NCBI GenBank assembly: GCA_902789795.1
Contig: CADAPM010000002.1
Coordinates: forward strand, 186,001-250,000
DNA from: an uncultured Eubacteriales bacterium
GTDB taxonomy: Bacteria > Bacillota > Clostridia > Christensenellales > Aristaeellaceae
Direction: 5' to 3'
DNA: 64,000 bases
The notes under the pieces: model-generated
What the model saw: the letters and a program-made list of their open reading frames with translations, nothing else
Database searches by the model: none
What the model was told of the DNA's origin: nothing
Translations under genes and position numbers: made by a program
Shown here: in pieces, positions 1 to 64,000 of the stretch
Layout of the letters: every line of letters starts with the position of its first letter
Numbering within the stretch: the first letter of the stretch is position 1

Positions 1-752
1 TCGCGGGTGTGCACGATCTCATAGCCGTACTGCGTAAGCAGCGTGTCCAGATGCCGGGACACGGTGGTCTTGCCGCAGCCGTCCAGGCCCTCCAGGCTGA
101 TAAATACTCCCCTGTTCATCGGTTTCTCCTCCATCAGCAGTTCTTGGAGCTCCTGGACGCTGCGCACCGAGGGCATCCCCTTGGGCCGCCAGTCGCCGCT
201 GAAGCCGTACTGCACGTGGATAAAGTCGATCCCGGCCTCCACCGCGCCCCGCATGTCGTCGGCAGTGTCGCCGATCATGACGGCCTTGCCGGGGAACTCC
301 GCGAGGATGCGGCCGATCAGCACGGACTTCTGGTTGCTGACGGCCATAGGCGCGGAGCCCTCCACCCGGTCGAAGAGTTCGAGGATGCCGAAATGCTCCA
401 GGATCTTGCGGGTGATCACGGTGGGCTTGCCGGTGGCGATGCCTAAGTGCGCGCCCCGCTGTTTGAGGGCCGTGAGCAGCTCGCGGATGCCGGGATAGAG
501 CTCATTTTCAAGATACCCCACCGTCTCGTGGCGCTCGCGGTACAGATCGGTGGCGCGGCTGCTCTGCTCATCGTCCATGCCGAAATACTGCTGGTAGGTC
601 AGCTTGAGCGGCGGCCCGATGAACCGGCGGATGGTCGCGGCATCCGGCGTGGGGATGCCCATGCGCTCGAGGGCGTAGCTCACCGAGTTGATGATGCCCT
701 CGCTGTTGTCGCTCAGGGTGCCGTCCAGGTCAAAGATGATCGTATCGTACAA
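1..752 (-). CDS. HAD-family phosphatase fused in frame to thymidylate kinase (partial, runs off left edge)
   Basis: The frame is open from a UUG start at 752 to the window edge. Residues 1-211 are a phosphoglycolate-phosphatase-like HAD hydrolase: motif I is DLDGTLSD, motif II lies in GIATGKP, and motif IV is MIGDTADD. Residues from M212 on are the N-terminus of dTMP kinase, with P-loop LEGLDGCGKTT, which phosphorylates dTMP for DNA synthesis. No stop separates the halves. The UUG start is preceded by GAGGTG at 4 nt spacing and begins right before the hydrophobic strand of motif I. The internal AUG at 117-119 has its own GGAGG about 8 nt upstream, so free Tmk could also be made from this mRNA. 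The HAD part ends in a typical C-terminal helix (SVQELQELL) only a few residues before the Tmk methionine. The alternative is two ordinary genes with a lost or mis-sequenced stop. The domain identities are confident; the fusion is what the sequence shows. Confidence 0.85.
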   Translation of the reverse strand, partial: MYDTIIFDLDGTLSDNSEGIINSVSYALERMGIPTPDAATIRRFIGPPLKLTYQQYFGMDDEQSSRATDLYRERHETVGYLENELYPGIRELLTALKQRGAHLGIATGKPTVITRKILEHFGILELFDRVEGSAPMAVSNQKSVLIGRILAEFPGKAVMIGDTADDMRGAVEAGIDFIHVQYGFSGDWRPKGMPSVRSVQELQELLMEEKPMNRGVFISLEGLDGCGKTTVSRHLDTLLTQYGYEIVHTR

Positions 753-764
753 GATACACCTCGT

Positions 765-793
765 AAAAAAGCTCTGTGTTCGTCGCACAGAGC
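765..793 (-). terminator. Rho-independent terminator between fakA and the HAD-tmk gene
   Basis: On the minus strand GCTCTGTG pairs perfectly with CACAGAGC around a 7-nt loop, followed by six U. It lies 23 nt past the fakA stop. The HAD-tmk Shine-Dalgarno starts only 3 nt beyond the U-tract, so the downstream gene must be reached by readthrough or from a promoter inside fakA. Confidence 0.85.
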
Positions 794-815
794 GTTAATG
801 ATGATTATGTTCAGA

Positions 816-2456
816 TCACTCCACCGCGATCAGGTAATAATACAGGGGCTGGCCGCCGCGCTGGATATCCACGTCGCAGTCGGGGTACTTCTCGGCGAAC
901 TCCTCGGCCAGGGCCTCGGCGTCCTCCTTGCTGGTATCCGCGCCGTAGTACAGGGTGATCAGGCTGTCATCCTCGGTGGCGATGTGCTCGATGACGGACA
1001 TGGCCACGTCGCGGATGTTGTCGCCCTTTTCGGAGACCTTGCCGTTGGCGAGGCCGATGATGTCGCCCTGCTTGATGTGCAGCGCTTCGAACTCGCTGTC
1101 GCGGACCGCGTAAGTGATGGTGGCGGTGCGCACGTTCTCGGAGGCTTCCTGCATCTTTTCGGTGTTCTCTTCGGGCTTCATGTCGGGCTGGAAGGCCACG
1201 GCCGCCGCGATGCCCATGGCCACGTTCTTGGTCGGGATCACGATGACCTGCTTATCCTCGCACAGCTCAGCCGCCTGCTGGGCCGCCAGGATCACGTTGC
1301 CGTTATCCGGGAACACGAACACCGTATCCGCGTTCACGGATTCGATGGCGCGGCCCAGATCCTCGATGGAGGGGTTCATGGTCTGGCCACCCTCCACGAT
1401 GGCGTCGATGCCCAGGTCCTTGAAGATAGCGGAGAAGCCGTCGCCCAGGGACACGGCGATCATGCCGTAGGGCTTCTTCTCCTTCGGGGGTTCGGGCTCA
1501 GCGGGCTCCTCGCTCACAGCCACCTTCAGGTTGGTGACTTCCAGGTCCACCAGGTCGCCAAGGATCTGGCCGTACTGCAGGGCCTTGCCGGGGTCGTTGG
1601 TCTCGACCTTGACGCTCAGGCGCTTCAGGTCGCCGTCGATCACCAGGCAGTCGCCGATGCGGTTCAGCTGGCGCTTGAGCAGGTCGATATCGGACTGCAC
1701 GGTCTTCTTGCCGATGTTCACGATGGTGTAGCGTACGCCGTACATATAGGCGCTCTCCGCCCAGCCGGTGTCCGCCGCGGCCTGGACCTCCTCGCCCGCG
1801 GGCTTTTCCTCGGTGACGATGTTATCCACCGATTCCCCGCGCAGCGCGGCGGCATAGCCGTTGTAGATGTGCAGCAGGCCGCGCCCGCCGGCGTCGACCA
1901 CGCCCGCCTGCTTGAGCACGGGCAGCATGTCGGGCGTGCGCTCCAGGATCGCTTCGCCGCTCTGCAGGATCACGTCGAACAGCGCGTCGTAGTTATCCGG
2001 CTCCTTCTCGGCCTGCTTGATCGCCTCCTCCGCGATCACGCGGGCCACGGTCAGGATGGTGCCCTCCTTGGGGCGCATGACGGCTTTATAGGCGGTGTCC
2101 GCGCCGCGCTTGAGGGCCGCGGCGAACTGGGTGGGCGTGATCTGGTCCACACCCTCCAGGGCCTTGGCAAAGCCGCGGTACAGCTGGCTCGTGATGACGC
2201 CGCTGTTGCCGCGCGCGCCGCGCAGCGCGCCCTTGGCCAGGGCGGCGGCGGCCTCGCCCGCGGAGGTGTATTCCTTGGCGTTGATCTCGCGCACAGCGGA
2301 GTTCATGGTCAGCGTCATATTGGTACCCGTGTCGCCGTCGGGCACGGGGAAAACGTTCAGGGCATCCACCTTCTCGCGGTTCTTCTCCAAAAGGGCGCTG
2401 CCAGCCAGCACCATCTCCCGGAGCATCAGACCGTCGATCGTACTTACTTCAATCAT
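816..2456 (-). CDS. fakA: Fatty acid kinase subunit FakA (DAK2/DegV-associated, YloV family)
   Basis: This 546-residue protein has the FakA layout. An N-terminal Dha-kinase-like L domain (about 1-200) carries NVFPVPDGDTGTNM and GALRGARGNSG, which bind ATP-Mg. A middle domain follows, then a C-terminal domain (about 330-546) with VFPDNGN and the ending GQPLYYYLIAVE. The family phosphorylates fatty acids presented by FakB (DegV) proteins, feeding exogenous fatty acids into phospholipid synthesis through PlsX/PlsY. The start AUG overlaps the stop of the upstream Asp23 gene in TAATG, so translation is coupled; Asp23-FakA adjacency is common in Bacillota. A strong terminator follows. No FakB gene is in the window. 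The length is normal for the family. Confidence 0.95.
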   Translation of the reverse strand: MIEVSTIDGLMLREMVLAGSALLEKNREKVDALNVFPVPDGDTGTNMTLTMNSAVREINAKEYTSAGEAAAALAKGALRGARGNSGVITSQLYRGFAKALEGVDQITPTQFAAALKRGADTAYKAVMRPKEGTILTVARVIAEEAIKQAEKEPDNYDALFDVILQSGEAILERTPDMLPVLKQAGVVDAGGRGLLHIYNGYAAALRGESVDNIVTEEKPAGEEVQAAADTGWAESAYMYGVRYTIVNIGKKTVQSDIDLLKRQLNRIGDCLVIDGDLKRLSVKVETNDPGKALQYGQILGDLVDLEVTNLKVAVSEEPAEPEPPKEKKPYGMIAVSLGDGFSAIFKDLGIDAIVEGGQTMNPSIEDLGRAIESVNADTVFVFPDNGNVILAAQQAAELCEDKQVIVIPTKNVAMGIAAAVAFQPDMKPEENTEKMQEASENVRTATITYAVRDSEFEALHIKQGDIIGLANGKVSEKGDNIRDVAMSVIEHIATEDDSLITLYYGADTSKEDAEALAEEFAEKYPDCDVDIQRGGQPLYYYLIAVE

Positions 2457-2806
2457 TATACGCGAATTCCTTCCACAGAAATATTGACACCGCGCACCTT
2501 GACGCCGGTCATGCTCTCCAGCTTGTACTTGACGACCTCCACGATGGTCTTGCAGACCTCCGCCACGGAGACGCCGTACTCCACCACGATGTAAAGATCA
2601 ACGCTCAGCTGATCATCTATCATCTTGATCTGCACGCCCTTGCTCAGGTTCTCACGGCCCAGCCACTCCACGATGCCGTCCTTGGCACGCTTGGAGGACA
2701 TGGCTACGATGCCGTAGCATTCCAGGGCTGCATATCCCACGACCTTGAGCAGCACATCTTCAGAGATAAAAATGGTGCCAACATCCGTCTTGATCTTGCA
2801 TTCCAT
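2456..2806 (-). CDS. Asp23/Gls24 family envelope-stress protein
   Basis: This is a 116-residue Asp23/Gls24 protein. The conserved core is GTIFISEDVLLKVVGYAA near the N-terminus, with VDLYIVVEYGVSVAEVC and VNISVEGIRV at the end. Members are small cytoplasmic or membrane-anchored proteins of Gram-positives linked to cell-envelope homeostasis; the YloU-like branch usually precedes fakA. The start at 2806 is chosen because GGAGGGG lies 8 nt upstream, while the longer upstream reading frame is unlike the family. A sigma-A promoter at 2845-2873 drives it. The 1-nt TAATG overlap with fakA indicates a two-gene operon. The exact biochemical role is unknown. Confidence 0.9.
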   Translation of the reverse strand: MECKIKTDVGTIFISEDVLLKVVGYAALECYGIVAMSSKRAKDGIVEWLGRENLSKGVQIKMIDDQLSVDLYIVVEYGVSVAEVCKTIVEVVKYKLESMTGVKVRGVNISVEGIRV

Positions 2807-2844
2807 ACTTTCGACCCCTCCAATCGTCAGAAAGATACGCATAC

Positions 2845-2873
2845 AGTATACACGCTTTTTTTCATTTATGCAA
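2845..2873 (-). promoter_or_regulatory. Sigma-A promoter of the asp23-fakA operon
   Basis: Minus-strand TTGCAT (-35), 17 bp, TATACT (-10). It is located 39 nt upstream of the asp23 AUG. Confidence 0.8.
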
Positions 2874-2950
2874 CAGCGAAGTTCTTTTAAAGGCGGTAGA
2901 TGTTCTTGCCTGGCTTCGTTGGCGTGAGGCGTAGTGATAAGGGATAAGAG

Positions 2951-2988
2951 TGTAGGGGCGGTTGTAACGCGCACGCACCGCCCCTACA
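2951..2988. repeat. REP-like palindrome in the divergent intergenic region
   Basis: TGTAGGGGCGG and its exact complement CCGCCCCTACA are separated by 16 bp. It lies between the divergent asp23 and leuS promoters, with no U-tract on either side, so it does not look like a terminator. Confidence 0.65.
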
Positions 2989-3030
2989 AACCCTCCGGGT
3001 TCTTTCCCCACCAGCAAGGGGATTTTCCGG

Positions 3031-3059
3031 TTTACAAAAACGCCGAATTGCATTATACT
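3031..3059 (+). promoter_or_regulatory. Sigma-A promoter of leuS
   Basis: TTTACA, 17 bp, TATACT. It precedes the leuS AUG at 3091, whose ribosome site AAAGGAGG is at about 3073-3080. No T-box is present in the very short leader. Confidence 0.85.
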
Positions 3060-3090
3060 TGACTGGAATCACAAAGGAGGTCATGCACCC

Positions 3091-5439
<2,349 letters not shown>

Positions 5440-5451
5440 AATCATCTAAGA

Positions 5452-5637
5452 GCCCTCATCCGTCCCGCTGCGCGGGCCACCTTCCCCCTTTGCGAAGGGG
5501 GAAGGCTTCTGTTCCGGCCTTTTCCTGAGTTATGCATTCAATGATGCATCATGACATACAGCCGAGGATGCTCCATTCCAAAAGCCTTCGCCCATCTATG
5601 TGAGAAGGTGGCCGAACGCAGTGAGGTCGGATGAGGG
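5452..5637. mobile_element. MITE-like element, family A copy 1
   Basis: This 186-bp non-coding element is bounded by inverted ends GCCCTCATCCG...CGGATGAGGG. The similarity continues inward (GGCCACCTTC on the left matched by GAAGGTGGCC on the right). It contains a strong inner hairpin (CCTTCCCCC...GGGGGAAGG, about 5480-5504) that may also end leuS transcription, and a palindromic centre (ATGCAT...ATGCAT). No transposase is encoded. A second copy with the same ends lies at 43894-44076. Confidence 0.75.
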
Positions 5638-5680
5638 AAACTGATTCATTTGTGAAACTACGACAAATCAGGTGATAACG

Positions 5681-7207
5681 TTGCCCAACAAAAGCTCTCT
5701 GATCGAAAAGACCAAGGAAGCAGTGGCGTCGGTCATGCCCATCGTGACCATCGTCGCCCTGCTGGCCTGCTTTCTGGTGCCGCTGCAGACGGACCTGATG
5801 CTGGCCTACCTGGTGGGCGCTGTGTTCCTGATCCTGGGCATGGCGCTGTTTACCGTGGGTTCCGAGCTCTCCATGACGCAGATCGGCAACCACATCGGCT
5901 CTGCCCTGACCCGCAGCCGCAATCCCGCGCTGATCCTGAGCGTCAGCTTCATCCTCGGCGTAGCCATCACCATGTCCGAGCCGGACCTGCAGGTGCTGGC
6001 CCAGAACGTGCCCTCCATCAACACCACGGTGCTCATCATCGTCGTGGCGGTGGGCGTGGGCTTCTTCCTGTCGCTGAGCATGGCGCGCATCCTGTACAAC
6101 ATCCCGCTGCGCTGGCTGCTGGTGGGCTTTTACGGGATCATCTTCCTGCTCTCGCTCCTGGCGGACAAGAACTTCATTCCCGTGTCCTTTGACTCCGGCG
6201 GCGTGACCACCGGGCCCATGACCGTGCCCTTCATCATGGCGCTGGGTCTGGGCGTGTCCTCGCTGCGCAGCGACGCCAAGGCCCAGGAGGACAGCTTCGG
6301 CCTCGTGGGCCTGTGCTCCGTCGGACCCATCCTGGTGGTGCTGATCCTGGGCTTCATTTACCCCGCCAGCACGACCGCGGATGTGGCCATGACCAACGTG
6401 ACCTACGCGGATACGGTGGCCCTGGGCCACGGGTATCTGGAGGCCATCCCGCACCAGCTGCGGGAGGTCGCCATGGCCATGCTGCCCATCGCCGTGTTCT
6501 TTATCATCTTCCAGATCATCTCGCTCAAGCTCAAGCACCGGCCCTTCCTGCGCATCGTGATCGGCCTGATCCTGACCCTGGTGGGCCTGATGCTGTTCCT
6601 GACCGGCGTGAACGTGGGCTTCTCCCCGCTGGGCTTCATGCTGGGCCAGATGATCGCGCAGACCGAATACCGGTACATGCTGATCCCGCTGAGCGCGCTG
6701 ATGGGCTGGTTCATCATCAACGCCGAGCCCGCGGTGCACGTGCTCAACAAGCAGGTCGAGGAGCTGAGCGCCGGCGCGATCTCGGCCCGGGCCATGGGCC
6801 TGAGCCTGTCCATCGGTGTGGCGGCCGCCATGGGACTGAGCCTGCTGCGCGCGCTGACCGGGATCTCCATCCTGTGGTTCATCGTGCCCGGCTACCTGCT
6901 GTCCCTGGCGCTGACCTTCCTGGTCCCGAGCCGGTTCACGGCCATCGCCTTCGACTCCGGCGGCGTCGCCAGCGGCCCTTTGACCGCGGCCTTCATGCTC
7001 CCCTTCGCCATAGGCGCGGTACAGGCGCTGCACGGCAACGTGATGACCGACGCCTTCGGCCTGGTCTCGCTGGTGGCCATGATGCCCCTGATCACCGTGC
7101 AGGTGATGGGCGTCATCGCTGTGATTTCTGCGCGCGTCGCCTCCGGGCCGCGCAAGGGCCATGTCGCGGGCGGCAGCACCGACGTGATCGAACTGTGGGA
7201 GGTCTGA
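5681..7207 (+). CDS. DUF1538 membrane protein with internal duplication (putative transporter)
   Basis: This 508-residue polytopic membrane protein has about 12-14 hydrophobic segments. It consists of two DUF1538 repeats. The signature FDSGGVTTGPMT in half one returns as FDSGGVASGPLT in half two, and each half then has an FGLV segment followed by a glycine-rich helix. The UUG at 5681 is chosen because AGGTGA lies about 5 nt upstream; the GUG at 5672 has no ribosome site. The next gene, 1 nt downstream, encodes a double PII-like protein, so this is probably a PII-regulated channel or transporter. The family substrate is not established. The membrane topology and duplication are seen; transport is inferred. 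Confidence 0.88.
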   Translation: MPNKSSLIEKTKEAVASVMPIVTIVALLACFLVPLQTDLMLAYLVGAVFLILGMALFTVGSELSMTQIGNHIGSALTRSRNPALILSVSFILGVAITMSEPDLQVLAQNVPSINTTVLIIVVAVGVGFFLSLSMARILYNIPLRWLLVGFYGIIFLLSLLADKNFIPVSFDSGGVTTGPMTVPFIMALGLGVSSLRSDAKAQEDSFGLVGLCSVGPILVVLILGFIYPASTTADVAMTNVTYADTVALGHGYLEAIPHQLREVAMAMLPIAVFFIIFQIISLKLKHRPFLRIVIGLILTLVGLMLFLTGVNVGFSPLGFMLGQMIAQTEYRYMLIPLSALMGWFIINAEPAVHVLNKQVEELSAGAISARAMGLSLSIGVAAAMGLSLLRALTGISILWFIVPGYLLSLALTFLVPSRFTAIAFDSGGVASGPLTAAFMLPFAIGAVQALHGNVMTDAFGLVSLVAMMPLITVQVMGVIAVISARVASGPRKGHVAGGSTDVIELWEV

Positions 7208-7208
7208 T

Positions 7209-7892
7209 ATGCAACTGAACCTGGTCATCGCCATCCTGGACCGCGATAAGCGCGATCAGCTGCAGGCGATCCTGAAATCCCTGAAACTGAAGATATCCAT
7301 CACCATGCTCGGTCATGGCACGGCGACCCCGCAGCACCTGCTGCTCTCCGGCCTCTCCCCCAAGGAAAAGGCCATCGTGGGCATGATCACGGACCCGGAA
7401 AACACTTATCGGCTGATGAAGGAGACCAAGCGGAGCATGTTCGTGGACATCCCCGGCAACGGCATCATCATGTCGATCCCCATCAAGTCTATCGGAGGTG
7501 CAAGGACCTTGGCTGAATTTACGGAACACCAGACCGCCGGCGAGGGCAAGCCCGACCTGACGTCTTACAAGAACGAGCTCATCTACGTGATCCTGAACGA
7601 GGGCCATTACGAAGAAGTGATGCAGGCCGCCTGGCCCGCAGGCGCCACCGGCGGCACCGTGATCCCCGCCAAGGGCACCGGCATCCACCTGACCAAGAAG
7701 TTCATGTCCATGACCCTGGCAAACGAGAAAGAGGTCATCCTGATCGTCGCCAGCACCGAAAAGAAAGCCGACATCATGCGCGCCATCGTCGAAAAAGCCG
7801 GCCCCGACACCCCCGCCGGCGCCATCTGCTTCTCCCTGCCGGTCACGCATATTGCCGGTCTGCGCAAGAACATCGAGGAGATGGACGAATAA
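7209..7892 (+). CDS. Tandem PII-like (GlnB-superfamily) regulatory protein
   Basis: This 227-residue soluble protein is made of two PII-like ferredoxin-fold domains. The C-terminal one (about 115-220) is clearest: GATGGTVIPAKGTG resembles the PII GGTVIRxRGTG segment, and GAICFSLPVTHIAGL resembles the PII C-terminal strand. The N-terminal one (about 1-95) begins LNLVIAILDRDK and is more divergent. PII proteins bind adenine nucleotides and effectors and gate membrane transporters. The start is 1 nt after the DUF1538 stop with GGGAGG upstream, so the two are co-translated and likely form a complex. Two PII-like domains matching two DUF1538 repeats suggests paired evolution (inference). A bidirectional terminator follows. 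Confidence 0.85.
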   Translation: MQLNLVIAILDRDKRDQLQAILKSLKLKISITMLGHGTATPQHLLLSGLSPKEKAIVGMITDPENTYRLMKETKRSMFVDIPGNGIIMSIPIKSIGGARTLAEFTEHQTAGEGKPDLTSYKNELIYVILNEGHYEEVMQAAWPAGATGGTVIPAKGTGIHLTKKFMSMTLANEKEVILIVASTEKKADIMRAIVEKAGPDTPAGAICFSLPVTHIAGLRKNIEEMDE

Positions 7893-7913
7893 CTGCCAAG
7901 GGGCAGGAAAAAG

Positions 7914-7947
7914 AAGGGGCTTTTGCAGGATTGCAAAAGCCCCTTTT
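7914..7947 (+). terminator. Terminator of the DUF1538-PII operon
   Basis: A 14-bp perfect stem AAGGGGCTTTTGCA / TGCAAAAGCCCCTT with loop GGAT ends in UUUU. The A-rich left side makes it weakly bidirectional. Confidence 0.85.
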
Positions 7948-7968
7948 AGTTGGAGATAGAGAGCAGGG

Positions 7969-8153
7969 AGGAAGTAGGAGGTAGGAAGTAGGAAGTAATT
8001 ATACTCTTGCGGTATTGTATCAGGTTGCTACGTGAGTTACGTGAAAAACCACATCGCCTGCCGCAGGCAGGCCGCAACGTTCAAACAAATGCCATAGCGA
8101 AGCGCCGGCATTTGCACCTGAACTCCTACTTCCTACTTCCTAACTCCTACTTC
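7969..8153. mobile_element. MITE-like element, family B copy 1
   Basis: This element of about 185 bp has purine-rich terminal inverted repeats. The left end (7969-7999) is repeated GGAAGTAGG-type sequence; the right end (8121-8153) is its complement, ACTCCTACTTCCTAC-type. The core contains GCCTGCCGCAGGCAGGC and AAATGCCATAGCGAAGCG. The same core and ends recur at 15195-15396. No coding capacity. Confidence 0.7.
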
Positions 8154-8158
8154 TGAAC

Positions 8159-8806
8159 TCATTTCTGGATTTTAGTGTGCTTCTTAATCAGCGCCTCCGC
8201 CATCTCATACTCCTCGGGCGGGATGCGCAGGACGAAGGGGGCGAGGTGCGGGGCGCGGTAGAGGCGGATGGTGCCGGTGGAGGGCGAGTAGTTGATCTCG
8301 TTGATATCCCGCCACAGGAGGTGACGTTCCTCGGCCTTCAGGTACTTGGAGCCGTCCCGGGACTGGACCGCAGCGCCCATGTTGGCGTGCTGCAGGCGCG
8401 ACCAGGCGTGCACGCGGGAGGCGCGGTACCAGGTCTGCATGTGCGCGCCTTCCATGTCCAGGATGTAGCGGATCTCCTCGCGCCCCTGGAGCGAGAACGC
8501 CGCCACCACGATCAAAAGGCCGATGACTCCGGCCACCGCCACGGCGGAGATCAGGCTGCCCGCCGACGCGGCGAAGTTCTGCGCCGAGGAGCCGAAGCGC
8601 TCGATCAGCAAGAGCGCCGCCAGGAGCACGATCACCGTAAAGGAAAGGATGCCCACCGCGCTGCGCCAGGCGCCGGTATCGGCCCCGGGCACGCGCACGG
8701 TGCGCCACACATCCCGGATACTGGAAGAGGGGGCGCGCTTGCCGCATTGCTGGCAAACCGCGCCCTCGCTTTCCATTTTACATTTTTTACAGTAGGATAC
8801 GATCAT
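8159..8806 (-). CDS. Zinc-ribbon, two-TM membrane protein of unknown function
   Basis: I do not recognise a named family for this 215-residue protein. It starts with a four-cysteine zinc ribbon ([19 protein letters not shown], residues 6-24). A basic linker follows, then two hydrophobic helices (about 50-70 and 82-108) and a soluble C-terminal half of about 105 residues rich in charged and aromatic residues ([38 protein letters not shown]) that could be a PH-like beta domain. The AUG overlaps the tpiA stop by 4 nt (ATGA), so it is translated as the last gene of the pgk-tpiA operon. Its link to glycolysis is unknown. The reading frame is well supported by this coupling and by the ordered domain layout. 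Confidence 0.8.
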
Positions 8807-9555
8807 TTGTCAAAGTTGACCACTTTGGAGAAGTCTTCCGCCTTCAGGGACGCGCCGCCGATGAGGCCGCCGTCGATCTCGGGCTGCGCCATGAGGCCCT
8901 TGACGTTCTTCGGGTTCATGCTGCCGCCGTACTGGATGCGGACCTTGTTGGCCGTGCCCTTGCCATACTTGCGGGCGAGGGCCTGGCGGATCACGCCGAT
9001 GGTCTCGTTCGCCTGCTCGTCGGTGGCGGTCAGGCCGGTGCCGATGGCCCAGACGGGCTCATAGGCGATGACGACCTTCTCGACTTCTTTCTTGTCCAGG
9101 CCGGTCAGGGCGATCAGGGTCTGGTATTCCACCAGCGCGTCGGTATAGCCCGCTTCGCGCTCTTCCTTCTTCTCGCCCACGCACACGATCACCTTCAGGC
9201 CCGCGGCCACCGCGGCCTTCACCCGCTGATTGACCGTGGCGTCGGTCTCGCCGAAGTACTGACGGCGCTCGCTGTGGCCGATGATCACGTATTCCGCGCC
9301 GCTCTTTTTGAGCATGTCCGCGGAGAGCTCGCCGGTGTACGCGCCTTTTTCGGCGAAGTGCACGTTCTGAGCGCCCACGTGGATCTTGCTGCCCTTCACG
9401 GCGGCCTTCACCGCGTGCAGGTCAACGGCGGGCACGCACACGACCACGTCGCAGCAGGCGTCCTTCACGAGGGGCTTGAGTTCCTCGATCAGGGCCGCCG
9501 CTTCGTCGGGCGTCTTGTTCATTTTCCAGTTGCCGGCAATGATCGGTTTACGCAT
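8803..9555 (-). CDS. tpiA: Triosephosphate isomerase
   Basis: This 250-residue TIM barrel interconverts dihydroxyacetone phosphate and glyceraldehyde 3-phosphate. The substrate-binding motif is GNWKMNK near residue 8. The catalytic histidine is in [10 protein letters not shown], the catalytic glutamate is in [11 protein letters not shown], and the phosphate grippers are YGGSMNPKN and GGLIGGASL. All key residues are present and the length is normal. It lies 14 nt after pgk and shares its promoter. Confidence 0.98.
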
Positions 9556-9569
9556 ATTCGTTACCTCGC

Positions 9570-10772
9570 TTATTTCTCATCCAGAGCCGCAACGCCGGGC
9601 AGGGTCTTGCCTTCGAGATACTCGAGGGAAGCGCCGCCGCCGGTGGAGATGTGGGTCATCTTCGCGGCCAGGCCCATCTGCTCGACCGCCGCAGCGCTGT
9701 CGCCGCCGCCGATGATGGTCACAGCCTCGCTGTCCGCCATGGCCTGCGCCACAGCCAGGGTGCCCTTGGCCAGGGTCGGGTTCTCAAACACGCCCATGGG
9801 GCCGTTCCAGACCACGGTCTTGGCAGCCTTTACGGCGTTGCCGAACAGCTCGGCGCTCTTCGGGCCGATGTCGCAGCCTTCCATATCCGCGGGGATCTTA
9901 TCGGAATCCACCACGCAGGTGTCGATGGGCGCGTCGATGGGGTTCGGGAACTCCTTCACGCACACGGTGTCGATGGGCAGGAGCAGCTTGACGCCCTTCT
10001 CCTCGGCTTTCTTCATCATGTCCTTGCAGTAGTCGATCTTGGTCTCATCCAGCAGGGACTTGCCGATCTCGTAGCCCTTGGCCTTGAGAAAGGTGAAAGC
10101 CATGCCGCCGCCGATAATCAGGGTGTCAACCTTCTCGAGCAGGTTGTTGATGACGTTCAGCTTGTCCTCGATCTTCGCGCCGCCCAGCACGGCCACGAAG
10201 GGACGGTCCGCGTTCTCCAGGGCCTTGCCCATGATGGAGAGCTCTTTGCCGATCAGGTAGCCGGCCACGTTGGGGCTCAGGAACTTGGTCACGCCCTCAG
10301 TGGAGCAGTGCGCGCGGTGGCAGGAGCCGAAAGCGTCGTCCACATAGCAGTCCGCCAGGGAAGCCAGCTCTTTGCTGAAGTCTTCGATGTTCTTGGTCTC
10401 TTCCTTGCGGAAGCGGGTGTTCTGCAGCAGCACCACGTCGCCGGGCTTCATAGCGGCCACAGCAGCCTTGGCGTTCTCGCCCACCACGTTATCGTCATTG
10501 GCGAATACCACATTCTGGCCCAGCAGCTCGGACAGGCGAACCGCCACGGGCGCCAGGGAGAACTTCTCTTCCGGGCCGTTCTTCGGCTTGCCCAGATGGC
10601 TGCACAGGATGACCTTGCCGCCGTCCGCGATCAGCTTCTTGATGGTGGGCAGGGCCGCCACGATGCGCTTGTCATTGGTGATCTTGCCGTCCTTCATGGG
10701 GACGTTGAAGTCGCAGCGGACCAGTACCCGCTTGCCGTTGACCTGAATGTCGTCGATCGTTTTCTTGGCCAT
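9570..10772 (-). CDS. pgk: Phosphoglycerate kinase
   Basis: This 400-residue PGK catalyses ATP formation from 1,3-bisphosphoglycerate. N-terminal domain motifs are [17 protein letters not shown] and NTRFRKEE. The C-terminal nucleotide domain has [20 protein letters not shown] and the hinge GGGDSAAA. The start MAKKTIDD at 10772 is preferred: it has AAGGAG 9 nt upstream, while the AUG two codons earlier sits too close to it. It is first in the pgk-tpiA-zinc-ribbon operon under the promoter at 10832-10860. No gapdh is adjacent. Confidence 0.98.
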
Positions 10773-10831
10773 GATCATACACTCCTTTTCATTAAAAAAC
10801 AGTTCAAAATCGGTTGAACGCCGATGCGTAT

Positions 10832-10860
10832 ATATTACCATAACAGTGAGAAAATAACAA
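10832..10860 (-). promoter_or_regulatory. Sigma-A promoter of the pgk-tpiA operon
   Basis: Minus-strand TTGTTA, 17 bp, TAATAT, about 60 nt upstream of the pgk start. Confidence 0.75.
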
Positions 10861-10974
10861 GTGCCGTTTCTTCCCGCCGATGAACGTTTTTTTGCATGCG
10901 GCCCAGAGCTGAGGCGTCAAAAACCTTCCATATTCTCCAAACAGCAAAAAAACCAAGAGAATGCCTGGTCCTGC

Positions 10975-11003
10975 TTGACAAAAAGCGCTTCCCGTGATAC
11001 ATT
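10975..11003 (+). promoter_or_regulatory. Sigma-A promoter of the T-box operon
   Basis: Consensus TTGACA, 17 bp, TACATT, immediately upstream of the T-box leader. The predicted start of transcription is near 11010. Confidence 0.85.
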
Positions 11004-11009
11004 ACGCCC

Positions 11010-11265
11010 ATAGCGCGTTGACGAAGTTACGTTCACGCTCCACCGCTTCCAGAGAGCCGGCATTTGGTGCAAGCCGGCAGCAGGCGGCCTGAACGGTCTC
11101 GCTTCCGAGCAGGGCATCTGAAACATGAGTAAGACGCCCCGGCACGCCCCGTTATCATGGCGAAGGATTCATTGGGATCCGTAGAGTGGTCCGCTTTCAT
11201 GGCGGGCAACTGGGGTGGTACCGCGGTTATTCCGTCCCCTGAGCACAGCTCAGAGGACGTTTTTT
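11010..11265 (+). promoter_or_regulatory. T-box riboswitch leader, probable leucine (CTC) specifier
   Basis: This is a classic T-box leader. A GACGAAGTTACG element (about 11030) opens stem I. AGAGAGCCGG...TTTGGTGCAAGCCGG (11051-11076) is the distal stem I region. The specifier segment CTC-G-CTTCCGAGC places CTC at 11098-11100, read as leucine. The T-box AACTGGGGTGGTACCGCGG (11208-11226) is the tRNA acceptor-binding bulge. The competing terminator is at 11234-11265. Uncharged tRNA-Leu should therefore switch on the two downstream genes. The T-box call is certain; the specifier is assigned by position pattern only. Confidence 0.93.
11234..11265 (+). terminator. T-box-controlled transcription terminator
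   Basis: GTCCCCTGAGC pairs with GCTCAGAGGAC (one mismatch) around loop ACA, followed by G and six U. The left arm overlaps the sequence needed for the antiterminator with the T-box motif. Confidence 0.88.
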
Positions 11266-11286
11266 ATTGCAGAAAGGACGGCAGCC

Positions 11287-12684
11287 ATGAACAAGATCAG
11301 CATCACGGACATCACGCTCCGGCGCGCGACCGAGACCGGAGCCCTGGGCTTCAAGGAGAAGCTGGAGATCGCCAAGTGCCTGGACCGCGTGAATATCAGC
11401 GCCATCGAGCTGGCCCCGCTGACCGAAAGCAAGGCGGACAGCATCTTTGTGAAGACCCTGGCCTCCCTGATCCGGAACACGACCCTGGCGCTGCCCGCCG
11501 GGCGCACGCCCGAGAGCGCCGAGCGCGCCTGGGAGGCCCTGAAGACCGCCGCCCGCGCCCGCCTGATCGTGGACGTGCCGGTATCCAGCGTGCAGATGGA
11601 GTACATCGCTCGCAAAAAGCCCGAGAAGATGCTCGAGGAGATCGACAGCCAGGTGCGCCTGTGCGCGTCCCTCTGCCCCGACGTGGAGTTCTGCGCCACC
11701 GACGCCAGCCGCGCGGACCCTGAATATCTGTACCAGGCGGTGGACACGGCCCTCAGGGCCGGCGCGGGCAGCGTGTGCCTGTGCGACACCGCCGGCGTCT
11801 TCCTGCCGGAGGAATACAAGCAGTTCCTGTGCGACCTGTATGAACACGTGCCGGCTCTTAAAGACGTGTTCGTGAAGGTGGTCTGCGACGATTCCGCGGG
11901 CCTCGCGGCGGCCTCCGCCGTGAACGCCGTCACTGTGGGCGCGGCGGGCGTCAAGACCTGCCTCATCGGCACCTCTGCCCCGCACCTGCGCACCATCTGC
12001 GGCATCTTGAGCCGCAAGGGCGACGCCCTGGGCCTCTACACCGCCGTCAAGACCACGGAGCTGGACCGCACGCTGCAGCGCATCAGCGGCTTCCTGGGCA
12101 AGCCGGACACCGGCACAGTGAGCGTCAGCTACCAGGACGACACCGTCACCTGGGACGCCACCGACTCCATCAGCGCCATCGCCGACGGCGTGCACAGCCT
12201 GGGCTATGACCTGAGCGAGGAGGAGCTCGCCAAGGTCTACGAGGAGTTCCTGCGCCTGGCCCGCAAGAAGGCCGTGAGCCGCAAGGAGCTGGACGCCATC
12301 GTGGCCGCCAGCGCCATGCAGGTGCCCGCCACCTACACGCTGGAAAGCTACGTCATCAACTCCGGCAATATCATCACCGCCACCGCCAGTTTGAAACTCA
12401 GCCACAATGGTACTTCCATTGAAGGCATCTCCGCCGGCGACGGCCCCATCGATGCGGCCTTCAAGGCCATGGAGACCGTGACGGGCCGGCACTTCGAGCT
12501 CGAGAGCTTCCTGATCGACGCCATCACCGAGGGCAAGGAGGCCATCGGCCGCGCCATCGTCAAGCTGCGCAGCGACGGCAGGCTCTATTCCGGCAGCGGC
12601 GTTTCCACCGACATCATCGGCGCTTCCATCCGCGCCTACCTGGGCGCCCTCAACAAGATCGTCTATGAGGAGAATGAAGTATGA
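11287..12684 (+). CDS. Degenerate 2-isopropylmalate synthase paralogue with intact LeuA regulatory domain
   Basis: This 465-residue protein has an HMGL/LeuA-type TIM barrel (about 1-280), a linker, and a LeuA dimer/allosteric domain (about 350-465). The regulatory domain keeps its motifs: ISAGDGPIDAAFKAME, and SGVSTDIIGASIRAYL before ALNK. The catalytic site does not. The TLRDGxQ motif reads TLRRATETG, so the metal-binding Asp is Arg13. The HxHDD metal site reads V198-V-C200-DD, so both histidines are gone. GIGERAGN is replaced by LIGTSAPHL. The family enzyme condenses acetyl-CoA with 2-ketoisovalerate using a divalent metal, so this copy is probably not a synthase and may sense leucine (inference). 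The start has GAAAGGACGG upstream. It lies behind the T-box and overlaps the next gene by ATGA. Confidence 0.88.
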   Translation: MNKISITDITLRRATETGALGFKEKLEIAKCLDRVNISAIELAPLTESKADSIFVKTLASLIRNTTLALPAGRTPESAERAWEALKTAARARLIVDVPVSSVQMEYIARKKPEKMLEEIDSQVRLCASLCPDVEFCATDASRADPEYLYQAVDTALRAGAGSVCLCDTAGVFLPEEYKQFLCDLYEHVPALKDVFVKVVCDDSAGLAAASAVNAVTVGAAGVKTCLIGTSAPHLRTICGILSRKGDALGLYTAVKTTELDRTLQRISGFLGKPDTGTVSVSYQDDTVTWDATDSISAIADGVHSLGYDLSEEELAKVYEEFLRLARKKAVSRKELDAIVAASAMQVPATYTLESYVINSGNIITATASLKLSHNGTSIEGISAGDGPIDAAFKAMETVTGRHFELESFLIDAITEGKEAIGRAIVKLRSDGRLYSGSGVSTDIIGASIRAYLGALNKIVYEENEV

Positions 12685-15188
12685 GGCTCAGTTTTTCGAC
12701 CAAGGGCTGGCACGACGCCTCCTGGGAGGACTTTTTGACCGCGGCTCAGGACCTGGGCTTTGAGGGCATCGAGATCCATAACCTCAACGCCGCCGCCATG
12801 CAGAAGAAAGGCGCGCCCGCCGATAAGCAAGCCTCCGCCGCGGTGTACCGCGCGCTCTACGACCGGCACCTCTCCGTGCCCTGCATCAACGTGGCCGGCG
12901 ACCTCTGCGACCGGGCCGGGCAGGAGTCCCTCTTTGAGGAGATCTCCGCCTGCATCGACGCGGCCAAGCGCCTGCACGCGCCTTTCGTGCGCCTGCACAC
13001 CGTGCGCACCGGGGAGAACTTTGACGAAGCCCTGGTCCGCGAAGCCCTGGCCTACGCGCTGCCGAAGGCCGAGCAGGCCGACGTGGTGCTTTTGATCGAG
13101 ACCATGGGCGCGTATGCCGATACCGCGCGCCTGCGCGAGCTCCTGGACGGCTACGCCGACGACCGGCTGGCCGCCCTCTGGGACTTCCATTTCCCCTATC
13201 GGATGCACGGCGAGACCGCGCAGGTGACGGTCACGAACCTGGGCGCGTACATCCGCCACGTGCACATCAAGGACTCCCTGGTCCAGGCTGACGGCGAGCT
13301 CAGCTATCAGCTGATCGGCGAGGGCGACCTGCCCGTGGATCCGCTGATGAAGGCCCTGGACTCGGTGGACTATGACGGCTTCGTCTCTCTCGAGTGGGAC
13401 CCCGCCTGGCTGCCGGAGCTGACCGACATGACGGTGATCTTCGCCCATTTCAGCAGCTTCATGTCCCGCTTCGGCCAGGAGGAGGAGAAGAAGTCCCTCT
13501 ACTACAACAAGCTGCACACGGGCAACTACGTCTGGCCCAAGGAAGCGCTGATCAACTGCACCTTCTCCCAGGTGCTGGACCGCATGGTCGAGGAGTTTCC
13601 GGACCAGTACGCCTTCAAGTACACGACCCTGGATTACACCCGCACCTACAGCCAGTTCCGCGACGACGTGGATGAGTGCGCCCGGGCGCTGATCTCCCTG
13701 GGTGTGCGCGCCGGGAGCAAGGTGGCTGTCTGGGCCACCAACATCCCGGCCTGGTACATCACCTTCTGGGCCACCACCAAGCTGGGCGCGGTACTGGTGA
13801 CGGTGAACACCGCTTACAAGATCCATGAGATCGAATACCTGCTCCGGCAGAGTGACACCCATACCCTGGTGATGATCGAGCGCAGCCAGGATTCCGACTA
13901 CGCCGCCAGCATCCGGGAGCTTTGCCCCGAGCTCGAGCATACGGCCCCGGGCGCGCAGCTGCACGCCAAGCGCCTGCCCTTCCTGCGCAACGTGGTCACC
14001 GTGGGCTTCAAGATGCCCGGCTGCATGACCTGGGAGCAGATGCTGACCCGTGCCAGTGCCGTGCCCGTGGAGCAGCTGCACCGCATGGCCGCCCGGGTGG
14101 ACATCCACGACGTGTGCAACATGCAGTATACCAGCGGCACCACCGGCTTCCCCAAGGGCGTCATGCTGACCCACCACGCGGTGGTCAACAACGGCAAGTG
14201 CATCGGCGACCGCATGGATCTCTCCACCGCCGACCGCATGATGATCCAGGTGCCCATGTTCCACTGCTTCGGCATGGTGCTGGCCATGACCGCCTCCATG
14301 ACCCATGGCGCGACCCTTTGCCCGCTGCCCTATTTCAGCGCGCGCAATGCCCTGGCCTGCATCAATCAGGAGCGCATTACCGCCTTCCACGGCGTGCCCA
14401 CCATGTTTATTGCCATGTTCAACCACCCGGACTACCGCAAGACGGATTTCAGCCACATGCGCACAGGCATCATGGCCGGCGCGGGCTGCCCGCCCGAACT
14501 CATGAAGCGCGCCGCGCGGCCCGACGAGATGAACATGCGCGGCATCGTGTCCGTCTACGGCGAGACCGAGTCCGCCCCCGGCGATACCATGAGCGAGCTG
14601 GACGACCCGCTGGACGAGCGCTGCGAGACCGTGGGCCGCGCCTTCCCGCACGTGGAGTGCAAGATCATCGACCCCGAGACCGGCGAGGACTGCCCGGACA
14701 ACGTGAACGGCGAGTTCGTGGCCCGGGGCTACAACCTGATGAAGGGCTATTACAAGATGCCCGAGGCCACCGCCGCCGCCATCGACAAGGACGGCTGGCT
14801 GCACACCGGCGACCTGGCCTGCCGCCTGCCCAACGGCACCTACAAGATCACCGGCCGCCTCAAGGACATGATCATCCGCGGCGGCGAGAACATCTACCCG
14901 AAAGAGATCGAGGAGTTCATCTACACCCATCCCGCCGTGCAGGACGTGCAGGTGATCGCCGTGCCGGACAAGCAGTACGGCGAGGAGATCTGCGCCTGCG
15001 TGATCCTGAAGGACGGCCAAACCCTCACCGAGGACGAGCTCAAAGACTACATGCGCAGCCACATGGCCCGCCACAAGGTCCCCCGCTACGTCTGGTTCAT
15101 GCCCGCCTTCCCCATGAACGCTGCGGGAAAGATACTCAAGTACAAGATGAGGGAGGAAGCGGCGGCGAGGTTCACACAAGAGCGATGA
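12681..15188 (+). CDS. Xylose-isomerase-like TIM barrel fused to AMP-dependent acyl-CoA synthetase
   Basis: This 835-residue protein has two enzymes. Residues 1-270 are a sugar-phosphate isomerase/epimerase-type (AP-endonuclease-2 superfamily) barrel with its metal ligands visible in LLIETMG, WDFHFP, HVHIKD and SLEWDP. Residues 290-835 are an ANL-family acid-CoA ligase: P-loop YTSGTTGFPKG from residue 483, VYGETES, WLHTGDLACR, GRLKDMIIRGGENIYPKEIE, and the C-terminal catalytic lysine K817 in NAAGKILKYK. It most resembles medium-chain or fatty acyl-CoA synthetases (FadD/FACS). The AUG overlaps the preceding stop (ATGA), so it is translated with the LeuA paralogue under T-box control. Both halves look catalytically intact. 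The substrates are unknown; the leucine link suggests a branched-chain acid (inference). Confidence 0.9.
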   Translation: MRLSFSTKGWHDASWEDFLTAAQDLGFEGIEIHNLNAAAMQKKGAPADKQASAAVYRALYDRHLSVPCINVAGDLCDRAGQESLFEEISACIDAAKRLHAPFVRLHTVRTGENFDEALVREALAYALPKAEQADVVLLIETMGAYADTARLRELLDGYADDRLAALWDFHFPYRMHGETAQVTVTNLGAYIRHVHIKDSLVQADGELSYQLIGEGDLPVDPLMKALDSVDYDGFVSLEWDPAWLPELTDMTVIFAHFSSFMSRFGQEEEKKSLYYNKLHTGNYVWPKEALINCTFSQVLDRMVEEFPDQYAFKYTTLDYTRTYSQFRDDVDECARALISLGVRAGSKVAVWATNIPAWYITFWATTKLGAVLVTVNTAYKIHEIEYLLRQSDTHTLVMIERSQDSDYAASIRELCPELEHTAPGAQLHAKRLPFLRNVVTVGFKMPGCMTWEQMLTRASAVPVEQLHRMAARVDIHDVCNMQYTSGTTGFPKGVMLTHHAVVNNGKCIGDRMDLSTADRMMIQVPMFHCFGMVLAMTASMTHGATLCPLPYFSARNALACINQERITAFHGVPTMFIAMFNHPDYRKTDFSHMRTGIMAGAGCPPELMKRAARPDEMNMRGIVSVYGETESAPGDTMSELDDPLDERCETVGRAFPHVECKIIDPETGEDCPDNVNGEFVARGYNLMKGYYKMPEATAAAIDKDGWLHTGDLACRLPNGTYKITGRLKDMIIRGGENIYPKEIEEFIYTHPAVQDVQVIAVPDKQYGEEICACVILKDGQTLTEDELKDYMRSHMARHKVPRYVWFMPAFPMNAAGKILKYKMREEAAARFTQER

Positions 15189-15194
15189 GAAAAT

Positions 15195-15396
15195 AGTGAG
15201 CAATGAGGAATGAGGAGTGAGGAGTTGTGGAAGAAACTCCTCCACTGCGTTACGGAGTATTCTTCAATTGTTGCGGTGCTACGCGCGATATGGTATATCG
15301 CGTGCCAAAGGCACGCCACAACAATTGAACAAATGCCAGAGCGAAGCGGCGGCATTTGCACCTGAACTCCTCACTCCTACCTCCTAACTCCTCACT
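15195..15396. mobile_element. MITE-like element, family B copy 2
   Basis: This 202-bp element has 32-bp imperfect terminal inverted repeats: 15195-15226 (AGTGAG...GTGAGGAGTT) and 15365-15396 (AACTCCTCAC...CTCACT). It shares the core GCGAAGCGGCGGCATTTGCA and the right end with the copy at 7969-8153. It is non-coding and lies just behind the ACS fusion gene. Confidence 0.75.
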
Positions 15397-15432
15397 TGCC
15401 AACACATTGTCTTTTCTTCAACACAACAAAAT

Positions 15433-15485
15433 AAAGGCCCGCCACAATCCCGAATGGATCTCATTCGTTCTGTGGCGGGCCTTTT
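15433..15485 (-). terminator. Bidirectional terminator between the T-box operon and pnp
   Basis: A long stem AAAGGCCCGCCACA / TGTGGCGGGCCTTT encloses a 24-nt loop. It ends in UUUAUUUU on the minus strand (pnp) and in UUUU on the plus strand. Confidence 0.85.
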
Positions 15486-15494
15486 CAATCAAGC

Positions 15495-17648
15495 TTACTT
15501 GCCGTCCCTGCGCGGCGGGCGGGTGCGCTCGGAGCGCTCTCCGCTGTGCTGCTGGGGCTGACGCTCGTAGACCATGTCGTTGCGGATCAGGTTCACGCGG
15601 CCCTGAGAGTCGATCTCGCTGACCTTGACCTCGATCTCATCGCCGATGGAGAGCACGTCCTCCACCTTCTCCACGCGGTGATTGGCCAGCTTGGAGATGT
15701 GCAGCATGCCGTCCTTGCCGGGCAGCAGCTCCAGGAAGGCGCCGAAGTTCATGATGCGGACCACCTTGCCGGTGTACACATCGCCCACTTCGATGTCCTT
15801 CGCGATGCCCTCGATGATGCGGCGGGCCTTATCGGCAGCCGCCTGGTCGGGCGTGGAGATGAAGACGCGGCCGTCGTCCTCGATGTCGATCTTGACGCCG
15901 GTGTCATCAATGATCTTGTTGATCATCTTGCCGCGCGGGCCGATGACCTCGCTGATCTTCTCAGGATTGATGGTGAACTGGATGATCTTGGGCGCGTAGG
16001 GGCTGAGCTGCTCGCGCGGACGTGGCAGGGTGTCCAGCATGATGCCCAGGATGTGCAGGCGGCCACGCAGGGCCTGGCCCAGCGCCGCGGACAGGATCTC
16101 GCGGTTGATGCCCTTGATCTTGATGTCCATCTGGATTGCGGTGATGCCGTTCATGGTGCCCGCCACCTTGAAGTCCATATCACCCAGGAAGTCTTCCAGG
16201 CCCTGGATGTCGGTGAGGATTGCGATCTTGCCGCTCTCCGCATCCTGGATCAGGCCCATAGCCACACCGGCGACCGGCGCGTGGATCGGCACGCCCGCGT
16301 CCATCAGGGACAGGGTGCTGCCGCAAACGCTGGCCATGGAGGAAGAACCGTTGCTGCTCAGGATCTCGCTGACCAGACGCAGCGCGTACGGGAACTCCGC
16401 TTCGGTGGGGATCACGGGCAGCAGAGCGCGCTCTGCCAGGGCGCCGTGGCCGATCTCGCGGCGGTTGGCGGAACGGGAACGGCCCGCTTCACCGGTCGCA
16501 AAGGAAGGCATGTTGTAGTGATGGATATAGCGCTTGCTGGTCTCGCCCACCAGGCCGTCCAGCTGCTGCGCTTCGCTGATGGAGCCCAGGGTGGTCACGG
16601 TCAGGGCCTGGGTCTCGCCGCGGGTGAAGACCGCGCTGCCGTGGGTGCGCGGCAGGACGCCGACTTCGCACCAGATGGGGCGGATCTCCTCGACCTTGCG
16701 GCCATCGGGACGGATGCCCTCGTCCAGGATCTTGCGGCGCATGACTTCCTTGTTCAGGTAGTACAGGGCGTCCGCGATCTCGCTTTCACGGCCCGGGAAG
16801 GTCTCGGCCAGGTGGCTGACCACGTCTTCCTTGACCTCGGCTTCGCGCTCCTGGCGCTCCTTGCGCACATAGGTCTCATAGACCCACTTGCACTTGTCCA
16901 GCGCGTACTCGCGCACAGCCGCCTTCACATCGTCGCCGGTGGTCACGATCGGGAAATCAGACTTCGGTTTGCCGATCTCTTCCACGATCTTGTTCTGGAA
17001 CTCGACGAGCTCCTTGATGCCCTGATGCGCGTACAGGATCGCGTCCATCATGGCGTCTTCGCTGACTTCGTTGGCGCCCGCTTCCACCATCATGATGGCG
17101 TCATGGGTGCCGGCCACGGTCACGTGCATATCGCTCTGGGCGCTCTGGGCCTCGGTGGGGTTCATCACCAGCTCGCCGTTCACACGGCCGATGACCACAG
17201 CGCCGGTGGGGCCGCCCCACGGGATGTTGCTGACAGCCAGCGCCACGGAGGAGCCGATCATGGCCGGGAATTCCGGAGGATTATCCGGCTCCACGGACAG
17301 GGTGGTCACCACGACCTGCACGTCGTTGCGCATGCCCTTGTTGAACAGGGGGCGCAGCGGGCGGTCGATCAGGCGGCAGGTCAGGGTCGCCTTTTCAGTG
17401 GGCCGGCCTTCGCGCTTGATGAAGCCGCCGGGGATCTTGCCCACGGAGTACTGCTTTTCTTCAAAGTCCACGCTCAGGGGGAAGAAATCCGTGCCCTCGC
17501 GGGGAGCGGCAGAGGCGGTCGCGGTGACCAGCACCACGGTCTCGCCATAGCGGACCACGACGGAGCCGCCGGCCTGCTGAGCATACTTGCCGAACTCGAG
17601 GCTCAGCTTCCTGCCAGCGAAATCCATTGAATAAACTTTGTAATCCAT
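15495..17648 (-). CDS. pnp: Polyribonucleotide nucleotidyltransferase (PNPase)
   Basis: This 717-residue phosphorolytic 3'-5' exoribonuclease of the RNA degradosome has two RNase PH domains (about 5-230 and 310-550). Motifs are FFPLSVDFEEKQYSVGKIPGG-type and GQALRGRLHILGIM. A KH domain follows (IGPRGKMINKIIDDTGVKIDIEDDG region, about 560-620), then an S1 domain (about 625-695, GKVVRIMNFGAFLELLPGKDG region) and a basic disordered tail rich in Arg and Pro. The AUG at 17648 is chosen because GAAAGGT lies about 6 nt upstream and it gives the usual MDYKVYSMDFAGR start. It follows rpsO, the conserved order, with a hairpin between them. Confidence 0.97.
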   Translation of the reverse strand: MDYKVYSMDFAGRKLSLEFGKYAQQAGGSVVVRYGETVVLVTATASAAPREGTDFFPLSVDFEEKQYSVGKIPGGFIKREGRPTEKATLTCRLIDRPLRPLFNKGMRNDVQVVVTTLSVEPDNPPEFPAMIGSSVALAVSNIPWGGPTGAVVIGRVNGELVMNPTEAQSAQSDMHVTVAGTHDAIMMVEAGANEVSEDAMMDAILYAHQGIKELVEFQNKIVEEIGKPKSDFPIVTTGDDVKAAVREYALDKCKWVYETYVRKERQEREAEVKEDVVSHLAETFPGRESEIADALYYLNKEVMRRKILDEGIRPDGRKVEEIRPIWCEVGVLPRTHGSAVFTRGETQALTVTTLGSISEAQQLDGLVGETSKRYIHHYNMPSFATGEAGRSRSANRREIGHGALAERALLPVIPTEAEFPYALRLVSEILSSNGSSSMASVCGSTLSLMDAGVPIHAPVAGVAMGLIQDAESGKIAILTDIQGLEDFLGDMDFKVAGTMNGITAIQMDIKIKGINREILSAALGQALRGRLHILGIMLDTLPRPREQLSPYAPKIIQFTINPEKISEVIGPRGKMINKIIDDTGVKIDIEDDGRVFISTPDQAAADKARRIIEGIAKDIEVGDVYTGKVVRIMNFGAFLELLPGKDGMLHISKLANHRVEKVEDVLSIGDEIEVKVSEIDSQGRVNLIRNDMVYERQPQQHSGERSERTRPPRRDGK

Positions 17649-17704
17649 TCTTCTACCTTTCACCTTCCCTGGTCATCCGGTCAATCCCGGATACAACCAA
17701 TAAC

Positions 17705-17729
17705 AGGCTACCGGCAAAGCCGATAGCCT
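17705..17729 (-). terminator. rpsO-pnp intercistronic hairpin
   Basis: Minus-strand AGGCTATCGGC pairs with GCCGGTAGCCT around UUU. It is followed by GUUAUU only, so it is probably a weak terminator or RNase processing site in the rpsO-pnp transcript. Confidence 0.6.
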
Positions 17730-17742
17730 ATTTCCATGACTC

Positions 17743-18006
17743 TTATTTACGCAGGTTCAGCTGCGCGATCAGGGTACGATAGCGCTCGATGTCCGTCTTC
17801 TTCAGGTATTCCAGCAGGCCGCGGCGCTGACCGACCATCAGCAGCAGACCACGGCGGCTGTGGTGGTCCTTCTTGTTGAGCTTCAGGTGCTCGTTCAGGT
17901 GGTTGATGCGTTCGGTCAGAATCGCGACCTGAACTTCGGGGGAACCGGTGTCACCCTCGTGACGGGCATAAGTGTTGATGATTTCCTGTTTGAGAGCCTT
18001 GTCCAT
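17743..18006 (-). CDS. rpsO: 30S ribosomal protein S15
   Basis: This 87-residue S15 has the diagnostic core [20 protein letters not shown], then [19 protein letters not shown] and [12 protein letters not shown]. It binds the central domain of 16S rRNA and nucleates platform assembly. It has a perfect AAAGGAGG site upstream, its own promoter (18104-18132) and pnp downstream. S15 often represses its own mRNA through the leader; the leader here is about 85 nt and can fold (CATTCG/CGAATG enclosing GCGG/CCGC), which fits such control but is not proven. Confidence 0.98.
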
Positions 18007-18103
18007 AATAATGAACCTCCTTTAATTTCTGGCAATCGCCATTCACTGAGCATTCGGCGGAGGACCGCAAAACCAAGCGAATGGTTCATGAGCCACAAAA
18101 AAT

Positions 18104-18132
18104 ATATTAACATAACCGAATAATTTTGTAAA
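18104..18132 (-). promoter_or_regulatory. Sigma-A promoter of rpsO-pnp
   Basis: Minus-strand TTTACA, 17 bp, TAATAT, in an AT-rich stretch about 100 nt upstream of rpsO. Confidence 0.8.
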
Positions 18133-18215
18133 CTGTTTTTCGTCTGTTTTTTTCACATTTTTCCGGGGAAAATAACATTCGATCTGAATCGCGACGCAAT
18201 CCCCCGCCCGCACGA

Positions 18216-18252
18216 GAAAAGCCGCCGGGATCCGGGATGGATCTCAGCGGCT
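18216..18252 (-). terminator. Terminator of the oxaloacetate decarboxylase operon
   Basis: On the minus strand AGCCGCTGAGATCC pairs with GGATCCCGGCGGCT (two mismatches) and is followed by UUUCUCG. It lies just downstream of oadB. Confidence 0.75.
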
Positions 18253-18286
18253 CGTAATAGCTTATTTGAAGTTATTCCGCAGCCGA

Positions 18287-19504
18287 TCAGCCGCCGAACA
18301 TGCTCATCAGGAAGCCCGCGGCGATCGCGGAGCCGATAACGCCGGCCACGTTGGGACCCATGGCGTGCATCAGCAGGAAGTTGGAGGGGTTCTCCTTCTG
18401 TCCTACTTTCTGGGACACGCGGGCCGCCATCGGCACGGCGGATACGCCGGCGGAGCCGATCAGCGGATTGATCTTGCCGCCGGAGAGCTTGTACATCAGC
18501 TTGCCCACCAGCAGACCGCCGATCGTACTGCATCCGAAGGCGACCAGGCCCAGTACTACGATCCAGATAGTTTCCCAATTGAGGAAATTGGAGCCCACCA
18601 TGGTGGCGCCCACGCTGATGCCCAGGAACAGAGTCACGATGTTCATGAGCGCGTTCTGGGCCACATCGGACAGGCGCTCCGTCACGCCGGTCTCCTTCAG
18701 CAGGTTGCCGAACATCAGGCAGCCGATGAGGGGCGCGGTGGAGGGCAGGAGCAGGATGACAAAGATGGCGACCACGATGGGGAACAGGATCTTCTCCGTC
18801 TTGCTGACCTGGCGCAGCTGCTCCATCTTGACGGCGCGCTCCTTCTTGGTGGTCAGCGCCATCATGAGGGGCGGCTGGATCATGGGGATCAGGGCCATGT
18901 AGCTGTAGGCGGCCACCGCGATGGGTCCCAGCAGATGGGGCGCCAGCTTGGTGGTGGTCAGGATGGCCGTGGGGCCGTCCGCGCCGCCGATGATGCCGAT
19001 GGACGCGGCTTCGTTGCCGTTGAAGCCCAGGAAGGTGGCGCCGAAGAAGGCCAAGAACACACCGAACTGAGCGGCCGCGCCCAAGAGCAGGGAGGTCGGG
19101 TTGGAGATCAGGGGGCCGAAGTCCGTCATGGCGCCGATGCCGATAAAGATCAGGCAGGGGTATACGCCCGCTTTGACGCCGATATACAGGATATCGATCA
19201 GGCCGCCCTGGGCCAGGATGTGCCCGTAATCGTGATAGTACTCGCTGCTCTCATTGAGGAAGCTGTCCCACAGCTCCTGATGGTACAGCGCGTTGCTGAA
19301 GCCGCCCAGGGCGCTGGCGTTGGCCAGCAGGCAGCCCATGGCGATGCCCACCATCAACAGCGGCTCATACTGCTTTTTGATGCCCAGGTACAAAAGCACG
19401 CAGGCGATCAGGATCATGACCAGGTTTTTCCATCCGTCGCCGGTCATCATCATGGCGAAGCCGGATTCATTGACCAGCTTGCCAAGGGATTCAAATATGT
19501 TCAT
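18287..19504 (-). CDS. oadB: Na+-pumping decarboxylase beta subunit (oxaloacetate decarboxylase OadB)
   Basis: This 405-residue polytopic membrane protein decarboxylates carboxybiotin and exports Na+. Conserved family segments are LGIKKQYEPLLMVGIAMG near the N-terminus, GIGAMTDFGPLISNP, the pore segment GIIGGADGPTAILTT and ending NFLLMHAMGPNVAGVIGSA. About ten transmembrane helices are visible. It is the last gene in the oadA-oadG-biotin carrier-oadB operon and is followed by a terminator. The family also serves glutaconyl- and methylmalonyl-CoA decarboxylases, but the PYC-type alpha subunit here points to oxaloacetate. Confidence 0.93.
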   Translation of the reverse strand: MNIFESLGKLVNESGFAMMMTGDGWKNLVMILIACVLLYLGIKKQYEPLLMVGIAMGCLLANASALGGFSNALYHQELWDSFLNESSEYYHDYGHILAQGGLIDILYIGVKAGVYPCLIFIGIGAMTDFGPLISNPTSLLLGAAAQFGVFLAFFGATFLGFNGNEAASIGIIGGADGPTAILTTTKLAPHLLGPIAVAAYSYMALIPMIQPPLMMALTTKKERAVKMEQLRQVSKTEKILFPIVVAIFVILLLPSTAPLIGCLMFGNLLKETGVTERLSDVAQNALMNIVTLFLGISVGATMVGSNFLNWETIWIVVLGLVAFGCSTIGGLLVGKLMYKLSGGKINPLIGSAGVSAVPMAARVSQKVGQKENPSNFLLMHAMGPNVAGVIGSAIAAGFLMSMFGG

Positions 19505-19516
19505 GCCGTCCTCCCA

Positions 19517-19918
<402 letters not shown>

Positions 19919-19920
19919 GC

Positions 19921-20334
19921 TTATTTGACCTCCCTGATCGAGATGAATCTCAGTTCATTCAGCGGCTTCCCCAGCTTGTTGGCGACGATGGCCATGATCA
20001 TGGCTGCATCCCGGGGATCGGTGTCATACAGCTTGATGTCGCCGGCGCTGCCGGGCGCGAGCTCTTTCTTGACAGCCGGAGCTGCAGGATGAGCGGGTAC
20101 CGCGGGCACAGCCGTTTCCACGACCTTGGTGACCTTCTTCTTGGCGCTGGCCACCATGATCTTGCCGACCAGCATGATCACCAGCATCAGCAGCGTCAGG
20201 CCGATAAAGACCACCAGATACCCCAGCAGCGAATCCACGAATGCGGTGCCGGCTGAAAGCATCTCGCCCTTTTTGACGACGGTCTGGGCCGCCTGCGCAG
20301 CGCCCTCAGCGGCGGCAGGAGTGATAAATAACAT
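19921..20334 (-). CDS. oadG: Oxaloacetate decarboxylase gamma-type subunit (OadG family)
   Basis: This 137-residue protein has one transmembrane helix (about 37-58, LLGYLVVFIGLTLLMLVIML), a Lys-rich stop-transfer and a Pro/Ala-rich linker. An OadG/delta-type C-terminal tail of about 45 residues follows (DPRDAAMIMAIVANKLGKPLNELRFISIREVK region). The subunit tethers alpha and the biotin carrier to the membrane pump. The extended C-terminal domain is like MmdD/GcdD delta subunits. It lies 12 nt downstream of oadA. Confidence 0.85.
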   Translation of the reverse strand: MLFITPAAAEGAAQAAQTVVKKGEMLSAGTAFVDSLLGYLVVFIGLTLLMLVIMLVGKIMVASAKKKVTKVVETAVPAVPAHPAAPAVKKELAPGSAGDIKLYDTDPRDAAMIMAIVANKLGKPLNELRFISIREVK

Positions 20335-20346
20335 GCTCCTTCCTCC

Positions 20347-21747
20347 TTACGCTTCCACGATCGTATACTTGACGACCTTTTCACGGTCCGCCTTGCGGTC
20401 TTTGAGGAATTTCTCCGCCTGGGCCGGGAAGCAGATATAGCTCATGATATCTTCTTCAGTCTCGGCCAGGTCGCCCAGGGCTTCCTTGGCTTTCGCGAAA
20501 TCCTCGCCCGTGCGCTTGCTGTCCTCGATGCGGCAGTCAACCGGCTTGCCGCCTTCGCCCAGGATCTTCTCTTCCAGGGCCTTATCCACGGGCGCGGGCG
20601 CGATGCCGTACTCGCCGCGGAAATAGTTCTTGACCTCGTTGGAGATGTTCTTGTAGCGCTCGCCCACCAGCACGTTGGTGACGGCCTGGTTGCCCACCAT
20701 CTGGCTCAAGGGAGTGACCAGGGGCGGATAGCCCAGGTCCTTGCGGACCGCCGGGATCTCCAGGAGGGCGGCGTCAAACTTGTCCATGGCGTTCATGTCC
20801 TTCAGGTTGGCGATCATGTTGCTCAGCATGCCGCCGGGCACCTTGTAGACCAGCGCCTGGGAGTCCGTGGCCATGGACTTCGGATTGATGAGGCCGCTGT
20901 CCACATACTTCTGCTTCACGGGCTTGAAGAAATCGTTGACCTGGTTGATCACCTTTTCGTTGAGGCCGGTCTCGATGCCGTACTGCTGGCAGGCATAGAA
21001 GAGGGTCTCGGTGGCGGCCTGGCTGGTGCCGTTGGAGAAGCAGCTGGTGGCGGTGTCGATCACGTCCACGCCGCTCTCGATGGCCTTGGTCAGGGTCATG
21101 TAGGCCATACCGGTGGTGCAGTGGGTGTGCAGGATCACGGGCACGTCGCCCACGGCGTCCTTGATGCCCTTGATCAGATGCTCGGCTTCATAGGGGCTCA
21201 TGGTGCCGGCCATGTCCTTGAGGCACAGGGTGTCAAAGCCCATTTTGACCAGCTGCTTGCACATTTCGACATACTTGTCCACGGTGTGCACGGGGCTCTG
21301 GGTGTAGCTGATGCAGCCGGAGGCCACGGTGCGGTCGGTCGCGTACTTCTTGGTGGCGGCCAGGGCCGTATCCAGGTTTCTGAAATCGTTCAGAGCATCG
21401 AAGATGCGGATGATGTCGATGCCGTTCTTGATGCTCAGCTCCACGAACTTCTCGACCACGTCGTCATGATAATGCTTGTAGCCCAGCAGGTTCTGGCCCC
21501 TCAACAGCATCTGCAGCCGGGTGTTGGGCATCCCCTTGCGGATCTTGCGCAGTCGTTCCCAGGGGTCTTCCCCCAGATAGCGAAGGCAGGAGTCAAAGGT
21601 AGCTCCGCCCCAGCATTCCACAGAATAATATCCGGCCTTGTCCATCACGGGCAGGATCTCTTCAAAATCCTTGAAGGGCAGGCGTGTAGCCATCAGCGAC
21701 TGGTTCGCGTCGCGCATGACGGTTTCGGTAAACTGTACTTTCCTCAC
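20347..21747 (-). CDS. oadA: Oxaloacetate decarboxylase alpha (carboxyltransferase) subunit
   Basis: This 466-residue HMGL-like TIM barrel with a PYC/OadA carboxyltransferase C-terminal domain transfers CO2 from oxaloacetate to biotin, giving pyruvate. Motifs are VMRDANQSLMATR (metal Asp), the ECWGGATFDSCLRYL segment, the catalytic lysine region LCLKDMAGTMSPYEA, and metal ligands HTHCTTGMA. The biotin domain is absent and encoded separately downstream. The start is GUG at 21747 with GGATAGGAG 9 nt upstream; the AUG in between runs into a stop after three codons. It is first in the four-gene operon under the promoter at 21828-21855. The system turns decarboxylation into a Na+ gradient, typical of fermenters. 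Confidence 0.93.
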   Translation of the reverse strand: MRKVQFTETVMRDANQSLMATRLPFKDFEEILPVMDKAGYYSVECWGGATFDSCLRYLGEDPWERLRKIRKGMPNTRLQMLLRGQNLLGYKHYHDDVVEKFVELSIKNGIDIIRIFDALNDFRNLDTALAATKKYATDRTVASGCISYTQSPVHTVDKYVEMCKQLVKMGFDTLCLKDMAGTMSPYEAEHLIKGIKDAVGDVPVILHTHCTTGMAYMTLTKAIESGVDVIDTATSCFSNGTSQAATETLFYACQQYGIETGLNEKVINQVNDFFKPVKQKYVDSGLINPKSMATDSQALVYKVPGGMLSNMIANLKDMNAMDKFDAALLEIPAVRKDLGYPPLVTPLSQMVGNQAVTNVLVGERYKNISNEVKNYFRGEYGIAPAPVDKALEEKILGEGGKPVDCRIEDSKRTGEDFAKAKEALGDLAETEEDIMSYICFPAQAEKFLKDRKADREKVVKYTIVEA

Positions 21748-21827
21748 GATTCCATACTCCTATCCTTAAAATTTCGCTGGTTTCCTGAGTACATCACTGT
21801 AGAAATCCCACAGTCCCTCAAGATAAT

Positions 21828-21855
21828 ATTATAGCCTAATTTCCACGGAAATCAA
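21828..21855 (-). promoter_or_regulatory. Sigma-A promoter of the oad operon
   Basis: Minus-strand TTGATT, 16 bp, TATAAT (consensus -10), about 80 nt upstream of oadA. Confidence 0.8.
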
Positions 21856-21920
21856 GGGCAATTTTCCCCTTCGGACGATTCCCTGAGCCTCAAAGCCGGA
21901 AGTCTTTGCGCCGCAATAAT

Positions 21921-21951
21921 AAAAGGCCCTCGCCCGTATCCGGGGAGGGTC
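21921..21951 (-). terminator. Terminator after the DUF1622 gene
   Basis: Minus-strand GACCCTCCCCG pairs with CGGGCGAGGGCC around GATA, followed by UUUUAUUAUU. Confidence 0.8.
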
Positions 21952-21966
21952 TGTATCATGGTCAGA

Positions 21967-22374
21967 TCATTTCTTTTCCGGCTTCGGAGCCGCCTTTTTG
22001 ATGACCGCCACATCCAGCTCGTTGCAGCCGTTCTCTTCTTCCTCATGCTCCTCCTTGACTTCCCAGTGGAGCAGGAAGGTCAGCGCGGCGCGCAGGGCGA
22101 TGACGCAGGCGATCATGCCGATCTCCTTGAAGTCCCGGGCCAGGATGGTGCGCAGCACCTCGCCGCCCAGCTTGAACTCCAGCGCGAAGGCGATGCCGTG
22201 AGCCAAAAGCAGGCGCAGGTTCCGATGCTTCTTGGTGATCACCGTGTGCAGGATCTGGACCAGCGTCCACAGGATGATCAGCACCCCGATCAGCTCCATC
22301 AGCAGGATCGAGAACTGGACGACGATCACAAAGCCTTCTTCCATCGACTCGTAAAGCTTGGTCAGGAATTCCAT
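21967..22374 (-). CDS. DUF1622 family membrane protein
   Basis: This 135-residue protein matches the DUF1622 pattern: a first long helix (about 15-45, GFVIVVQFSILLMELIGVLI), a second helix around RLLLAHGIAFALEFKLGGEVLRT, and a third (EIGMIACVIALRAALTFLLHWE). An acidic, then Lys-rich cytoplasmic tail follows. The family is uncharacterised. The ribosome site AAAGGAG lies 7 nt upstream. It lies 40 nt after the MBL-fold gene and ends at a terminator, so it is probably the last gene of the trk operon. Confidence 0.85.
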   Translation of the reverse strand: MEFLTKLYESMEEGFVIVVQFSILLMELIGVLIILWTLVQILHTVITKKHRNLRLLLAHGIAFALEFKLGGEVLRTILARDFKEIGMIACVIALRAALTFLLHWEVKEEHEEEENGCNELDVAVIKKAAPKPEKK

Positions 22375-22414
22375 GGGGATTCTCCTTTCTGCAGTTGAGT
22401 AAACGGGGTCGCTT

Positions 22415-23125
22415 TTATCCGACAGTTACAACATCAAAGCCGAGGGCGCGGGCAGAGGCTTCGGCATTCGCGCCGTTCAGGTGCATCATGCTGACCTTTC
22501 CCCTCTGCCCTTCCGGGATCAGCTCGGCGAGCACATGCAGCGGCAGGTGGACGGGGTGCGACGGCGCGTCGATGGTCTCCGCATAGATGCGTTCATAGTC
22601 CGGATGCGACGCGATGAAGGCCGCGATGCCGTCCGCCACGGCAGAGTCCGCCGTGTAGTAGACGCCGCCCTCGGGCGTATCGAAGGCAAAGGAATAGCAG
22701 ACCATTTGGGGCGCGTGCTTGGTCCGGCAGAAGCGGAAATTACTGAAGGCGCTGAAGCCGGTCAGGGCCGTCTCCGGCACGTAGTCCACCAGGCTGTCGC
22801 TGACACCGAACAGGTTGAGCAGCTGGCGAAGCTCATTGGCATAGCGCTCATCACCAGTGGGCAGCAGCAGCTTTGCCTTGAACTTCAGGATCTCCGCGCA
22901 GTATAGAGTCACCGAGCCCAGGGAGCCGCTGTGATCCGAATGCAGGTGTGAGACCGCGATCCAGACCTCCTTCGCGCTCTGTAAAAGCCCGCGCCGGATC
23001 AGCTCGGCGAACACGCTCTCGCCGCAGTCCAGCAGCAGCAGCCTGTCCCCCTCTTTCACATAGGCAGAGGTGCTCTTTTCCAGGGGGTTGAAGGCAGCAC
23101 CGCGGCCCAGAAAATGCAGTTCCAT
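22415..23125 (-). CDS. MBL-fold (RNase Z-like) metal-dependent hydrolase
   Basis: This 236-residue metallo-beta-lactamase-fold protein has the zinc motif SHLHSDHSG at about 60, a second-site Asp in YYTADSAVAD, and a histidine near the C-terminus in MMHLNGA. The start MELHFLGRGAAFNP is RNase Z/arylsulfatase-like, but it is shorter than tRNase Z and lacks a recognisable exosite. The substrate is therefore unknown. It starts 4 nt after the trkH stop, so it is cotranscribed with the K+ uptake genes. Confidence 0.85.
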   Translation of the reverse strand: MELHFLGRGAAFNPLEKSTSAYVKEGDRLLLLDCGESVFAELIRRGLLQSAKEVWIAVSHLHSDHSGSLGSVTLYCAEILKFKAKLLLPTGDERYANELRQLLNLFGVSDSLVDYVPETALTGFSAFSNFRFCRTKHAPQMVCYSFAFDTPEGGVYYTADSAVADGIAAFIASHPDYERIYAETIDAPSHPVHLPLHVLAELIPEGQRGKVSMMHLNGANAEASARALGFDVVTVG

Positions 23126-23129
23126 CCCG

Positions 23130-24587
23130 TTAATTCCTCGCTTTCTTCCAGACTCCGGGCACGAACAGGATCAGCATGGGGAAGATCTCGAGCCTGCCCA
23201 GCAGCATGTTTAAAATCAGCACGATCTTGCTGAAGACGGAGAAATCCGCGTACCCGCCCATGGGGCCGACCATGTCGAGGCCGGGGCCGATGTTGTTGAG
23301 GCAGGAGATGACCGCGGTCACGTTCGTTTCAAAGGACGTGCGGTCGAAGGCCAGCAGGACCGTGGAGAAAACGATGATCAGGCAGTAGGCCACCAGGTAG
23401 GCGTAGGTGTTGTTGATGGTATCGTTGGAGACGGTGTCTCCGTCGATGTGCACCCGGCCCACGGTGTTGGGGTGCAACGAGCGCCTAAGCTCCCGCTGCA
23501 GGGATTTGAACAGCATGATGACGCGGGACACCTTGAAGCCGCCGCCGGTGGAACCGGCGCACGCGCCCATCAGCATCAGCGCCACCAGCAGATGCCTGGC
23601 AAACTGCGGCCACAGGTTGAAGTCCACCGTGGCGAAGCCCGTGCTTGTCATGATGGCGCTGACCTGGAAGAAGCTGTGGCGCAGGCCGTCCTCGGTGCCG
23701 TATTCCGGCCGCACGCAGAAGAAGACCGCCGCCGTGGCTGCCAGCATCACGATCAGGTACATCCAGAGCTCGCTGTTGCGGAAGGCCTTTTTGAACTGAC
23801 GCTGCAGGATCAGGTAGTAGACGCCAAAGTTCACGCCGAACAGCATCATGAACACGGCTACCACCCACTGGATGTAGGGGCTGAAGCCGCCGATGGATGA
23901 CGGGCTGTTGGCGAAGCCGCCGGTGCCCGCGGTGCCGAAGGCCGTGGTCAGCGCGTCAAACCAGTTCATGCCGCCCGCCATCAGGAAGCCGAACAGCACC
24001 ACCGTCAGGAAAATGTAGATCACATACAGGATGCGCGCGCTGCCCAGCGTATGGGGCACCAGCTTGCTGACCTGGGGACCCGGGGACTCGGCGCGCATGA
24101 TGTGGATGGAATCGCCGCTGCCGTTGCCGCTGGTGATGGGCTCGATGGACAGCAGGAACACCAGCACGCCCATGCCGCCCAGCCAGTGGGTAAAGCTGCG
24201 CCAGTACTTGGCGCCCATGGTCAAGGTCCCGTAGTCGGTGACGATGCTGGAACCGGTGGTGGTAAAGCCCGAGGTAGTCTCGAACAGCGCGTCGATGAAG
24301 CGCGGGATGGTGCCGCTCAGCACAAAGGGCAGAGCGCCCAGCACCGAGACCATGAGCCAGGTGATGCTGGCCAGGACGAAGGCTTCACGGGCGTAAAAGG
24401 TCTTTTTCCGCGCCGGGAAGATGAAGGACGTCAGGCTCAGCAGCAGCATCAGCCCCATGGTGATGATGAAGCCCCAGAAGCTGGGCATCTCATGGTAGCA
24501 CAGGCTGATGACCGCCGCCGGGATCATGAACGCCGCGACGATGCGCAATACGCTGCACAAAAGGCGCAGGATCATCCGGTAATTCAT
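23130..24587 (-). CDS. trkH: TrkH/KtrB-type potassium uptake channel subunit
   Basis: This 485-residue integral membrane protein has four pore repeats. The selectivity-filter glycines are visible in FETTSGFTTTGSS, AFGTAGTGGFANSP, the QVSAIMTSTGFATVDF segment and SCLNNIGPGLDM. The third M2 gate region is rich in Gly and Ser (MGACAGSTGGGFKVSR). The length matches TrkH rather than the shorter KtrB. It moves K+ together with the RCK-domain protein TrkA, encoded just upstream with a 4-nt ATGA overlap. Confidence 0.95.
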   Translation of the reverse strand: MNYRMILRLLCSVLRIVAAFMIPAAVISLCYHEMPSFWGFIITMGLMLLLSLTSFIFPARKKTFYAREAFVLASITWLMVSVLGALPFVLSGTIPRFIDALFETTSGFTTTGSSIVTDYGTLTMGAKYWRSFTHWLGGMGVLVFLLSIEPITSGNGSGDSIHIMRAESPGPQVSKLVPHTLGSARILYVIYIFLTVVLFGFLMAGGMNWFDALTTAFGTAGTGGFANSPSSIGGFSPYIQWVVAVFMMLFGVNFGVYYLILQRQFKKAFRNSELWMYLIVMLAATAAVFFCVRPEYGTEDGLRHSFFQVSAIMTSTGFATVDFNLWPQFARHLLVALMLMGACAGSTGGGFKVSRVIMLFKSLQRELRRSLHPNTVGRVHIDGDTVSNDTINNTYAYLVAYCLIIVFSTVLLAFDRTSFETNVTAVISCLNNIGPGLDMVGPMGGYADFSVFSKIVLILNMLLGRLEIFPMLILFVPGVWKKARN

Positions 24588-25966
24588 GCACGGACCCCCT
24601 TGGGCGCGCTATCAAAGATATCGTTCAGCGTATTGAACTCACCCGCCGAGGTGGTCACGATCACGCAGCTGTCCCCCGTCTTCAGGCAGTCTTCGCCGGA
24701 GGGAACGATCGTGTTGCCCCGGCGCGTGATGATGGCGATGCGCAGGTCTTCCTTGATGGGGATGCTCTTGAGCGGCGTATTCAGGTACCAGGTGGAGGCG
24801 TTGACCTCGAACTCCAGGGCCTCGACCCGCTCGTCCACCAGCTTGTGCAGGGTGATGACGCCCTCGCCCGGGCGGTTCTCCATGGCGCGCACATAGCGCA
24901 GGATGTCGTTGGCCGTCAGGATGCGGGGCGTGATCACGCACTCCTTGATGTCGTCCGACAGGATGGCGGCGTACTCGGTGCGGTTCATCTTGCACACGAT
25001 CTTCGGCACGTTGATGCTGTGGGCGAACATCGAGGTGATGATGTTCTGCTCGTCGATGTTCATCAGGCAGATGACCGCGTCCATCTCCTCGATGCCCTCC
25101 TGCCGCAGCACGGCGAAGGAGGTGCCGTCCGCGTGGATGACCTCCGCCTTGTGCAGCATCTCGCTCAGCAGGTTGCAGCGCTCCAGGTTGGAATCGATGA
25201 TCTTCACATCGACGCCGGTCTGGGCCAGGAACTGGGACAGGTAGACCGCGATGCGGCTGCCGCCGATCATCAGCACGGAGCGGACGCGGGGCGTTTCATA
25301 CCCGGTGGATTTGAGCAGGCTCAACAGGTCGCCGGTGGCGGCGGTCACGTAGATGTGGTCCCCCGCCTCCAGCACGAAGCGGCCGTCGGGGATGGTCACC
25401 TCGTTGTCCCTGACCACGGCGCACACCAGCACGTGCACCTTCAGGGATTTGTACAGGTCCGACAGGATCATGCCGTCCAGCTTGCCGCCTTCCGGGATCA
25501 GCATTTCCACGATCTCGGCGCGGCCCTTGGCGAACTTTTCACGCTTGAGGAAGGACGGGTACTGCAGCAGGCTGCTGATCTGCTTGGCGGTGGAGCGCTC
25601 AGGGTTCACCACCATGCTGAGGCCCAGGCCCTCCTTGAGCAGATACACGTCCTCATTGTATTCAGGGCTGCGGATACGCGCGATGGTGTTCGGGCAGCCC
25701 AGCTGCCTGGCGATCATGCAGCACAACAGGTTAGTCTCGTCCGCCTCGGTCACCGCGATCATCAGGTCCGCCGCCGCGACATCCGCCTGCTTCTGCACGG
25801 ATACCGAAGCGCCGTTGCCCTCGATCACCTGCACATCCAGGCTGTCTTCCGTCTGTTTGAGAGCGGCGGCCTGGTTGTCGATGACCACCAAATCGTGGCC
25901 CTCGCGCACCAGCGCCTGGGTCACGGTGAAGCCGATCTTACCGTCGCCGATCACTACGATTCTCAT
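24584..25966 (-). CDS. trkA: Trk system potassium uptake regulatory subunit TrkA
   Basis: This 460-residue cytosolic protein has two RCK_N-RCK_C units. The first Rossmann fold starts MRIVVIGDGKIGFTV with Asp at the end of strand two (VVIDNQ). The second starts near residue 230 (VLMIGGSRIAVYLSQFL, then IIDSN). RCK_C domains follow each (VEMLIPEGGKLDG, EVNASTWYLNTPL). It gates TrkH in response to nucleotides. It is first in the operon trkA-trkH-MBL-DUF1622, under the promoter at 26018-26046. Confidence 0.96.
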   Translation of the reverse strand: MRIVVIGDGKIGFTVTQALVREGHDLVVIDNQAAALKQTEDSLDVQVIEGNGASVSVQKQADVAAADLMIAVTEADETNLLCCMIARQLGCPNTIARIRSPEYNEDVYLLKEGLGLSMVVNPERSTAKQISSLLQYPSFLKREKFAKGRAEIVEMLIPEGGKLDGMILSDLYKSLKVHVLVCAVVRDNEVTIPDGRFVLEAGDHIYVTAATGDLLSLLKSTGYETPRVRSVLMIGGSRIAVYLSQFLAQTGVDVKIIDSNLERCNLLSEMLHKAEVIHADGTSFAVLRQEGIEEMDAVICLMNIDEQNIITSMFAHSINVPKIVCKMNRTEYAAILSDDIKECVITPRILTANDILRYVRAMENRPGEGVITLHKLVDERVEALEFEVNASTWYLNTPLKSIPIKEDLRIAIITRRGNTIVPSGEDCLKTGDSCVIVTTSAGEFNTLNDIFDSAPKGVRA

Positions 25967-26017
25967 CTTTTGTCTCCTTTACCCCACCGGGCACACAAAT
26001 TTCGGCGGGGCGTGCAT

Positions 26018-26046
26018 AATATAGCACGTTTTGGGCAGATTGGCAA
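26018..26046 (-). promoter_or_regulatory. Sigma-A promoter of the trk operon
   Basis: Minus-strand TTGCCA, 17 bp, TATATT in the 84-nt gap between hemZ and trkA. Confidence 0.75.
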
Positions 26047-26050
26047 TTAT

Positions 26051-27514
26051 TTATAAAACGCTCTGCCACAACTGGGCTTTTCGGCCGCACATCTCGTCCA
26101 CGCGCCCAATGTATTCCTCGATATTGCCCACGTTCGGGGCGCGCACGATCTTCCCGCCGGTGGGCGCGACGCGCTTGGAGATCCCTCCGGCGCCCAGGGC
26201 CAGCACATGCCCCGTCTCCTCCATCATCCGCACGTTGTACAGGCACTCCGCGCCGGGGCGCGCGTAGGCCACGTTCTCCAGCGCTCCCGCCATGTACTTC
26301 TGGCGGTACATGTAGTAGGGCCGCAGGCCCAGCTGATGGGCGCGGGCGTTCGCCTCGTCCAGCATGCGCGCCGTCATGGCTCCGTCGGGCAGGGGCGCGC
26401 CGTACAGGTGCATGGTGCTCGAGTGCTTGATGGCCAGGGAGTGCACCGTCACGCTGTCCGGCCTGAGGGCGGAAACGTGGTCCAGGCTTTCCCGGAACAT
26501 CTGTTCGTCCTCCCCCGGCAGCCCGGCGATCAGGTCCATGTTGATGTCGTCAAAGCCCATGGACCGGGCCAGGAGGTAGGCCTCCTCCGTCTGCTGTCCG
26601 GTATGCCTGCGGCCGATGCGCTCAAGGGTCTCGTCGTGGAAGGTCTGGGGGTTGATGGAGATGCGCGTCACGCCGTTTTCCAGGAACAGGCTGAGCTTCT
26701 CCCGGTCGATGGTATCGGGCCGCCCGGCCTCCACGGTGAACTCCTTCCCCGCGGCCAGGGGGCGCAGGGCCTCCAGCACCCGCTTAAGCTGCGGGGCCGG
26801 CAGCGAGGTGGGCGTTCCCCCGCCCATGTACACGGTGGATACTGACATGCCAAGATTCATAAGCAGCTGCTTTACGGCGCTGATCTCCCGGAGTAAGGCG
26901 TCCACGTAAGGGACCACCAGCTTCCCGCTGCCGATCTCGCCGCTGGAAAAGCTGCAATAGGTGCAGCGCGTGACGCAGAAGGGGATGCCCACATACAATT
27001 CGACCTGTTCGGGCCGGACGGCGGGCAGCTCCTGCTGGACCGTGACGATCTCCCGGAGCAATTGCACCTTCGCGGGTGTGACGTCAAAGTCTTGCCGCAG
27101 CCAGTTGAGCGCCTCCTCCAGGCTCTTCCCCCGCTCCATCTGCTGGTAGACCAGCCGCGTGGGCCGGATGCCCGTCAGAGCGCCCCAGGGAGGCTGGCGA
27201 CCGGTCACAGATCTGAAAACGTCATACAGGGCCAGCTTGGCCGCCCGCTTGCGCACGCGCTTGTGCTCCAGCGCATCCGGGCTAGTGTCAAAGTCGCGGC
27301 TGCCTTCGCCGCTGACAGAGCCTGAGACCGTCACCCTTACACGGGTCTTATCTTCCCGGGGCTCCTCCGCCATGCGGACGGTGATGTCGGTATCTCCTTG
27401 TCCCTCCTCATCGGGGGCAAGGACCGTATACTCCAGCTGTCCGAAAAAGATCCTCGCCACGTCCGCCAGGTCATTGGCCAGTTCCGGGGCTTTCGTGATG
27501 ATGGTGAGCTTCAA
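26051..27514 (-). CDS. hemZ: HemZ-type coproporphyrinogen dehydrogenase (radical SAM)
   Basis: This 487-residue radical SAM protein of the HemN/HemZ group has an N-terminal domain of about 165 residues typical of HemZ. The 4Fe-4S motif follows as CVTRCTYCSF, with GGGTPTSL and TVEAGRPDTID in the barrel, and LYCGYxxR-like ligand regions in the C-terminal HemN part (YYMYRQKYMAGALENV region). The family makes an anaerobic porphyrin or related radical reaction; the function of clostridial HemZ is less secure than HemN. The start is UUG at 27514 with GGAGAG upstream. It begins 12 nt after the relA stop, so it is in that operon. Confidence 0.9.
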   Translation of the reverse strand: MKLTIITKAPELANDLADVARIFFGQLEYTVLAPDEEGQGDTDITVRMAEEPREDKTRVRVTVSGSVSGEGSRDFDTSPDALEHKRVRKRAAKLALYDVFRSVTGRQPPWGALTGIRPTRLVYQQMERGKSLEEALNWLRQDFDVTPAKVQLLREIVTVQQELPAVRPEQVELYVGIPFCVTRCTYCSFSSGEIGSGKLVVPYVDALLREISAVKQLLMNLGMSVSTVYMGGGTPTSLPAPQLKRVLEALRPLAAGKEFTVEAGRPDTIDREKLSLFLENGVTRISINPQTFHDETLERIGRRHTGQQTEEAYLLARSMGFDDINMDLIAGLPGEDEQMFRESLDHVSALRPDSVTVHSLAIKHSSTMHLYGAPLPDGAMTARMLDEANARAHQLGLRPYYMYRQKYMAGALENVAYARPGAECLYNVRMMEETGHVLALGAGGISKRVAPTGGKIVRAPNVGNIEEYIGRVDEMCGRKAQLWQSVL

Positions 27515-27526
27515 CTTCTCTCTCCG

Positions 27527-29716
27527 TTATTTCGCGGTACGGTAGGCTTCGATCACATCAGAGCGGTTCTGCAGCTTCTTGAGGACGTCGTCCAGCTGGG
27601 TGCGTCCGTGCACCTTGACGGTCATCATGATGGAGCAGGTCTTGTTCTTGTTGACCTTGACCGCCACCGCGGTGATGGGCAGGTTCAGCGCATCCACGAA
27701 GGCCGTGATCTCACCCAGGAGGCTCGGATGGTCATAGCAGATGATTTGGAAGCTGGCGCTGTAATTGCCGGACTCCTCATCCGCCCAGGTCACCGAGACC
27801 GTGCGCTCCGGCTCCACATGCAGGGCGTTCACGCAGTCCGCCTTGTGCACCGTGACCCCGCGGCCGCGGGTGATATAGCCCACGATGTCGTCGCCGGGCA
27901 CCGGGTTGCAGCAGCGCGCAAAGCGCACCAGCATGTTCGGATCGCCCTCCACATAGATGCCCTGGGTGGGCTTGCCCACGTTCTTGGGCGGCAGCGCCTC
28001 CGGGGTCACCAGCGGGATGCGCTTCTGCTGGGGAGCTTCCTGCTTGTTCTTTTCCTCCATCAGGCGGCTCAGCACGTAGACGGAAGCCACGCCGCCGTAG
28101 CCGATGGCGCCGTACAGGTCGTCCAGGGAGCCGAACATGTACTTGCGCAGGATGGGCTCATAGAATTCCGGTTTCACATAGTCCGGCAGCTTGACTCCGC
28201 GGCGCTTCGCCTCGTGCTCCAGCATTTCCTTGCCGCGGGTCACGTTCTCCCCGTGCAGCTCGTGCTTGAAGAACTGGCGGATCTTGGCCTTGGCCTGCTG
28301 GGTCTTGACGATCTTGAGCCAGTCCATGCTGGGACCCTTGGAGTTGGGCGAGGTCATGACCTCCACCCGGTCGCCGGTCTGGAGCTCCGTATCCAGCGGC
28401 ACCATTTTGCCGTTGACGCGGGCGCCCACGCACTGGTTGCCCACGTGACTGTGGATGCGGTAGGCGAAGTCCAGAGGCGTCGCCCCGCGCTGCATGTTGA
28501 TGATATCACCCTTCGGGGTGAAGATGAAGACCTCTTCGGAGAACAGGTCGGTCTTCAAGCCGTCGATGAACTCATGGCTGTCCCGGGTCTCCGACTGCCA
28601 GTCCAGGATCTGCCTTAGCCAGAACAGCTTCTGGTCCAGGGCCTTGTCCCCGCCGCCTTCCTTGTAGCGCCAGTGAGCGGCGATGCCGTATTCCGCGATG
28701 CGGTGCATCTCCCGGGTGCGGATCTGCACCTCGAAGGGGAACGGGATCTTGCGCCCGCCCATGACCGTGGTGTGCAGGGACTGGTACATGTTTGCCTTCG
28801 GCACCGAGATATAATCCTTGAAGCGCCCCGGCACCTGGGTCCACAGCGTGTGCACGATGCCCAGCACCGTATAGCACTCGGGGATCGTATCCACGATGAC
28901 GCGGATGGCGATCAGGTCATAGATCTGGTCGAAGGGCTTGTTATGGATGACCATCTTGTTGTAGACGGAATACAGGTGCTTGGGCCGCCCGTCGATGGTG
29001 AAGTGCATGTGCGCTTCGTTGAGCTTCTCGGACAGCTCCTTCTTGATGAGCTCGATGTTTTCCTCCCGCTCGGCGCGCTTCATGCCGATACGCTTGGCCA
29101 CCTCCTGGTAGCCCTCGGGGTCGATATAGCGCAGGGACAGGTCCTCCAGCTCCTGCTTGATGGCGTACACGCCCAGGCGGTGGGCCAGGGGCGCGTAGAT
29201 ATCCAGGGTCTCCCGGGCGATGGCGATCTGCCTGTCCGGGGGCTGGAAGCGCAGCGTCAGCATGTTGTGCAGCCGATCCGCCAGCTTGATCAGCACCACG
29301 CGGATATCCTTGCTCATGGCCAGGATCATTTTGCGCAGGGATTCGGCCTGCTGCTCCTCCCGGTCGCTGAAATTGAGGCGGCCCAATTTGGTCACGCCGT
29401 CCACCAGCTGCGCGATCTCGTCCCCGAAGGCTTCCCTTAGGGTGTCCAGGTTCACATTCTCGCAGTCCTCCACCGTGTCGTGCAGGAAGCCCGCGGCAAT
29501 GGTCGGCGGATCGATCATGATCTCCGTCAGGATGCTCGCCACATAGACCGGATGGATGATGTAGGGCTCGCCGCTCTTGCGCATCTGGCCCGCGTGGGCC
29601 GTGCACGCAAAGTCATAGGCGCGCTTGCACAGCTCCGCGCCCTCCCGGTCATAGGTCTTTTCCACCCGGTTCATGATCTCTTCAATTGTCAGGGGCTCAT
29701 AGGCGGAATACGCCAC
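27527..29716 (-). CDS. relA: Bifunctional (p)ppGpp synthetase/hydrolase (RelA/SpoT family, Rel)
   Basis: This 729-residue Rel protein has an HD hydrolase domain (about 25-190) with HAGQMRKSGEPYIIHP and the catalytic HDTVED. The synthetase domain (about 230-370) has YSVYNKM, VPKANMYQSLHTTV and the substrate motif FEVQIRT. TGS (GDIINMQRGATPLDFAY region), a zinc-finger-type helical region (ARCCNPVPGDDIVGYITRG) and a C-terminal ACT domain follow. The HD residues are intact, so both synthesis and hydrolysis are expected. The start is GUG with AAAGGAGG 8 nt upstream, directly behind the recJ stop; recJ-rel order is common in Bacillota. Confidence 0.97.
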   Translation of the reverse strand: MAYSAYEPLTIEEIMNRVEKTYDREGAELCKRAYDFACTAHAGQMRKSGEPYIIHPVYVASILTEIMIDPPTIAAGFLHDTVEDCENVNLDTLREAFGDEIAQLVDGVTKLGRLNFSDREEQQAESLRKMILAMSKDIRVVLIKLADRLHNMLTLRFQPPDRQIAIARETLDIYAPLAHRLGVYAIKQELEDLSLRYIDPEGYQEVAKRIGMKRAEREENIELIKKELSEKLNEAHMHFTIDGRPKHLYSVYNKMVIHNKPFDQIYDLIAIRVIVDTIPECYTVLGIVHTLWTQVPGRFKDYISVPKANMYQSLHTTVMGGRKIPFPFEVQIRTREMHRIAEYGIAAHWRYKEGGGDKALDQKLFWLRQILDWQSETRDSHEFIDGLKTDLFSEEVFIFTPKGDIINMQRGATPLDFAYRIHSHVGNQCVGARVNGKMVPLDTELQTGDRVEVMTSPNSKGPSMDWLKIVKTQQAKAKIRQFFKHELHGENVTRGKEMLEHEAKRRGVKLPDYVKPEFYEPILRKYMFGSLDDLYGAIGYGGVASVYVLSRLMEEKNKQEAPQQKRIPLVTPEALPPKNVGKPTQGIYVEGDPNMLVRFARCCNPVPGDDIVGYITRGRGVTVHKADCVNALHVEPERTVSVTWADEESGNYSASFQIICYDHPSLLGEITAFVDALNLPITAVAVKVNKNKTCSIMMTVKVHGRTQLDDVLKKLQNRSDVIEAYRTAK

Positions 29717-32068
29717 TCAGGCTCCCTCCTTTCGCGCTTGAATCAGCTGGTAGAGCTGCGAGTCCTCGGGACCGCGCTTCACCATCGGCCGCATGGACCA
29801 TTCAAGGGTTTTGAGATCAAACCGGACCAGCCCGATCTGATCAAAGATGCATCCGCCCGCCATAATAGCGGCCTGGGTAAATCCCGTCTCCCGGGACAGG
29901 CCTGTGAGGCCCGCGGACGCCGGTGTCTTTCTGAAAGCGGTATACAGGTTCCTCAGCTGGGCCTTGTCCAGGGCCATCCCGTTGAGCAACTCTTTCAGCG
30001 ACTTGCTCACGGGGCAGCAGAGGATCTCCGCCGCGGGGAAGGCGCCGCGGGCGGCTTCCGTATCTGCAGCGGTCGGATCCCCGTCCGCCAGCACGACCTG
30101 CCTGTAAGGGGAATGGATCCCACTGAGGTCCGCCCCGTATACGATGGCGGTATAGGCACAGGGATCCGTATAGCCCGCCTGCCGGACCTCCGCCAGCGGC
30201 AGGCGCTCCTGCCAATGCCGGGCCGTCTCCGCGCAGCGGCACCAGACGAGGACGCCCTGGGCGGGGAGTTCCGCAGCCTCGTCCATCGCAATGGACGGCT
30301 GCACGCCTTTCCCGTCTGACTGATGCATCTGCATCAGGGCATTCAGCAGCAGCGCCGCTTCCGCCGTCTCATCCTTGGCAACGCTCGTACGCTTGGGGAT
30401 CATCCGGCTGATCTGGCACTCATAGGTCACATTCCCCCGGAATTCGTTTCGGGTCGGCGAGAACAGCACGTCCACGAACCGGGGCTGCTGCTTTAGGAGC
30501 TGGCCGTGCCGGAAGGCGATGCCCGCCCGGCGCGCACCGTCCTGCATGAGCTCGCACTTCAGGTGCTCGCCGTTCTGGCCCACGGCCCGGGCGGACCAGA
30601 GCTCCGCATCCTCCCGGTAGAACACGGGGGCCGGATTGCCCATGCCGAAGGGCTCCATGCTTTCCAGCACGCGCACTGTTTCCGCGTTGACCTCCTCCAG
30701 GTCCAGGACGTCGTCGTAAAACAGTGTGGGCATCAGCACCGTTTCCGGGCCGATCTGGTCCCTAACTGCCGCGCTCAGCCGCTCCCGGAGGGCCGGGACG
30801 TCCTCTTTGCGCAGGGTCATGCCCGCCGCCTGGGGGTGTCCCCCAAAGCGGGTAAACAGGTCCGAGCAGGTTTTGAGCGCCTGGTAGATATCCACCCCAG
30901 CAACGCTGCGGGCCGAGCCCACCGCCAGGTCGTCCTTCTCGGCCAGGACCACCGTCGGATAACCGTACTTTTCCGCGATGCGCCCCGCCGCGAGGCCCAC
31001 GACGCCGCTGTCATAGCCGGCGCCGCAGACCACGATTGCGCTGAGGCGGCACAGGTCCATCTGCCTGATCTGCGCTTCCGCGTCCTCGATGACGGCGCGC
31101 TCCTCGTCCTTGCGCTCGCTGTTCAGGCGGTTCATCTCGAAGGCCAGCTGATCCGCCCGCTCCTCGTTTTCTTCAAAGAGGAGGCTGACGGCCATCAGCG
31201 CGCTTTTGAGCCTGCCGCAGGCGTTCATGCGCGGGGCCAGGCCGAAGGCAATGTGCTCGCTGCGCATGGGCGGCTTGTAGCCCGCCGCGCGGATCAGCGC
31301 CCTCAGGCCCGGGCGCCTGGTGTGCTCGATGGCGGGAAGGCCGCAGGCCACGATGGCCCGGTTTTCATCCCGCAGCGGGACCATGTCCGCCACCGTCGCC
31401 AGCGCCGCCAGGTCCAGGCAGTCCTGGGCGGCGTCTTCCCCCAGGAGCGCCCGGCATAGCTGGTAGGCCACGCCCGCGCCGCACAGGCCGGGGAAAGGAT
31501 AGGGCGCCATCAGCGGGTCGATGACCGCGTCCGCCGCCGGCAGTACATCCGGCAGGGCATGGTGGTCGGTCACGATCACCTGCATCCCAGCTTTCCTGGC
31601 CAGCGCCACCTCCTGCACAGAGGTGATGCCGCAGTCCACGGTCACCAGGATATCAGTCTTTCCGGCCAGCTCCCGTATCGCCTCCGCGTTCAGGCCGTAG
31701 CCCTCCTCGTGGCGGTCCGGGATGCGGTACAGGGTCGGATAGTCCGGCGCTTTCAGGCCGAACTGGAAAAGCGCCTGCACCATGATGGCCGTGGCGCAGA
31801 TGCCGTCCACGTCGTAGTCGCCGTAGACGATAAAGCGTTTGCTCTGATCCCGGGCTTCTGTGAGCAGGGCGAGGGCCTTGTCCATGTCGTGAAGGAGCAT
31901 GGGATCGTGCCGCTGGTCCAAAGAAGGGTGCAGGTAGGCCTGGGCTTCCGCATCCGTGCGGATCCCCCTGGACTTAAGCAGCGCGCTCATGCGCGGCGAA
32001 AGACCCCTGAACGTCTCCTGGACCTCCGGGCCTTCCTGCGGGGCATCGCGCTTTACGATCCTCTGCAT
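29717..32068 (-). CDS. recJ: Single-stranded-DNA-specific exonuclease RecJ
   Basis: This 783-residue DHH-family 5'-3' ssDNA exonuclease acts in recombination and mismatch repair. The metal motifs are VYGDYDVDGICATA, TVDCGI, VTDHHALPD and the DHHA1 segment with GGHPQAAGMTL. A C-terminal extension of about 200 residues follows the OB domain, as in Bacillota RecJ. AAGGAGG lies 4 nt before the AUG. A terminator separates it from secF upstream, but no clear promoter was found between them, so readthrough is likely. Confidence 0.95.
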   Translation of the reverse strand: MQRIVKRDAPQEGPEVQETFRGLSPRMSALLKSRGIRTDAEAQAYLHPSLDQRHDPMLLHDMDKALALLTEARDQSKRFIVYGDYDVDGICATAIMVQALFQFGLKAPDYPTLYRIPDRHEEGYGLNAEAIRELAGKTDILVTVDCGITSVQEVALARKAGMQVIVTDHHALPDVLPAADAVIDPLMAPYPFPGLCGAGVAYQLCRALLGEDAAQDCLDLAALATVADMVPLRDENRAIVACGLPAIEHTRRPGLRALIRAAGYKPPMRSEHIAFGLAPRMNACGRLKSALMAVSLLFEENEERADQLAFEMNRLNSERKDEERAVIEDAEAQIRQMDLCRLSAIVVCGAGYDSGVVGLAAGRIAEKYGYPTVVLAEKDDLAVGSARSVAGVDIYQALKTCSDLFTRFGGHPQAAGMTLRKEDVPALRERLSAAVRDQIGPETVLMPTLFYDDVLDLEEVNAETVRVLESMEPFGMGNPAPVFYREDAELWSARAVGQNGEHLKCELMQDGARRAGIAFRHGQLLKQQPRFVDVLFSPTRNEFRGNVTYECQISRMIPKRTSVAKDETAEAALLLNALMQMHQSDGKGVQPSIAMDEAAELPAQGVLVWCRCAETARHWQERLPLAEVRQAGYTDPCAYTAIVYGADLSGIHSPYRQVVLADGDPTAADTEAARGAFPAAEILCCPVSKSLKELLNGMALDKAQLRNLYTAFRKTPASAGLTGLSRETGFTQAAIMAGGCIFDQIGLVRFDLKTLEWSMRPMVKRGPEDSQLYQLIQARKEGA

Positions 32069-32091
32069 CCTTCCTCCTTAACAATAGATAA

Positions 32092-32121
32092 GGGAGACCG
32101 CCGGAACGCAGGCGGTCTCCC
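32092..32121 (-). terminator. Terminator after secF
   Basis: Perfect 11-bp stem GGGAGACCGCC / GGCGGTCTCCC with an 8-nt loop. On the minus strand it is followed by UUAUCUAUU. Confidence 0.8.
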
Positions 32122-32134
32122 GTGAGTCTGACGA

Positions 32135-33055
32135 TTAAGCCTTGGCGACCTTGGCCTTCGCGGCGCGCTCGCTGCGCCATTCGGTCAGGGCGGCCCAGAT
32201 GTAGCCGTTGATCAGGTTCGCGCTGTACACGCCGGCGATGATGCCCACGATGATCGGCAGAGCGAATTCCTTGATGCTGGTGACGCCCAGGATGTACAGG
32301 GCCAGGATGGTGACCAGGGTGGTCAGGGTCGTATTGATGGTGCGGCCCAGGCTCTCCTTGACGGAGATGGTCACGATCTCTTCGCGCGGCAGCGCGGCAT
32401 AGGCGGCCTTGCGGTGATTCTCACGGATACGGTCGAAGATGATGATCGTATTGTTGATGGAATAACCGACGATGGTCAGCATGGCCGCGATGAAGGTGGA
32501 GTTCATCTGCAGGAAGCTGCGGGCGAACACCATGAAGGACAGCATGATCAGCACGTCGTGCAGGATGCCGAACACGGCCGCGACGCCCATGTTCAGGTCG
32601 AAGCGCAGCGCGATGTAGATCAGCATGGCAGCGGCAGCCGCGACCACGGACCAGATGGCGTTCCTGAGCAGGGTGCCGGAGGCGACGCCGCCCACGTAGG
32701 ACACGGTGGCATCATGGGTCTTCATCTCGGGATACTTGGCGGAAAGCTCGGTCTCCAGGGACTTGCGCAGGTCCTCAACACCGGACTCGGAGTCGATGGC
32801 CTTGATCCTGAGCTGCAGCTCGGTCTGGCCTGCGCCGGCCTTGGCGATCTGGTACTCGTTGATGCCGGCGTTCTTGAGCGCGGTCTCAACGTCCGCGTTA
32901 TCGAAGGCAGAGCCCATCTGATACACGATGGAGAGTCCGCCTTCAAAGTCGATGCCGCGGTTGATGCCCAGGCCGAAAATGGACAGCACGAGGGCAATCA
33001 GCATCAGGGCGACGGAGATACATAAGCAGGTCTGGGCGCGTTTCTGCATTTTCAT
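32135..33055 (-). CDS. secF: Protein translocase subunit SecF
   Basis: This 306-residue RND-type SecF has TM1 near the N-terminus, then GINRGIDFEGGLSIVYQM, a P4 periplasmic domain, and five helices with VFGILHDVLIMLSFM and GYSINNTIIIFDRIREN. It uses the ion gradient with SecD to pull secreted proteins out of SecYEG. It follows secD by 2 nt and ends at a terminator. Confidence 0.97.
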   Translation of the reverse strand: MKMQKRAQTCLCISVALMLIALVLSIFGLGINRGIDFEGGLSIVYQMGSAFDNADVETALKNAGINEYQIAKAGAGQTELQLRIKAIDSESGVEDLRKSLETELSAKYPEMKTHDATVSYVGGVASGTLLRNAIWSVVAAAAAMLIYIALRFDLNMGVAAVFGILHDVLIMLSFMVFARSFLQMNSTFIAAMLTIVGYSINNTIIIFDRIRENHRKAAYAALPREEIVTISVKESLGRTINTTLTTLVTILALYILGVTSIKEFALPIIVGIIAGVYSANLINGYIWAALTEWRSERAAKAKVAKA

Positions 33056-33057
33056 AA

Positions 33058-34407
33058 TTACTGCGCCTCCTTCTTCATAGCTTTCGAGCTGAACAGTTCA
33101 GGCTTGTTGGGGATCACGTTGATCATGCTCATGAGCAGGATCCGGCTGATGACGATGGCCGTGAACATACTGCACACGACGGACAGGGCCAGCATGTTGG
33201 CGAAGCCGCGGACGGAGCCGGTGCCGAAGACCATCAGCACGATGGCCGCGATCAGCGTAGTCACGTTGGCGTCCAGGATGGCGCTGAAGGCGTTCTTGAA
33301 GCCCATGCGCGCGGCGGCCTTGGTGTAGCGGCCCAGGGCCAGCTCTTCTCCGAAGCGCTCGAAGATAACGACGTTGGCGTCGACGGCCATACCGATACCC
33401 AGGATAACGCCGGCGATACCGGGCAGGGTCAGCTGGAAGCCGGGCAGCATGGCCACGAACCAGAACAGAATGATGATGTACAGCACCAGCGCCCAGGAGG
33501 CGACGACACCGGACAGGCGGTAGCGGATGATCATGATCAGCATGACCAGCAGGATGCCGATGGCGGCAGCCGTCAGAGAGGTCTGCAGCGCGTCGACGCC
33601 CAGGGTCGCGGAGATGGTGTCCACCTTCTGCTGGGTCAGGGTCAGGGGCAGAGCGCCGGACTGGATCTGGATGGCCAGGGCGTTGGCGCTCTCCGCGTCA
33701 AAGCCGCCGGTGATGATGCCGTTGCCTTGGGTGATGGCGTTGTTGACCGTCGGGTTCATAATCATCTGGTCATCCAGGTAGATGCCGATCTGCTGGCCGA
33801 TGGCGTTAGAGGTCATATCGCTGAAGATGCGGGTGCCCTCGGCGTCCAGCTCGAAGGCGACCACATATTCCTGGCCCAGGGTGTTGCCCTGGTTCTCGGT
33901 GGTCGGATAGGCGCGCTTGATGTTGGCGCCGGTCAGGACGGTGCCGTCGGGAGCGCGGAACTCCAGCTTCGCCGGGGTGCCGATCAGCTCGAGCACGGCG
34001 TTGGGGTCGGTCACATCCGGGATCTCCACGCGGATGCCATCAGCGCCCAGCTGCGTCACGTTGGCTTCGGTGAAGCCCTGCTCGGTCAGACGGTTGCGCA
34101 TGATATCCATGGTGGAGGTGATCAGATAGTTGAACATGCCGTCATCCGTGTCCTCGGGACGGGCGGCAGAGTATTCAACGAACACACCGCCGCGCAGGTC
34201 CAGACCCAGGGAGATGGACTCCGGCCAGTTAGCGGCATTGGTGGGCACCCAGGGCAGCATCTTGTACAGCCCGTCCTGGCCGATGCGGTCGATGCCGACC
34301 GTGGACAGAACGCCCAGGGCGATGGTCAGGACGCACATCACGCACAGGGTGATGAGGCCCTTCGTTTTCGCGGTCGTTTGCTTCCGCGTTTTCACTTTCT
34401 TGCTCAT
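33058..34407 (-). CDS. secD: Protein translocase subunit SecD
   Basis: This 449-residue SecD has TM1 (about 20-38), LGLDLRGGVFVEY, the P1 ectodomain (about 70-255) with GADGIRVEIP and ALPLTLTQQKV, then five C-terminal helices containing LPGIAGVILGIGMAVDANVVIFER. It forms the SecDF complex that assists protein export. SecD starts 22 nt after a gene encoding a free copy of its P1 domain. Confidence 0.97.
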   Translation of the reverse strand: MSKKVKTRKQTTAKTKGLITLCVMCVLTIALGVLSTVGIDRIGQDGLYKMLPWVPTNAANWPESISLGLDLRGGVFVEYSAARPEDTDDGMFNYLITSTMDIMRNRLTEQGFTEANVTQLGADGIRVEIPDVTDPNAVLELIGTPAKLEFRAPDGTVLTGANIKRAYPTTENQGNTLGQEYVVAFELDAEGTRIFSDMTSNAIGQQIGIYLDDQMIMNPTVNNAITQGNGIITGGFDAESANALAIQIQSGALPLTLTQQKVDTISATLGVDALQTSLTAAAIGILLVMLIMIIRYRLSGVVASWALVLYIIILFWFVAMLPGFQLTLPGIAGVILGIGMAVDANVVIFERFGEELALGRYTKAAARMGFKNAFSAILDANVTTLIAAIVLMVFGTGSVRGFANMLALSVVCSMFTAIVISRILLMSMINVIPNKPELFSSKAMKKEAQ

Positions 34408-34429
34408 AGAAGATTACATCCTCTCTGTA

Positions 34430-35263
34430 TTATTGAATAGTTTCGTCAAAATACCGTTTCAGTGTTACGGATTCGTAACCGGCGTTTTCCGGTTCTCTGC
34501 CAAAGAGCGTATCCACGATCGTCGGGGTCAGATAGACGCCGTCTCGTTTGGTCTCCAGAGGCAGATGACAGGATAGGAGCCAGCAGCTCATCGCTTTCGC
34601 TTCTTCCATATCACGTAAACCAGTCACATTGATCCTGCCATCCTCAATGGCAGAAAGAACTGTCGGATTCAGGATCAGCTGATCTTCCACATACATCTTC
34701 ATTTCATTTCCGATGTTGCGGGCGGTGCTTTCCCTGAACAGAGTCGTACCCTCATCGTCCAGCTCTATCACCATGGCATACCCGATCGTCCATTTTCCAT
34801 CAGCGGCATCGCCGGATTCCGGATCTTCGGTCACATCGGTTGTCGGATAAACCTGCTTTAAGTGTTTGCCGGTGATCACTGTACTCATGTCAGGCTCTTC
34901 GATCCTAAAACGCCAGGGTGTTTCGATCGCTTCCAACAAGGCCTCTATATCGCATCCGTCAGGCACTGCAACGCGGACACTGTCTTTCCTATCATCCTTG
35001 ACCGTGATATCCTCAAACCCGGCCGTCGCGGCCCGGTATTCAAAGATCTCAGCCGTCGTTTTCAAATAGTAGTCTCGCAGCGCTTCATCGCAGTCTTCCG
35101 GATATATGACGGTATAGCGGATAAACATCCTGGTTGGCTTGATCGCGATAGCATCGAACAGGTTTTCTGACAGAGCCTGATCAGCTGTACCGATCGTGCA
35201 AAGGAGCAATACTGCAATGCATGAGAAAAGCATTGCAACTACTTTCATGCGTCTTTTCTTCAT
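34430..35263 (-). CDS. Secreted protein resembling a detached SecD P1 ectodomain
   Basis: This 277-residue protein has an N-terminal signal or anchor helix (VVAMLFSCIAVLLLCTIGTA) and no other membrane segment. Its body aligns with the SecD P1 domain encoded directly downstream: VYPTTDV versus SecD AYPTTEN, VIELDDEGTTLFRESTARNIG versus FELDAEGTRIFSDMTSNAIG, YVEDQLILNPTV versus YLDDQMIMNPTV, and HLPLETKRDGVYLTPTIVDT versus the end of P1. It appears to be a duplicated ectodomain that lost the translocase helices. Base composition is visibly more AT-rich than its neighbours. The start at 35263 is chosen because AGGAGG lies 8 nt upstream. A role in late secretion with SecDF is inferred. Confidence 0.8.
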   Translation of the reverse strand: MKKRRMKVVAMLFSCIAVLLLCTIGTADQALSENLFDAIAIKPTRMFIRYTVIYPEDCDEALRDYYLKTTAEIFEYRAATAGFEDITVKDDRKDSVRVAVPDGCDIEALLEAIETPWRFRIEEPDMSTVITGKHLKQVYPTTDVTEDPESGDAADGKWTIGYAMVIELDDEGTTLFRESTARNIGNEMKMYVEDQLILNPTVLSAIEDGRINVTGLRDMEEAKAMSCWLLSCHLPLETKRDGVYLTPTIVDTLFGREPENAGYESVTLKRYFDETIQ

Positions 35264-35303
35264 TGCCATTTCCTCCTCGCCCGTTCGTACGATCCCGCCC
35301 GGT

Positions 35304-35636
35304 CTATCCTCCGTTCCCCGTCAGGCAGAAGGCCTGATAATTGGAACGCAGATAGGAAATTCTCAGGATCGGCAGGCCGTTGGCGTCCGAAACGGGACAT
35401 ACCTGCGCCGCTTCAACGGCCTCGGGCTTTACGCTCACAGGCCGATCCGTATCCCCCTTTTTGATGTCCGGGATCCTGCTCGTATGAGTGGTCCCGGTCA
35501 TCACCGCCTGCTCCCGTGCAAAGGCGCGCGGCGGCTCCGGCGGCAGCTCAGACGCTTCGCTGCTGACGATGAAGGGCAGGCACATGAGACAGCAAACAGC
35601 TAGCGCAAACAGAAGCACAGCGATCCTGCCTTTCAT
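35304..35636 (-). CDS. Small secreted protein of unknown function
   Basis: This 110-residue protein has a clear signal peptide (MKGRIAVLLFALAVCCLMCLP) followed by a Pro/Glu-rich segment. No family is recognised. AAAGGAGG lies 8 nt upstream of the AUG. It lies between the pheT terminator and the SecD-P1-like gene with short spacings, so it is probably cotranscribed with the sec genes. Two cysteines remain in the mature part (about 79 and 104), possibly a disulfide. Confidence 0.6.
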   Translation of the reverse strand: MKGRIAVLLFALAVCCLMCLPFIVSSEASELPPEPPRAFAREQAVMTGTTHTSRIPDIKKGDTDRPVSVKPEAVEAAQVCPVSDANGLPILRISYLRSNYQAFCLTGNGG

Positions 35637-35656
35637 ATGCTTTCCCTCCTTTCATC

Positions 35657-35675
35657 AAAAACAGACTTCGGTCTG
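35657..35675 (-). terminator. Short terminator after pheT
   Basis: Minus-strand CAGAC-CGAA-GTCTG hairpin followed by UUUUU. The short stem has a stable tetraloop and may be leaky. Confidence 0.6.
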
Positions 35676-35685
35676 ATTTACAGCT

Positions 35686-38076
35686 TTACGCCCTGATCTC
35701 GGCCCCGAATTTCTCGGAGACCGTCTTCAGCACCTTGTTCATGACCCGGACGATCTCGTCGTCGGTCAGGGTATGGTCTTCCGCGCGCAGGCGCAGGGAG
35801 AAGGCCACGGACTTGCGGTCCAGACCCACTTGGGGACCGCGGAAGATATCGAACATGGAGATGTCCTCCAGCAGCTTGCCGCCCGCTTCGCGCATGGCCT
35901 CCATCATGGGGCCGACGGGCTGGGCTTCCGCCACCACCAGCGCCAGGTCGCGGCTGACTGCCGGGAAGCGCGCCAGGCTGCTGACATAGCCCATGGAGTG
36001 GGCAGCGGCAAACATCTTGGGCAGGTTGATCTCCGCGATATAGACGCGGCCGGTCAGCTCATAAGCTTCCGCCACTTCGGGATGGATCTCGCCCAGCACG
36101 GCGATGGTCTCATCACCGGCCTTGATCGCCGCGGCCCGGCCGGGATGCAGCCAGGTCTCCGAGGCGGGGACGATGGTGTAGCTGACGCCGGTCTGACGCA
36201 GCAGCACCTCGACTGAGCCGCGCAGGGAGTAGAAGTCCTCACCCGCGCCGTAAGCGCAGAGGCACAGGCTGTTGTACTCGCTCGGCAGGTCCTCCGCGGT
36301 GCGGTGCACGTTGTCGAACACCTTGCCCAGCTCGTAGATGCGGGCATGGTCGTTGCCGTGGGCCTGGTTCAGCTGAGCGGTGGTCATCACGCCGCAGAGC
36401 AGGGTCGTGCGCATGTAAGCGCTGTCCTCGCCCAGCGGGTTGCGCAGCGCCAGAGCGTTCATCCGGTCGTCATCCTCGCTCAGGCCCAGCTGTTCGAGCT
36501 TCTTGTGGGCGATGAAGGAGAAGGTCATGGTTTCATAGTAGCCCATGCCGGACAGCAGCTTGCGCATCAGGTCGTTCTGCAGCATGGTGGTGCTGCGCTT
36601 GCCGTCGGCGGCGCCTTTGAGCGGCGTCGAGGGGATCAGGTCATAGCCCGCGTAGCGCAGGACTTCTTCGCACAGGTCCGCTTCGCCTTCCACATCCTGA
36701 CGGAAGCAGGGCGCGGTGGCGGTCAAGGTGTCCCCCTCGGCCTTCGCTTCAAAGCAGAGCTTTTTCAGGATCTTCACCATCTGCTCTCCGGAAAGCTCCA
36801 CGCCGCTCAGGCGATTGATCCGCTCGATGGAGGCTGTGATGGGCTTGTTGACGATGGGTTCCGGATACAGGTCGATCACGCCGCTGACCACGTCGCCGGC
36901 GTCCAGCTCGTTGACCAGCTGCGCCGCGCGGTTCAGGCCGTCCAGCACCGTCTGCGGGGATACGCCGCGCTCGAAGTGGCCGGAGGCTTCGGTCCGAAAG
37001 CCCAGGGAACGGGCCGTCAGGCGGATGCTGGTGCGGTCAAAGGCCGCCGCCTCGAAGAGCACGGTGTGGGTGCCTTCGGTGATCTCGCTCTCTTCGCCGC
37101 CCATGACGCCCGCGAGGCCGGTGGGGCCGTTCTCGTCGCAGATCAGCAGCTCGCCGCCCTTGAGCACGTGCTCCTTGCCGTCCAGGGTCTTCAGGATCTC
37201 GTCCGGCTTCGCCCGCCGCACGATGATGTGCTTGCCCGCCACCTTGTCCAGGTCGAAGGCGTGCATCGGGTGCCCGGTTTCCATCATCACGAAGTTGGTG
37301 ATGTCGACGATATTGTTGATGGAACGCATACCCGCGGCATAGAGCGCCTGGCGCAGCCACGCGGGGCTTTCGCCGATGCGGACATTCTTGATCACGCGCG
37401 CCGCATAGCGCGGGCACAGGTCGCTGTCCTGCACCTCGACCTTGGCGAAATCATGGATCGACGCAGAAGCGTCTTCCCTGACCGTCACTTCGGGCAGCTT
37501 GAGCGCGGTGCCCATGGCGGCCGCGGTCTCCCGCGCCACGCCCCACACGCACAGGGTGTCGGGACGGTTGGCCAGGATCTCATAGTCGATCACATGGTCG
37601 TTGAGGCCGAAGATCTCGCGCACGTCGGTGCCCAGAGGATGATCCTCCCGGAAGACCAGGATGCCCTCGTCGCCGACGCTGGGATACAGCTCCACCGGCA
37701 CGCCCATTTCGGGGCCGGAGCACAGCATGCCGTAGCTGTCCACGCCGCGCATTTTGCTCTTCTTGATGGTACCGCTGGGCAGCTTGGCGCCGATCATGGC
37801 CACCGCCACCAGCTGGCCCGCCGCCACGTTGGGCGCGCCGCAGACGATCTGCAGGGGCTCGGCCTGGCCCACATCCACCGTGCAGACGTGCAGGTGGTCG
37901 CTGTTTTCATGGGGCACGCAGGTCAGTACCTTGCCCACCACCACGTTTTCCAGCTGCTGGCTCAGGTCTTCGATGCCCTCGACGCCGGTGCCGGTCATGA
38001 TCATGCGCTCCTCATACTCCGCCGGAGAGACGGGGATCGGGGCGTACTGCTTGAGCAGGTTCATGGAAACTTTCAT
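35686..38076 (-). CDS. pheT: Phenylalanyl-tRNA synthetase beta subunit
   Basis: This 796-residue PheT has an N-terminal tRNA-binding OKB domain (about 40-150, VGKVLTCVPHENSDHLHVC), the B3/4 editing domain, B5 (RINRLSGVELS), the catalytic-like core and the C-terminal anticodon-binding FDX-ACB domain ending with KVLKTVSEKFGAEIRA. Length and domain order are normal. It starts 4 nt after the true end of the pheS frame, whose end supplies the AAGGAGG site. Confidence 0.97.
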   Translation of the reverse strand: MKVSMNLLKQYAPIPVSPAEYEERMIMTGTGVEGIEDLSQQLENVVVGKVLTCVPHENSDHLHVCTVDVGQAEPLQIVCGAPNVAAGQLVAVAMIGAKLPSGTIKKSKMRGVDSYGMLCSGPEMGVPVELYPSVGDEGILVFREDHPLGTDVREIFGLNDHVIDYEILANRPDTLCVWGVARETAAAMGTALKLPEVTVREDASASIHDFAKVEVQDSDLCPRYAARVIKNVRIGESPAWLRQALYAAGMRSINNIVDITNFVMMETGHPMHAFDLDKVAGKHIIVRRAKPDEILKTLDGKEHVLKGGELLICDENGPTGLAGVMGGEESEITEGTHTVLFEAAAFDRTSIRLTARSLGFRTEASGHFERGVSPQTVLDGLNRAAQLVNELDAGDVVSGVIDLYPEPIVNKPITASIERINRLSGVELSGEQMVKILKKLCFEAKAEGDTLTATAPCFRQDVEGEADLCEEVLRYAGYDLIPSTPLKGAADGKRSTTMLQNDLMRKLLSGMGYYETMTFSFIAHKKLEQLGLSEDDDRMNALALRNPLGEDSAYMRTTLLCGVMTTAQLNQAHGNDHARIYELGKVFDNVHRTAEDLPSEYNSLCLCAYGAGEDFYSLRGSVEVLLRQTGVSYTIVPASETWLHPGRAAAIKAGDETIAVLGEIHPEVAEAYELTGRVYIAEINLPKMFAAAHSMGYVSSLARFPAVSRDLALVVAEAQPVGPMMEAMREAGGKLLEDISMFDIFRGPQVGLDRKSVAFSLRLRAEDHTLTDDEIVRVMNKVLKTVSEKFGAEIRA

Positions 38077-38080
38077 TCTT

Positions 38081-39119
<1,039 letters not shown>

Positions 39120-39185
39120 TGTCTCCTCCTTGACTGCCCGTTCTTCAATATCCCTCTGCTTTCGCAGCGGGCATATACGGACAGA

Positions 39186-39214
39186 ATTTTAACACTACAA
39201 GGTTTGAAAGTCAA
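39186..39214 (-). promoter_or_regulatory. Sigma-A promoter of pheST
   Basis: Minus-strand TTGACT, 17 bp, TAAAAT, followed by a leader of about 60 nt with a GCTGC-GAAA-GCAG hairpin. The leader is too short for a T-box. Confidence 0.8.
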
Positions 39215-39219
39215 TTGCT

Positions 39220-39485
39220 CATTTGCCTCAAACGCCGGAACGGCCAACAAAAGAGGCAGAACCGGCCCTTGGGACCCGGTTCCGGGGGCATCCTCACCTG
39301 TTTATGGGCCCTGGAACCGCGCAGGCGGAGCCCCCGCTTAACAAAATGTCTGCAGCATTAGGGTCCCCCGCAGAACGCCGAAGCCGTCAGGATTTTCGCG
39401 GAAACGGCGCTCTCGAACCGCCCATTTTTCTACAGTTTTTCTGTGATTTTCATCCTTCGATCCCAGATCAAAAATACAAAAAGAC
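39220..39485. other. Intergenic stretch with no recognised feature
   Basis: About 265 bp between the pheST promoter and the hup promoter hold no coding frame with a ribosome site and no repeat found elsewhere in the window. It is GC-rich on the left and AT-rich on the right. The segment around 39270-39330 contains short GC-rich self-complementary runs (CCGG/GGTTCCGGGGG), too imperfect to call. Confidence 0.5.
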
Positions 39486-39513
39486 TTGACATTGCAGGAA
39501 TTCGATGTATACT
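39486..39513 (+). promoter_or_regulatory. Sigma-A promoter of hup
   Basis: Consensus TTGACA, 16 bp, TATACT, about 65 nt before the hup AUG, as expected for a highly expressed gene. Confidence 0.85.
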
Positions 39514-39577
39514 GTGCATGTAGCTTGCGCAACAGATTTTAGCTGAGCGCTGCACACATCATGATGGAGGTATTCCT

Positions 39578-39850
39578 ATGAATAAGTCTGAACTCATCGA
39601 ATCCGTCGCCAAGAAGGCTGGTCTCACGAAAGACGCCGCCGCCAAGGCCGTGAACGCCTACACCGAGACCGTTGTTGAAGCGCTCAAAGCTGGCGACAAG
39701 CTGATGCTGGCTGGCTTCGGCACCTATGAAGTGAAGGAACGCGCTGCCCGCGTTGCCCACAACCCGCGCACCCGCGAGGAGATCACCATCCCCGCCACCA
39801 AGGTCCCCGTTTTCAAGGCCGGCAAGACCCTGAAGGAGAACATCAAGTAA
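39578..39850 (+). CDS. hup: HU-family DNA-binding protein
   Basis: This 90-residue HU homologue is a nucleoid-associated dimer that bends DNA. It has MNKSELIESVAKKAGLTKD, the hydrophobic core GDKLMLAGFGTYEVKERAAR, the DNA-binding arm HNPRTREEITIPA (Pro at the tip) and KAGKTLKENIK. GGAGG lies 7 nt upstream. It is monocistronic, with its own promoter and terminator. Confidence 0.97.
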   Translation: MNKSELIESVAKKAGLTKDAAAKAVNAYTETVVEALKAGDKLMLAGFGTYEVKERAARVAHNPRTREEITIPATKVPVFKAGKTLKENIK

Positions 39851-39870
39851 TCCATCGGACCTCTGGCATC

Positions 39871-39919
39871 AGGCGCTGAGTACAGCCCGCAAACGCGCGT
39901 TGACTCAGCGCTTCTTTTT
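39871..39919 (+). terminator. Terminator of hup
   Basis: AGGCGCTGAGT pairs with ACTCAGCGCTT across a 21-nt loop and is followed by CUUUUU. The next promoter overlaps its right arm. Confidence 0.8.
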
Positions 39920-39929
39920 ATGCTATATT
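39900..39929 (+). promoter_or_regulatory. Sigma-A promoter of rqcP-radA, overlapping the hup terminator
   Basis: TTGACT, 18 bp, TATATT. The -35 lies in the terminator loop and right arm. Confidence 0.65.
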
Positions 39930-39965
39930 ATAGGCACACCGATCCATATCAAAGAGAGGAATACC

Positions 39966-40238
39966 ATGAGACTGGACAAGTACCTGAAAGTTTCCCGCAT
40001 CATCAAGCGCCGCACCGTGGCCAAGGAGGCCTGTGACGGAGGCCGCGTGACCGTCAACAGCCGCGTCGCCAAGGCCGGCACCGAGGTCAAGATCGGGGAC
40101 GAATTGACCATCCGCTTCGGCAACCGCCTGGGGAAGTACGAGATCACCGACGTGAGCGAGGTCGTGCGCAAGGAGAACGCCTCCCAGATGTACCGCGTGC
40201 TCGAAGAGGACGAAGCGACCCGCGCCGAACGGGAATGA
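39966..40238 (+). CDS. rqcP: RqcP (YabO), S4-domain ribosome quality-control factor
   Basis: This 90-residue S4-like RNA-binding protein begins MRLDKYLKVSRIIKRRTVAKEAC, nearly the B. subtilis YabO/RqcP signature, and continues GRVTVNSRVAKAGTEVKIGDELTIRFGNR. RqcP works with RqcH to add alanine tails to nascent chains on obstructed 50S subunits. AGAGAGG lies upstream of the AUG at 39966. radA follows by 24 nt. Confidence 0.93.
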   Translation: MRLDKYLKVSRIIKRRTVAKEACDGGRVTVNSRVAKAGTEVKIGDELTIRFGNRLGKYEITDVSEVVRKENASQMYRVLEEDEATRAERE

Positions 40239-40262
40239 CACCGCCGGACGAGGAGAAGCCTG

Positions 40263-41660
40263 ATGCCTAAAGCAAAAACGAGTTATGTATGCTCCGTATG
40301 CGGGAGTCTGACCGCCAAGTGGTACGGCCAGTGCCCCGACTGCGGCAGCTGGAACACCATTGAGGAAGCCGCCCCCGAGCTGCTGCCTAAGCAGACCGCC
40401 CCCGGCGGCGAGAAGGTCCAGAAGCAGCGGGGCGGCACCGGAGCGGAGCCCCTCCCCTTTTCGAGCATCGAATCCGGGCAGCAGATTTACCAGCCCACGG
40501 GCTTGAGCGAGCTGGACCGTGTGCTGGGCGGCGGCCTGGTGGAAGGCGGGCTGCTCCTGTTCGGCGGCGAGCCGGGCATCGGCAAATCCACCCTGCTGTT
40601 GCAGGTGTGCGCCAACTTAAGCAAGCTGGGCAAGCGCGTCCTGTATATCACCGGTGAGGAGAGCGCCCGCCAGGTCAAGCTGCGGGCGGAGCGTCTGGGC
40701 GCGGACAGCTCCGATATGCTGGTGCTGGCCGAGAACGCCATGGACGCCATCGAAAAGCAGCTCAGCAAGATCCAGCCGGACTACTGCGTGGTGGACTCCA
40801 TCCAAACCATGTACCGGCCTGAGATGGCCAGCGCCCCCGGCTCCGTGAGCCAGATCCGCGAGAGCGCCTCCCTTCTGATGCGCTATGCCAAGACCAGCGG
40901 CTGCGCGGTCATGCTGGTGGGCCATGTGACCAAGGAGGGCACCATCGCCGGGCCCCGGGTGCTCGAGCACATGGTGGACGTGGTCCTCTCCTTCGAGGGC
41001 GACAACCAGCACGAATACCGCCTGCTGCGCGCCAACAAGAACCGCTTCGGCTCTGTGAACGAGCTGGGCGTGTTCGAGATGACGGCGGAGGGCATGATGC
41101 CGGTGGAGAACGCCTCCGAGACCCTCTTGAGCCAGCGGGCCAAGAACGTTTCCGGCTCCTGCGTGCTCTGCACCATGGAGGGCTCCCGGCCGATGCTCGT
41201 GGATCTGCAGGCCCTGGTCACCCCTTCCTATTATAATTCGCCCCGCCGCACGGTCAACGGCATGGATGCCTCCCGCATCATGCTGCTCCTGGCGGTCATG
41301 GAAAAGCGGGCCGGCCTCAGGCTGTATAACCAGGACGTGTACATCAACGTCGCCGGCGGCATGAGCCTGAGCGAGCCTGCCGCGGACCTGGCCGTCTGCA
41401 TGGCGGTCGCCTCCTCCGCCCGGGATATCATCCTGCCCCAGGACGTGAGCGTCATGGGCGAAGTGGGCCTGGCCGGGGAGATCCGCGCCATCTCCCATTT
41501 GGACCGGCGCATCGCCGAGGCCCAGCGTCTGGGCTTCACCCGCCTGGTCTGCCCCAGGGACAGCGTGCGCAAGCTCCGCCCCGTGAGCGGCGTGGAGCTT
41601 ATGCCTGTGGACACTGTGGCTCAGGCCATGGCCGTGCTGGGCATCCGCTCCCTTTCATGA
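40263..41660 (+). CDS. radA: DNA repair protein RadA
   Basis: This 465-residue RadA/Sms is a DnaB-like helicase for recombination intermediates. It has an N-terminal C4 zinc finger (CSVCGSLTAKWYGQCPDCG), a RecA-like core with Walker A GEPGIGKSTLLLQ, the RadA signature KNRFGSVNELGVFEM, and a C-terminal Lon-like domain (VAGGMSLSEPAADLAV, GEVGLAGEIR). Length and motifs are normal. Confidence 0.97.
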   Translation: MPKAKTSYVCSVCGSLTAKWYGQCPDCGSWNTIEEAAPELLPKQTAPGGEKVQKQRGGTGAEPLPFSSIESGQQIYQPTGLSELDRVLGGGLVEGGLLLFGGEPGIGKSTLLLQVCANLSKLGKRVLYITGEESARQVKLRAERLGADSSDMLVLAENAMDAIEKQLSKIQPDYCVVDSIQTMYRPEMASAPGSVSQIRESASLLMRYAKTSGCAVMLVGHVTKEGTIAGPRVLEHMVDVVLSFEGDNQHEYRLLRANKNRFGSVNELGVFEMTAEGMMPVENASETLLSQRAKNVSGSCVLCTMEGSRPMLVDLQALVTPSYYNSPRRTVNGMDASRIMLLLAVMEKRAGLRLYNQDVYINVAGGMSLSEPAADLAVCMAVASSARDIILPQDVSVMGEVGLAGEIRAISHLDRRIAEAQRLGFTRLVCPRDSVRKLRPVSGVELMPVDTVAQAMAVLGIRSLS

Positions 41661-41821
41661 TTGCGAAAATGTGACTGGATCAGGCAAATTTCACTCTCTT
41701 GTTTGATATTTCGTTTTACATTTTTCGCTTGAAATTAACGTTTCAAACATGAACTTGTAACACATTAGCAAACATTTGATGCTATACTTTCTGCACAACC
41801 CTGAATGGAGGTAATTTAGCA

Positions 41822-43207
41822 ATGAAGAAATTTACCTGGATTCTCCTGGTAATGGTCCTGGTGCTCGCTTGCACCGTCGTCGCGGGGGCGGAAACCTATG
41901 ATCACGTGCTCAAAAAGGGCATGAAGGATGCTACCGATCCCTTCCCGGACAGCGAGGACGATATCCAGTATATGCAGACCCGTCTGGCTTATTATGAATA
42001 CTACACGGGCAAGATCGACGGCAATTTCGGCTCCGGCACCCAGAAGGCTGTTTCCGCTTTCCAGAAGCGCAACGGCCTGAAGGTGGACGGCCGCATCGGC
42101 GGCAACACCTGGGCCAAGCTGGTGGCCGGCGATTCCATCAAGAAGAGCGATTTCAAGGTCGACGACGTTGAGATCAAGGACGAGTCTGACACGGTCATCG
42201 CGACGGTCGGCTTCAACACCCTGCGTCCCGGCGACAAGGGTCCCGCTGTCGGCGAGGTTCAGAAGATGCTGCAGAAGATCTACTTTCTGAACCCCAACAC
42301 CGTGTACGAGACCACCTATGACGCCGCCACCAAGGAAGGCGTCAAGGCCTTCCAAGCTGCGACCGGTCTGAGCGCTGACGGCATCGTGGGCGAAAAGACC
42401 TGGAACACCCTGAAAAAGGCGGAGTCCGCTCCCGGCAACTATTGGAGCAAGGCCAAGAAGATCCGCCGCAACCTGAGCAGCGGCATGCGCGGCTACGACG
42501 TGTACATCCTGCAGCAGATGCTGAAGGATGACAACTATCTGGCCTCCATCACCAATCCCGGCTACTTCGATGACGCGACCTACAAGGCCCTGTACTCCTT
42601 CCAGAAGAAGAACAAGCTCGCCCTGACCGGCCGTCTTGATGCCAACACCAAGGCCTGCCTGAACGGCGAGTCCTATGAGGAAGCCATCATCGAAGCGGAT
42701 GCCTCCTCCACCTCCCCCTATGACCGCCCGAAGCTCAAGTACGGCAGCCACGGCTACTATGTCCGCAGCGCGCAGGATTACCTGATCGCCGCCGGTTACC
42801 TGACCGGTGCCGCGGACGGCGTGTTCGGCGCCAAGACCCTGACGGCTGTGAAGAACTTCCAGGCCGCCAAGTCCCTGAAAGCGGACGGCATCATCGGCGC
42901 TCAGACCTGGGCCAAGCTGATGAACGTGGATATCTCCCAGAGCGGCCAGAACTCCGACTTCATCGATCCTTCCACAGGTGCTACCTATAAGACGCTGAAG
43001 CGCGGCGATTCCGGCTATGCGGTCACCCACCTGCAGAACCTGCTGTACCAGCTGAACATGTTCGATATCGGCGATATCGACGGCAAGTTCGGCGCCAAGA
43101 CTGAAACGGCTGTCAAGCAGTTCCAGAAGGAAGCGGGCCTGAAGCAGGACGGCAAGGTTGGCAACAACACCTTCTCCGCCATCTACCACAAGCTGGGCCT
43201 TGACTGA
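41822..43207 (+). CDS. Secreted protein with five peptidoglycan-binding (PG_binding_1) repeats
   Basis: This 461-residue exported protein has a signal peptide ending near VVAGA-ET (residue 23) and five PG_binding_1 repeats in tandem at about 45-103, 130-192, 220-275, 298-353 and 388-445. Repeats read LQxxLxxLxYYxGxxDGxFGxxTxxAVxxFQxxxGLxxDGxxGxxTW, for example YTGKIDGNFGSGTQKAVSAF and LTGAADGVFGAKTLTAVKNF. The third repeat is the most divergent. No catalytic domain is present, so it is a wall-binding scaffold or adhesin (inference). GGAGG lies 9 nt upstream. A plus-strand -10 (TATACT near 41784) suggests its own promoter. Confidence 0.9.
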   Translation: MKKFTWILLVMVLVLACTVVAGAETYDHVLKKGMKDATDPFPDSEDDIQYMQTRLAYYEYYTGKIDGNFGSGTQKAVSAFQKRNGLKVDGRIGGNTWAKLVAGDSIKKSDFKVDDVEIKDESDTVIATVGFNTLRPGDKGPAVGEVQKMLQKIYFLNPNTVYETTYDAATKEGVKAFQAATGLSADGIVGEKTWNTLKKAESAPGNYWSKAKKIRRNLSSGMRGYDVYILQQMLKDDNYLASITNPGYFDDATYKALYSFQKKNKLALTGRLDANTKACLNGESYEEAIIEADASSTSPYDRPKLKYGSHGYYVRSAQDYLIAAGYLTGAADGVFGAKTLTAVKNFQAAKSLKADGIIGAQTWAKLMNVDISQSGQNSDFIDPSTGATYKTLKRGDSGYAVTHLQNLLYQLNMFDIGDIDGKFGAKTETAVKQFQKEAGLKQDGKVGNNTFSAIYHKLGLD

Positions 43208-43231
43208 TCCCAGTCGTCCCAATTACATACG

Positions 43232-43258
43232 AAAGAGGCTGCCCTGAGCAGCCTCTTT
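43232..43258 (+). terminator. Terminator after the peptidoglycan-binding gene
   Basis: Perfect 11-bp stem AAAGAGGCTGC / GCAGCCTCTTT with a 5-nt loop, located 25 nt past the stop. The U-tract is within the right arm. Confidence 0.75.
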
Positions 43259-43280
43259 CCATGAGTCAGGAGTCTTACCA

Positions 43281-43862
43281 ATGGCTAAACTGTATTTCCG
43301 CTACGGCGCGATGGGTTCCAGCAAGACCGCCAATGCGATCATGGTCCAGTACAACTACCAGGAGCGCGGGCAGAAGGCGCTGATCCTGAAGCCCCGCCTC
43401 GACACCCGGGACGGCGAGCGGCTGGTCGGCTCCCGCTGCGGCCTTTCGGCCCCCTGCATGTACATCGAGGAGCTGGATCAGATCGACCCCAAGGATTACG
43501 CCTGCCTGATCGTGGATGAAGCCCAGTTTCTGACCAAGGAGCAGGTGGAAAAGCTGGTCCATATCGTGGACCATGACAATGTGCCCGTGGTCGCCTACGG
43601 CCTCCGGGCGGACTTCAAGGGCAACTTCTTCGAGGGTAGTCAGTGGCTGATGGCCTGGGCGGACTCCATTGAGGAAGTCAAGACCATCTGCTGGTGCGGC
43701 CGCAAGGCCACCTTCAACGCCCGCCTGATCAATGGAAAGGTCACCAAGACCGGCGAACAGGTGGTCCTGGGCGGCAACGAGAGCTACACCAGCCTCTGCC
43801 GTCTGCACTGGGAGCTGGGCCAGCCGTCCAGAGAATCGGCCGAAACGCAGAAAGACGAATAA
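43281..43862 (+). CDS. tdk: Thymidine kinase (type II)
   Basis: This 193-residue TK1-like thymidine kinase of the salvage pathway has P-loop RYGAMGSSKTANA and Walker B CLIVDEAQFL. The catalytic glutamate is in DEAQ. VVAYGLRADFKGNFFEGS and the zinc-ribbon cysteines (CWCGRKATF and the later C-x-x-H, SLCRLHWE) are present. AGGAG lies 8 nt upstream. It is followed by an inverted-repeat structure carrying a MITE. Confidence 0.97.
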   Translation: MAKLYFRYGAMGSSKTANAIMVQYNYQERGQKALILKPRLDTRDGERLVGSRCGLSAPCMYIEELDQIDPKDYACLIVDEAQFLTKEQVEKLVHIVDHDNVPVVAYGLRADFKGNFFEGSQWLMAWADSIEEVKTICWCGRKATFNARLINGKVTKTGEQVVLGGNESYTSLCRLHWELGQPSRESAETQKDE

Positions 43863-43868
43863 TCAAAA

Positions 43869-44100
43869 GGGCTGTTGCACAACCAAGTGAGCAGCCCTCA
43901 TCCGCTTCGCATTCGCTCAGCACCTTCCCCCGAGATCGGGGGAAGGCATTTGGCAGAAAGCATCCTAAAATCATCGGATTACTTTGCAGTTTCAGGTGAT
44001 TCGGCATGCAGCGAAGCGAGAGCCTTCCTCCGATCTCGGGGGAAGGTGTCACGCCACAGGCGTGACGGATGAGGGCGTTCATCTTATTGTGCAACAGCCC
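43869..44100 (-). terminator. Terminator hairpin arms separated by an inserted MITE
   Basis: GGGCTGTTGCACAA (43869-43882) and its exact complement (44087-44100) form a perfect 14-bp stem. On the minus strand the stem is followed by UUUUGAUUAUU, a terminator for the P-type ATPase gene. The loop now holds a family-A MITE of about 183 bp, whose own inverted ends can pair and extend the stem. Confidence 0.7.
43894..44076. mobile_element. MITE-like element, family A copy 2
   Basis: This 183-bp non-coding element has ends GCCCTCATCCG / CGGATGAGGGC identical to those at 5452-5637. Inner arms CACCTTCCCCC / GGGGGAAGGTG and a subterminal CCCCCGAGATCGGGGG palindrome are present. It is inserted within the loop of the tdk/P-type ATPase terminator. 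Confidence 0.78.
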
Positions 44101-44130
44101 CGTTCATTCACAATCAAATATGATCAGCTG

Positions 44131-46515
44131 TCATCCGCGGTTCCGGAGTTCTTCCGGGGCCGCCATTTTCTTTGCCCGTCCGTACAAGAGCCACATGATG
44201 GCGAGACCGATCCCCATCAGCGCGCCCAGCCAGGCCCAGCAGCTGAGCGGCATGGTGCGCACCGTCAGGAAGAAGACCTTCCCGAGCCAATTTACCGCTG
44301 CCGCGAACGCCAGCGACACGCCCGTGAGCACGCAGGCCCGCAGGAGGTCCAGCGGCTTGGAAACGATGTAGAGCTCTATGAGGCCGATGATCCCGGCCAG
44401 TATCAGCGCCATGGAGGAGCAGTCCTCCGGCGCGACGCCTGCAAACTGCAAAGCCGAGGCTGCCGCTGCCGTCACCGCCACAGCGATGCCGCCCGGGGCC
44501 GCCAGCGTCAGCACGCTGCGCAGGAAGCTGCCGCCAACCCGCTCCTTATTGGGCTGCAGCGCCAGGAAGAAGCCGGGGATGCCGATAGTAAGCGAGCTGA
44601 TCAAAGTCAGCTGGATCGGCTGGAAGGGGTAGCGGATCGGCAGGATCAGGGTGAACAGGCTCAGCAGCACCGAGTAGATGGTCTTGACCAGAAACAAGGA
44701 GGAGGTGCGCCGGATATTGCCGATGACCCGGCGTCCCTCTGCCACGGCCTCCGGCAGCACCGCAAAGTCGCCGTCCAGCAGGGTCAGCTGCGCCACATGC
44801 CGGGCGGCGCTGGCCTCGGAGCCGATGGCGATGGAGCAGTCCGCCGCCTTCAGGGCGGGGATGTCGTTGACGCCGTCGCCGGTCATGCCCACGGAATGTC
44901 CGGCCTCCTTGAGGGCCTGCACCAGAAGCCGCTTCTGCTGCGGGGTGACGCGGCCGAACACGGTGTATTCCAGGGCAGCCTTCCTGATCTCCGCCTCCGT
45001 TTTCAGGTCGTGCAGGTCAACGAGCCTGTCCGCGTGCGGGACCCCTGCCTGGGCGGCGATCCGCGTGACGGTCTCGGGGTCGTCGCCGCTGATGATCTTG
45101 ATCTCAACTTTCTGAGAAGCGAAGTATTGGAGCGTCTCCCGGGCGTTGTCCCGGATCTCGTCCCGCAGGCAGAGGAAGCCCATCACCCGGCCCGCCTCGG
45201 GACATTCCGCGCCCTTGATCGGCCCCGCCGCCTCGCACAGCGCGAGCACGCGCAGGCCCTTGGCGGCCTGGGCCCGGATCAGCTCCTGATAGGGTCCCAT
45301 GTCCGGCAGTACGAAGCTCGGCGCACCCAGGATCAGCGTCAGTCCGTCCTCGAAGCCGGCGGCGGATTTCTTGCGCTGGGAGGAGAAGGGCAGCAGCACC
45401 GCCTCCTCGATCCGCTTGGCCGGCGCGAAGGCGCGGATGGCCCGAAGGGTGGGCGATTCATCGTCGAAGGCCCCGGCATACCGGCTCAGGGCAGCAGTGA
45501 TCTCGGCCTCGTCGGCGTCCACCGGGATGATCCCTTCCACATTCATATTGCCGGTAGTCAGGGTGCCTGTCTTGTCGAGGCACAGGGTATCCACCCGTGC
45601 CAAGGTTTCGATGCCGTACATCTCGGAGCACAGCATCTGCCGCCGGCCGAGCCTGACCACGCCCACTGCCAGCGCGGTGGAGCACAGCAGGATCAGTCCC
45701 TCGGGGATCATACCCACCAGCGCGGCCACCACCCGCGGCACCGCCTGGTTCACCGGCATTTTCAGGATAAAGTACTGCTTGGCCATCAGCAGCATGCCCA
45801 GGGGCACCAGGACCATGGTGATCAGGTGCACCAGCTTGTTCAGGTCCGTCATCAGGGCGGACTTGGGCCGCTTGATGCGCTTGGCGGCCTGGGTCAGCTG
45901 ATTCAGGTAGGAGCTGTCGCCCACCTTCACCAGCTGGGCCACCAGGCGTCCTTCCGTGACATAGCTGCCGGAGAGCAGCCAGTCGTTTTCCTGCTTGGAG
46001 ACCGCGTCGCTCTCGCCGGTCAGCAGGGACTCATCCGCGGCGCCGACGCCGTCCAGCACCACCGCATCCGCGGGGATCTGATCTCCGGCGCGCAGGATGA
46101 CGACATCGCCTTCCACCAGCTCTTCCGGGGGCAGCTTTACCTCCCGCCCGTCCCTGACTACGCGGCACTGCACCGCGTGCAGCAGCTCGAGCCTGCGCAC
46201 CGTGTTGCGGGCCCGGAGCTCCTGCACCGTGCCGATGACGGTGTTGCAAATGACCACGCCCAGGAACAGCATGTTCCGGTAGGAACCCACCAGCACCAGA
46301 CAAAGACCCAGAAAGAGGTTCAGCAGGTTAAAAAAGGTCAAGATATTTTCAGCCAGGATGCGGGCGACCGATTTCCCCTGGTCACGGGTCGTCCTGTTCC
46401 CTCGGCCTTCCTTCGCGAGCTTTTCCGCCTCGGCCGTGCTCAGCCCTTCCGGGGCGGTGCGCCGGAAGTCCTTCGGCAGCTCGGACGGTAAACTCAGCTT
46501 CTCCTGATCGTTCAT
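44131..46515 (-). CDS. Cation-transporting P-type ATPase, CtpE-like
   Basis: This 794-residue P-type ATPase has actuator loop LLTGESDAVSK, phosphorylation motif CLDKTGTLTTGN, and hinge MTGDGVNDIPALKAADCSIAIGS. TM4 reads GMIPEGLILLCS; the PEGL element is typical of the CtpE group (calcium uptake in mycobacteria) rather than of heavy-metal CPx pumps. No N-terminal metal-binding domain is present. The C-terminal half has six helices. The start at 46515 is chosen from GGGAG 6 nt upstream. Ca2+ as substrate is inferred. The promoter is at 46567-46595. Confidence 0.9.
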   Translation of the reverse strand: MNDQEKLSLPSELPKDFRRTAPEGLSTAEAEKLAKEGRGNRTTRDQGKSVARILAENILTFFNLLNLFLGLCLVLVGSYRNMLFLGVVICNTVIGTVQELRARNTVRRLELLHAVQCRVVRDGREVKLPPEELVEGDVVILRAGDQIPADAVVLDGVGAADESLLTGESDAVSKQENDWLLSGSYVTEGRLVAQLVKVGDSSYLNQLTQAAKRIKRPKSALMTDLNKLVHLITMVLVPLGMLLMAKQYFILKMPVNQAVPRVVAALVGMIPEGLILLCSTALAVGVVRLGRRQMLCSEMYGIETLARVDTLCLDKTGTLTTGNMNVEGIIPVDADEAEITAALSRYAGAFDDESPTLRAIRAFAPAKRIEEAVLLPFSSQRKKSAAGFEDGLTLILGAPSFVLPDMGPYQELIRAQAAKGLRVLALCEAAGPIKGAECPEAGRVMGFLCLRDEIRDNARETLQYFASQKVEIKIISGDDPETVTRIAAQAGVPHADRLVDLHDLKTEAEIRKAALEYTVFGRVTPQQKRLLVQALKEAGHSVGMTGDGVNDIPALKAADCSIAIGSEASAARHVAQLTLLDGDFAVLPEAVAEGRRVIGNIRRTSSLFLVKTIYSVLLSLFTLILPIRYPFQPIQLTLISSLTIGIPGFFLALQPNKERVGGSFLRSVLTLAAPGGIAVAVTAAAASALQFAGVAPEDCSSMALILAGIIGLIELYIVSKPLDLLRACVLTGVSLAFAAAVNWLGKVFFLTVRTMPLSCWAWLGALMGIGLAIMWLLYGRAKKMAAPEELRNRG

Positions 46516-46566
46516 GGCATTCTCCCATTCGGTTGCACTGATCAAAACCGACGTAACGATGGTCAC

Positions 46567-46595
46567 ATTCTAACAGAAAATAAAAAAAATGTATA
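46567..46595 (-). promoter_or_regulatory. Promoter of the P-type ATPase gene
   Basis: Minus-strand TATACA, 17 bp, TAGAAT. Its -35 overlaps that of the divergent promoter at 46592-46620 at a shared GTATAC. Confidence 0.55.
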
Positions 46596-46620
46596 CGTTT
46601 TTTTTAAACTGTGTTATGAT
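46592..46620 (+). promoter_or_regulatory. Promoter of the SH3 protein / A-ACP-AOS operon
   Basis: TATACG, 17 bp, TATGAT. Weak -35, good -10, A/T-rich spacer. It lies back-to-back with the ATPase promoter. Confidence 0.5.
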
Positions 46621-46656
46621 GGTACGTGTTTTGGCTCGCGATGGAGGTGATGCTGC

Positions 46657-47649
46657 TTGCGAAAGGCCAGAATCCTGCTGGGGATGCTCCTGACGGCGCT
46701 CCTGCTGTGCTCCTGCGCGTTCGCGCTGGAAAGCTTTGAAAATGCCGCCTGCGCGGCGGAGCTCCTGCTGTCCGGCCGCGGCCTGACCAGCACCGTCACC
46801 CTGCGGTTTGAAAACCGCACGGATAAGCCCGTGAAGCTGGTCATTCGCGACGTGGCCTTCAACGGCGAATGCACCGGGACCACGTTGGAGCAAACCGCGG
46901 AACCGGGCCAGATAGTGCGGTCCTTCTCCTTCCGCCGCAGCACACTGACACCCGTCACGGTCTGTGACCTGGGCTTCGCGGTATTCAGTGCGGAGGATAA
47001 TCTACTGGCCGAGGAGACCCTCAGTCTCTATCCCTATGGCGAGGCCGCCGCAAAGCGGCCGGTGCTGACGGACTATCCGGATGCGGCGGTAGCTCTGGAC
47101 AGCAAGGACGCGAGCCTGCTGTTTCTTTCCCCCACCCAGGCCCAGGACGGCAAACGCGTCCTGTGGCTGTACAACAAGACGGATGGGCTGCTCCGCCTCA
47201 GGATCGACCGGATCCTGGCCGACGGCCAATTGACGGAGCTGAGCCTCGTTTTGCAGGTCCTTCCGCACACCGGGCAGTTTGCGGAGCTCACCTTGCCGGA
47301 TCCGCTGCCCGACAGTATCTCCGTGACACTGACCGGCTATCCCTCCGGGCAGGAGCTGCCCCTTTTCCGGGAGAACTATGAGTACCGGCTGAACGCCCCG
47401 GTCTCCGTGCCCACGATGGTCCCCGCCGTGACGCCGAGGCCCCAGATCGGCACCGTGACCATCCGCAAGTCCGGGCCGGTGAACGTGCGGGACGGCGACT
47501 CCACCAGCGACAATAAGATCGGCTCCGCCAAGGCGGGACAGACCTATCCGTGCTTCGGCATTTCCCCCAACGGCTGGTATCTGATCCGCCTCGACGACGG
47601 GACCGAAGGCTACGTGATCAACACCCTCACAACACTCAAGAAAGAATAA
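46657..47649 (+). CDS. Exported protein with C-terminal SH3 domain
   Basis: This 330-residue exported protein has a signal peptide LLGMLLTALLLCSCAFA followed by LE, so either AFA cleavage or a variant lipobox at LCSC is possible. A mainly beta N-terminal half (about 30-245) of unknown family follows. After a Pro/Thr linker (TMVPAVTPRPQ) comes a bacterial SH3 domain (about 265-328: KSGPVNVRDGDSTSDNKIGS, GWYLIRLDDGTEGYV). The start is UUG at 46657 with GGAGGTGA about 7 nt upstream. Its stop lies 12 nt before the A-ACP-AOS synthase gene, so the two share a transcript. Confidence 0.82.
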   Translation: MRKARILLGMLLTALLLCSCAFALESFENAACAAELLLSGRGLTSTVTLRFENRTDKPVKLVIRDVAFNGECTGTTLEQTAEPGQIVRSFSFRRSTLTPVTVCDLGFAVFSAEDNLLAEETLSLYPYGEAAAKRPVLTDYPDAAVALDSKDASLLFLSPTQAQDGKRVLWLYNKTDGLLRLRIDRILADGQLTELSLVLQVLPHTGQFAELTLPDPLPDSISVTLTGYPSGQELPLFRENYEYRLNAPVSVPTMVPAVTPRPQIGTVTIRKSGPVNVRDGDSTSDNKIGSAKAGQTYPCFGISPNGWYLIRLDDGTEGYVINTLTTLKKE

Positions 47650-47661
47650 AGCGAGGTTACC

Positions 47662-50600
47662 ATGGACTTCATCGAACGACGCAGCTCAGCGCTCAGAGCA
47701 GAACCCACCCTGAAGCGGCTCTGGGAGATCCTGTTCGAGGACGAAAACGCCCTGCAGGCGCTGTACCTGGATACCGCCGATACTCGGCAGTCTGTGACCT
47801 GGGGCGAATGCCGGCGCAAGGCGCTGGCCGCGGCCCAGGCGCTTGAGCGCGACAACGGCAGCGGGCACTGGATCGCCCTCTCGCTGGACACCTGTCCCGA
47901 ATGGCTGACGCTGTTTTTCGGGATCATCCTGTCCGGCAACAACGCGCTGCTGCTGGACCCCAACGCGACGGACGAGCTGACGGAATACCTGATGCGCCAG
48001 GCGGGAGCCACCGCGCTCATCACGGGCCGGGAACGCAAGGCGCTGTATACTGTTCGCCAGTACACAGCGGAAGCGCTGTGCTCCCTGAAAGCGGAAGGTG
48101 TCTATCAGCCGGAGCATTTCGGCACCAAGGTCGCGCTGTGCACCTCGGGCACCACCCAGACCAGCCGCGTCTTCGTGTACGATGAATATGCGCTGTGCCA
48201 GCAGCTGTTAAACTCCGAATTGTTGCACCGGCTGAACCGGCGCATCATCGACGGCGAGAATCCGACCCGCAACCTGGTCTTCCTGCCCTGCCACCACGTA
48301 TTCGGCTTCCTGGTCTGCATGCTGTGGATGAGCTTTATCGGCGGCGAGAACGTCTACCTGCGCGACCGCAGCCCCCAGTCCATCCTGCACACGGCCCAGG
48401 TCTTTGAGGTCACGATGCTCATCACCGTGCCGCTGCTGCTCAACAACCTGTGCGGTGCACTCCGGCGCAAAATGGGCGCCCTCGATGAAAAGACGCGTCA
48501 GATGTTCCTGCAGGGCCTGAACGCCTCCGAAGCGCAGCAGAAGCTCGATCCCGAGCAGGGCCTCGCCCTCGCATCCGGCAAGCTGTTCAGCGATACGCTC
48601 AAGCAGCTCCTGGGCGATAAGGTCCGCTGCGTGATCATCGGCGGCAGCTTTGCGCCGGAAGAAAACCTGCGCCTGTTCAACCAGCTGGGATATTATACCG
48701 TAGTCGGTTTTGGCATGACCGAAACGGGCGTCACCTCCGTGGAAAGCGGCATGGACTATGACGTGCGCCTGTCCGGCTCCGTTGGCAAGCCCTTTGACAG
48801 CGCCGAATACCGCGTGCTGGATCCCGGCGCCAACGGCATCGGCGAGCTCGCCATCCGCGGCGGCACGCTGCACACCGCGCGCCTCGAAGAAGGCCAGGAG
48901 CTCGCGCCGGAACTGGATCAGGACGGCTGGTTCCATACCGGCGACCTGGTCAGGATCGGCGAGGACGGGCGGCTGTATATCATCGGCCGCAGCAAGGACC
49001 TGATCATCAACGAATCCGGCGAAAACGTATACCCGGACGAACTGGAAGCCGCCTTCGCGCCGCCGCCCTATGTGGACGAGTTCAGCGTGGTGGGCATCCG
49101 CCGCCAGCCGAACGAGAAGTATGAAGATATCACCCTGATCGCCCATTGCCAGCCTGGAGCGGCTCCGGCGGACTACAGGGACTTGATTGAGACCGTCAGC
49201 GACCTGAACGACCGCCTGCCAGTGATGAAGCAGGTCACGCGCCTGGTCATCTCCGAAGCGCCGCTGCCCCTCTCCGCCAGTATGAAGGTGCAGCGCTTCC
49301 GCCTGCGCCGCGCGGTCACGGACGGCGAAGCCGGATTCACGGACATCCCCTTGAACCGCAATACTCCCGCCCCCGTCCAGAAGCCCGCGGCGCCCGCGCA
49401 GTTCGCGGACGACCGGGAGATCATGGACTGGGTGCGATCCCTGTACGCCGAGGTGCTGAACATCCCCGCCGATACCATCAGCGACGACGCGCGCTTCAGC
49501 GAGGATCTGCAGGGCGACAGCCTGGGCCTGGTCTCCCTGGCGGTCAAGGCGGAAGAGACCTTCCACGTGGTGATCGAGCCGCGGGACTACGGCGAATGCA
49601 CCACGGTTCGCGGCGCGGCGCGGCTGATCCAGCGCCTGAAAAACGGCGACCGGGAGGAAGAGCACAAAAAGCCCGACCACGTCCAGCCCATTACACGCTT
49701 TGAGGACAGTCCGGAATACCAGGCCTTCGCCGAGCGCCAGCGCAAGCTGATGCAGGACGAAGCGGACAACCCCTATTTCGTCTGCCACGAATCCCCGCTC
49801 ACCGACCGCAGCCTGATGGACGGACAGTGGGTGCTGAACTTCGGCTCCTACAACTACGCCGGCATGTCCGGCCGGAAGGAGACGATGGAGGCCGCCAAGG
49901 AAGCCATCGACAAGTACGGCACCTCCGCCTCCGGCAGCCGCCTGCTGGCCGGCGAAAAGGAGCTGCACGGACAGCTGGAGCGCGCCATCGCGGAATGGAA
50001 GCACGCCGAGAGCGCCCTGGTGCTGGTGGGCGGCCACTCCACCAACGTGACGATCGTGGGCAATTTCTGCGGCAAGAACGACCTGATCCTGTACGACGCC
50101 ATCGACCACAACTCCATCATGGAAGGCCTGCGCATGTCCGACGCGGAATCCCTGCCCTTCCCCCACAACGACGTGCGCGCCCTGGAGGCATTGCTGAAAC
50201 TGAACCGCCACGAATACGAGAAGGTGCTGATCGTCGTGGAGGGCGTCTACTCCATGGACGGCGATATCGCACCCATCCCGGAATACGTGCGCCTGAAGAA
50301 GGAGTACGGCTGCTTCCTGATGGTGGACGAGGCGCACTCTGCCTGCGTGATCGGCGAGACAGGCGGCGGCGTGGATGAATACTTCCACCTGGCGTCGGAC
50401 GATATCGACATCAAGATGGGCACCCTGTCCAAGGGCCTGGGCACCTGCGGCGGCTACCTGGCGGGCAAGAAGACGCTGATCGACTACCTGCGCTACAACC
50501 TGCCCGGCTTCGTATTTTCCGTGGGCATGTCCCCGCCCCTGGCGGCGGCCACGCTGCGCGCGGTGCAGCTGCTGAAGGAGGATCCCTCCATCATGGCGGA

Positions 50601-50904
50601 CCTCCGGCGAAATATCGCCTGCTTCGCGGAAGAAGCCCAGGCCCGGGGCTTCGATATCGGCCTGGCGGGACGCACCGCCATCATCCCCATCATGATCGGC
50701 AAGGACGAGGACGCCTTCCTGCTCAGCAATATGATGCGCAAAAAGGGCGTGTTTGTGCCCCCCGCTGTGTTCCCGGCCGTCCCCCGTGGGAAAGCCCGCC
50801 TGCGCTTCGGTGTGACCTCCTGCCATAAGCCTGAGCAGATCCGGGAAGCCCTGGATAAGCTTGTGGAGTGCGTAAAAGAAGCCGGCATCACGCTGCCGAA
50901 ATGA
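47662..50904 (+). CDS. Trimodular adenylation-ACP-alpha-oxoamine synthase (putative aminoketone lipid/natural-product synthase)
   Basis: This 1080-residue protein carries three modules. First is an ANL adenylation domain (1-550): P-loop TSGTTQTSR from T161 (the usual GxPKG half is altered), GFGMTETG, WFHTGDLVRIG, GRSKDLIINESGENVYPDELE, and catalytic K542 in SASMKVQR. Second is an acyl carrier protein (about 575-650) with phosphopantetheine Ser620 in GDSLGLVSL. Third is a fold-type I alpha-oxoamine synthase (about 680-1075) like serine palmitoyltransferase, KBL and BioF: ASGSRLLAGE, HNSIMEGLRMS, VVEGVYSMDGD, DEAHSACVIG, and PLP lysine K924 in GTLSKGLGT. The expected reaction is activation of a carboxylic acid, loading on the ACP, and decarboxylative condensation with an amino acid to an alpha-aminoketone. 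Substrates are unknown. GAGG lies before the AUG. Confidence 0.9.
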   Translation: MDFIERRSSALRAEPTLKRLWEILFEDENALQALYLDTADTRQSVTWGECRRKALAAAQALERDNGSGHWIALSLDTCPEWLTLFFGIILSGNNALLLDPNATDELTEYLMRQAGATALITGRERKALYTVRQYTAEALCSLKAEGVYQPEHFGTKVALCTSGTTQTSRVFVYDEYALCQQLLNSELLHRLNRRIIDGENPTRNLVFLPCHHVFGFLVCMLWMSFIGGENVYLRDRSPQSILHTAQVFEVTMLITVPLLLNNLCGALRRKMGALDEKTRQMFLQGLNASEAQQKLDPEQGLALASGKLFSDTLKQLLGDKVRCVIIGGSFAPEENLRLFNQLGYYTVVGFGMTETGVTSVESGMDYDVRLSGSVGKPFDSAEYRVLDPGANGIGELAIRGGTLHTARLEEGQELAPELDQDGWFHTGDLVRIGEDGRLYIIGRSKDLIINESGENVYPDELEAAFAPPPYVDEFSVVGIRRQPNEKYEDITLIAHCQPGAAPADYRDLIETVSDLNDRLPVMKQVTRLVISEAPLPLSASMKVQRFRLRRAVTDGEAGFTDIPLNRNTPAPVQKPAAPAQFADDREIMDWVRSLYAEVLNIPADTISDDARFSEDLQGDSLGLVSLAVKAEETFHVVIEPRDYGECTTVRGAARLIQRLKNGDREEEHKKPDHVQPITRFEDSPEYQAFAERQRKLMQDEADNPYFVCHESPLTDRSLMDGQWVLNFGSYNYAGMSGRKETMEAAKEAIDKYGTSASGSRLLAGEKELHGQLERAIAEWKHAESALVLVGGHSTNVTIVGNFCGKNDLILYDAIDHNSIMEGLRMSDAESLPFPHNDVRALEALLKLNRHEYEKVLIVVEGVYSMDGDIAPIPEYVRLKKEYGCFLMVDEAHSACVIGETGGGVDEYFHLASDDIDIKMGTLSKGLGTCGGYLAGKKTLIDYLRYNLPGFVFSVGMSPPLAAATLRAVQLLKEDPSIMADLRRNIACFAEEAQARGFDIGLAGRTAIIPIMIGKDEDAFLLSNMMRKKGVFVPPAVFPAVPRGKARLRFGVTSCHKPEQIREALDKLVECVKEAGITLPK

Positions 50905-50915
50905 CAGCTATTGTT

Positions 50916-50941
50916 CCCCTTCCCAACTGAACGGGAAGGGG
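50916..50941 (+). terminator. Terminator after the A-ACP-AOS gene
   Basis: Perfect 9-bp stem CCCCTTCCC / GGGAAGGGG with an 8-nt loop, followed by AUUAUUUC, 12 nt past the stop. Confidence 0.75.
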
Positions 50942-51130
50942 ATTATTTCATCATCATTGGCAGCATTACATTGGACTGGTATGGAAATGGAATAAGTGAT
51001 ACTGTCAGAGTATTTGACATCTCTATAATAAACGGATTCGCTGTCGTTTATGATGATAACATAACATTTACATATACGCGGCTGCTTTAGCGCGCGATCC
51101 CGCGCAGCATCATCGGTCAAACCACGGTTT
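50942..51130. other. AT-rich intergenic stretch, no gene seen
   Basis: About 190 bp, much richer in A+T than its surroundings, lie between the synthase terminator and the pfkB promoter. A TATAAT occurs near 51024 without a good -35. No coding frame with a ribosome site is present. Confidence 0.5.
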
Positions 51131-51136
51131 GTCAAT

Positions 51137-51165
51137 TTGACATTTCCCGGTATTTCTGGTACACT
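51137..51165 (+). promoter_or_regulatory. Sigma-A promoter of the pfkB operon with palindromic operator candidates
   Basis: TTGACA (51137-51142), 17 bp, TACACT (51160-51165). The -35 overlaps palindrome GTCAATTTGAC (51131-51141), directly preceded by GTCAAAC-CACG-GTTTGTC (51116-51133). This suggests a repressor site controlling the sugar kinase. Confidence 0.75.
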
Positions 51166-51201
51166 CTGATTACAGAATATCAATGGAAGAAGGGTGTTTC
51201 C

Positions 51202-52143
51202 GTGATCACCACAGTCACCATGAATCCTTGTATTGACCGTTCCGTGCATTTGGGCGCCTTCCGGAAGGGAGGCACCAACCGCGTGCTGCGCAGCCGCACC
51301 GATATCGGCGGCAAGGGCATCAACGTGAGCGTACAGCTGCGCTCTTTCCGGCAGGAGACGCGGGCGCTGTGCCTGGACCCCATGGACAGCGGCACCTACC
51401 TGACGGATACGCTGGCGACCCTGGGCGTCCCGGTGATCATGGTGCCCGTCAACGGCCGCCTGCGCGAAAACCTGAAGATCTACGACGACGAAGCCGGCGA
51501 CATGACCGAAGTCAACGAAGCCGGGAATCCGGTGGACTTCAGCTCCTATAAACGCTTTATGCAGCGCTTTGAATCCGTGCTCGCCAATACCCGGATCCTG
51601 GTGCTCAGCGGCAGCATCCCGCCCGGCATCCCGACGGATATCTACCGGCAGATGATCGAAAAAGCGAAAGCGGCGGGCGTCCTGACCGTGCTGGATGCGG
51701 ACGGCGAGCCGCTGCGCCTGGGCCTGGAGGCCGGTCCCGACATGATCAAGCCCAATCGCAATGAAATGGAGCGCCTGACCGGGCATGAGATCCCGGACCT
51801 GGACACCGCCTGCGCGGAGGCCATGACGCTGGTGGACCGCGGCGTCAAAAATGTGTGCCTTTCCCTGGGCGCGGACGGAGCCATCCTTGCCAATCGGCAA
51901 GGGATATGGTATTCTGAGGGTGTGCCCATCAAGATCCGGGGCAAGCAGGGCGCCGGGGACGCGCTGGTGGCCGGCTTGTGCATGGGCAAGCTCAAGGGCA
52001 TGGACTACGGCGAGATGCTGCGCACCGGCATGGTCATGGCCCAGGGCTCCCTCACCCGCGAAGGCACTCTCTTGTGCACCCAGCGCATCTATGATGAGCT
52101 GAGGCCCAAGATGCCGGTCGTCCAGTACCGCATCTTCGCGTAA
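51202..52143 (+). CDS. PfkB-family sugar kinase (1-phosphofructokinase / tagatose-6-phosphate kinase type)
   Basis: This 313-residue ribokinase-fold kinase starts VTMNPCIDRSV, typical of FruK/LacC, with GGKGINVS as substrate motif and SGSIPPGIP. The ATP/anion-hole site is KQGAGDALVAGLC with the catalytic Asp. The start is GUG at 51202. The family phosphorylates fructose 1-phosphate or tagatose 6-phosphate; without a linked fruA/fruR or lac gene the substrate is open. A secreted glycosidase follows 25 nt later in the same direction. Confidence 0.88.
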   Translation: MITTVTMNPCIDRSVHLGAFRKGGTNRVLRSRTDIGGKGINVSVQLRSFRQETRALCLDPMDSGTYLTDTLATLGVPVIMVPVNGRLRENLKIYDDEAGDMTEVNEAGNPVDFSSYKRFMQRFESVLANTRILVLSGSIPPGIPTDIYRQMIEKAKAAGVLTVLDADGEPLRLGLEAGPDMIKPNRNEMERLTGHEIPDLDTACAEAMTLVDRGVKNVCLSLGADGAILANRQGIWYSEGVPIKIRGKQGAGDALVAGLCMGKLKGMDYGEMLRTGMVMAQGSLTREGTLLCTQRIYDELRPKMPVVQYRIFA

Positions 52144-52168
52144 ACTATCAAAACAATCGAGGTAACTG

Positions 52169-53953
52169 ATGAAAAAACTTTCCGTATTGGCGATGGTGAT
52201 CCTCCTGGTCAGCATCGCCTGTTCCACTCTGGCCGCGACGCCCGATGAACTCCAGGGCTACAACACGAAAAAGCGGACCTGGCATTACGTCGAGTTCGGC
52301 AGCTATCCCACCGAAGCCGACGGCACCCTGCGCCCGATCCTGTGGCGCGTCCTGTCCGTCAAGGACCAGCAGGCCACCCTGCTGAGCCAGTACATCCTGT
52401 TCGCCCACCGGGTGGACCCGAACTGCTACCCGATCAACAAAAACTCTGAGCCCTACGCCGGGTGGGAGACTTCTGAGCTGTTCCAATACCTGAACCAAGA
52501 ATTCCTGGGAGCCGCGTTTACGCCGGGAGAGCAGTCCGCCCTCGTTGCGAATGCGGACGGCGGGCTCGTGAGCCTGCCCGCCTCCAACGATCTCAAGAAC
52601 GAAAAGCTCGGCTTTGGCAGCCAGAAGCTGCGCCAGGCCCAGAGCACGGAATACGCCAAGGCCAACGGCCTGTACGTGTACCAAGGCGCCAAAAAGTATT
52701 CGCCCTACTGGCTGAGCACCCGCAGTGAAAGCAAGAAGTACGCCCAGCGCAAGGTCCAGGACAACGGCGCGATCGGCTACATCTGCGTGGAGGTCGCGGA
52801 CGTGGGCGTCCGTCCCCTCATCACGCTGGATCTCGGCAAGGTCCTCAGCCTGGAAGGCGCGGGAACCCTTGAGGATCCCTACAAAGCCATCCTGCCCGAA
52901 GCCCTGGAAGAACAGACGGTGACCGACGAGACGGAAGCGCCGGTGGTTGAAGAAGCCGCGCCCGCCGCTGAACCGGAACCCGAAGCGGAAGAAGTACAGC
53001 CGGAAGAACCGGCGGAAGGATCTGCCGAAGAAGCCGCTGAAACCGAACCGGTCTCCAGCGCCTACGCGGAATTCTTCCCCGCCCTGACTGCAGAAGGCTT
53101 CCTGCCCGCCGGTGAACCGGAATTCGTCCTTGAAGACGAGGAAAAGGGCCTGTGGCTGTACGCCAGCCAGGACCTGCGCGTCGAGATCGTCCGGAAGGAG
53201 AGCCTGCCCAAGAAGAACCGCCCCTGGCGCTGGTATGAGGCGGATATCTTTGTCCGCAAGCAGTCCGGCGAATCCATGAAAGTCTATTACGCGGGCGGCC
53301 AGCCCGGTACCAAGCAGCAGGTGGAGATCCGTAAGATCGCCCAGGAAAACAAGCTGGTGTTCTCCATGAACTCCGACTGGTACTATTACCGCGTCAAGCG
53401 CAACGCCAAGAAAAAGAATGTACCTGTTGGTATTATTATCCGCGAGGGTGGGATCTTGTATGATGACCCCAGTAAGAGGCTGTTGTCTACGATCCCCAAC
53501 CGGGATATCCTCGCCCTGTATGAAGACGGGAACATGGAAGTCTACGATTACAACGCCATCACCACCGAAGAGCTCGTGGCGAAGGGCGCAAGGGATGTGC
53601 TTTCCTTCGGGCCGGTGCTCCTGAGTAACGGCGAGATCACCGCCCAGACCCTGGACATCAGTTCCAGGCAATCAGACAATCCTCGCAGTGGCATTGGCAT
53701 GGTGGCCCCCGGCCACTATGTATCCATCGTCATGGAGGGCCGCCGCAAGGGCATCAGCGTGGGCTGCACCGTCAAGGAATTTGCGGAGCTGTTCCAGTTG
53801 AAGGGCTGCACCGTGGCCTACAACCTGGACGGCGGCGGCACCGCCAGCATGATATTCATGGGCAAGTACGTGAACCAGATGGGTAAATATACAGCAGAAG
53901 CTCGAAAACAGACCGAAGTCTTGGGCGTTGGGGTCTCTGATCAGGTCGAATAA
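52169..53953 (+). CDS. Secreted DUF6273 / phosphodiester glycosidase (NAGPA-like) protein
   Basis: This 594-residue exported protein has a signal peptide ending near CSTLAA (residue 23). Residues 30-235 form a DUF6273-type domain (HYVEFGSYPTEADGTLRPILWRVL pattern, then YWLSTRS and VGVRPLITLDL). Residues 250-300 are an acidic Pro/Glu/Ala linker. Residues 330-590 are a NAGPA/DUF2233 phosphodiester glycosidase domain with SMNSDWYYYRV, LSFGPVLLSNGE, RSGIGM and the signature NLDGGGTASMIFMG. NAGPA-like enzymes remove terminal sugars from phosphodiesters, possibly teichoic-acid-like polymers here (inference). It is cotranscribed with the upstream PfkB kinase and ends at a bidirectional terminator. 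Confidence 0.87.
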   Translation: MKKLSVLAMVILLVSIACSTLAATPDELQGYNTKKRTWHYVEFGSYPTEADGTLRPILWRVLSVKDQQATLLSQYILFAHRVDPNCYPINKNSEPYAGWETSELFQYLNQEFLGAAFTPGEQSALVANADGGLVSLPASNDLKNEKLGFGSQKLRQAQSTEYAKANGLYVYQGAKKYSPYWLSTRSESKKYAQRKVQDNGAIGYICVEVADVGVRPLITLDLGKVLSLEGAGTLEDPYKAILPEALEEQTVTDETEAPVVEEAAPAAEPEPEAEEVQPEEPAEGSAEEAAETEPVSSAYAEFFPALTAEGFLPAGEPEFVLEDEEKGLWLYASQDLRVEIVRKESLPKKNRPWRWYEADIFVRKQSGESMKVYYAGGQPGTKQQVEIRKIAQENKLVFSMNSDWYYYRVKRNAKKKNVPVGIIIREGGILYDDPSKRLLSTIPNRDILALYEDGNMEVYDYNAITTEELVAKGARDVLSFGPVLLSNGEITAQTLDISSRQSDNPRSGIGMVAPGHYVSIVMEGRRKGISVGCTVKEFAELFQLKGCTVAYNLDGGGTASMIFMGKYVNQMGKYTAEARKQTEVLGVGVSDQVE

Positions 53954-53968
53954 CTGAATACAGGCATC

Positions 53969-54000
53969 AAAAAAGTGCGGTTGAGCGGCCGCACTTTTTT
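53969..54000. terminator. Bidirectional terminator between the convergent glycosidase and vanW genes
   Basis: Perfect stem AAAAAAGTGCGG / CCGCACTTTTTT with an 8-nt loop and six U on either strand. Confidence 0.9.
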
Positions 54001-54020
54001 CTGTGGATCAATAACTCTAA

Positions 54021-55208
54021 TCAGGTTCCCCAGCGGAAAATGAAACGCGGTGTCTCAGTTTCCTGCGGGATCTCCTCCGCTGTTGTCTCCTCAGGCGTCT
54101 CGGGCGGCTGTTCCGGTTCCGGGAGCTCGCCGTTGACCGCCTCTTCCGCCTCATCTGACATCTTCATTTCAGCGAAGCGCCGCACTTCCATTTCCTTCTC
54201 AAAATCGTCCTCGCGCCACATGCTCATGTACAGCGCGCCGTCCTGGGCGGAGGCGTCCACCCGGACCGGGAAATCGTAATCGTTACGGTAGATCAGGTTC
54301 AGAGCGCTGTTCCCCACCGCTGCATCCACGCCGTGCGGCAGGTAGGAAGCGCCGTTATCCCCGTGGGCGCGGCGTTTGAGCACCGTGATGCCCGGGAGCT
54401 GCAGCAGCACATTGTACAGGGTCGAGGAGACCTGGCAGGTGCCGCCGCCGTAATTGAGCGCCATCTTGCCTTCGGTCAGGATCGGAGCGACAAAGTAGCC
54501 GTTTTTCAGCGTATAGGGGCCGATCTGCGCATTGAAGTCCAGCTTGTCTCCCGGCTGGAGCACGATGTTGGAGAGCTTCTCGCACGCGACCTTGATGTTC
54601 ATCATCCTGCCCTGGTTGGCTTCCGTATCGTCCGTTTTGTAATAGGAGGTATAGACCGCCAGCGGGGCCTTCAGCGTCCCTTCCTCCGGCGCGGCCTTGA
54701 CCGCCGTGATGTCCCGCAGGAGCGACGTGTTCAGATAACCGTACTGCCGCTTAAAGATGACCTTGGCCCAGCCGTTCTCAAAGCCGATGATGCCCAGCCG
54801 TGCGCCGTCGTGCAGCGTGATCAGGAGCTTCGAGCGCGCGTCCGGCTCAGCCATGACCGGCGCGTCGCCCTGCGCACAGGCCATATAGCCGAAGGGGACG
54901 ACGCCGTAGGGCGGCGTATTCACCGGGTCGACCCTGCGCACGTTCTTGACCCTGGAGCGGTAGATCCAGCCCTCGAATTCCCCTGAGCGAACATATAGGA
55001 AATTGGGCTCGACCGTCAGGATCTCCACCCCGCGGTTCTTCTTGAGGTATGTCACCGTCTCGCCCCAGTCGCCGGGTTCCGTCATCATCCTGCTCTCGCC
55101 CACCGTCACGGCGCGGTACAGCGCCGGCTGCCTTTCGGCGGAAGCGGCGGCGCACAGGCACATCAAAACAAGGGCTGCCGCAACAGCCCTTATGATCAGA
55201 GTTTTCAT
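54021..55208 (-). CDS. Exported VanW-family protein (second of a tandem pair)
   Basis: This 395-residue protein has a signal peptide (LIIRAVAAALVLMCLCAAASA). Two SH3-like segments follow (about 25-100 and 105-185, the second with DPVNTPPYGV and KRQYGYLNTSLL), then a VanW domain (about 200-330): LQPGDKLDFNAQIGPYT, LNYGGGTCQVSSTLYNVLL, HGDNGASYLPHGVDA, NDYDFPVRV. A Pro/Glu-rich tail ends the protein. The VanW function is unknown; members cluster with cell-wall genes. The start at 55208 is 4 nt after the stop of the upstream paralogue; no strong ribosome site is seen, which suggests coupling. Confidence 0.85.
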   Translation of the reverse strand: MKTLIIRAVAAALVLMCLCAAASAERQPALYRAVTVGESRMMTEPGDWGETVTYLKKNRGVEILTVEPNFLYVRSGEFEGWIYRSRVKNVRRVDPVNTPPYGVVPFGYMACAQGDAPVMAEPDARSKLLITLHDGARLGIIGFENGWAKVIFKRQYGYLNTSLLRDITAVKAAPEEGTLKAPLAVYTSYYKTDDTEANQGRMMNIKVACEKLSNIVLQPGDKLDFNAQIGPYTLKNGYFVAPILTEGKMALNYGGGTCQVSSTLYNVLLQLPGITVLKRRAHGDNGASYLPHGVDAAVGNSALNLIYRNDYDFPVRVDASAQDGALYMSMWREDDFEKEMEVRRFAEMKMSDEAEEAVNGELPEPEQPPETPEETTAEEIPQETETPRFIFRWGT

Positions 55209-55212
55209 CGTC

Positions 55213-56214
55213 TTATACATCCGCGCGGTAGATGGCCATATACAGGCACAGGTCGTGGCAGCTGGCTTCGATCCGGATCGGGAAGTCATAGCTGTTGCGC
55301 ATGCGGAAGTTCAGTGCGCCGCTGGAAGCGTCCACGCCATGGGGCAGATAGGCCGCGCCGCTGGCGCCGTGGGGATGGCGCTCCACGATCGTGATGCCCG
55401 GCAGCTGCAGCACCGTATTGTACAGCGTGGAGCTGATCTGGCAGGAACCGCCGCCGTAGCCCAGCTTGGTCACGCCGTCAGTCAGCACCGGCGCGGGATA
55501 GTAACCGTTGCCCTTGGTGAAGGGGCCCACCGTCTCGTTGAAGAGCAGCACCTCTCCCGGCTCCATGACGCGCATCAGGCGCTGGCAGGCCAGTTCCAGG
55601 TTTTTGATGCGGTCGGGGTTATCACTATAGAAAGAGCAGAACACGGAGATGGGCGTGTCCGCGTCGCCGAGCTCCACGCTGGGCGCGACGGGTGTGATCT
55701 CCTTCAGAAGCCGGGTGTCGATATAGCCGTATTCCCGCTTGTGGACCAGCTTGGCATAGCCGTTTTCCACGCCCAGGAGCGCCACCTTGGCGCCGGCCGT
55801 CAGCACGTTCAGGATCTCCGCGTCCGGTTCCGGCTGGAACAGCACCGGCGTTTCCTGGGTGATTTCAGCGTAATAGGTATAGACCTCGACGCCGTAGGGC
55901 GGCGTGTTGACCGGATCCACCGGGGTCACCTGGTCGACGCGGTTGCGGAGCACATAGCCCAGCTTGTCGCCCAGCTTGATCTCGATCCAGTTGGGATAGA
56001 CCGCGGTCACCTGCAGCCTTTTTCCGGCGCGGTAAGTGTCCAGGATCTTGCTCAGGCGGTCCATCTGGGCATAGACCGAAGTGGTGGACTTAGGATAATT
56101 CATGGTGATGATGGCGTTATAGAGCACCGGTTTATCCGCCGCGGCCAGCGCCGTGACAGGCACCAGGCCCGCCAGGAGCGTCACGATCATCAGGAGTAAA
56201 AAGAGTTTGCGCAT
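55213..56214 (-). CDS. Exported VanW-family protein (first of a tandem pair)
   Basis: This 333-residue protein has the same order as its downstream neighbour: signal peptide (KLFLLLMIVTLLAGLVPVTALA), two SH3-like segments, the linking motif DPVNTPPYGV, KREYGYIDTRLL and a VanW domain (LFNETVGPFTKGNGYYPAPV, LGYGGGSCQISSTLYNTVL, HPHGASGAAYLPHGVDA). It lacks the acidic tail. The close match of both domain layout and short motifs indicates tandem duplication. GGAGG lies 6 nt before the AUG at 56214. The promoter is at 56294-56323. Confidence 0.88.
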   Translation of the reverse strand: MRKLFLLLMIVTLLAGLVPVTALAAADKPVLYNAIITMNYPKSTTSVYAQMDRLSKILDTYRAGKRLQVTAVYPNWIEIKLGDKLGYVLRNRVDQVTPVDPVNTPPYGVEVYTYYAEITQETPVLFQPEPDAEILNVLTAGAKVALLGVENGYAKLVHKREYGYIDTRLLKEITPVAPSVELGDADTPISVFCSFYSDNPDRIKNLELACQRLMRVMEPGEVLLFNETVGPFTKGNGYYPAPVLTDGVTKLGYGGGSCQISSTLYNTVLQLPGITIVERHPHGASGAAYLPHGVDASSGALNFRMRNSYDFPIRIEASCHDLCLYMAIYRADV

Positions 56215-56293
56215 GCATTGCCTCCGTGTATCATTCTGTATCATTGATTGCTGATCTGCATGTTCAATAAGCCGGGGCATCCCCGACAACGGC

Positions 56294-56323
56294 ATTATAG
56301 CACATTCCCCCGCTCAAAAGCAA
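56294..56323 (-). promoter_or_regulatory. Promoter of the tandem vanW operon
   Basis: Minus-strand TTGCTT, 18 bp, TATAAT, with a leader of about 75 nt containing a GGGGATGCCCC hairpin. Confidence 0.7.
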
Positions 56324-56451
56324 TCGTTTCACCTATTTTTACAGTTGGCAATCGGCCGCTTCCCGCGGTGAAATCTTCGCCTCTCAAGGAAAGTCACAAA
56401 AAGAAAACAAAAATTTTAAGTTTATGGAACAAACTCAAGGACAATTACGTA

Positions 56452-56457
56452 TATAAT
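56452..56457 (+). promoter_or_regulatory. -10 element upstream of the cystatin-like gene
   Basis: Consensus TATAAT 49 nt before the start codon. The -35 position (ACAAAC region) is poor, so an activator may be needed. The transcribed leader begins with a GACCG/CGGTC hairpin. Confidence 0.5.
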
Positions 56458-56505
56458 AGTGAGACCGTGAGATGCGGTCGATGAAAGAAAGGAAGGTAGA
56501 CTGAA

Positions 56506-56874
56506 ATGAAGAAGATCATAGCGTTGATGCTGGCGCTCCTGATGTTTATTGGCACTGGTGCGATCGCGGATGGCCTGCTCGGCGGCTGGACGGTCGCGGA
56601 AAACACCGCAATTACCGAAGAGCAGAAAGCCGTTTTTGACAAGGCGCTCGAAAAACTGGTGGGTGTCGGCTATGAGCCCATCGCGTACCTCGGCTCCCAG
56701 ACGGTGGCCGGCGTAAACCACTGCTTCCTGTGCAAGGCGACCGTTATCTATCCCGACGCGCAGCCGTCCTTCAAGCTCGTCTATATCCATGAAGACCTGG
56801 AAGGAAACGCGGAGATCCTGAACATCGCGGATCTGGACATCGCAGAGCTGTCCACCCCCGCCCAGCAGGAATGA
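56506..56874 (+). CDS. Small secreted cystatin-like protein
   Basis: This 122-residue protein has a signal peptide (MKKIIALMLALLMFIGTGAIA). The mature part reads LLGGWTVAENTAITEEQ, then a helix FDKALEKLVGVGY, and GSQTVAGVNHCFLCKATV. The QTVAG element sits where cystatins carry QxVxG, and LGGW resembles the cystatin N-terminal Gly plus helix order. It ends with an acidic strand pair. Cystatins inhibit papain-type cysteine peptidases. Whether this protein does so is unknown; the fold likeness is inferred from motif order and size only. GGAAGG lies before the AUG, and a strong terminator follows. Confidence 0.75.
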   Translation: MKKIIALMLALLMFIGTGAIADGLLGGWTVAENTAITEEQKAVFDKALEKLVGVGYEPIAYLGSQTVAGVNHCFLCKATVIYPDAQPSFKLVYIHEDLEGNAEILNIADLDIAELSTPAQQE

Positions 56875-56892
56875 TCCCTCAATCAACACCCT

Positions 56893-56920
56893 CGCTGCCC
56901 GGACCTCCGGGCAGCTTTTT
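56893..56920 (+). terminator. Terminator after the cystatin-like gene
   Basis: Perfect stem GCTGCCCGG / CCGGGCAGC with loop ACCT, followed by six U. Confidence 0.9.
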
Positions 56921-57015
56921 TGATGCCTTTTCGTCCATGCTCCGCGCTGTTTGCAACAATCTTTGAAAATTACCATTTATCAAGGACATTTTCCGCTTTT
57001 TGACTGATTTTTCGC

Positions 57016-57044
57016 GTGACAAGATGAATGAAATAGCGTATAAT
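57016..57044 (+). promoter_or_regulatory. Sigma-A promoter of the pfkA operon
   Basis: GTGACA, 17 bp, TATAAT, 39 nt before the first start codon. Confidence 0.85.
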
Positions 57045-57082
57045 AGGAGGCGTGCTTTTTTATGGCACGAGGAGGCGAGTGG

Positions 57083-57301
57083 ATGAAAAGGGCGGCGCAC
57101 TGGACGGTCATCCATATGACCCGCGGGCAACAGCGGGCAGAAGAGATCCTGCAGGTGCTCCAGGCAGAAGGTTTCATGGCGCGAATGCAGCAAATGAGCC
57201 GAGCCATGTCCGGAGAAGAGAACGACTTTGAAATCCTTTGTCTGCAGTCCGAAGCAGAGGAAGCACATCAAATACTCATTGAACGCGGATTACTGATGTG
57301 A
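57083..57301 (+). CDS. Small protein of unknown function upstream of pfkA
   Basis: This 72-residue protein with no signal peptide reads WTVIHMTRGQQRAEEILQVL near the start, then a charged middle and a C-terminal helix ending IERGLLM. The pattern of two beta strands and two helices looks like a small ferredoxin-like (DUF2007-type) fold: strand, helix with AEEILQVLQAEGF, strand with FEILCL, and helix EAEEAHQILIERG. The AUG at 57083 has GAGGAGG about 7 nt upstream. It lies 25 nt before pfkA in the same operon, possibly as a regulatory protein (inference). Confidence 0.7.
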   Translation: MKRAAHWTVIHMTRGQQRAEEILQVLQAEGFMARMQQMSRAMSGEENDFEILCLQSEAEEAHQILIERGLLM

Positions 57302-57326
57302 TCCGGTACAAAAAAGGAGATTCTAC

Positions 57327-58373
57327 ATGCCAAAGATCGCAGTATTGACCAGCGGCGGCGACAGCCCCGGAATGAACGCAGCAGTTACCAGCGTAGCGCG
57401 CAACGCGGCCTATTACGGCCTTGAGCTGATCGGCATCAAGCGCGGCTACAACGGCCTTCTGGGCCTCCAGGACGGAGCGGAGGACGACATCTTCACCATG
57501 AACCTGGACACCGTGCTGGACCTGGCCGACCTGCCCGGCACCTACCTGCGCACGGCCCGCTGCGAGCAGTTCCACGACCCGAAGGTCCGCGAAGAAGCGG
57601 CCCGCAACCTGAAAAAGCTGGACGTGGTCGGCCTGGTGGTCATCGGCGGCGACGGCTCTTTCCGCGGTGCTCAGTCCCTTTGCCAGCTGGGCATCCCCTG
57701 CATCGGCATTCCCGGCACTATCGATAACGACCTTCCCTACACCGAAATGACGCTGGGTTATGACACCGCCGTCAACTGCGACGTGGAAGCCGTGCGCGCC
57801 ATCCGTGCCACCTCCCGTTCCCACGACCGCCCGGCCGTGGTGGAGGTCATGGGCCGCAACTGCGGCGATATCGCGCTGTCCACCGCGGAAGCCACCGGCT
57901 CCGAGATCGTGCTGGTTCCGGAAATGCCCTGGTCCGTGGAAGAAGTGGCCGTGCGGCTCAAGAAGCTGGTGGATTCGGGCAATACCCGCGCCACCATCGT
58001 GGTCGCCGAAGGCGCCTACGCTTCCATGAAGCCCTTTGACGCATACTCCTATCTCAGCCCCTTCGGCAAGCAGGTCTTCCAGGGCCAGAGCATGAATGCC
58101 AACCTGCTGGCCAGCACGCTCAAGCATATGACTCATGCGGAAGCCCGCGCCACCGTGATCGGCTATACCCAGCGCGGCTGCCAGCCCACGGCCCGTGACT
58201 GCACCTTTGCTTTCGAAGCCGGCAACATGGCTGTGGTCCTGCTGAAGAACGGCATCGGCAACCAGGTGATCGGCACCCGCAACAACCGTACCTTCCACAC
58301 CTCCATCGACACCGCTCTGTGCGAGACCCGCAACTTTAAAGAGAGCCTGTACAACCTGATCAATTCCCTGTAA
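57327..58373 (+). CDS. pfkA: ATP-dependent 6-phosphofructokinase
   Basis: This 348-residue PfkA catalyses the committed step of glycolysis. It has AVLTSGGDSPGMNAAV, ATP loop VVIGGDGSFRGA, catalytic GTIDNDLPYTEMTLGYDTA and substrate motif VEVMGRNCGDIAL. The GGDG motif followed by Ser is the ATP-type form rather than the GGDD of PPi-dependent enzymes. It is slightly longer than the classical 320-residue enzyme, with an extended C-terminus. AAAAGGAG lies upstream. The operon also contains the small protein and perhaps DUF368, hpt and ftsH further on. Confidence 0.95.
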   Translation: MPKIAVLTSGGDSPGMNAAVTSVARNAAYYGLELIGIKRGYNGLLGLQDGAEDDIFTMNLDTVLDLADLPGTYLRTARCEQFHDPKVREEAARNLKKLDVVGLVVIGGDGSFRGAQSLCQLGIPCIGIPGTIDNDLPYTEMTLGYDTAVNCDVEAVRAIRATSRSHDRPAVVEVMGRNCGDIALSTAEATGSEIVLVPEMPWSVEEVAVRLKKLVDSGNTRATIVVAEGAYASMKPFDAYSYLSPFGKQVFQGQSMNANLLASTLKHMTHAEARATVIGYTQRGCQPTARDCTFAFEAGNMAVVLLKNGIGNQVIGTRNNRTFHTSIDTALCETRNFKESLYNLINSL

Positions 58374-58457
58374 TAGTTCTTCGCGGCGCGGAATGGACGA
58401 TACTGCCCCCGCGCCGTGCATCTTTCCAACGAGACCAACCAAGGAGTACAACTGACC

Positions 58458-59570
58458 ATGCAATGGTTCCTCGATATCCTCCGCGGCGCGGTGATCGGTA
58501 TTTCCAATATCATCCCCGGCGTCTCCGGCGGCACCATGGCCGTATCCATGGGCATCTATGACCGCCTGATCAACGACATCACCCACCTGTTCAAGAGCTT
58601 CAAGCGTTCCGTGACCGATGTGCTGCCCATTGCCATCGGCGTGCTGGTGGGCATCTTCGCGTTTTCCGCGCTGATCGGCGGTCTCTTGGGCGTGTCCGTG
58701 CCGTGGGAGGCGGACCTCTCCCAGGCCAAGGCGCCCTTCACCCAGAACCGCCTGACCGCGTCCGACGTGGTGAATGAAGGCGTCACGGAGATCAGCCTCA
58801 AACACGGCGACGAAACTGCCACCCTGAAGCAAACCGGCGCCAACAGCTGGACCTTTGTGGACCAGAACGGCAACGAAAAGACGATGACCGGCTCCGCGCT
58901 CAAGTTCAAGCGCGTGAACGACGTTTACGAGCTGGAGCTTTCTCCGGTCAAGCCTCCCCTGACCAAGATGCCGACCATCTTCGCCTTCATCGGCCTGATC
59001 CTGGGCGGCCTGAACGTGATCTTCCAGCGGGTCAAGCCCAAGGAGTTCACAGGCACCAACTGGGTGCTGTTCGCCTTGTTCTTCGCCCTGGTGGTGGTCC
59101 TGCCCCTGCTGTCCATCCCCCGCGCTCAGACCGCGAATGTCTCCTTCGGGACGATGCTCCTGATGGTGGTGCTGGGCATGATCGCCTCCGCCACCATGGT
59201 CATTCCTGGCGTGTCCGGCTCCATGATCCTGATGCTCCTGGGATATTATGAAGCGGTCATCGGCAGCCTGAACAGCCTGCGCGGCGGCGATTTCAGCGCG
59301 CTCCTGGTCATCGGGCCCTTTGGCGTGGGCGTGGTGCTGGGCATCTTCCTGATCGCCAAGCTCATCAGCACCCTGCTGGAAAAAGCGCCCAAGCCCACCT
59401 TTGCCGCGATCCTCGGCCTGGTACTGGCCTCCCCTGTGGCTCTGCTCATCCAGAACAGCGAATGCTTCGGTGTGGCTACGGTCGGCAACTGGCTGATCAG
59501 CCTGGTCTGCCTGGCCGCTGGCTTTGTGGTGTCCTGGCTGCTCAGCAAGCTCGGCACGGAAAACAAATAA
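58458..59570 (+). CDS. DUF368 membrane protein (PopT-type undecaprenyl-phosphate flippase family), with extracellular insert
   Basis: This 370-residue polytopic protein begins with the DUF368 signature RGAVIGISNIIPGVSGGTMA, repeated later as ASATMVIPGVSGSMILMLLG, giving the family's two reentrant-like halves. DUF368 proteins (PopT) have been shown to recycle undecaprenyl phosphate across the membrane. Between TM2/3 and TM4 (residues 80-165) lies a soluble insert of about 75-85 residues (LKHGDETATLKQTG, WTFVDQNGNEKTM, beta-rich), not typical of the family. The start MQWFLDILRG at 58458 has AAGGAG about 11 nt upstream. Confidence 0.88.
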   Translation: MQWFLDILRGAVIGISNIIPGVSGGTMAVSMGIYDRLINDITHLFKSFKRSVTDVLPIAIGVLVGIFAFSALIGGLLGVSVPWEADLSQAKAPFTQNRLTASDVVNEGVTEISLKHGDETATLKQTGANSWTFVDQNGNEKTMTGSALKFKRVNDVYELELSPVKPPLTKMPTIFAFIGLILGGLNVIFQRVKPKEFTGTNWVLFALFFALVVVLPLLSIPRAQTANVSFGTMLLMVVLGMIASATMVIPGVSGSMILMLLGYYEAVIGSLNSLRGGDFSALLVIGPFGVGVVLGIFLIAKLISTLLEKAPKPTFAAILGLVLASPVALLIQNSECFGVATVGNWLISLVCLAAGFVVSWLLSKLGTENK

Positions 59571-59597
59571 TAACGATCATTTCAGAGGAGTAGCAAT

Positions 59598-60161
59598 ATG
59601 GATATCCATTCCAAGATCTATCAGGATCTGACCCGCGTGCTGGTGACCCGTGAGGAGATCGCCGCTTCCATCAAAAAGCTCGGCCAGCAGATCACCAATG
59701 ACTACCAGGGCAAGGACCTGGTGGTGGTGTGCATCCTGAAGGGCGCCTGCATCTTTTTCACCGACCTGATCCGCGAGATCGACCTCCCCCTGACCACTGA
59801 GTTCATGTCTGTCTCCAGCTACGGCAGCGGCACCAGCTCCACCGGCGTCGTCCGCATCGTCAAGGACCTGGACCGGAACATCGAAAAGAAGAACGTGCTG
59901 ATCGTCGAGGACATCGTGGACAGCGGACGCACCCTCAGCTACCTGGTGAGCGTGCTGAATCAGCGCCATCCCAGCAGCATCCGGATCGCGACCCTGCTGG
60001 ACAAGCCCGCGCGCCGCGTGGTGGACCTGCAGGTGCAGTATTCCTGCTTCAACATCCCGGACGCCTTCGTGGTGGGCTACGGCCTGGACTATGACGAGAA
60101 ATACCGCAACCTGCCGGACATCGGCATCCTCAGCCCCAAGATTTACGAGTCCGCCGACTGA
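59598..60161 (+). CDS. hpt: Hypoxanthine(-guanine) phosphoribosyltransferase
   Basis: This 187-residue type I phosphoribosyltransferase of purine salvage has the PRPP motif VLIVEDIVDSGRTL, the VCILKGACIFF pyrophosphate loop, a flexible loop with SVSSYGSGTSS, and FVVGYGLDYDEKYRNLP, all typical of HPRT. AGAGGAG lies upstream. The hpt-ftsH order is conserved in Bacillota. Confidence 0.96.
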   Translation: MDIHSKIYQDLTRVLVTREEIAASIKKLGQQITNDYQGKDLVVVCILKGACIFFTDLIREIDLPLTTEFMSVSSYGSGTSSTGVVRIVKDLDRNIEKKNVLIVEDIVDSGRTLSYLVSVLNQRHPSSIRIATLLDKPARRVVDLQVQYSCFNIPDAFVVGYGLDYDEKYRNLPDIGILSPKIYESAD

Positions 60162-60167
60162 TATTTC

Positions 60168-60197
60168 TTGCGTGCGCTGAAGGATCTATGGTATAAT
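60168..60197 (+). promoter_or_regulatory. Promoter of ftsH
   Basis: TTGCGT, 18 bp, TATAAT. It is followed by a leader of about 110 nt with several hairpins (GAATGCACTATGCATTC; GTCAGGC...GCCTGAC). Confidence 0.7.
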
Positions 60198-60314
60198 CTT
60201 AGGTTGAATGCACTATGCATTCTGCCGTCAGGCGGGAAGCCCTTTCCGGCCTGACCTGTGTGTTAAGTAAACGATCAGCGGCGCTGTGGCGGCGCTGAGG
60301 AGTGGAGGCAGCAT

Positions 60315-62318
60315 TTGAACAAATCTTCCCGCACCCTGCTGTTATATGTGGCGGCGCTGGCATTGCTGATCATGTTCGGCGTCATGCTCTCATCCCCCAC
60401 CAATACGGGGACCAAGCTGAAATACTACGAGCTGCTGGAGCTGATCAACAAGGACATCGCTGCCGGCGGCAACGGCGGCGAGGGTATCGACGTCGTGTCC
60501 ATCCGCGGCAACACGCTGATCGGGCGCTATGAGAGCAAGCTCAGCCGCGTATCCCAGACCGATTATCCGAACCGCTATGATTTCGAGACCACGATCGACG
60601 CCGATTTCATCGACACGGTCAAGACGATGGTGGCCAACGCTGCCGAAGGCAAGACGGTGGACGAGATCTCTGTCTCCGATTTCCCCTTCAAGGTAGAATA
60701 CCTGGCGCCCGTGTCCACACCCTGGTACATCCAGATCCTGCCCGAGATCCTGATCATGGGCGTGTTCATCTTCTTCATGTGGTGGATGTTCCGCCAGCAG
60801 ATGGGCGGCGGACGGATCAACAACTTCGCCAAGTCCCACGCGAACCTGGTGGACACAAAAAAGAACAAGACCACCTTCGCCGATGTGGCGGGCGCGGAAG
60901 AGGAGAAGGAAGAGCTGCAGGAGATCGTGGATTTCCTGAAGAGCCCAAAGACCTATCTGGACGTCGGCGCGCGCATCCCCAAGGGCGTGCTACTGGTGGG
61001 CCCACCCGGCACCGGCAAGACACTGCTGGCCCGCGCTGTGGCCGGTGAAGCGGGCGTGCCCTTCTTTACCATCAGCGGCTCCGACTTTGTGGAAATGTTC
61101 GTCGGCGTCGGCGCGAGCCGCGTGCGCGACCTGTTCGACCAGGCCAAGCGCTCCGCCCCCGCCATCGTGTTCATCGACGAGATCGACGCTGTCGGCCGTC
61201 ACCGCGGCGCGGGCCTGGGCGGCGGACACGACGAGCGCGAGCAGACCCTGAACCAGCTGCTGGTGGAAATGGACGGCTTCTCCACCAATGAAGGCGTCAT
61301 CGTGATGGCCGCGACCAACCGCCGCGACATCCTGGATCCCGCCCTGCTGCGCCCCGGCCGTTTCGACCGGCAGATCACCGTCAATTATCCCGACCTCAAG
61401 GGCCGTGAGGACATCATCCGTGTGCACGCGAAGGGCAAGCCCTTTGCGGACGATGTGGACTTTGCCTACATCGCCAAGCGCACACCCTTCTCCACCGGCG
61501 CTGAACTCGAAAATATCATGAACGAGGCCGCCATCCTGGCCGCCCGCGCGCGCCAGACCAAGATCACCCAGGAGATGCTCTCCCAGGCGGTCGAACGCAT
61601 TCAGATGGGCCCTGAAAAGCGCAGCCATAAGGTGCTGGAGCAGGAAAAGCGCATGGTCGCCTATCATGAGACCGGCCACGCCCTGGTGGCCCACTACCTG
61701 CCCTACTGTGACGACGTCCAGCTAGTCACCATCGTGCCCCGCGGCAACGGCGCGGGCGGCTACACCCTGGTGCTGCCCGAGCAGGAGACGGACTTCTCCA
61801 CCCGCCGCCAGCTGACCCAGGACATCTGCATGATGCTGGGCGGCCACGCGGCTGAAAAGCTGATGCTCAATGACAACTCCAACGGCGCCACCAGCGACCT
61901 GCAGCGCGCCACACAGCTGGCCCACAACATGGTCACCAAGTTCGGCATGAGCGACGAGATCGGCACCGTCTACCTGGGCAATGACGAGCAGGTGTTCGTC
62001 GGCATGGAGTTCGGCCAGTCCAGGGCCTACAGCGAGGAGACCGCGGCCCGTATCGACCAGGCCGTGTCCAGTCTGCTGGCCCACTGCTATGAGCAGGCCT
62101 ACAACATCCTCAAGGAGCACAAGGACGTGCTCGAAAAGGTGGCCGACCTGCTGTTCGAGCGCGAGACCATCACCCGCGCCGAGTTCCTGTCCGTGGTGGA
62201 CGCGACCCCGGTGCTCACGGCCTCTGCAGAGGAGGAACCGGTCACCGCCGCTCCCGTCGAGACCGAAGGTTCTGAAACCGCCCCGGCGGATGACGAAACC
62301 TCAGGATCTGAGATCTGA
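60315..62318 (+). CDS. ftsH: ATP-dependent zinc metalloprotease FtsH
   Basis: This 667-residue membrane-anchored AAA+ protease has TM1 ([18 protein letters not shown]), an extracytoplasmic domain (about 35-130) and TM2 ([15 protein letters not shown]). The AAA domain has Walker [14 protein letters not shown], Walker B IVFIDEID and the second region of homology ([20 protein letters not shown]). The peptidase domain has zinc motif HETGH (family HExxH; the usual Ala is Thr) and a third ligand region ([12 protein letters not shown]). An acidic, disordered tail ends it. The start is UUG at 60315 with GGAGG 6 nt upstream. It degrades misassembled membrane proteins and short-lived regulators. Confidence 0.97.
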
Positions 62319-62345
62319 ATACATCTTATTGATTAAAAGGAATCC

Positions 62346-63905
62346 ATGAACAACCAGTTTACCCCTACACAGAAAAACAGCGCCCCTACAGGCGCTCAGA
62401 CCTTTATCCCCGGCGCGCGCCGGCCGGATAAACGGGTGCGACTGCGCCGCAGGCGGAAATGGCCTGCGGTGGTTGCGCTTGTTTGCGTACTGGCTGCAGC
62501 GGGCGGGTTTGGGATCAACTCTCTGCTCCAGCAGAAGCAGATCAATCTGCAAAACGAGACCTTGGCGCCCTATGCCGAAGTCTATCTGCCCAATATCACG
62601 ATGGACGGCATCCCGCTGTCGGGCATGACCCGCTCCGAAGCCGAACAGGCCGTGATGCAGCAGATCAGCGCCCGGCAGGGCGGGTGGAGCCTGGCCCTCA
62701 CCTATAACGGCCACACCTTCACCACCCTGGATTACGCCCTGATGGGCATGACCACGGATACTTCCCAGGTGCGGCAGATGCTGGACCAGGCCTACAGCTA
62801 TGGCCACAGCGGCACCGTGGAAGAGCGGCTGGCCGCCCTTTCCTCCCTGCAGGAAACGCCCATGCACCTCTTTTCCACCCAGTCCGATCTCTCCGACGCG
62901 ACCCTGAACGGCATCCTCGCCCAGATCGCGGCCTATTTCAACCAGGCGCCCAAGAACGCTTACCTGGCGAGCTTCGATCCGGACCAGAAGGATCCGTTTA
63001 CCATCGTCAGCGAGGTGCCGGGGTCTACCCTGGACGTGGTGGCCGCCCATGACGAGATCATGCGCCGGGCCAGCGCGGGCGAAGGCGGGACCTACGAGCT
63101 CACGCCCACCCCCATCCCGGCGGGCATCACCACGGCGGACATCCGCAGCCAGGTGCAGCTGATCTCCACCGGCACCACCCTGATCGCGACCACCAGTCCC
63201 GAGGGCCGCAACGCCAATATCGGCATCGCCATGCAGAAGATCAACGGCAAGGTGCTGAACCCCGGCGAGACCTTCAGCTTCAACTCCGTGGTCGGGAATC
63301 GCACGCGGGACAACGGCTTCGTGGAAGCCATCGAGTACGTTTACGGCGTGGAGCAGCCCGGTATCGGCGGTGGCGTGTGCCAGGTCAGCACCACGGTCTA
63401 CCTGGCCGCGGTCACCGCGAACATGGATATCTTGCAGCGCAGCCCCCACTCCATGAAGGTCAGCTATACGGAGCTGGGCCAGGACGCCACGGTCTCCAAC
63501 AACCGCCTGGACCTGTCCTTCCGCAATACCTCCGGCGGGCGCATCTATATCACCGCCCATGTGGAAAACCAGCCCAAGACCACCAAGCGCTGGCAGTGCA
63601 CTGTGAATATTTACGGCCCCTCCCTCGGCGAAAACGTGAAGTACCAGATGCGCTCCGAGGTGGACGACGTGCTGCTGCCCGGCGACCCCATCCTGCGCAA
63701 GGATACGGAGGGCACCTACGTGGAATACGAGGACGAGATGTACCAGTTCCAGACCGGCCGCGAGGGCTATGTGATCACCACTTACCTCGACCAGTACGTG
63801 AACGGCCAGCTCTACTCCTCCAAGAAGCTCTCCACCGACACCTACAAGGCCGCCAGCGACGGCTACTATGTGGGCGTCAAGAAGCGCGATGAATTCTATT
63901 ACTGA
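62346..63905 (+). CDS. Membrane-anchored VanW/peptidoglycan-binding-4 family protein
   Basis: This 519-residue type II membrane protein has a basic cytoplasmic start (RRPDKRVRLRRRRK) and one TM helix (about 40-57). An extracellular YoaR/PG_binding_4 region (about 75-260, ITMDGIPLSGMTRSEAEQAV, IVSEVPGSTLDV) follows, then a VanW domain (about 275-430): LNPGETFSFNSVVG, GIGGGVCQVSTTVYLAAV, HSMKVSYTELGQDATV, and a G5-like C-terminal tail with YVNGQLYSSKKLSTDTYKA. It is clearly distinct from the two tandem VanW proteins at 54-56 kb. It starts 27 nt after ftsH with AAAGGAATCC upstream and likely shares its transcript. Function unknown, wall-associated by context. Confidence 0.88.
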   Translation: MNNQFTPTQKNSAPTGAQTFIPGARRPDKRVRLRRRRKWPAVVALVCVLAAAGGFGINSLLQQKQINLQNETLAPYAEVYLPNITMDGIPLSGMTRSEAEQAVMQQISARQGGWSLALTYNGHTFTTLDYALMGMTTDTSQVRQMLDQAYSYGHSGTVEERLAALSSLQETPMHLFSTQSDLSDATLNGILAQIAAYFNQAPKNAYLASFDPDQKDPFTIVSEVPGSTLDVVAAHDEIMRRASAGEGGTYELTPTPIPAGITTADIRSQVQLISTGTTLIATTSPEGRNANIGIAMQKINGKVLNPGETFSFNSVVGNRTRDNGFVEAIEYVYGVEQPGIGGGVCQVSTTVYLAAVTANMDILQRSPHSMKVSYTELGQDATVSNNRLDLSFRNTSGGRIYITAHVENQPKTTKRWQCTVNIYGPSLGENVKYQMRSEVDDVLLPGDPILRKDTEGTYVEYEDEMYQFQTGREGYVITTYLDQYVNGQLYSSKKLSTDTYKAASDGYYVGVKKRDEFYY

Positions 63906-63920
63906 CCGGAGGACCCTGTA

Positions 63921-64000
63921 ATGGCATACAAGATCGCATCCGTCCGGCCAGGCGGCCTTGCCGCGCGCCACGGCCTGCACGCCGGCGACGCTATCGAGCT
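63921..64000 (+). CDS. Start of a PDZ-domain protein (partial, cut by right edge)
   Basis: Twenty-six codons are seen from AUG 63921, with GACCGGAGG upstream. They read KIASVRPGGLAARHGLHAGD, the PDZ carboxylate-loop pattern PGGxAxxxGLxxGD. A PDZ at the extreme N-terminus without a signal peptide is typical of the DUF512 radical-SAM-like proteins of Clostridia, which often follow other housekeeping genes; a protease is less likely. The rest is outside the window. Confidence 0.7.
   Translation, partial: MAYKIASVRPGGLAARHGLHAGDAIE

Follow-up and report, generated by a model that had tools for sequence, protein, structure and literature searches.

In the window, by which we mean the whole 64,000-nucleotide stretch of DNA analysed, one intact open reading frame starting at ATG encodes an adenylation (A) domain, an acyl carrier domain (ACP) and an alpha-oxoamine synthase (AOS) domain, in this order (Table 1). 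The evidence leans towards an enzyme that loads itself and carries out the condensation leading to a sphingoid-type lipid base; a classical short-chain reductase (SDR) would later reduce its 3-keto product. The three domains, their intact catalytic residues, and the linkage and co-occurrence of the gene with this reductase are established here.

Domains of the synthase and local surroundings

The range 46657..50904 contains two genes, an ORF with an SH3_3 domain followed by the synthase ORF, whose ATG is preceded by GAGG at 47653-47656. Three Pfam families matched the synthase in sequence, all above their gathering scores (AMP-binding, residues 36-402; PP-binding, 589-656; Aminotran_1_2, 724-1067), which is the layout of the A-CP-AOS multidomain proteins (PMC3870968). 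Comparison with the related locus L036 gave 110, 92 and 353 differences at the three codon positions over 1079 codons, as expected for a gene under coding constraint. The residues K542, S620 and K924 lie at the positions given in the earlier note and are invariant in an alignment of 38 sequences (A1, window included); together with the Pfam matches, this bears out its claim that acid activation, carrier and PLP-dependent condensation are united in one chain. From family knowledge, we take K542 to be the A10-type catalytic lysine.

Table 1. Features of the synthase region (positions in the window)
Feature	Position	Strand	Remarks and basis
Secreted SH3_3 protein gene	46657..47649	+	330 aa, TTG start; SH3_3 by Pfam
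A-ACP-AOS synthase gene	47662..50904	+	1080 aa; ORF, Pfam, residue and codon-position comparison
Adenylation (acyl-activating) domain	47767..49326	+	about residues 36-555; K542 present; Pfam, alignment
P-loop TSGTTQTSR (161-169)	48142..48168	+	form conserved across the family
Codon of K542, presumed A10-type catalytic lysine	49285..49287	+	alignment
Acyl carrier domain	49417..49641	+	about residues 586-660; Pfam, alignment
Codon of S620, phosphopantetheine site (GDSL)	49519..49521	+	alignment
Alpha-oxoamine synthase domain	49729..50895	+	about residues 690-1078; Pfam, NCBIfam, structure and sequence comparison
Codon of Y730, at the SmSPT Asn52 position	49849..49851	+	Tyr in 69/69 relatives
Codon of K924, PLP lysine	50431..50433	+	alignment with relatives
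Terminator-like stem-loop directly 3' of the synthase	50915-50942	+	pattern match only

The P-loop reads as the earlier note had it, but the atypical acid or lowered turnover that it saw suggested by this motif found no support, given that the whole family shares this P-loop form and the catalytic residues. Among 51 full-length fused proteins (window included), TSG[TS]T is present in 50, the last residue is Arg or Lys in 48 and Asn in 3, and the Gly that seems to be missing falls at a variable position. A weak or dead A domain was rejected on the same family-wide form. The nearest solved sequences of the A domain are MenE, followed by FadD5 and enzymes of the malonyl-CoA-ligase type. It is not an orthologue of E. 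coli AasR, to which it is 38.6% identical over 70 aa; since this similarity is short, the loading module was probably recruited independently. Conservation is lower in the A domain than in the AOS domain, with median identities to the window of 41% and 70%, respectively. In an 835-aa protein encoded elsewhere in the window (12681-15188, plus strand), a fatty-acid CoA ligase (PRK12583-like, 672 bits versus a cut-off of 832) comes after some 290 residues of unknown type. Just upstream of it lies a LeuA-like ORF (11215-12684), which matched 2-isopropylmalate synthase models well below cut-off.

The SH3 gene ends 12 nt upstream of the synthase, as previously reported, and its product matched SH3_3 with 32.4 bits (Pfam cut-off 27) and has a signal-peptide-like N-terminus, judged by eye. 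It is probably the first gene of a two-gene operon with the synthase. The local unit was limited to these two genes because the upstream P-type ATPase gene (E1-E2 ATPase and HAD hydrolase; 44131-46566, minus strand) is divergent from the pair, and the stem-loop and a PfkB-type hexose kinase (51202-52143) follow downstream; with 3 in the region versus 3.7 in shuffles, terminator-like sites show no enrichment. The statement in the earlier note that no reductase, transferase or transporter sits next to the synthase holds for the direct flanks, but the ATPase gene is located just past the SH3 gene. A long ORF devoid of Pfam matches overlaps the ATPase gene on the plus strand, and two adjacent VanW-domain proteins that both also contain SH3_3 are encoded at 54021-56295 (minus strand).

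The AOS fold and the adjacent SH3 gene could together point to a secreted, CqsA-like aminoketone that acts as a signal and is linked to the secreted SH3 protein. We regard this as very unlikely: the AOS domain scored 160.1 bits against the CqsA-type model NF005526 (cut-off 428), and the recurrent partner of the gene is a reductase. Among 71 loci compared, moreover, the window, L036 and L037 are the only three at which the SH3 family adjoins the synthase, so the SH3 protein was rejected as a conserved partner. Of the sphingolipid-type or CqsA-like logic that had been proposed for the enzyme, the likeness to sphingolipid synthesis stood and the likeness to CqsA proved weak.

Affinity of the AOS domain

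By sequence, the best solved relatives of the AOS domain are the serine palmitoyltransferases (SPT) 3a2b and 8guh. A Foldseek search with the AlphaFold2 model of the synthase also returned 3a2b first, followed by the Claisen-condensing AOS 7poa and 8s1y, with SulA (7u7h) at rank 48; this moderate model (mean pLDDT 78.9, pTM 0.51) was too weak to support claims on the pocket. The scores against the SPT, BioF, Kbl and CqsA models all remained below cut-off. The three SPT models gave 328.9 bits versus 640 (NF047600), 284.5 versus 500 (NF047599) and 224.9 versus 670 (NF047603), the Kbl (glycine C-acetyltransferase) model NF005394 gave 313.3 versus 460, and the top match, above every SPT model, was bioF (TIGR00858, 346.8 bits versus 426.45). 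In pairwise comparison, E. coli Kbl (32.3% identity, 208 bits) was slightly nearer than E. coli BL21 SPT (30.6%, 186 bits).

The bioF score raises the question of a biotin-pathway enzyme, a BioW-BioF analogue that would join pimelate and alanine, and natural BioWF fusions exist. The one from Corynebacterium amycolatum likewise combines acid activation and an AOS in one chain and gives aminoketone products, but it is a di-domain pimeloyl-CoA synthetase plus BioF of the biotin pathway (PMC9544090). Such a role is the least probable of those considered here and was rejected on the sub-cut-off bioF score and on the absence of a biotin synthase (bioB) match in the own genome, which is 88% complete; the control search was positive in 13/14 genomes, 7 of them over cut-off. 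A reductase partner does not fit this pathway either.

The residues of the AOS superfamily are all present, namely the PLP lysine K924, the stacking His H816, the Asp/His pair D889 and H892 and the substrate Arg R1048, and are the same in 69/69 relatives. Positions were mapped onto SmSPT (Lys244 numbering). S759, at SmSPT S81, is kept in all 69 relatives, whereas E. coli Kbl has Val there. The position of SmSPT Ala274 and SulA Lys281 is Val954, again Val in 69/69 relatives, and the SulA hallmark is thus absent.

The Tyr and Val near the PLP site, in place of Asn52 and Ala274 of SmSPT, could mean that the same chemistry proceeds with serine replaced by glycine or alanine, and yields an amino alcohol of the 1-deoxy or desoxymethyl type in place of a true sphingoid base. 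Alanine and glycine are non-cognate substrates that Spt can use (PMC10191378), and the CaBioWF fusion takes Ala, Gly and Ser (PMC9544090). Against this reading, a Tyr at the Asn position is reported in some SPTs (PMC9304779), and Ser is conserved at the S81 position. We therefore consider glycine or alanine an unlikely choice, although one to be kept in mind.

A condensation with cysteate, as performed by SulA for sulfonolipids, was rejected on the Val at the position of Lys281, the residue described as the SulA hallmark (PMC9304779), and appears very improbable. SulA does use acyl-ACP according to the same source, and the sulfonolipid pathway includes a reductase step, with kcr homologues in Firmicutes and Firmicutes_A (PMC11211663). 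A gene for a PLP enzyme resembling D-cysteine desulfhydrase or D-cysteate sulfo-lyase, below model cut-offs, also lies upstream of the fused gene at L065 (8611-9642) and L089 (8777-9817), but this cysteate-linked neighbour is confined to these two related loci. It may be a sign that a different amino acid is used in the branch of these two distant relatives.

In a tree of the AOS domain (74 rows; L058, L034 and the 15 loci missed by ORF calling are omitted), 68 fused and short rows, all except that of Heimdallarchaeum, form a group of their own with support 100/99. This group has its own residue signature and a long branch, and stands apart from two SPTs (SmSPT, E. coli SPT), Kbl and two references labelled BioF; its nearest reference is unsure because the reference branches are long. 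Fused and stand-alone AOS are intermixed, which requires at least four changes. As the outlying rows of L060, Treponema and L059/L069 have fused genes, the simpler reading of this sequence tree would be that the A-ACP module was repeatedly lost or split. The Heimdallarchaeum protein outside the main clade (L097, 10004-11209) is an archaeal stand-alone AOS, 43.7% identical.

Distribution and a likely reductase partner

The synthase matched 105 of 200 genomes of the same family at E<=1e-100, own genome included; among the 104 others, 67 carry the fused type or pieces thereof and 37 a stand-alone AOS. With the A-ACP part alone as query, 78/200 family genomes matched at E<=1e-30. Only G022 among the 37 stand-alone AOS genomes was included in them; there, A-ACP lies beside an SDR on one contig and the AOS on another. 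The gene is rare elsewhere in the class, since a class-wide draw of 391 genomes matched the own genome only (E<=1e-120). In public genomes, the best 80 of 181 matches correspond to 79 loci, part of which resemble the query in the A domain alone. Fused genes among the matches listed occur on Bacteroidales-labelled contigs (L048, L050, L053, L056), in Treponema (L057, L062) and Clostridium rhizosphaerae (L054), on Mageeibacillus-labelled contigs (L065, L085) and on a deltaproteobacterial contig (L060); at L082 and L090 the similarity spans ACP to AOS only. The genome mining for the A-ACP-AOS order advised in the earlier note recovered the fused type or pieces of it in 67 other family genomes, and fused genes in scattered other taxa.

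Within six genes of 71 AOS loci (80 anchors from ORF calling, minus 9 duplicates), the commonest neighbour family consists of classical SDRs some 270 aa long, found at 19 loci, and at 10 further loci a neighbour cluster was read as an antisense ORF of the SDR. The next recurrent clusters lie at varying distances (cluster 5 at 9 loci, cluster 3 at 7), and no third partner was found among the annotated neighbours, a set that does not include these two clusters. In this 71-locus count, the SDR is near 28/51 fused and 2/20 short genes. A tblastn recount independent of gene calling gave 85 distinct loci, 15 loci having been missed in the ORF-called set, likely owing to longer antisense ORFs or cut genes. 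An SDR then lay within about 1.6 kb of 34/63 fused and 3/22 short genes, or 30/52 and 2/19 where both flanks are present. Within the family, it lies at most 300 nt from the gene in 39/67 fused-type genomes and in 0/37 short ones, with two more fused cases at 458-459 nt.

In 20 measured pairs (L025 and L041 being duplicates), the two genes are on the same strand with the SDR upstream in 15 and downstream in 4, at gaps of -76 to 27 nt, the negative values hinging on the called starts; in the remaining pair, L062, they are divergent and 70 nt apart. The downstream or divergent SDRs (L057, L062, L069, L091, L092) come from Treponema, an Oscillospiraceae-labelled contig, Tissierellia and one more Clostridiales contig. 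Because they fall outside the clade of family SDRs in a quick tree (forks 82-100), the sequences suggest more than one origin of the link between SDR and synthase.

The own genome carries an orthologue of this SDR on the same contig, about 204 kb from the synthase (C2:28394-29203), and in the six other genomes of the genus that have the gene, the SDR is on another contig. The own SDR groups with 15 gene-adjacent SDRs (SH-aLRT 100) in a quick tree run without bootstrap, which gave long-branch warnings for other own-genome SDRs and omits L074, L025, L095, L120 and L124, the last two for want of a usable ORF. The earlier statement that no reductase sits next to the synthase accordingly holds for the locus alone, as a KdsR-like SDR adjoins the gene in many relatives and is present in the own genome.

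With the own SDR as query, 105/200 family genomes matched at E<=1e-55. Among the 199 other family genomes, 92 have both AOS and SDR, 12 AOS only, 12 SDR only and 83 neither (odds ratio 53, Fisher p 2.7e-29, kinship among genomes being ignored). As the genomes are related and some are incomplete, this p-value overstates the independent evidence. The SDR is present at this threshold in 64/67 fused and 28/37 stand-alone AOS genomes, and in 12/95 genomes devoid of the AOS; it is missing in 3 and 9 genomes of the first two classes (in this count, 'fused' takes in partial matches and 'short' takes in pieces, as in G130 and G142). Three of the 12 SDR-only genomes (G114, G145, G169) probably hold cut fused genes, because an A-domain fragment adjoins their SDR.

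Among NCBIfam models, the SDRs scanned matched 3-ketodihydrosphingosine reductase (KdsR, NF049977) best. The own SDR reached 199 bits (cut-off 400), the gene-adjacent SDRs of L047, L062 and L091 194-229 bits, and proteins in three of the four Bacteroidales-labelled genomes and in C. rhizosphaerae 301-305 bits, with 304 bits for the SDR of C. rhizosphaerae strain YIM B02515. Since sub-cut-off matches (E<=1e-40) occur in 3/14 control genomes as well as in 8/10 genomes of relatives, and none of these 10 passes the cut-off, the model is unspecific at this level, and a function as 3-ketosphinganine reductase is a lead rather than an assignment. Reductases of this sort in Clostridia are not new in themselves, because kcr homologues, for the sulfonolipid reductase, were reported in 14.4% of Firmicutes and 12.3% of Firmicutes_A genomes (PMC11211663). 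A second KdsR-like SDR of the own genome, encoded on contig C46 (L127:2107-2898), scored 225 bits with NF049977 and shares 40-44% identity with the AOS-adjacent SDRs of Treponema, L069, L091 and L092.

Proposed reaction and known systems

According to the reading favoured above, a self-loading synthase of a sphingoid-type base, the A domain would convert a free, probably long-chain fatty acid and ATP to an acyl-AMP, and the acyl group would pass from the adenylate to the phosphopantetheine arm at S620. The PLP domain would form an external aldimine with an amino acid, most likely serine, and its condensation with the acyl-ACP would release CO2 and a 3-keto long-chain amine. The KdsR-like SDR, acting in trans, would reduce this product to an amino alcohol, and a later N-acylation may follow. 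That the acid is long-chain we infer from the type of ligase and the presence of a reductase partner. Genomes with a stand-alone AOS, 28/37 of which keep the SDR, would draw on another acyl thioester. The description of the enzyme as self-contained hence applies to the condensation and not to the steps beyond it.

In favour of this scheme we counted the domain order, the invariant residues, the SPTs as best solved relatives, the SPT residues kept, the Tyr at the Asn position as in some SPTs, the linkage and co-occurrence with the SDR, KdsR as its best model, the grouping of the own SDR with gene-adjacent ones, the presence of AcpS in the own genome, and the precedent of split AasR, AcpR and SPT in Rhodobacteria (PMC9386255). 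Against it we counted that SPT cut-offs were not reached, with bioF scoring higher, Kbl slightly nearer and the AOS clade set off by its signature and long branch; that the SDR is below the cut-off of an unspecific KdsR model, and is missing in 9/37 and 3/67 AOS genomes and found alone in 12/95; that the A domain is no AasR orthologue; and that a search run without a positive control gave no YghO-type ceramide synthase match in the own genome.

More tentatively, and with less confidence than for the enzyme itself, we suggest that this family of gut Clostridia (some labelled Christensenella) and, more sporadically, gut Bacteroidales, Treponema and an environmental Clostridium might make sphingoid-type lipids with a KdsR-like reductase and a single-protein synthase whose AOS domain belongs to a clade not described before. 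If so, sphingoid bases would be supplied by Gram-positive gut bacteria, which would build them from free fatty acids. About half of the sampled genomes in one gut family (105/200) would carry the condensing enzyme for such lipids, in most of them in the form that uses free fatty acids directly. The single-chain synthase is a simple target as a biocatalyst, and its gene a marker by which to trace the origin of lipids in samples from rumen and hindgut.

The A-CP-AOS layout is not new, because it was listed in 2013 (Milano et al.) in other phyla and with no product. The A-CP-PLP2 (AOS) proteins of that list, Microscilla marina A1ZVW4 and Blastopirellula marina A3ZWL3, have their product given as unknown (PMC3870968, Table 2). 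They share domain order and AOS type with the synthase described here, differ in phylum, and have no reductase link named in the available part of the source; they are likened here by published description. In Rhodobacteria, the tripartite AasR-AcpR-SPT system (Caulobacter CC_1165/1163/1162; E. coli BL21 ECD_02851/02853/02854) follows the same logic, in that an adenylating enzyme activates the acid, a dedicated carrier is loaded and an AOS condenses it with serine (PMC9386255). It comprises three genes instead of one chain and an epimerase-type reductase gene where a classical SDR is found here, and the text of that article contains no mention of fusion, fused, Firmicutes or Clostridi. Beyond the SPT similarity already given, the AasR likeness is limited to the 70 aa noted for the A domain.

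Two further systems, as far as their available descriptions go, share single features. SgaAB of Pseudomonas fluorescens MYb115 makes sphinganines through an AOS with its own acyl-chain partner, but a polyketide synthase supplies the chain and the AOS is on a separate gene (PMC12134224). Bacteroides pairs an SPT (BT_0870) with a reductase of the classical SDR type, the 3-ketosphinganine reductase BT_0972, but the two are unclustered and no fused loading module is mentioned (PMC9278070). Within the open-licence PMC literature, we found no paper on a clostridial A-ACP-AOS fusion, in line with the earlier note, which knew of no assigned product for the arrangement in Clostridia; nor were the AOS clade, its clostridial spread or the reductase link found in print there. 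A carrier-AOS fusion with no A domain is encoded in Planctomycetes (L098, 9935-11527), as an ACP-AOS protein of 530 aa that is 33% identical.
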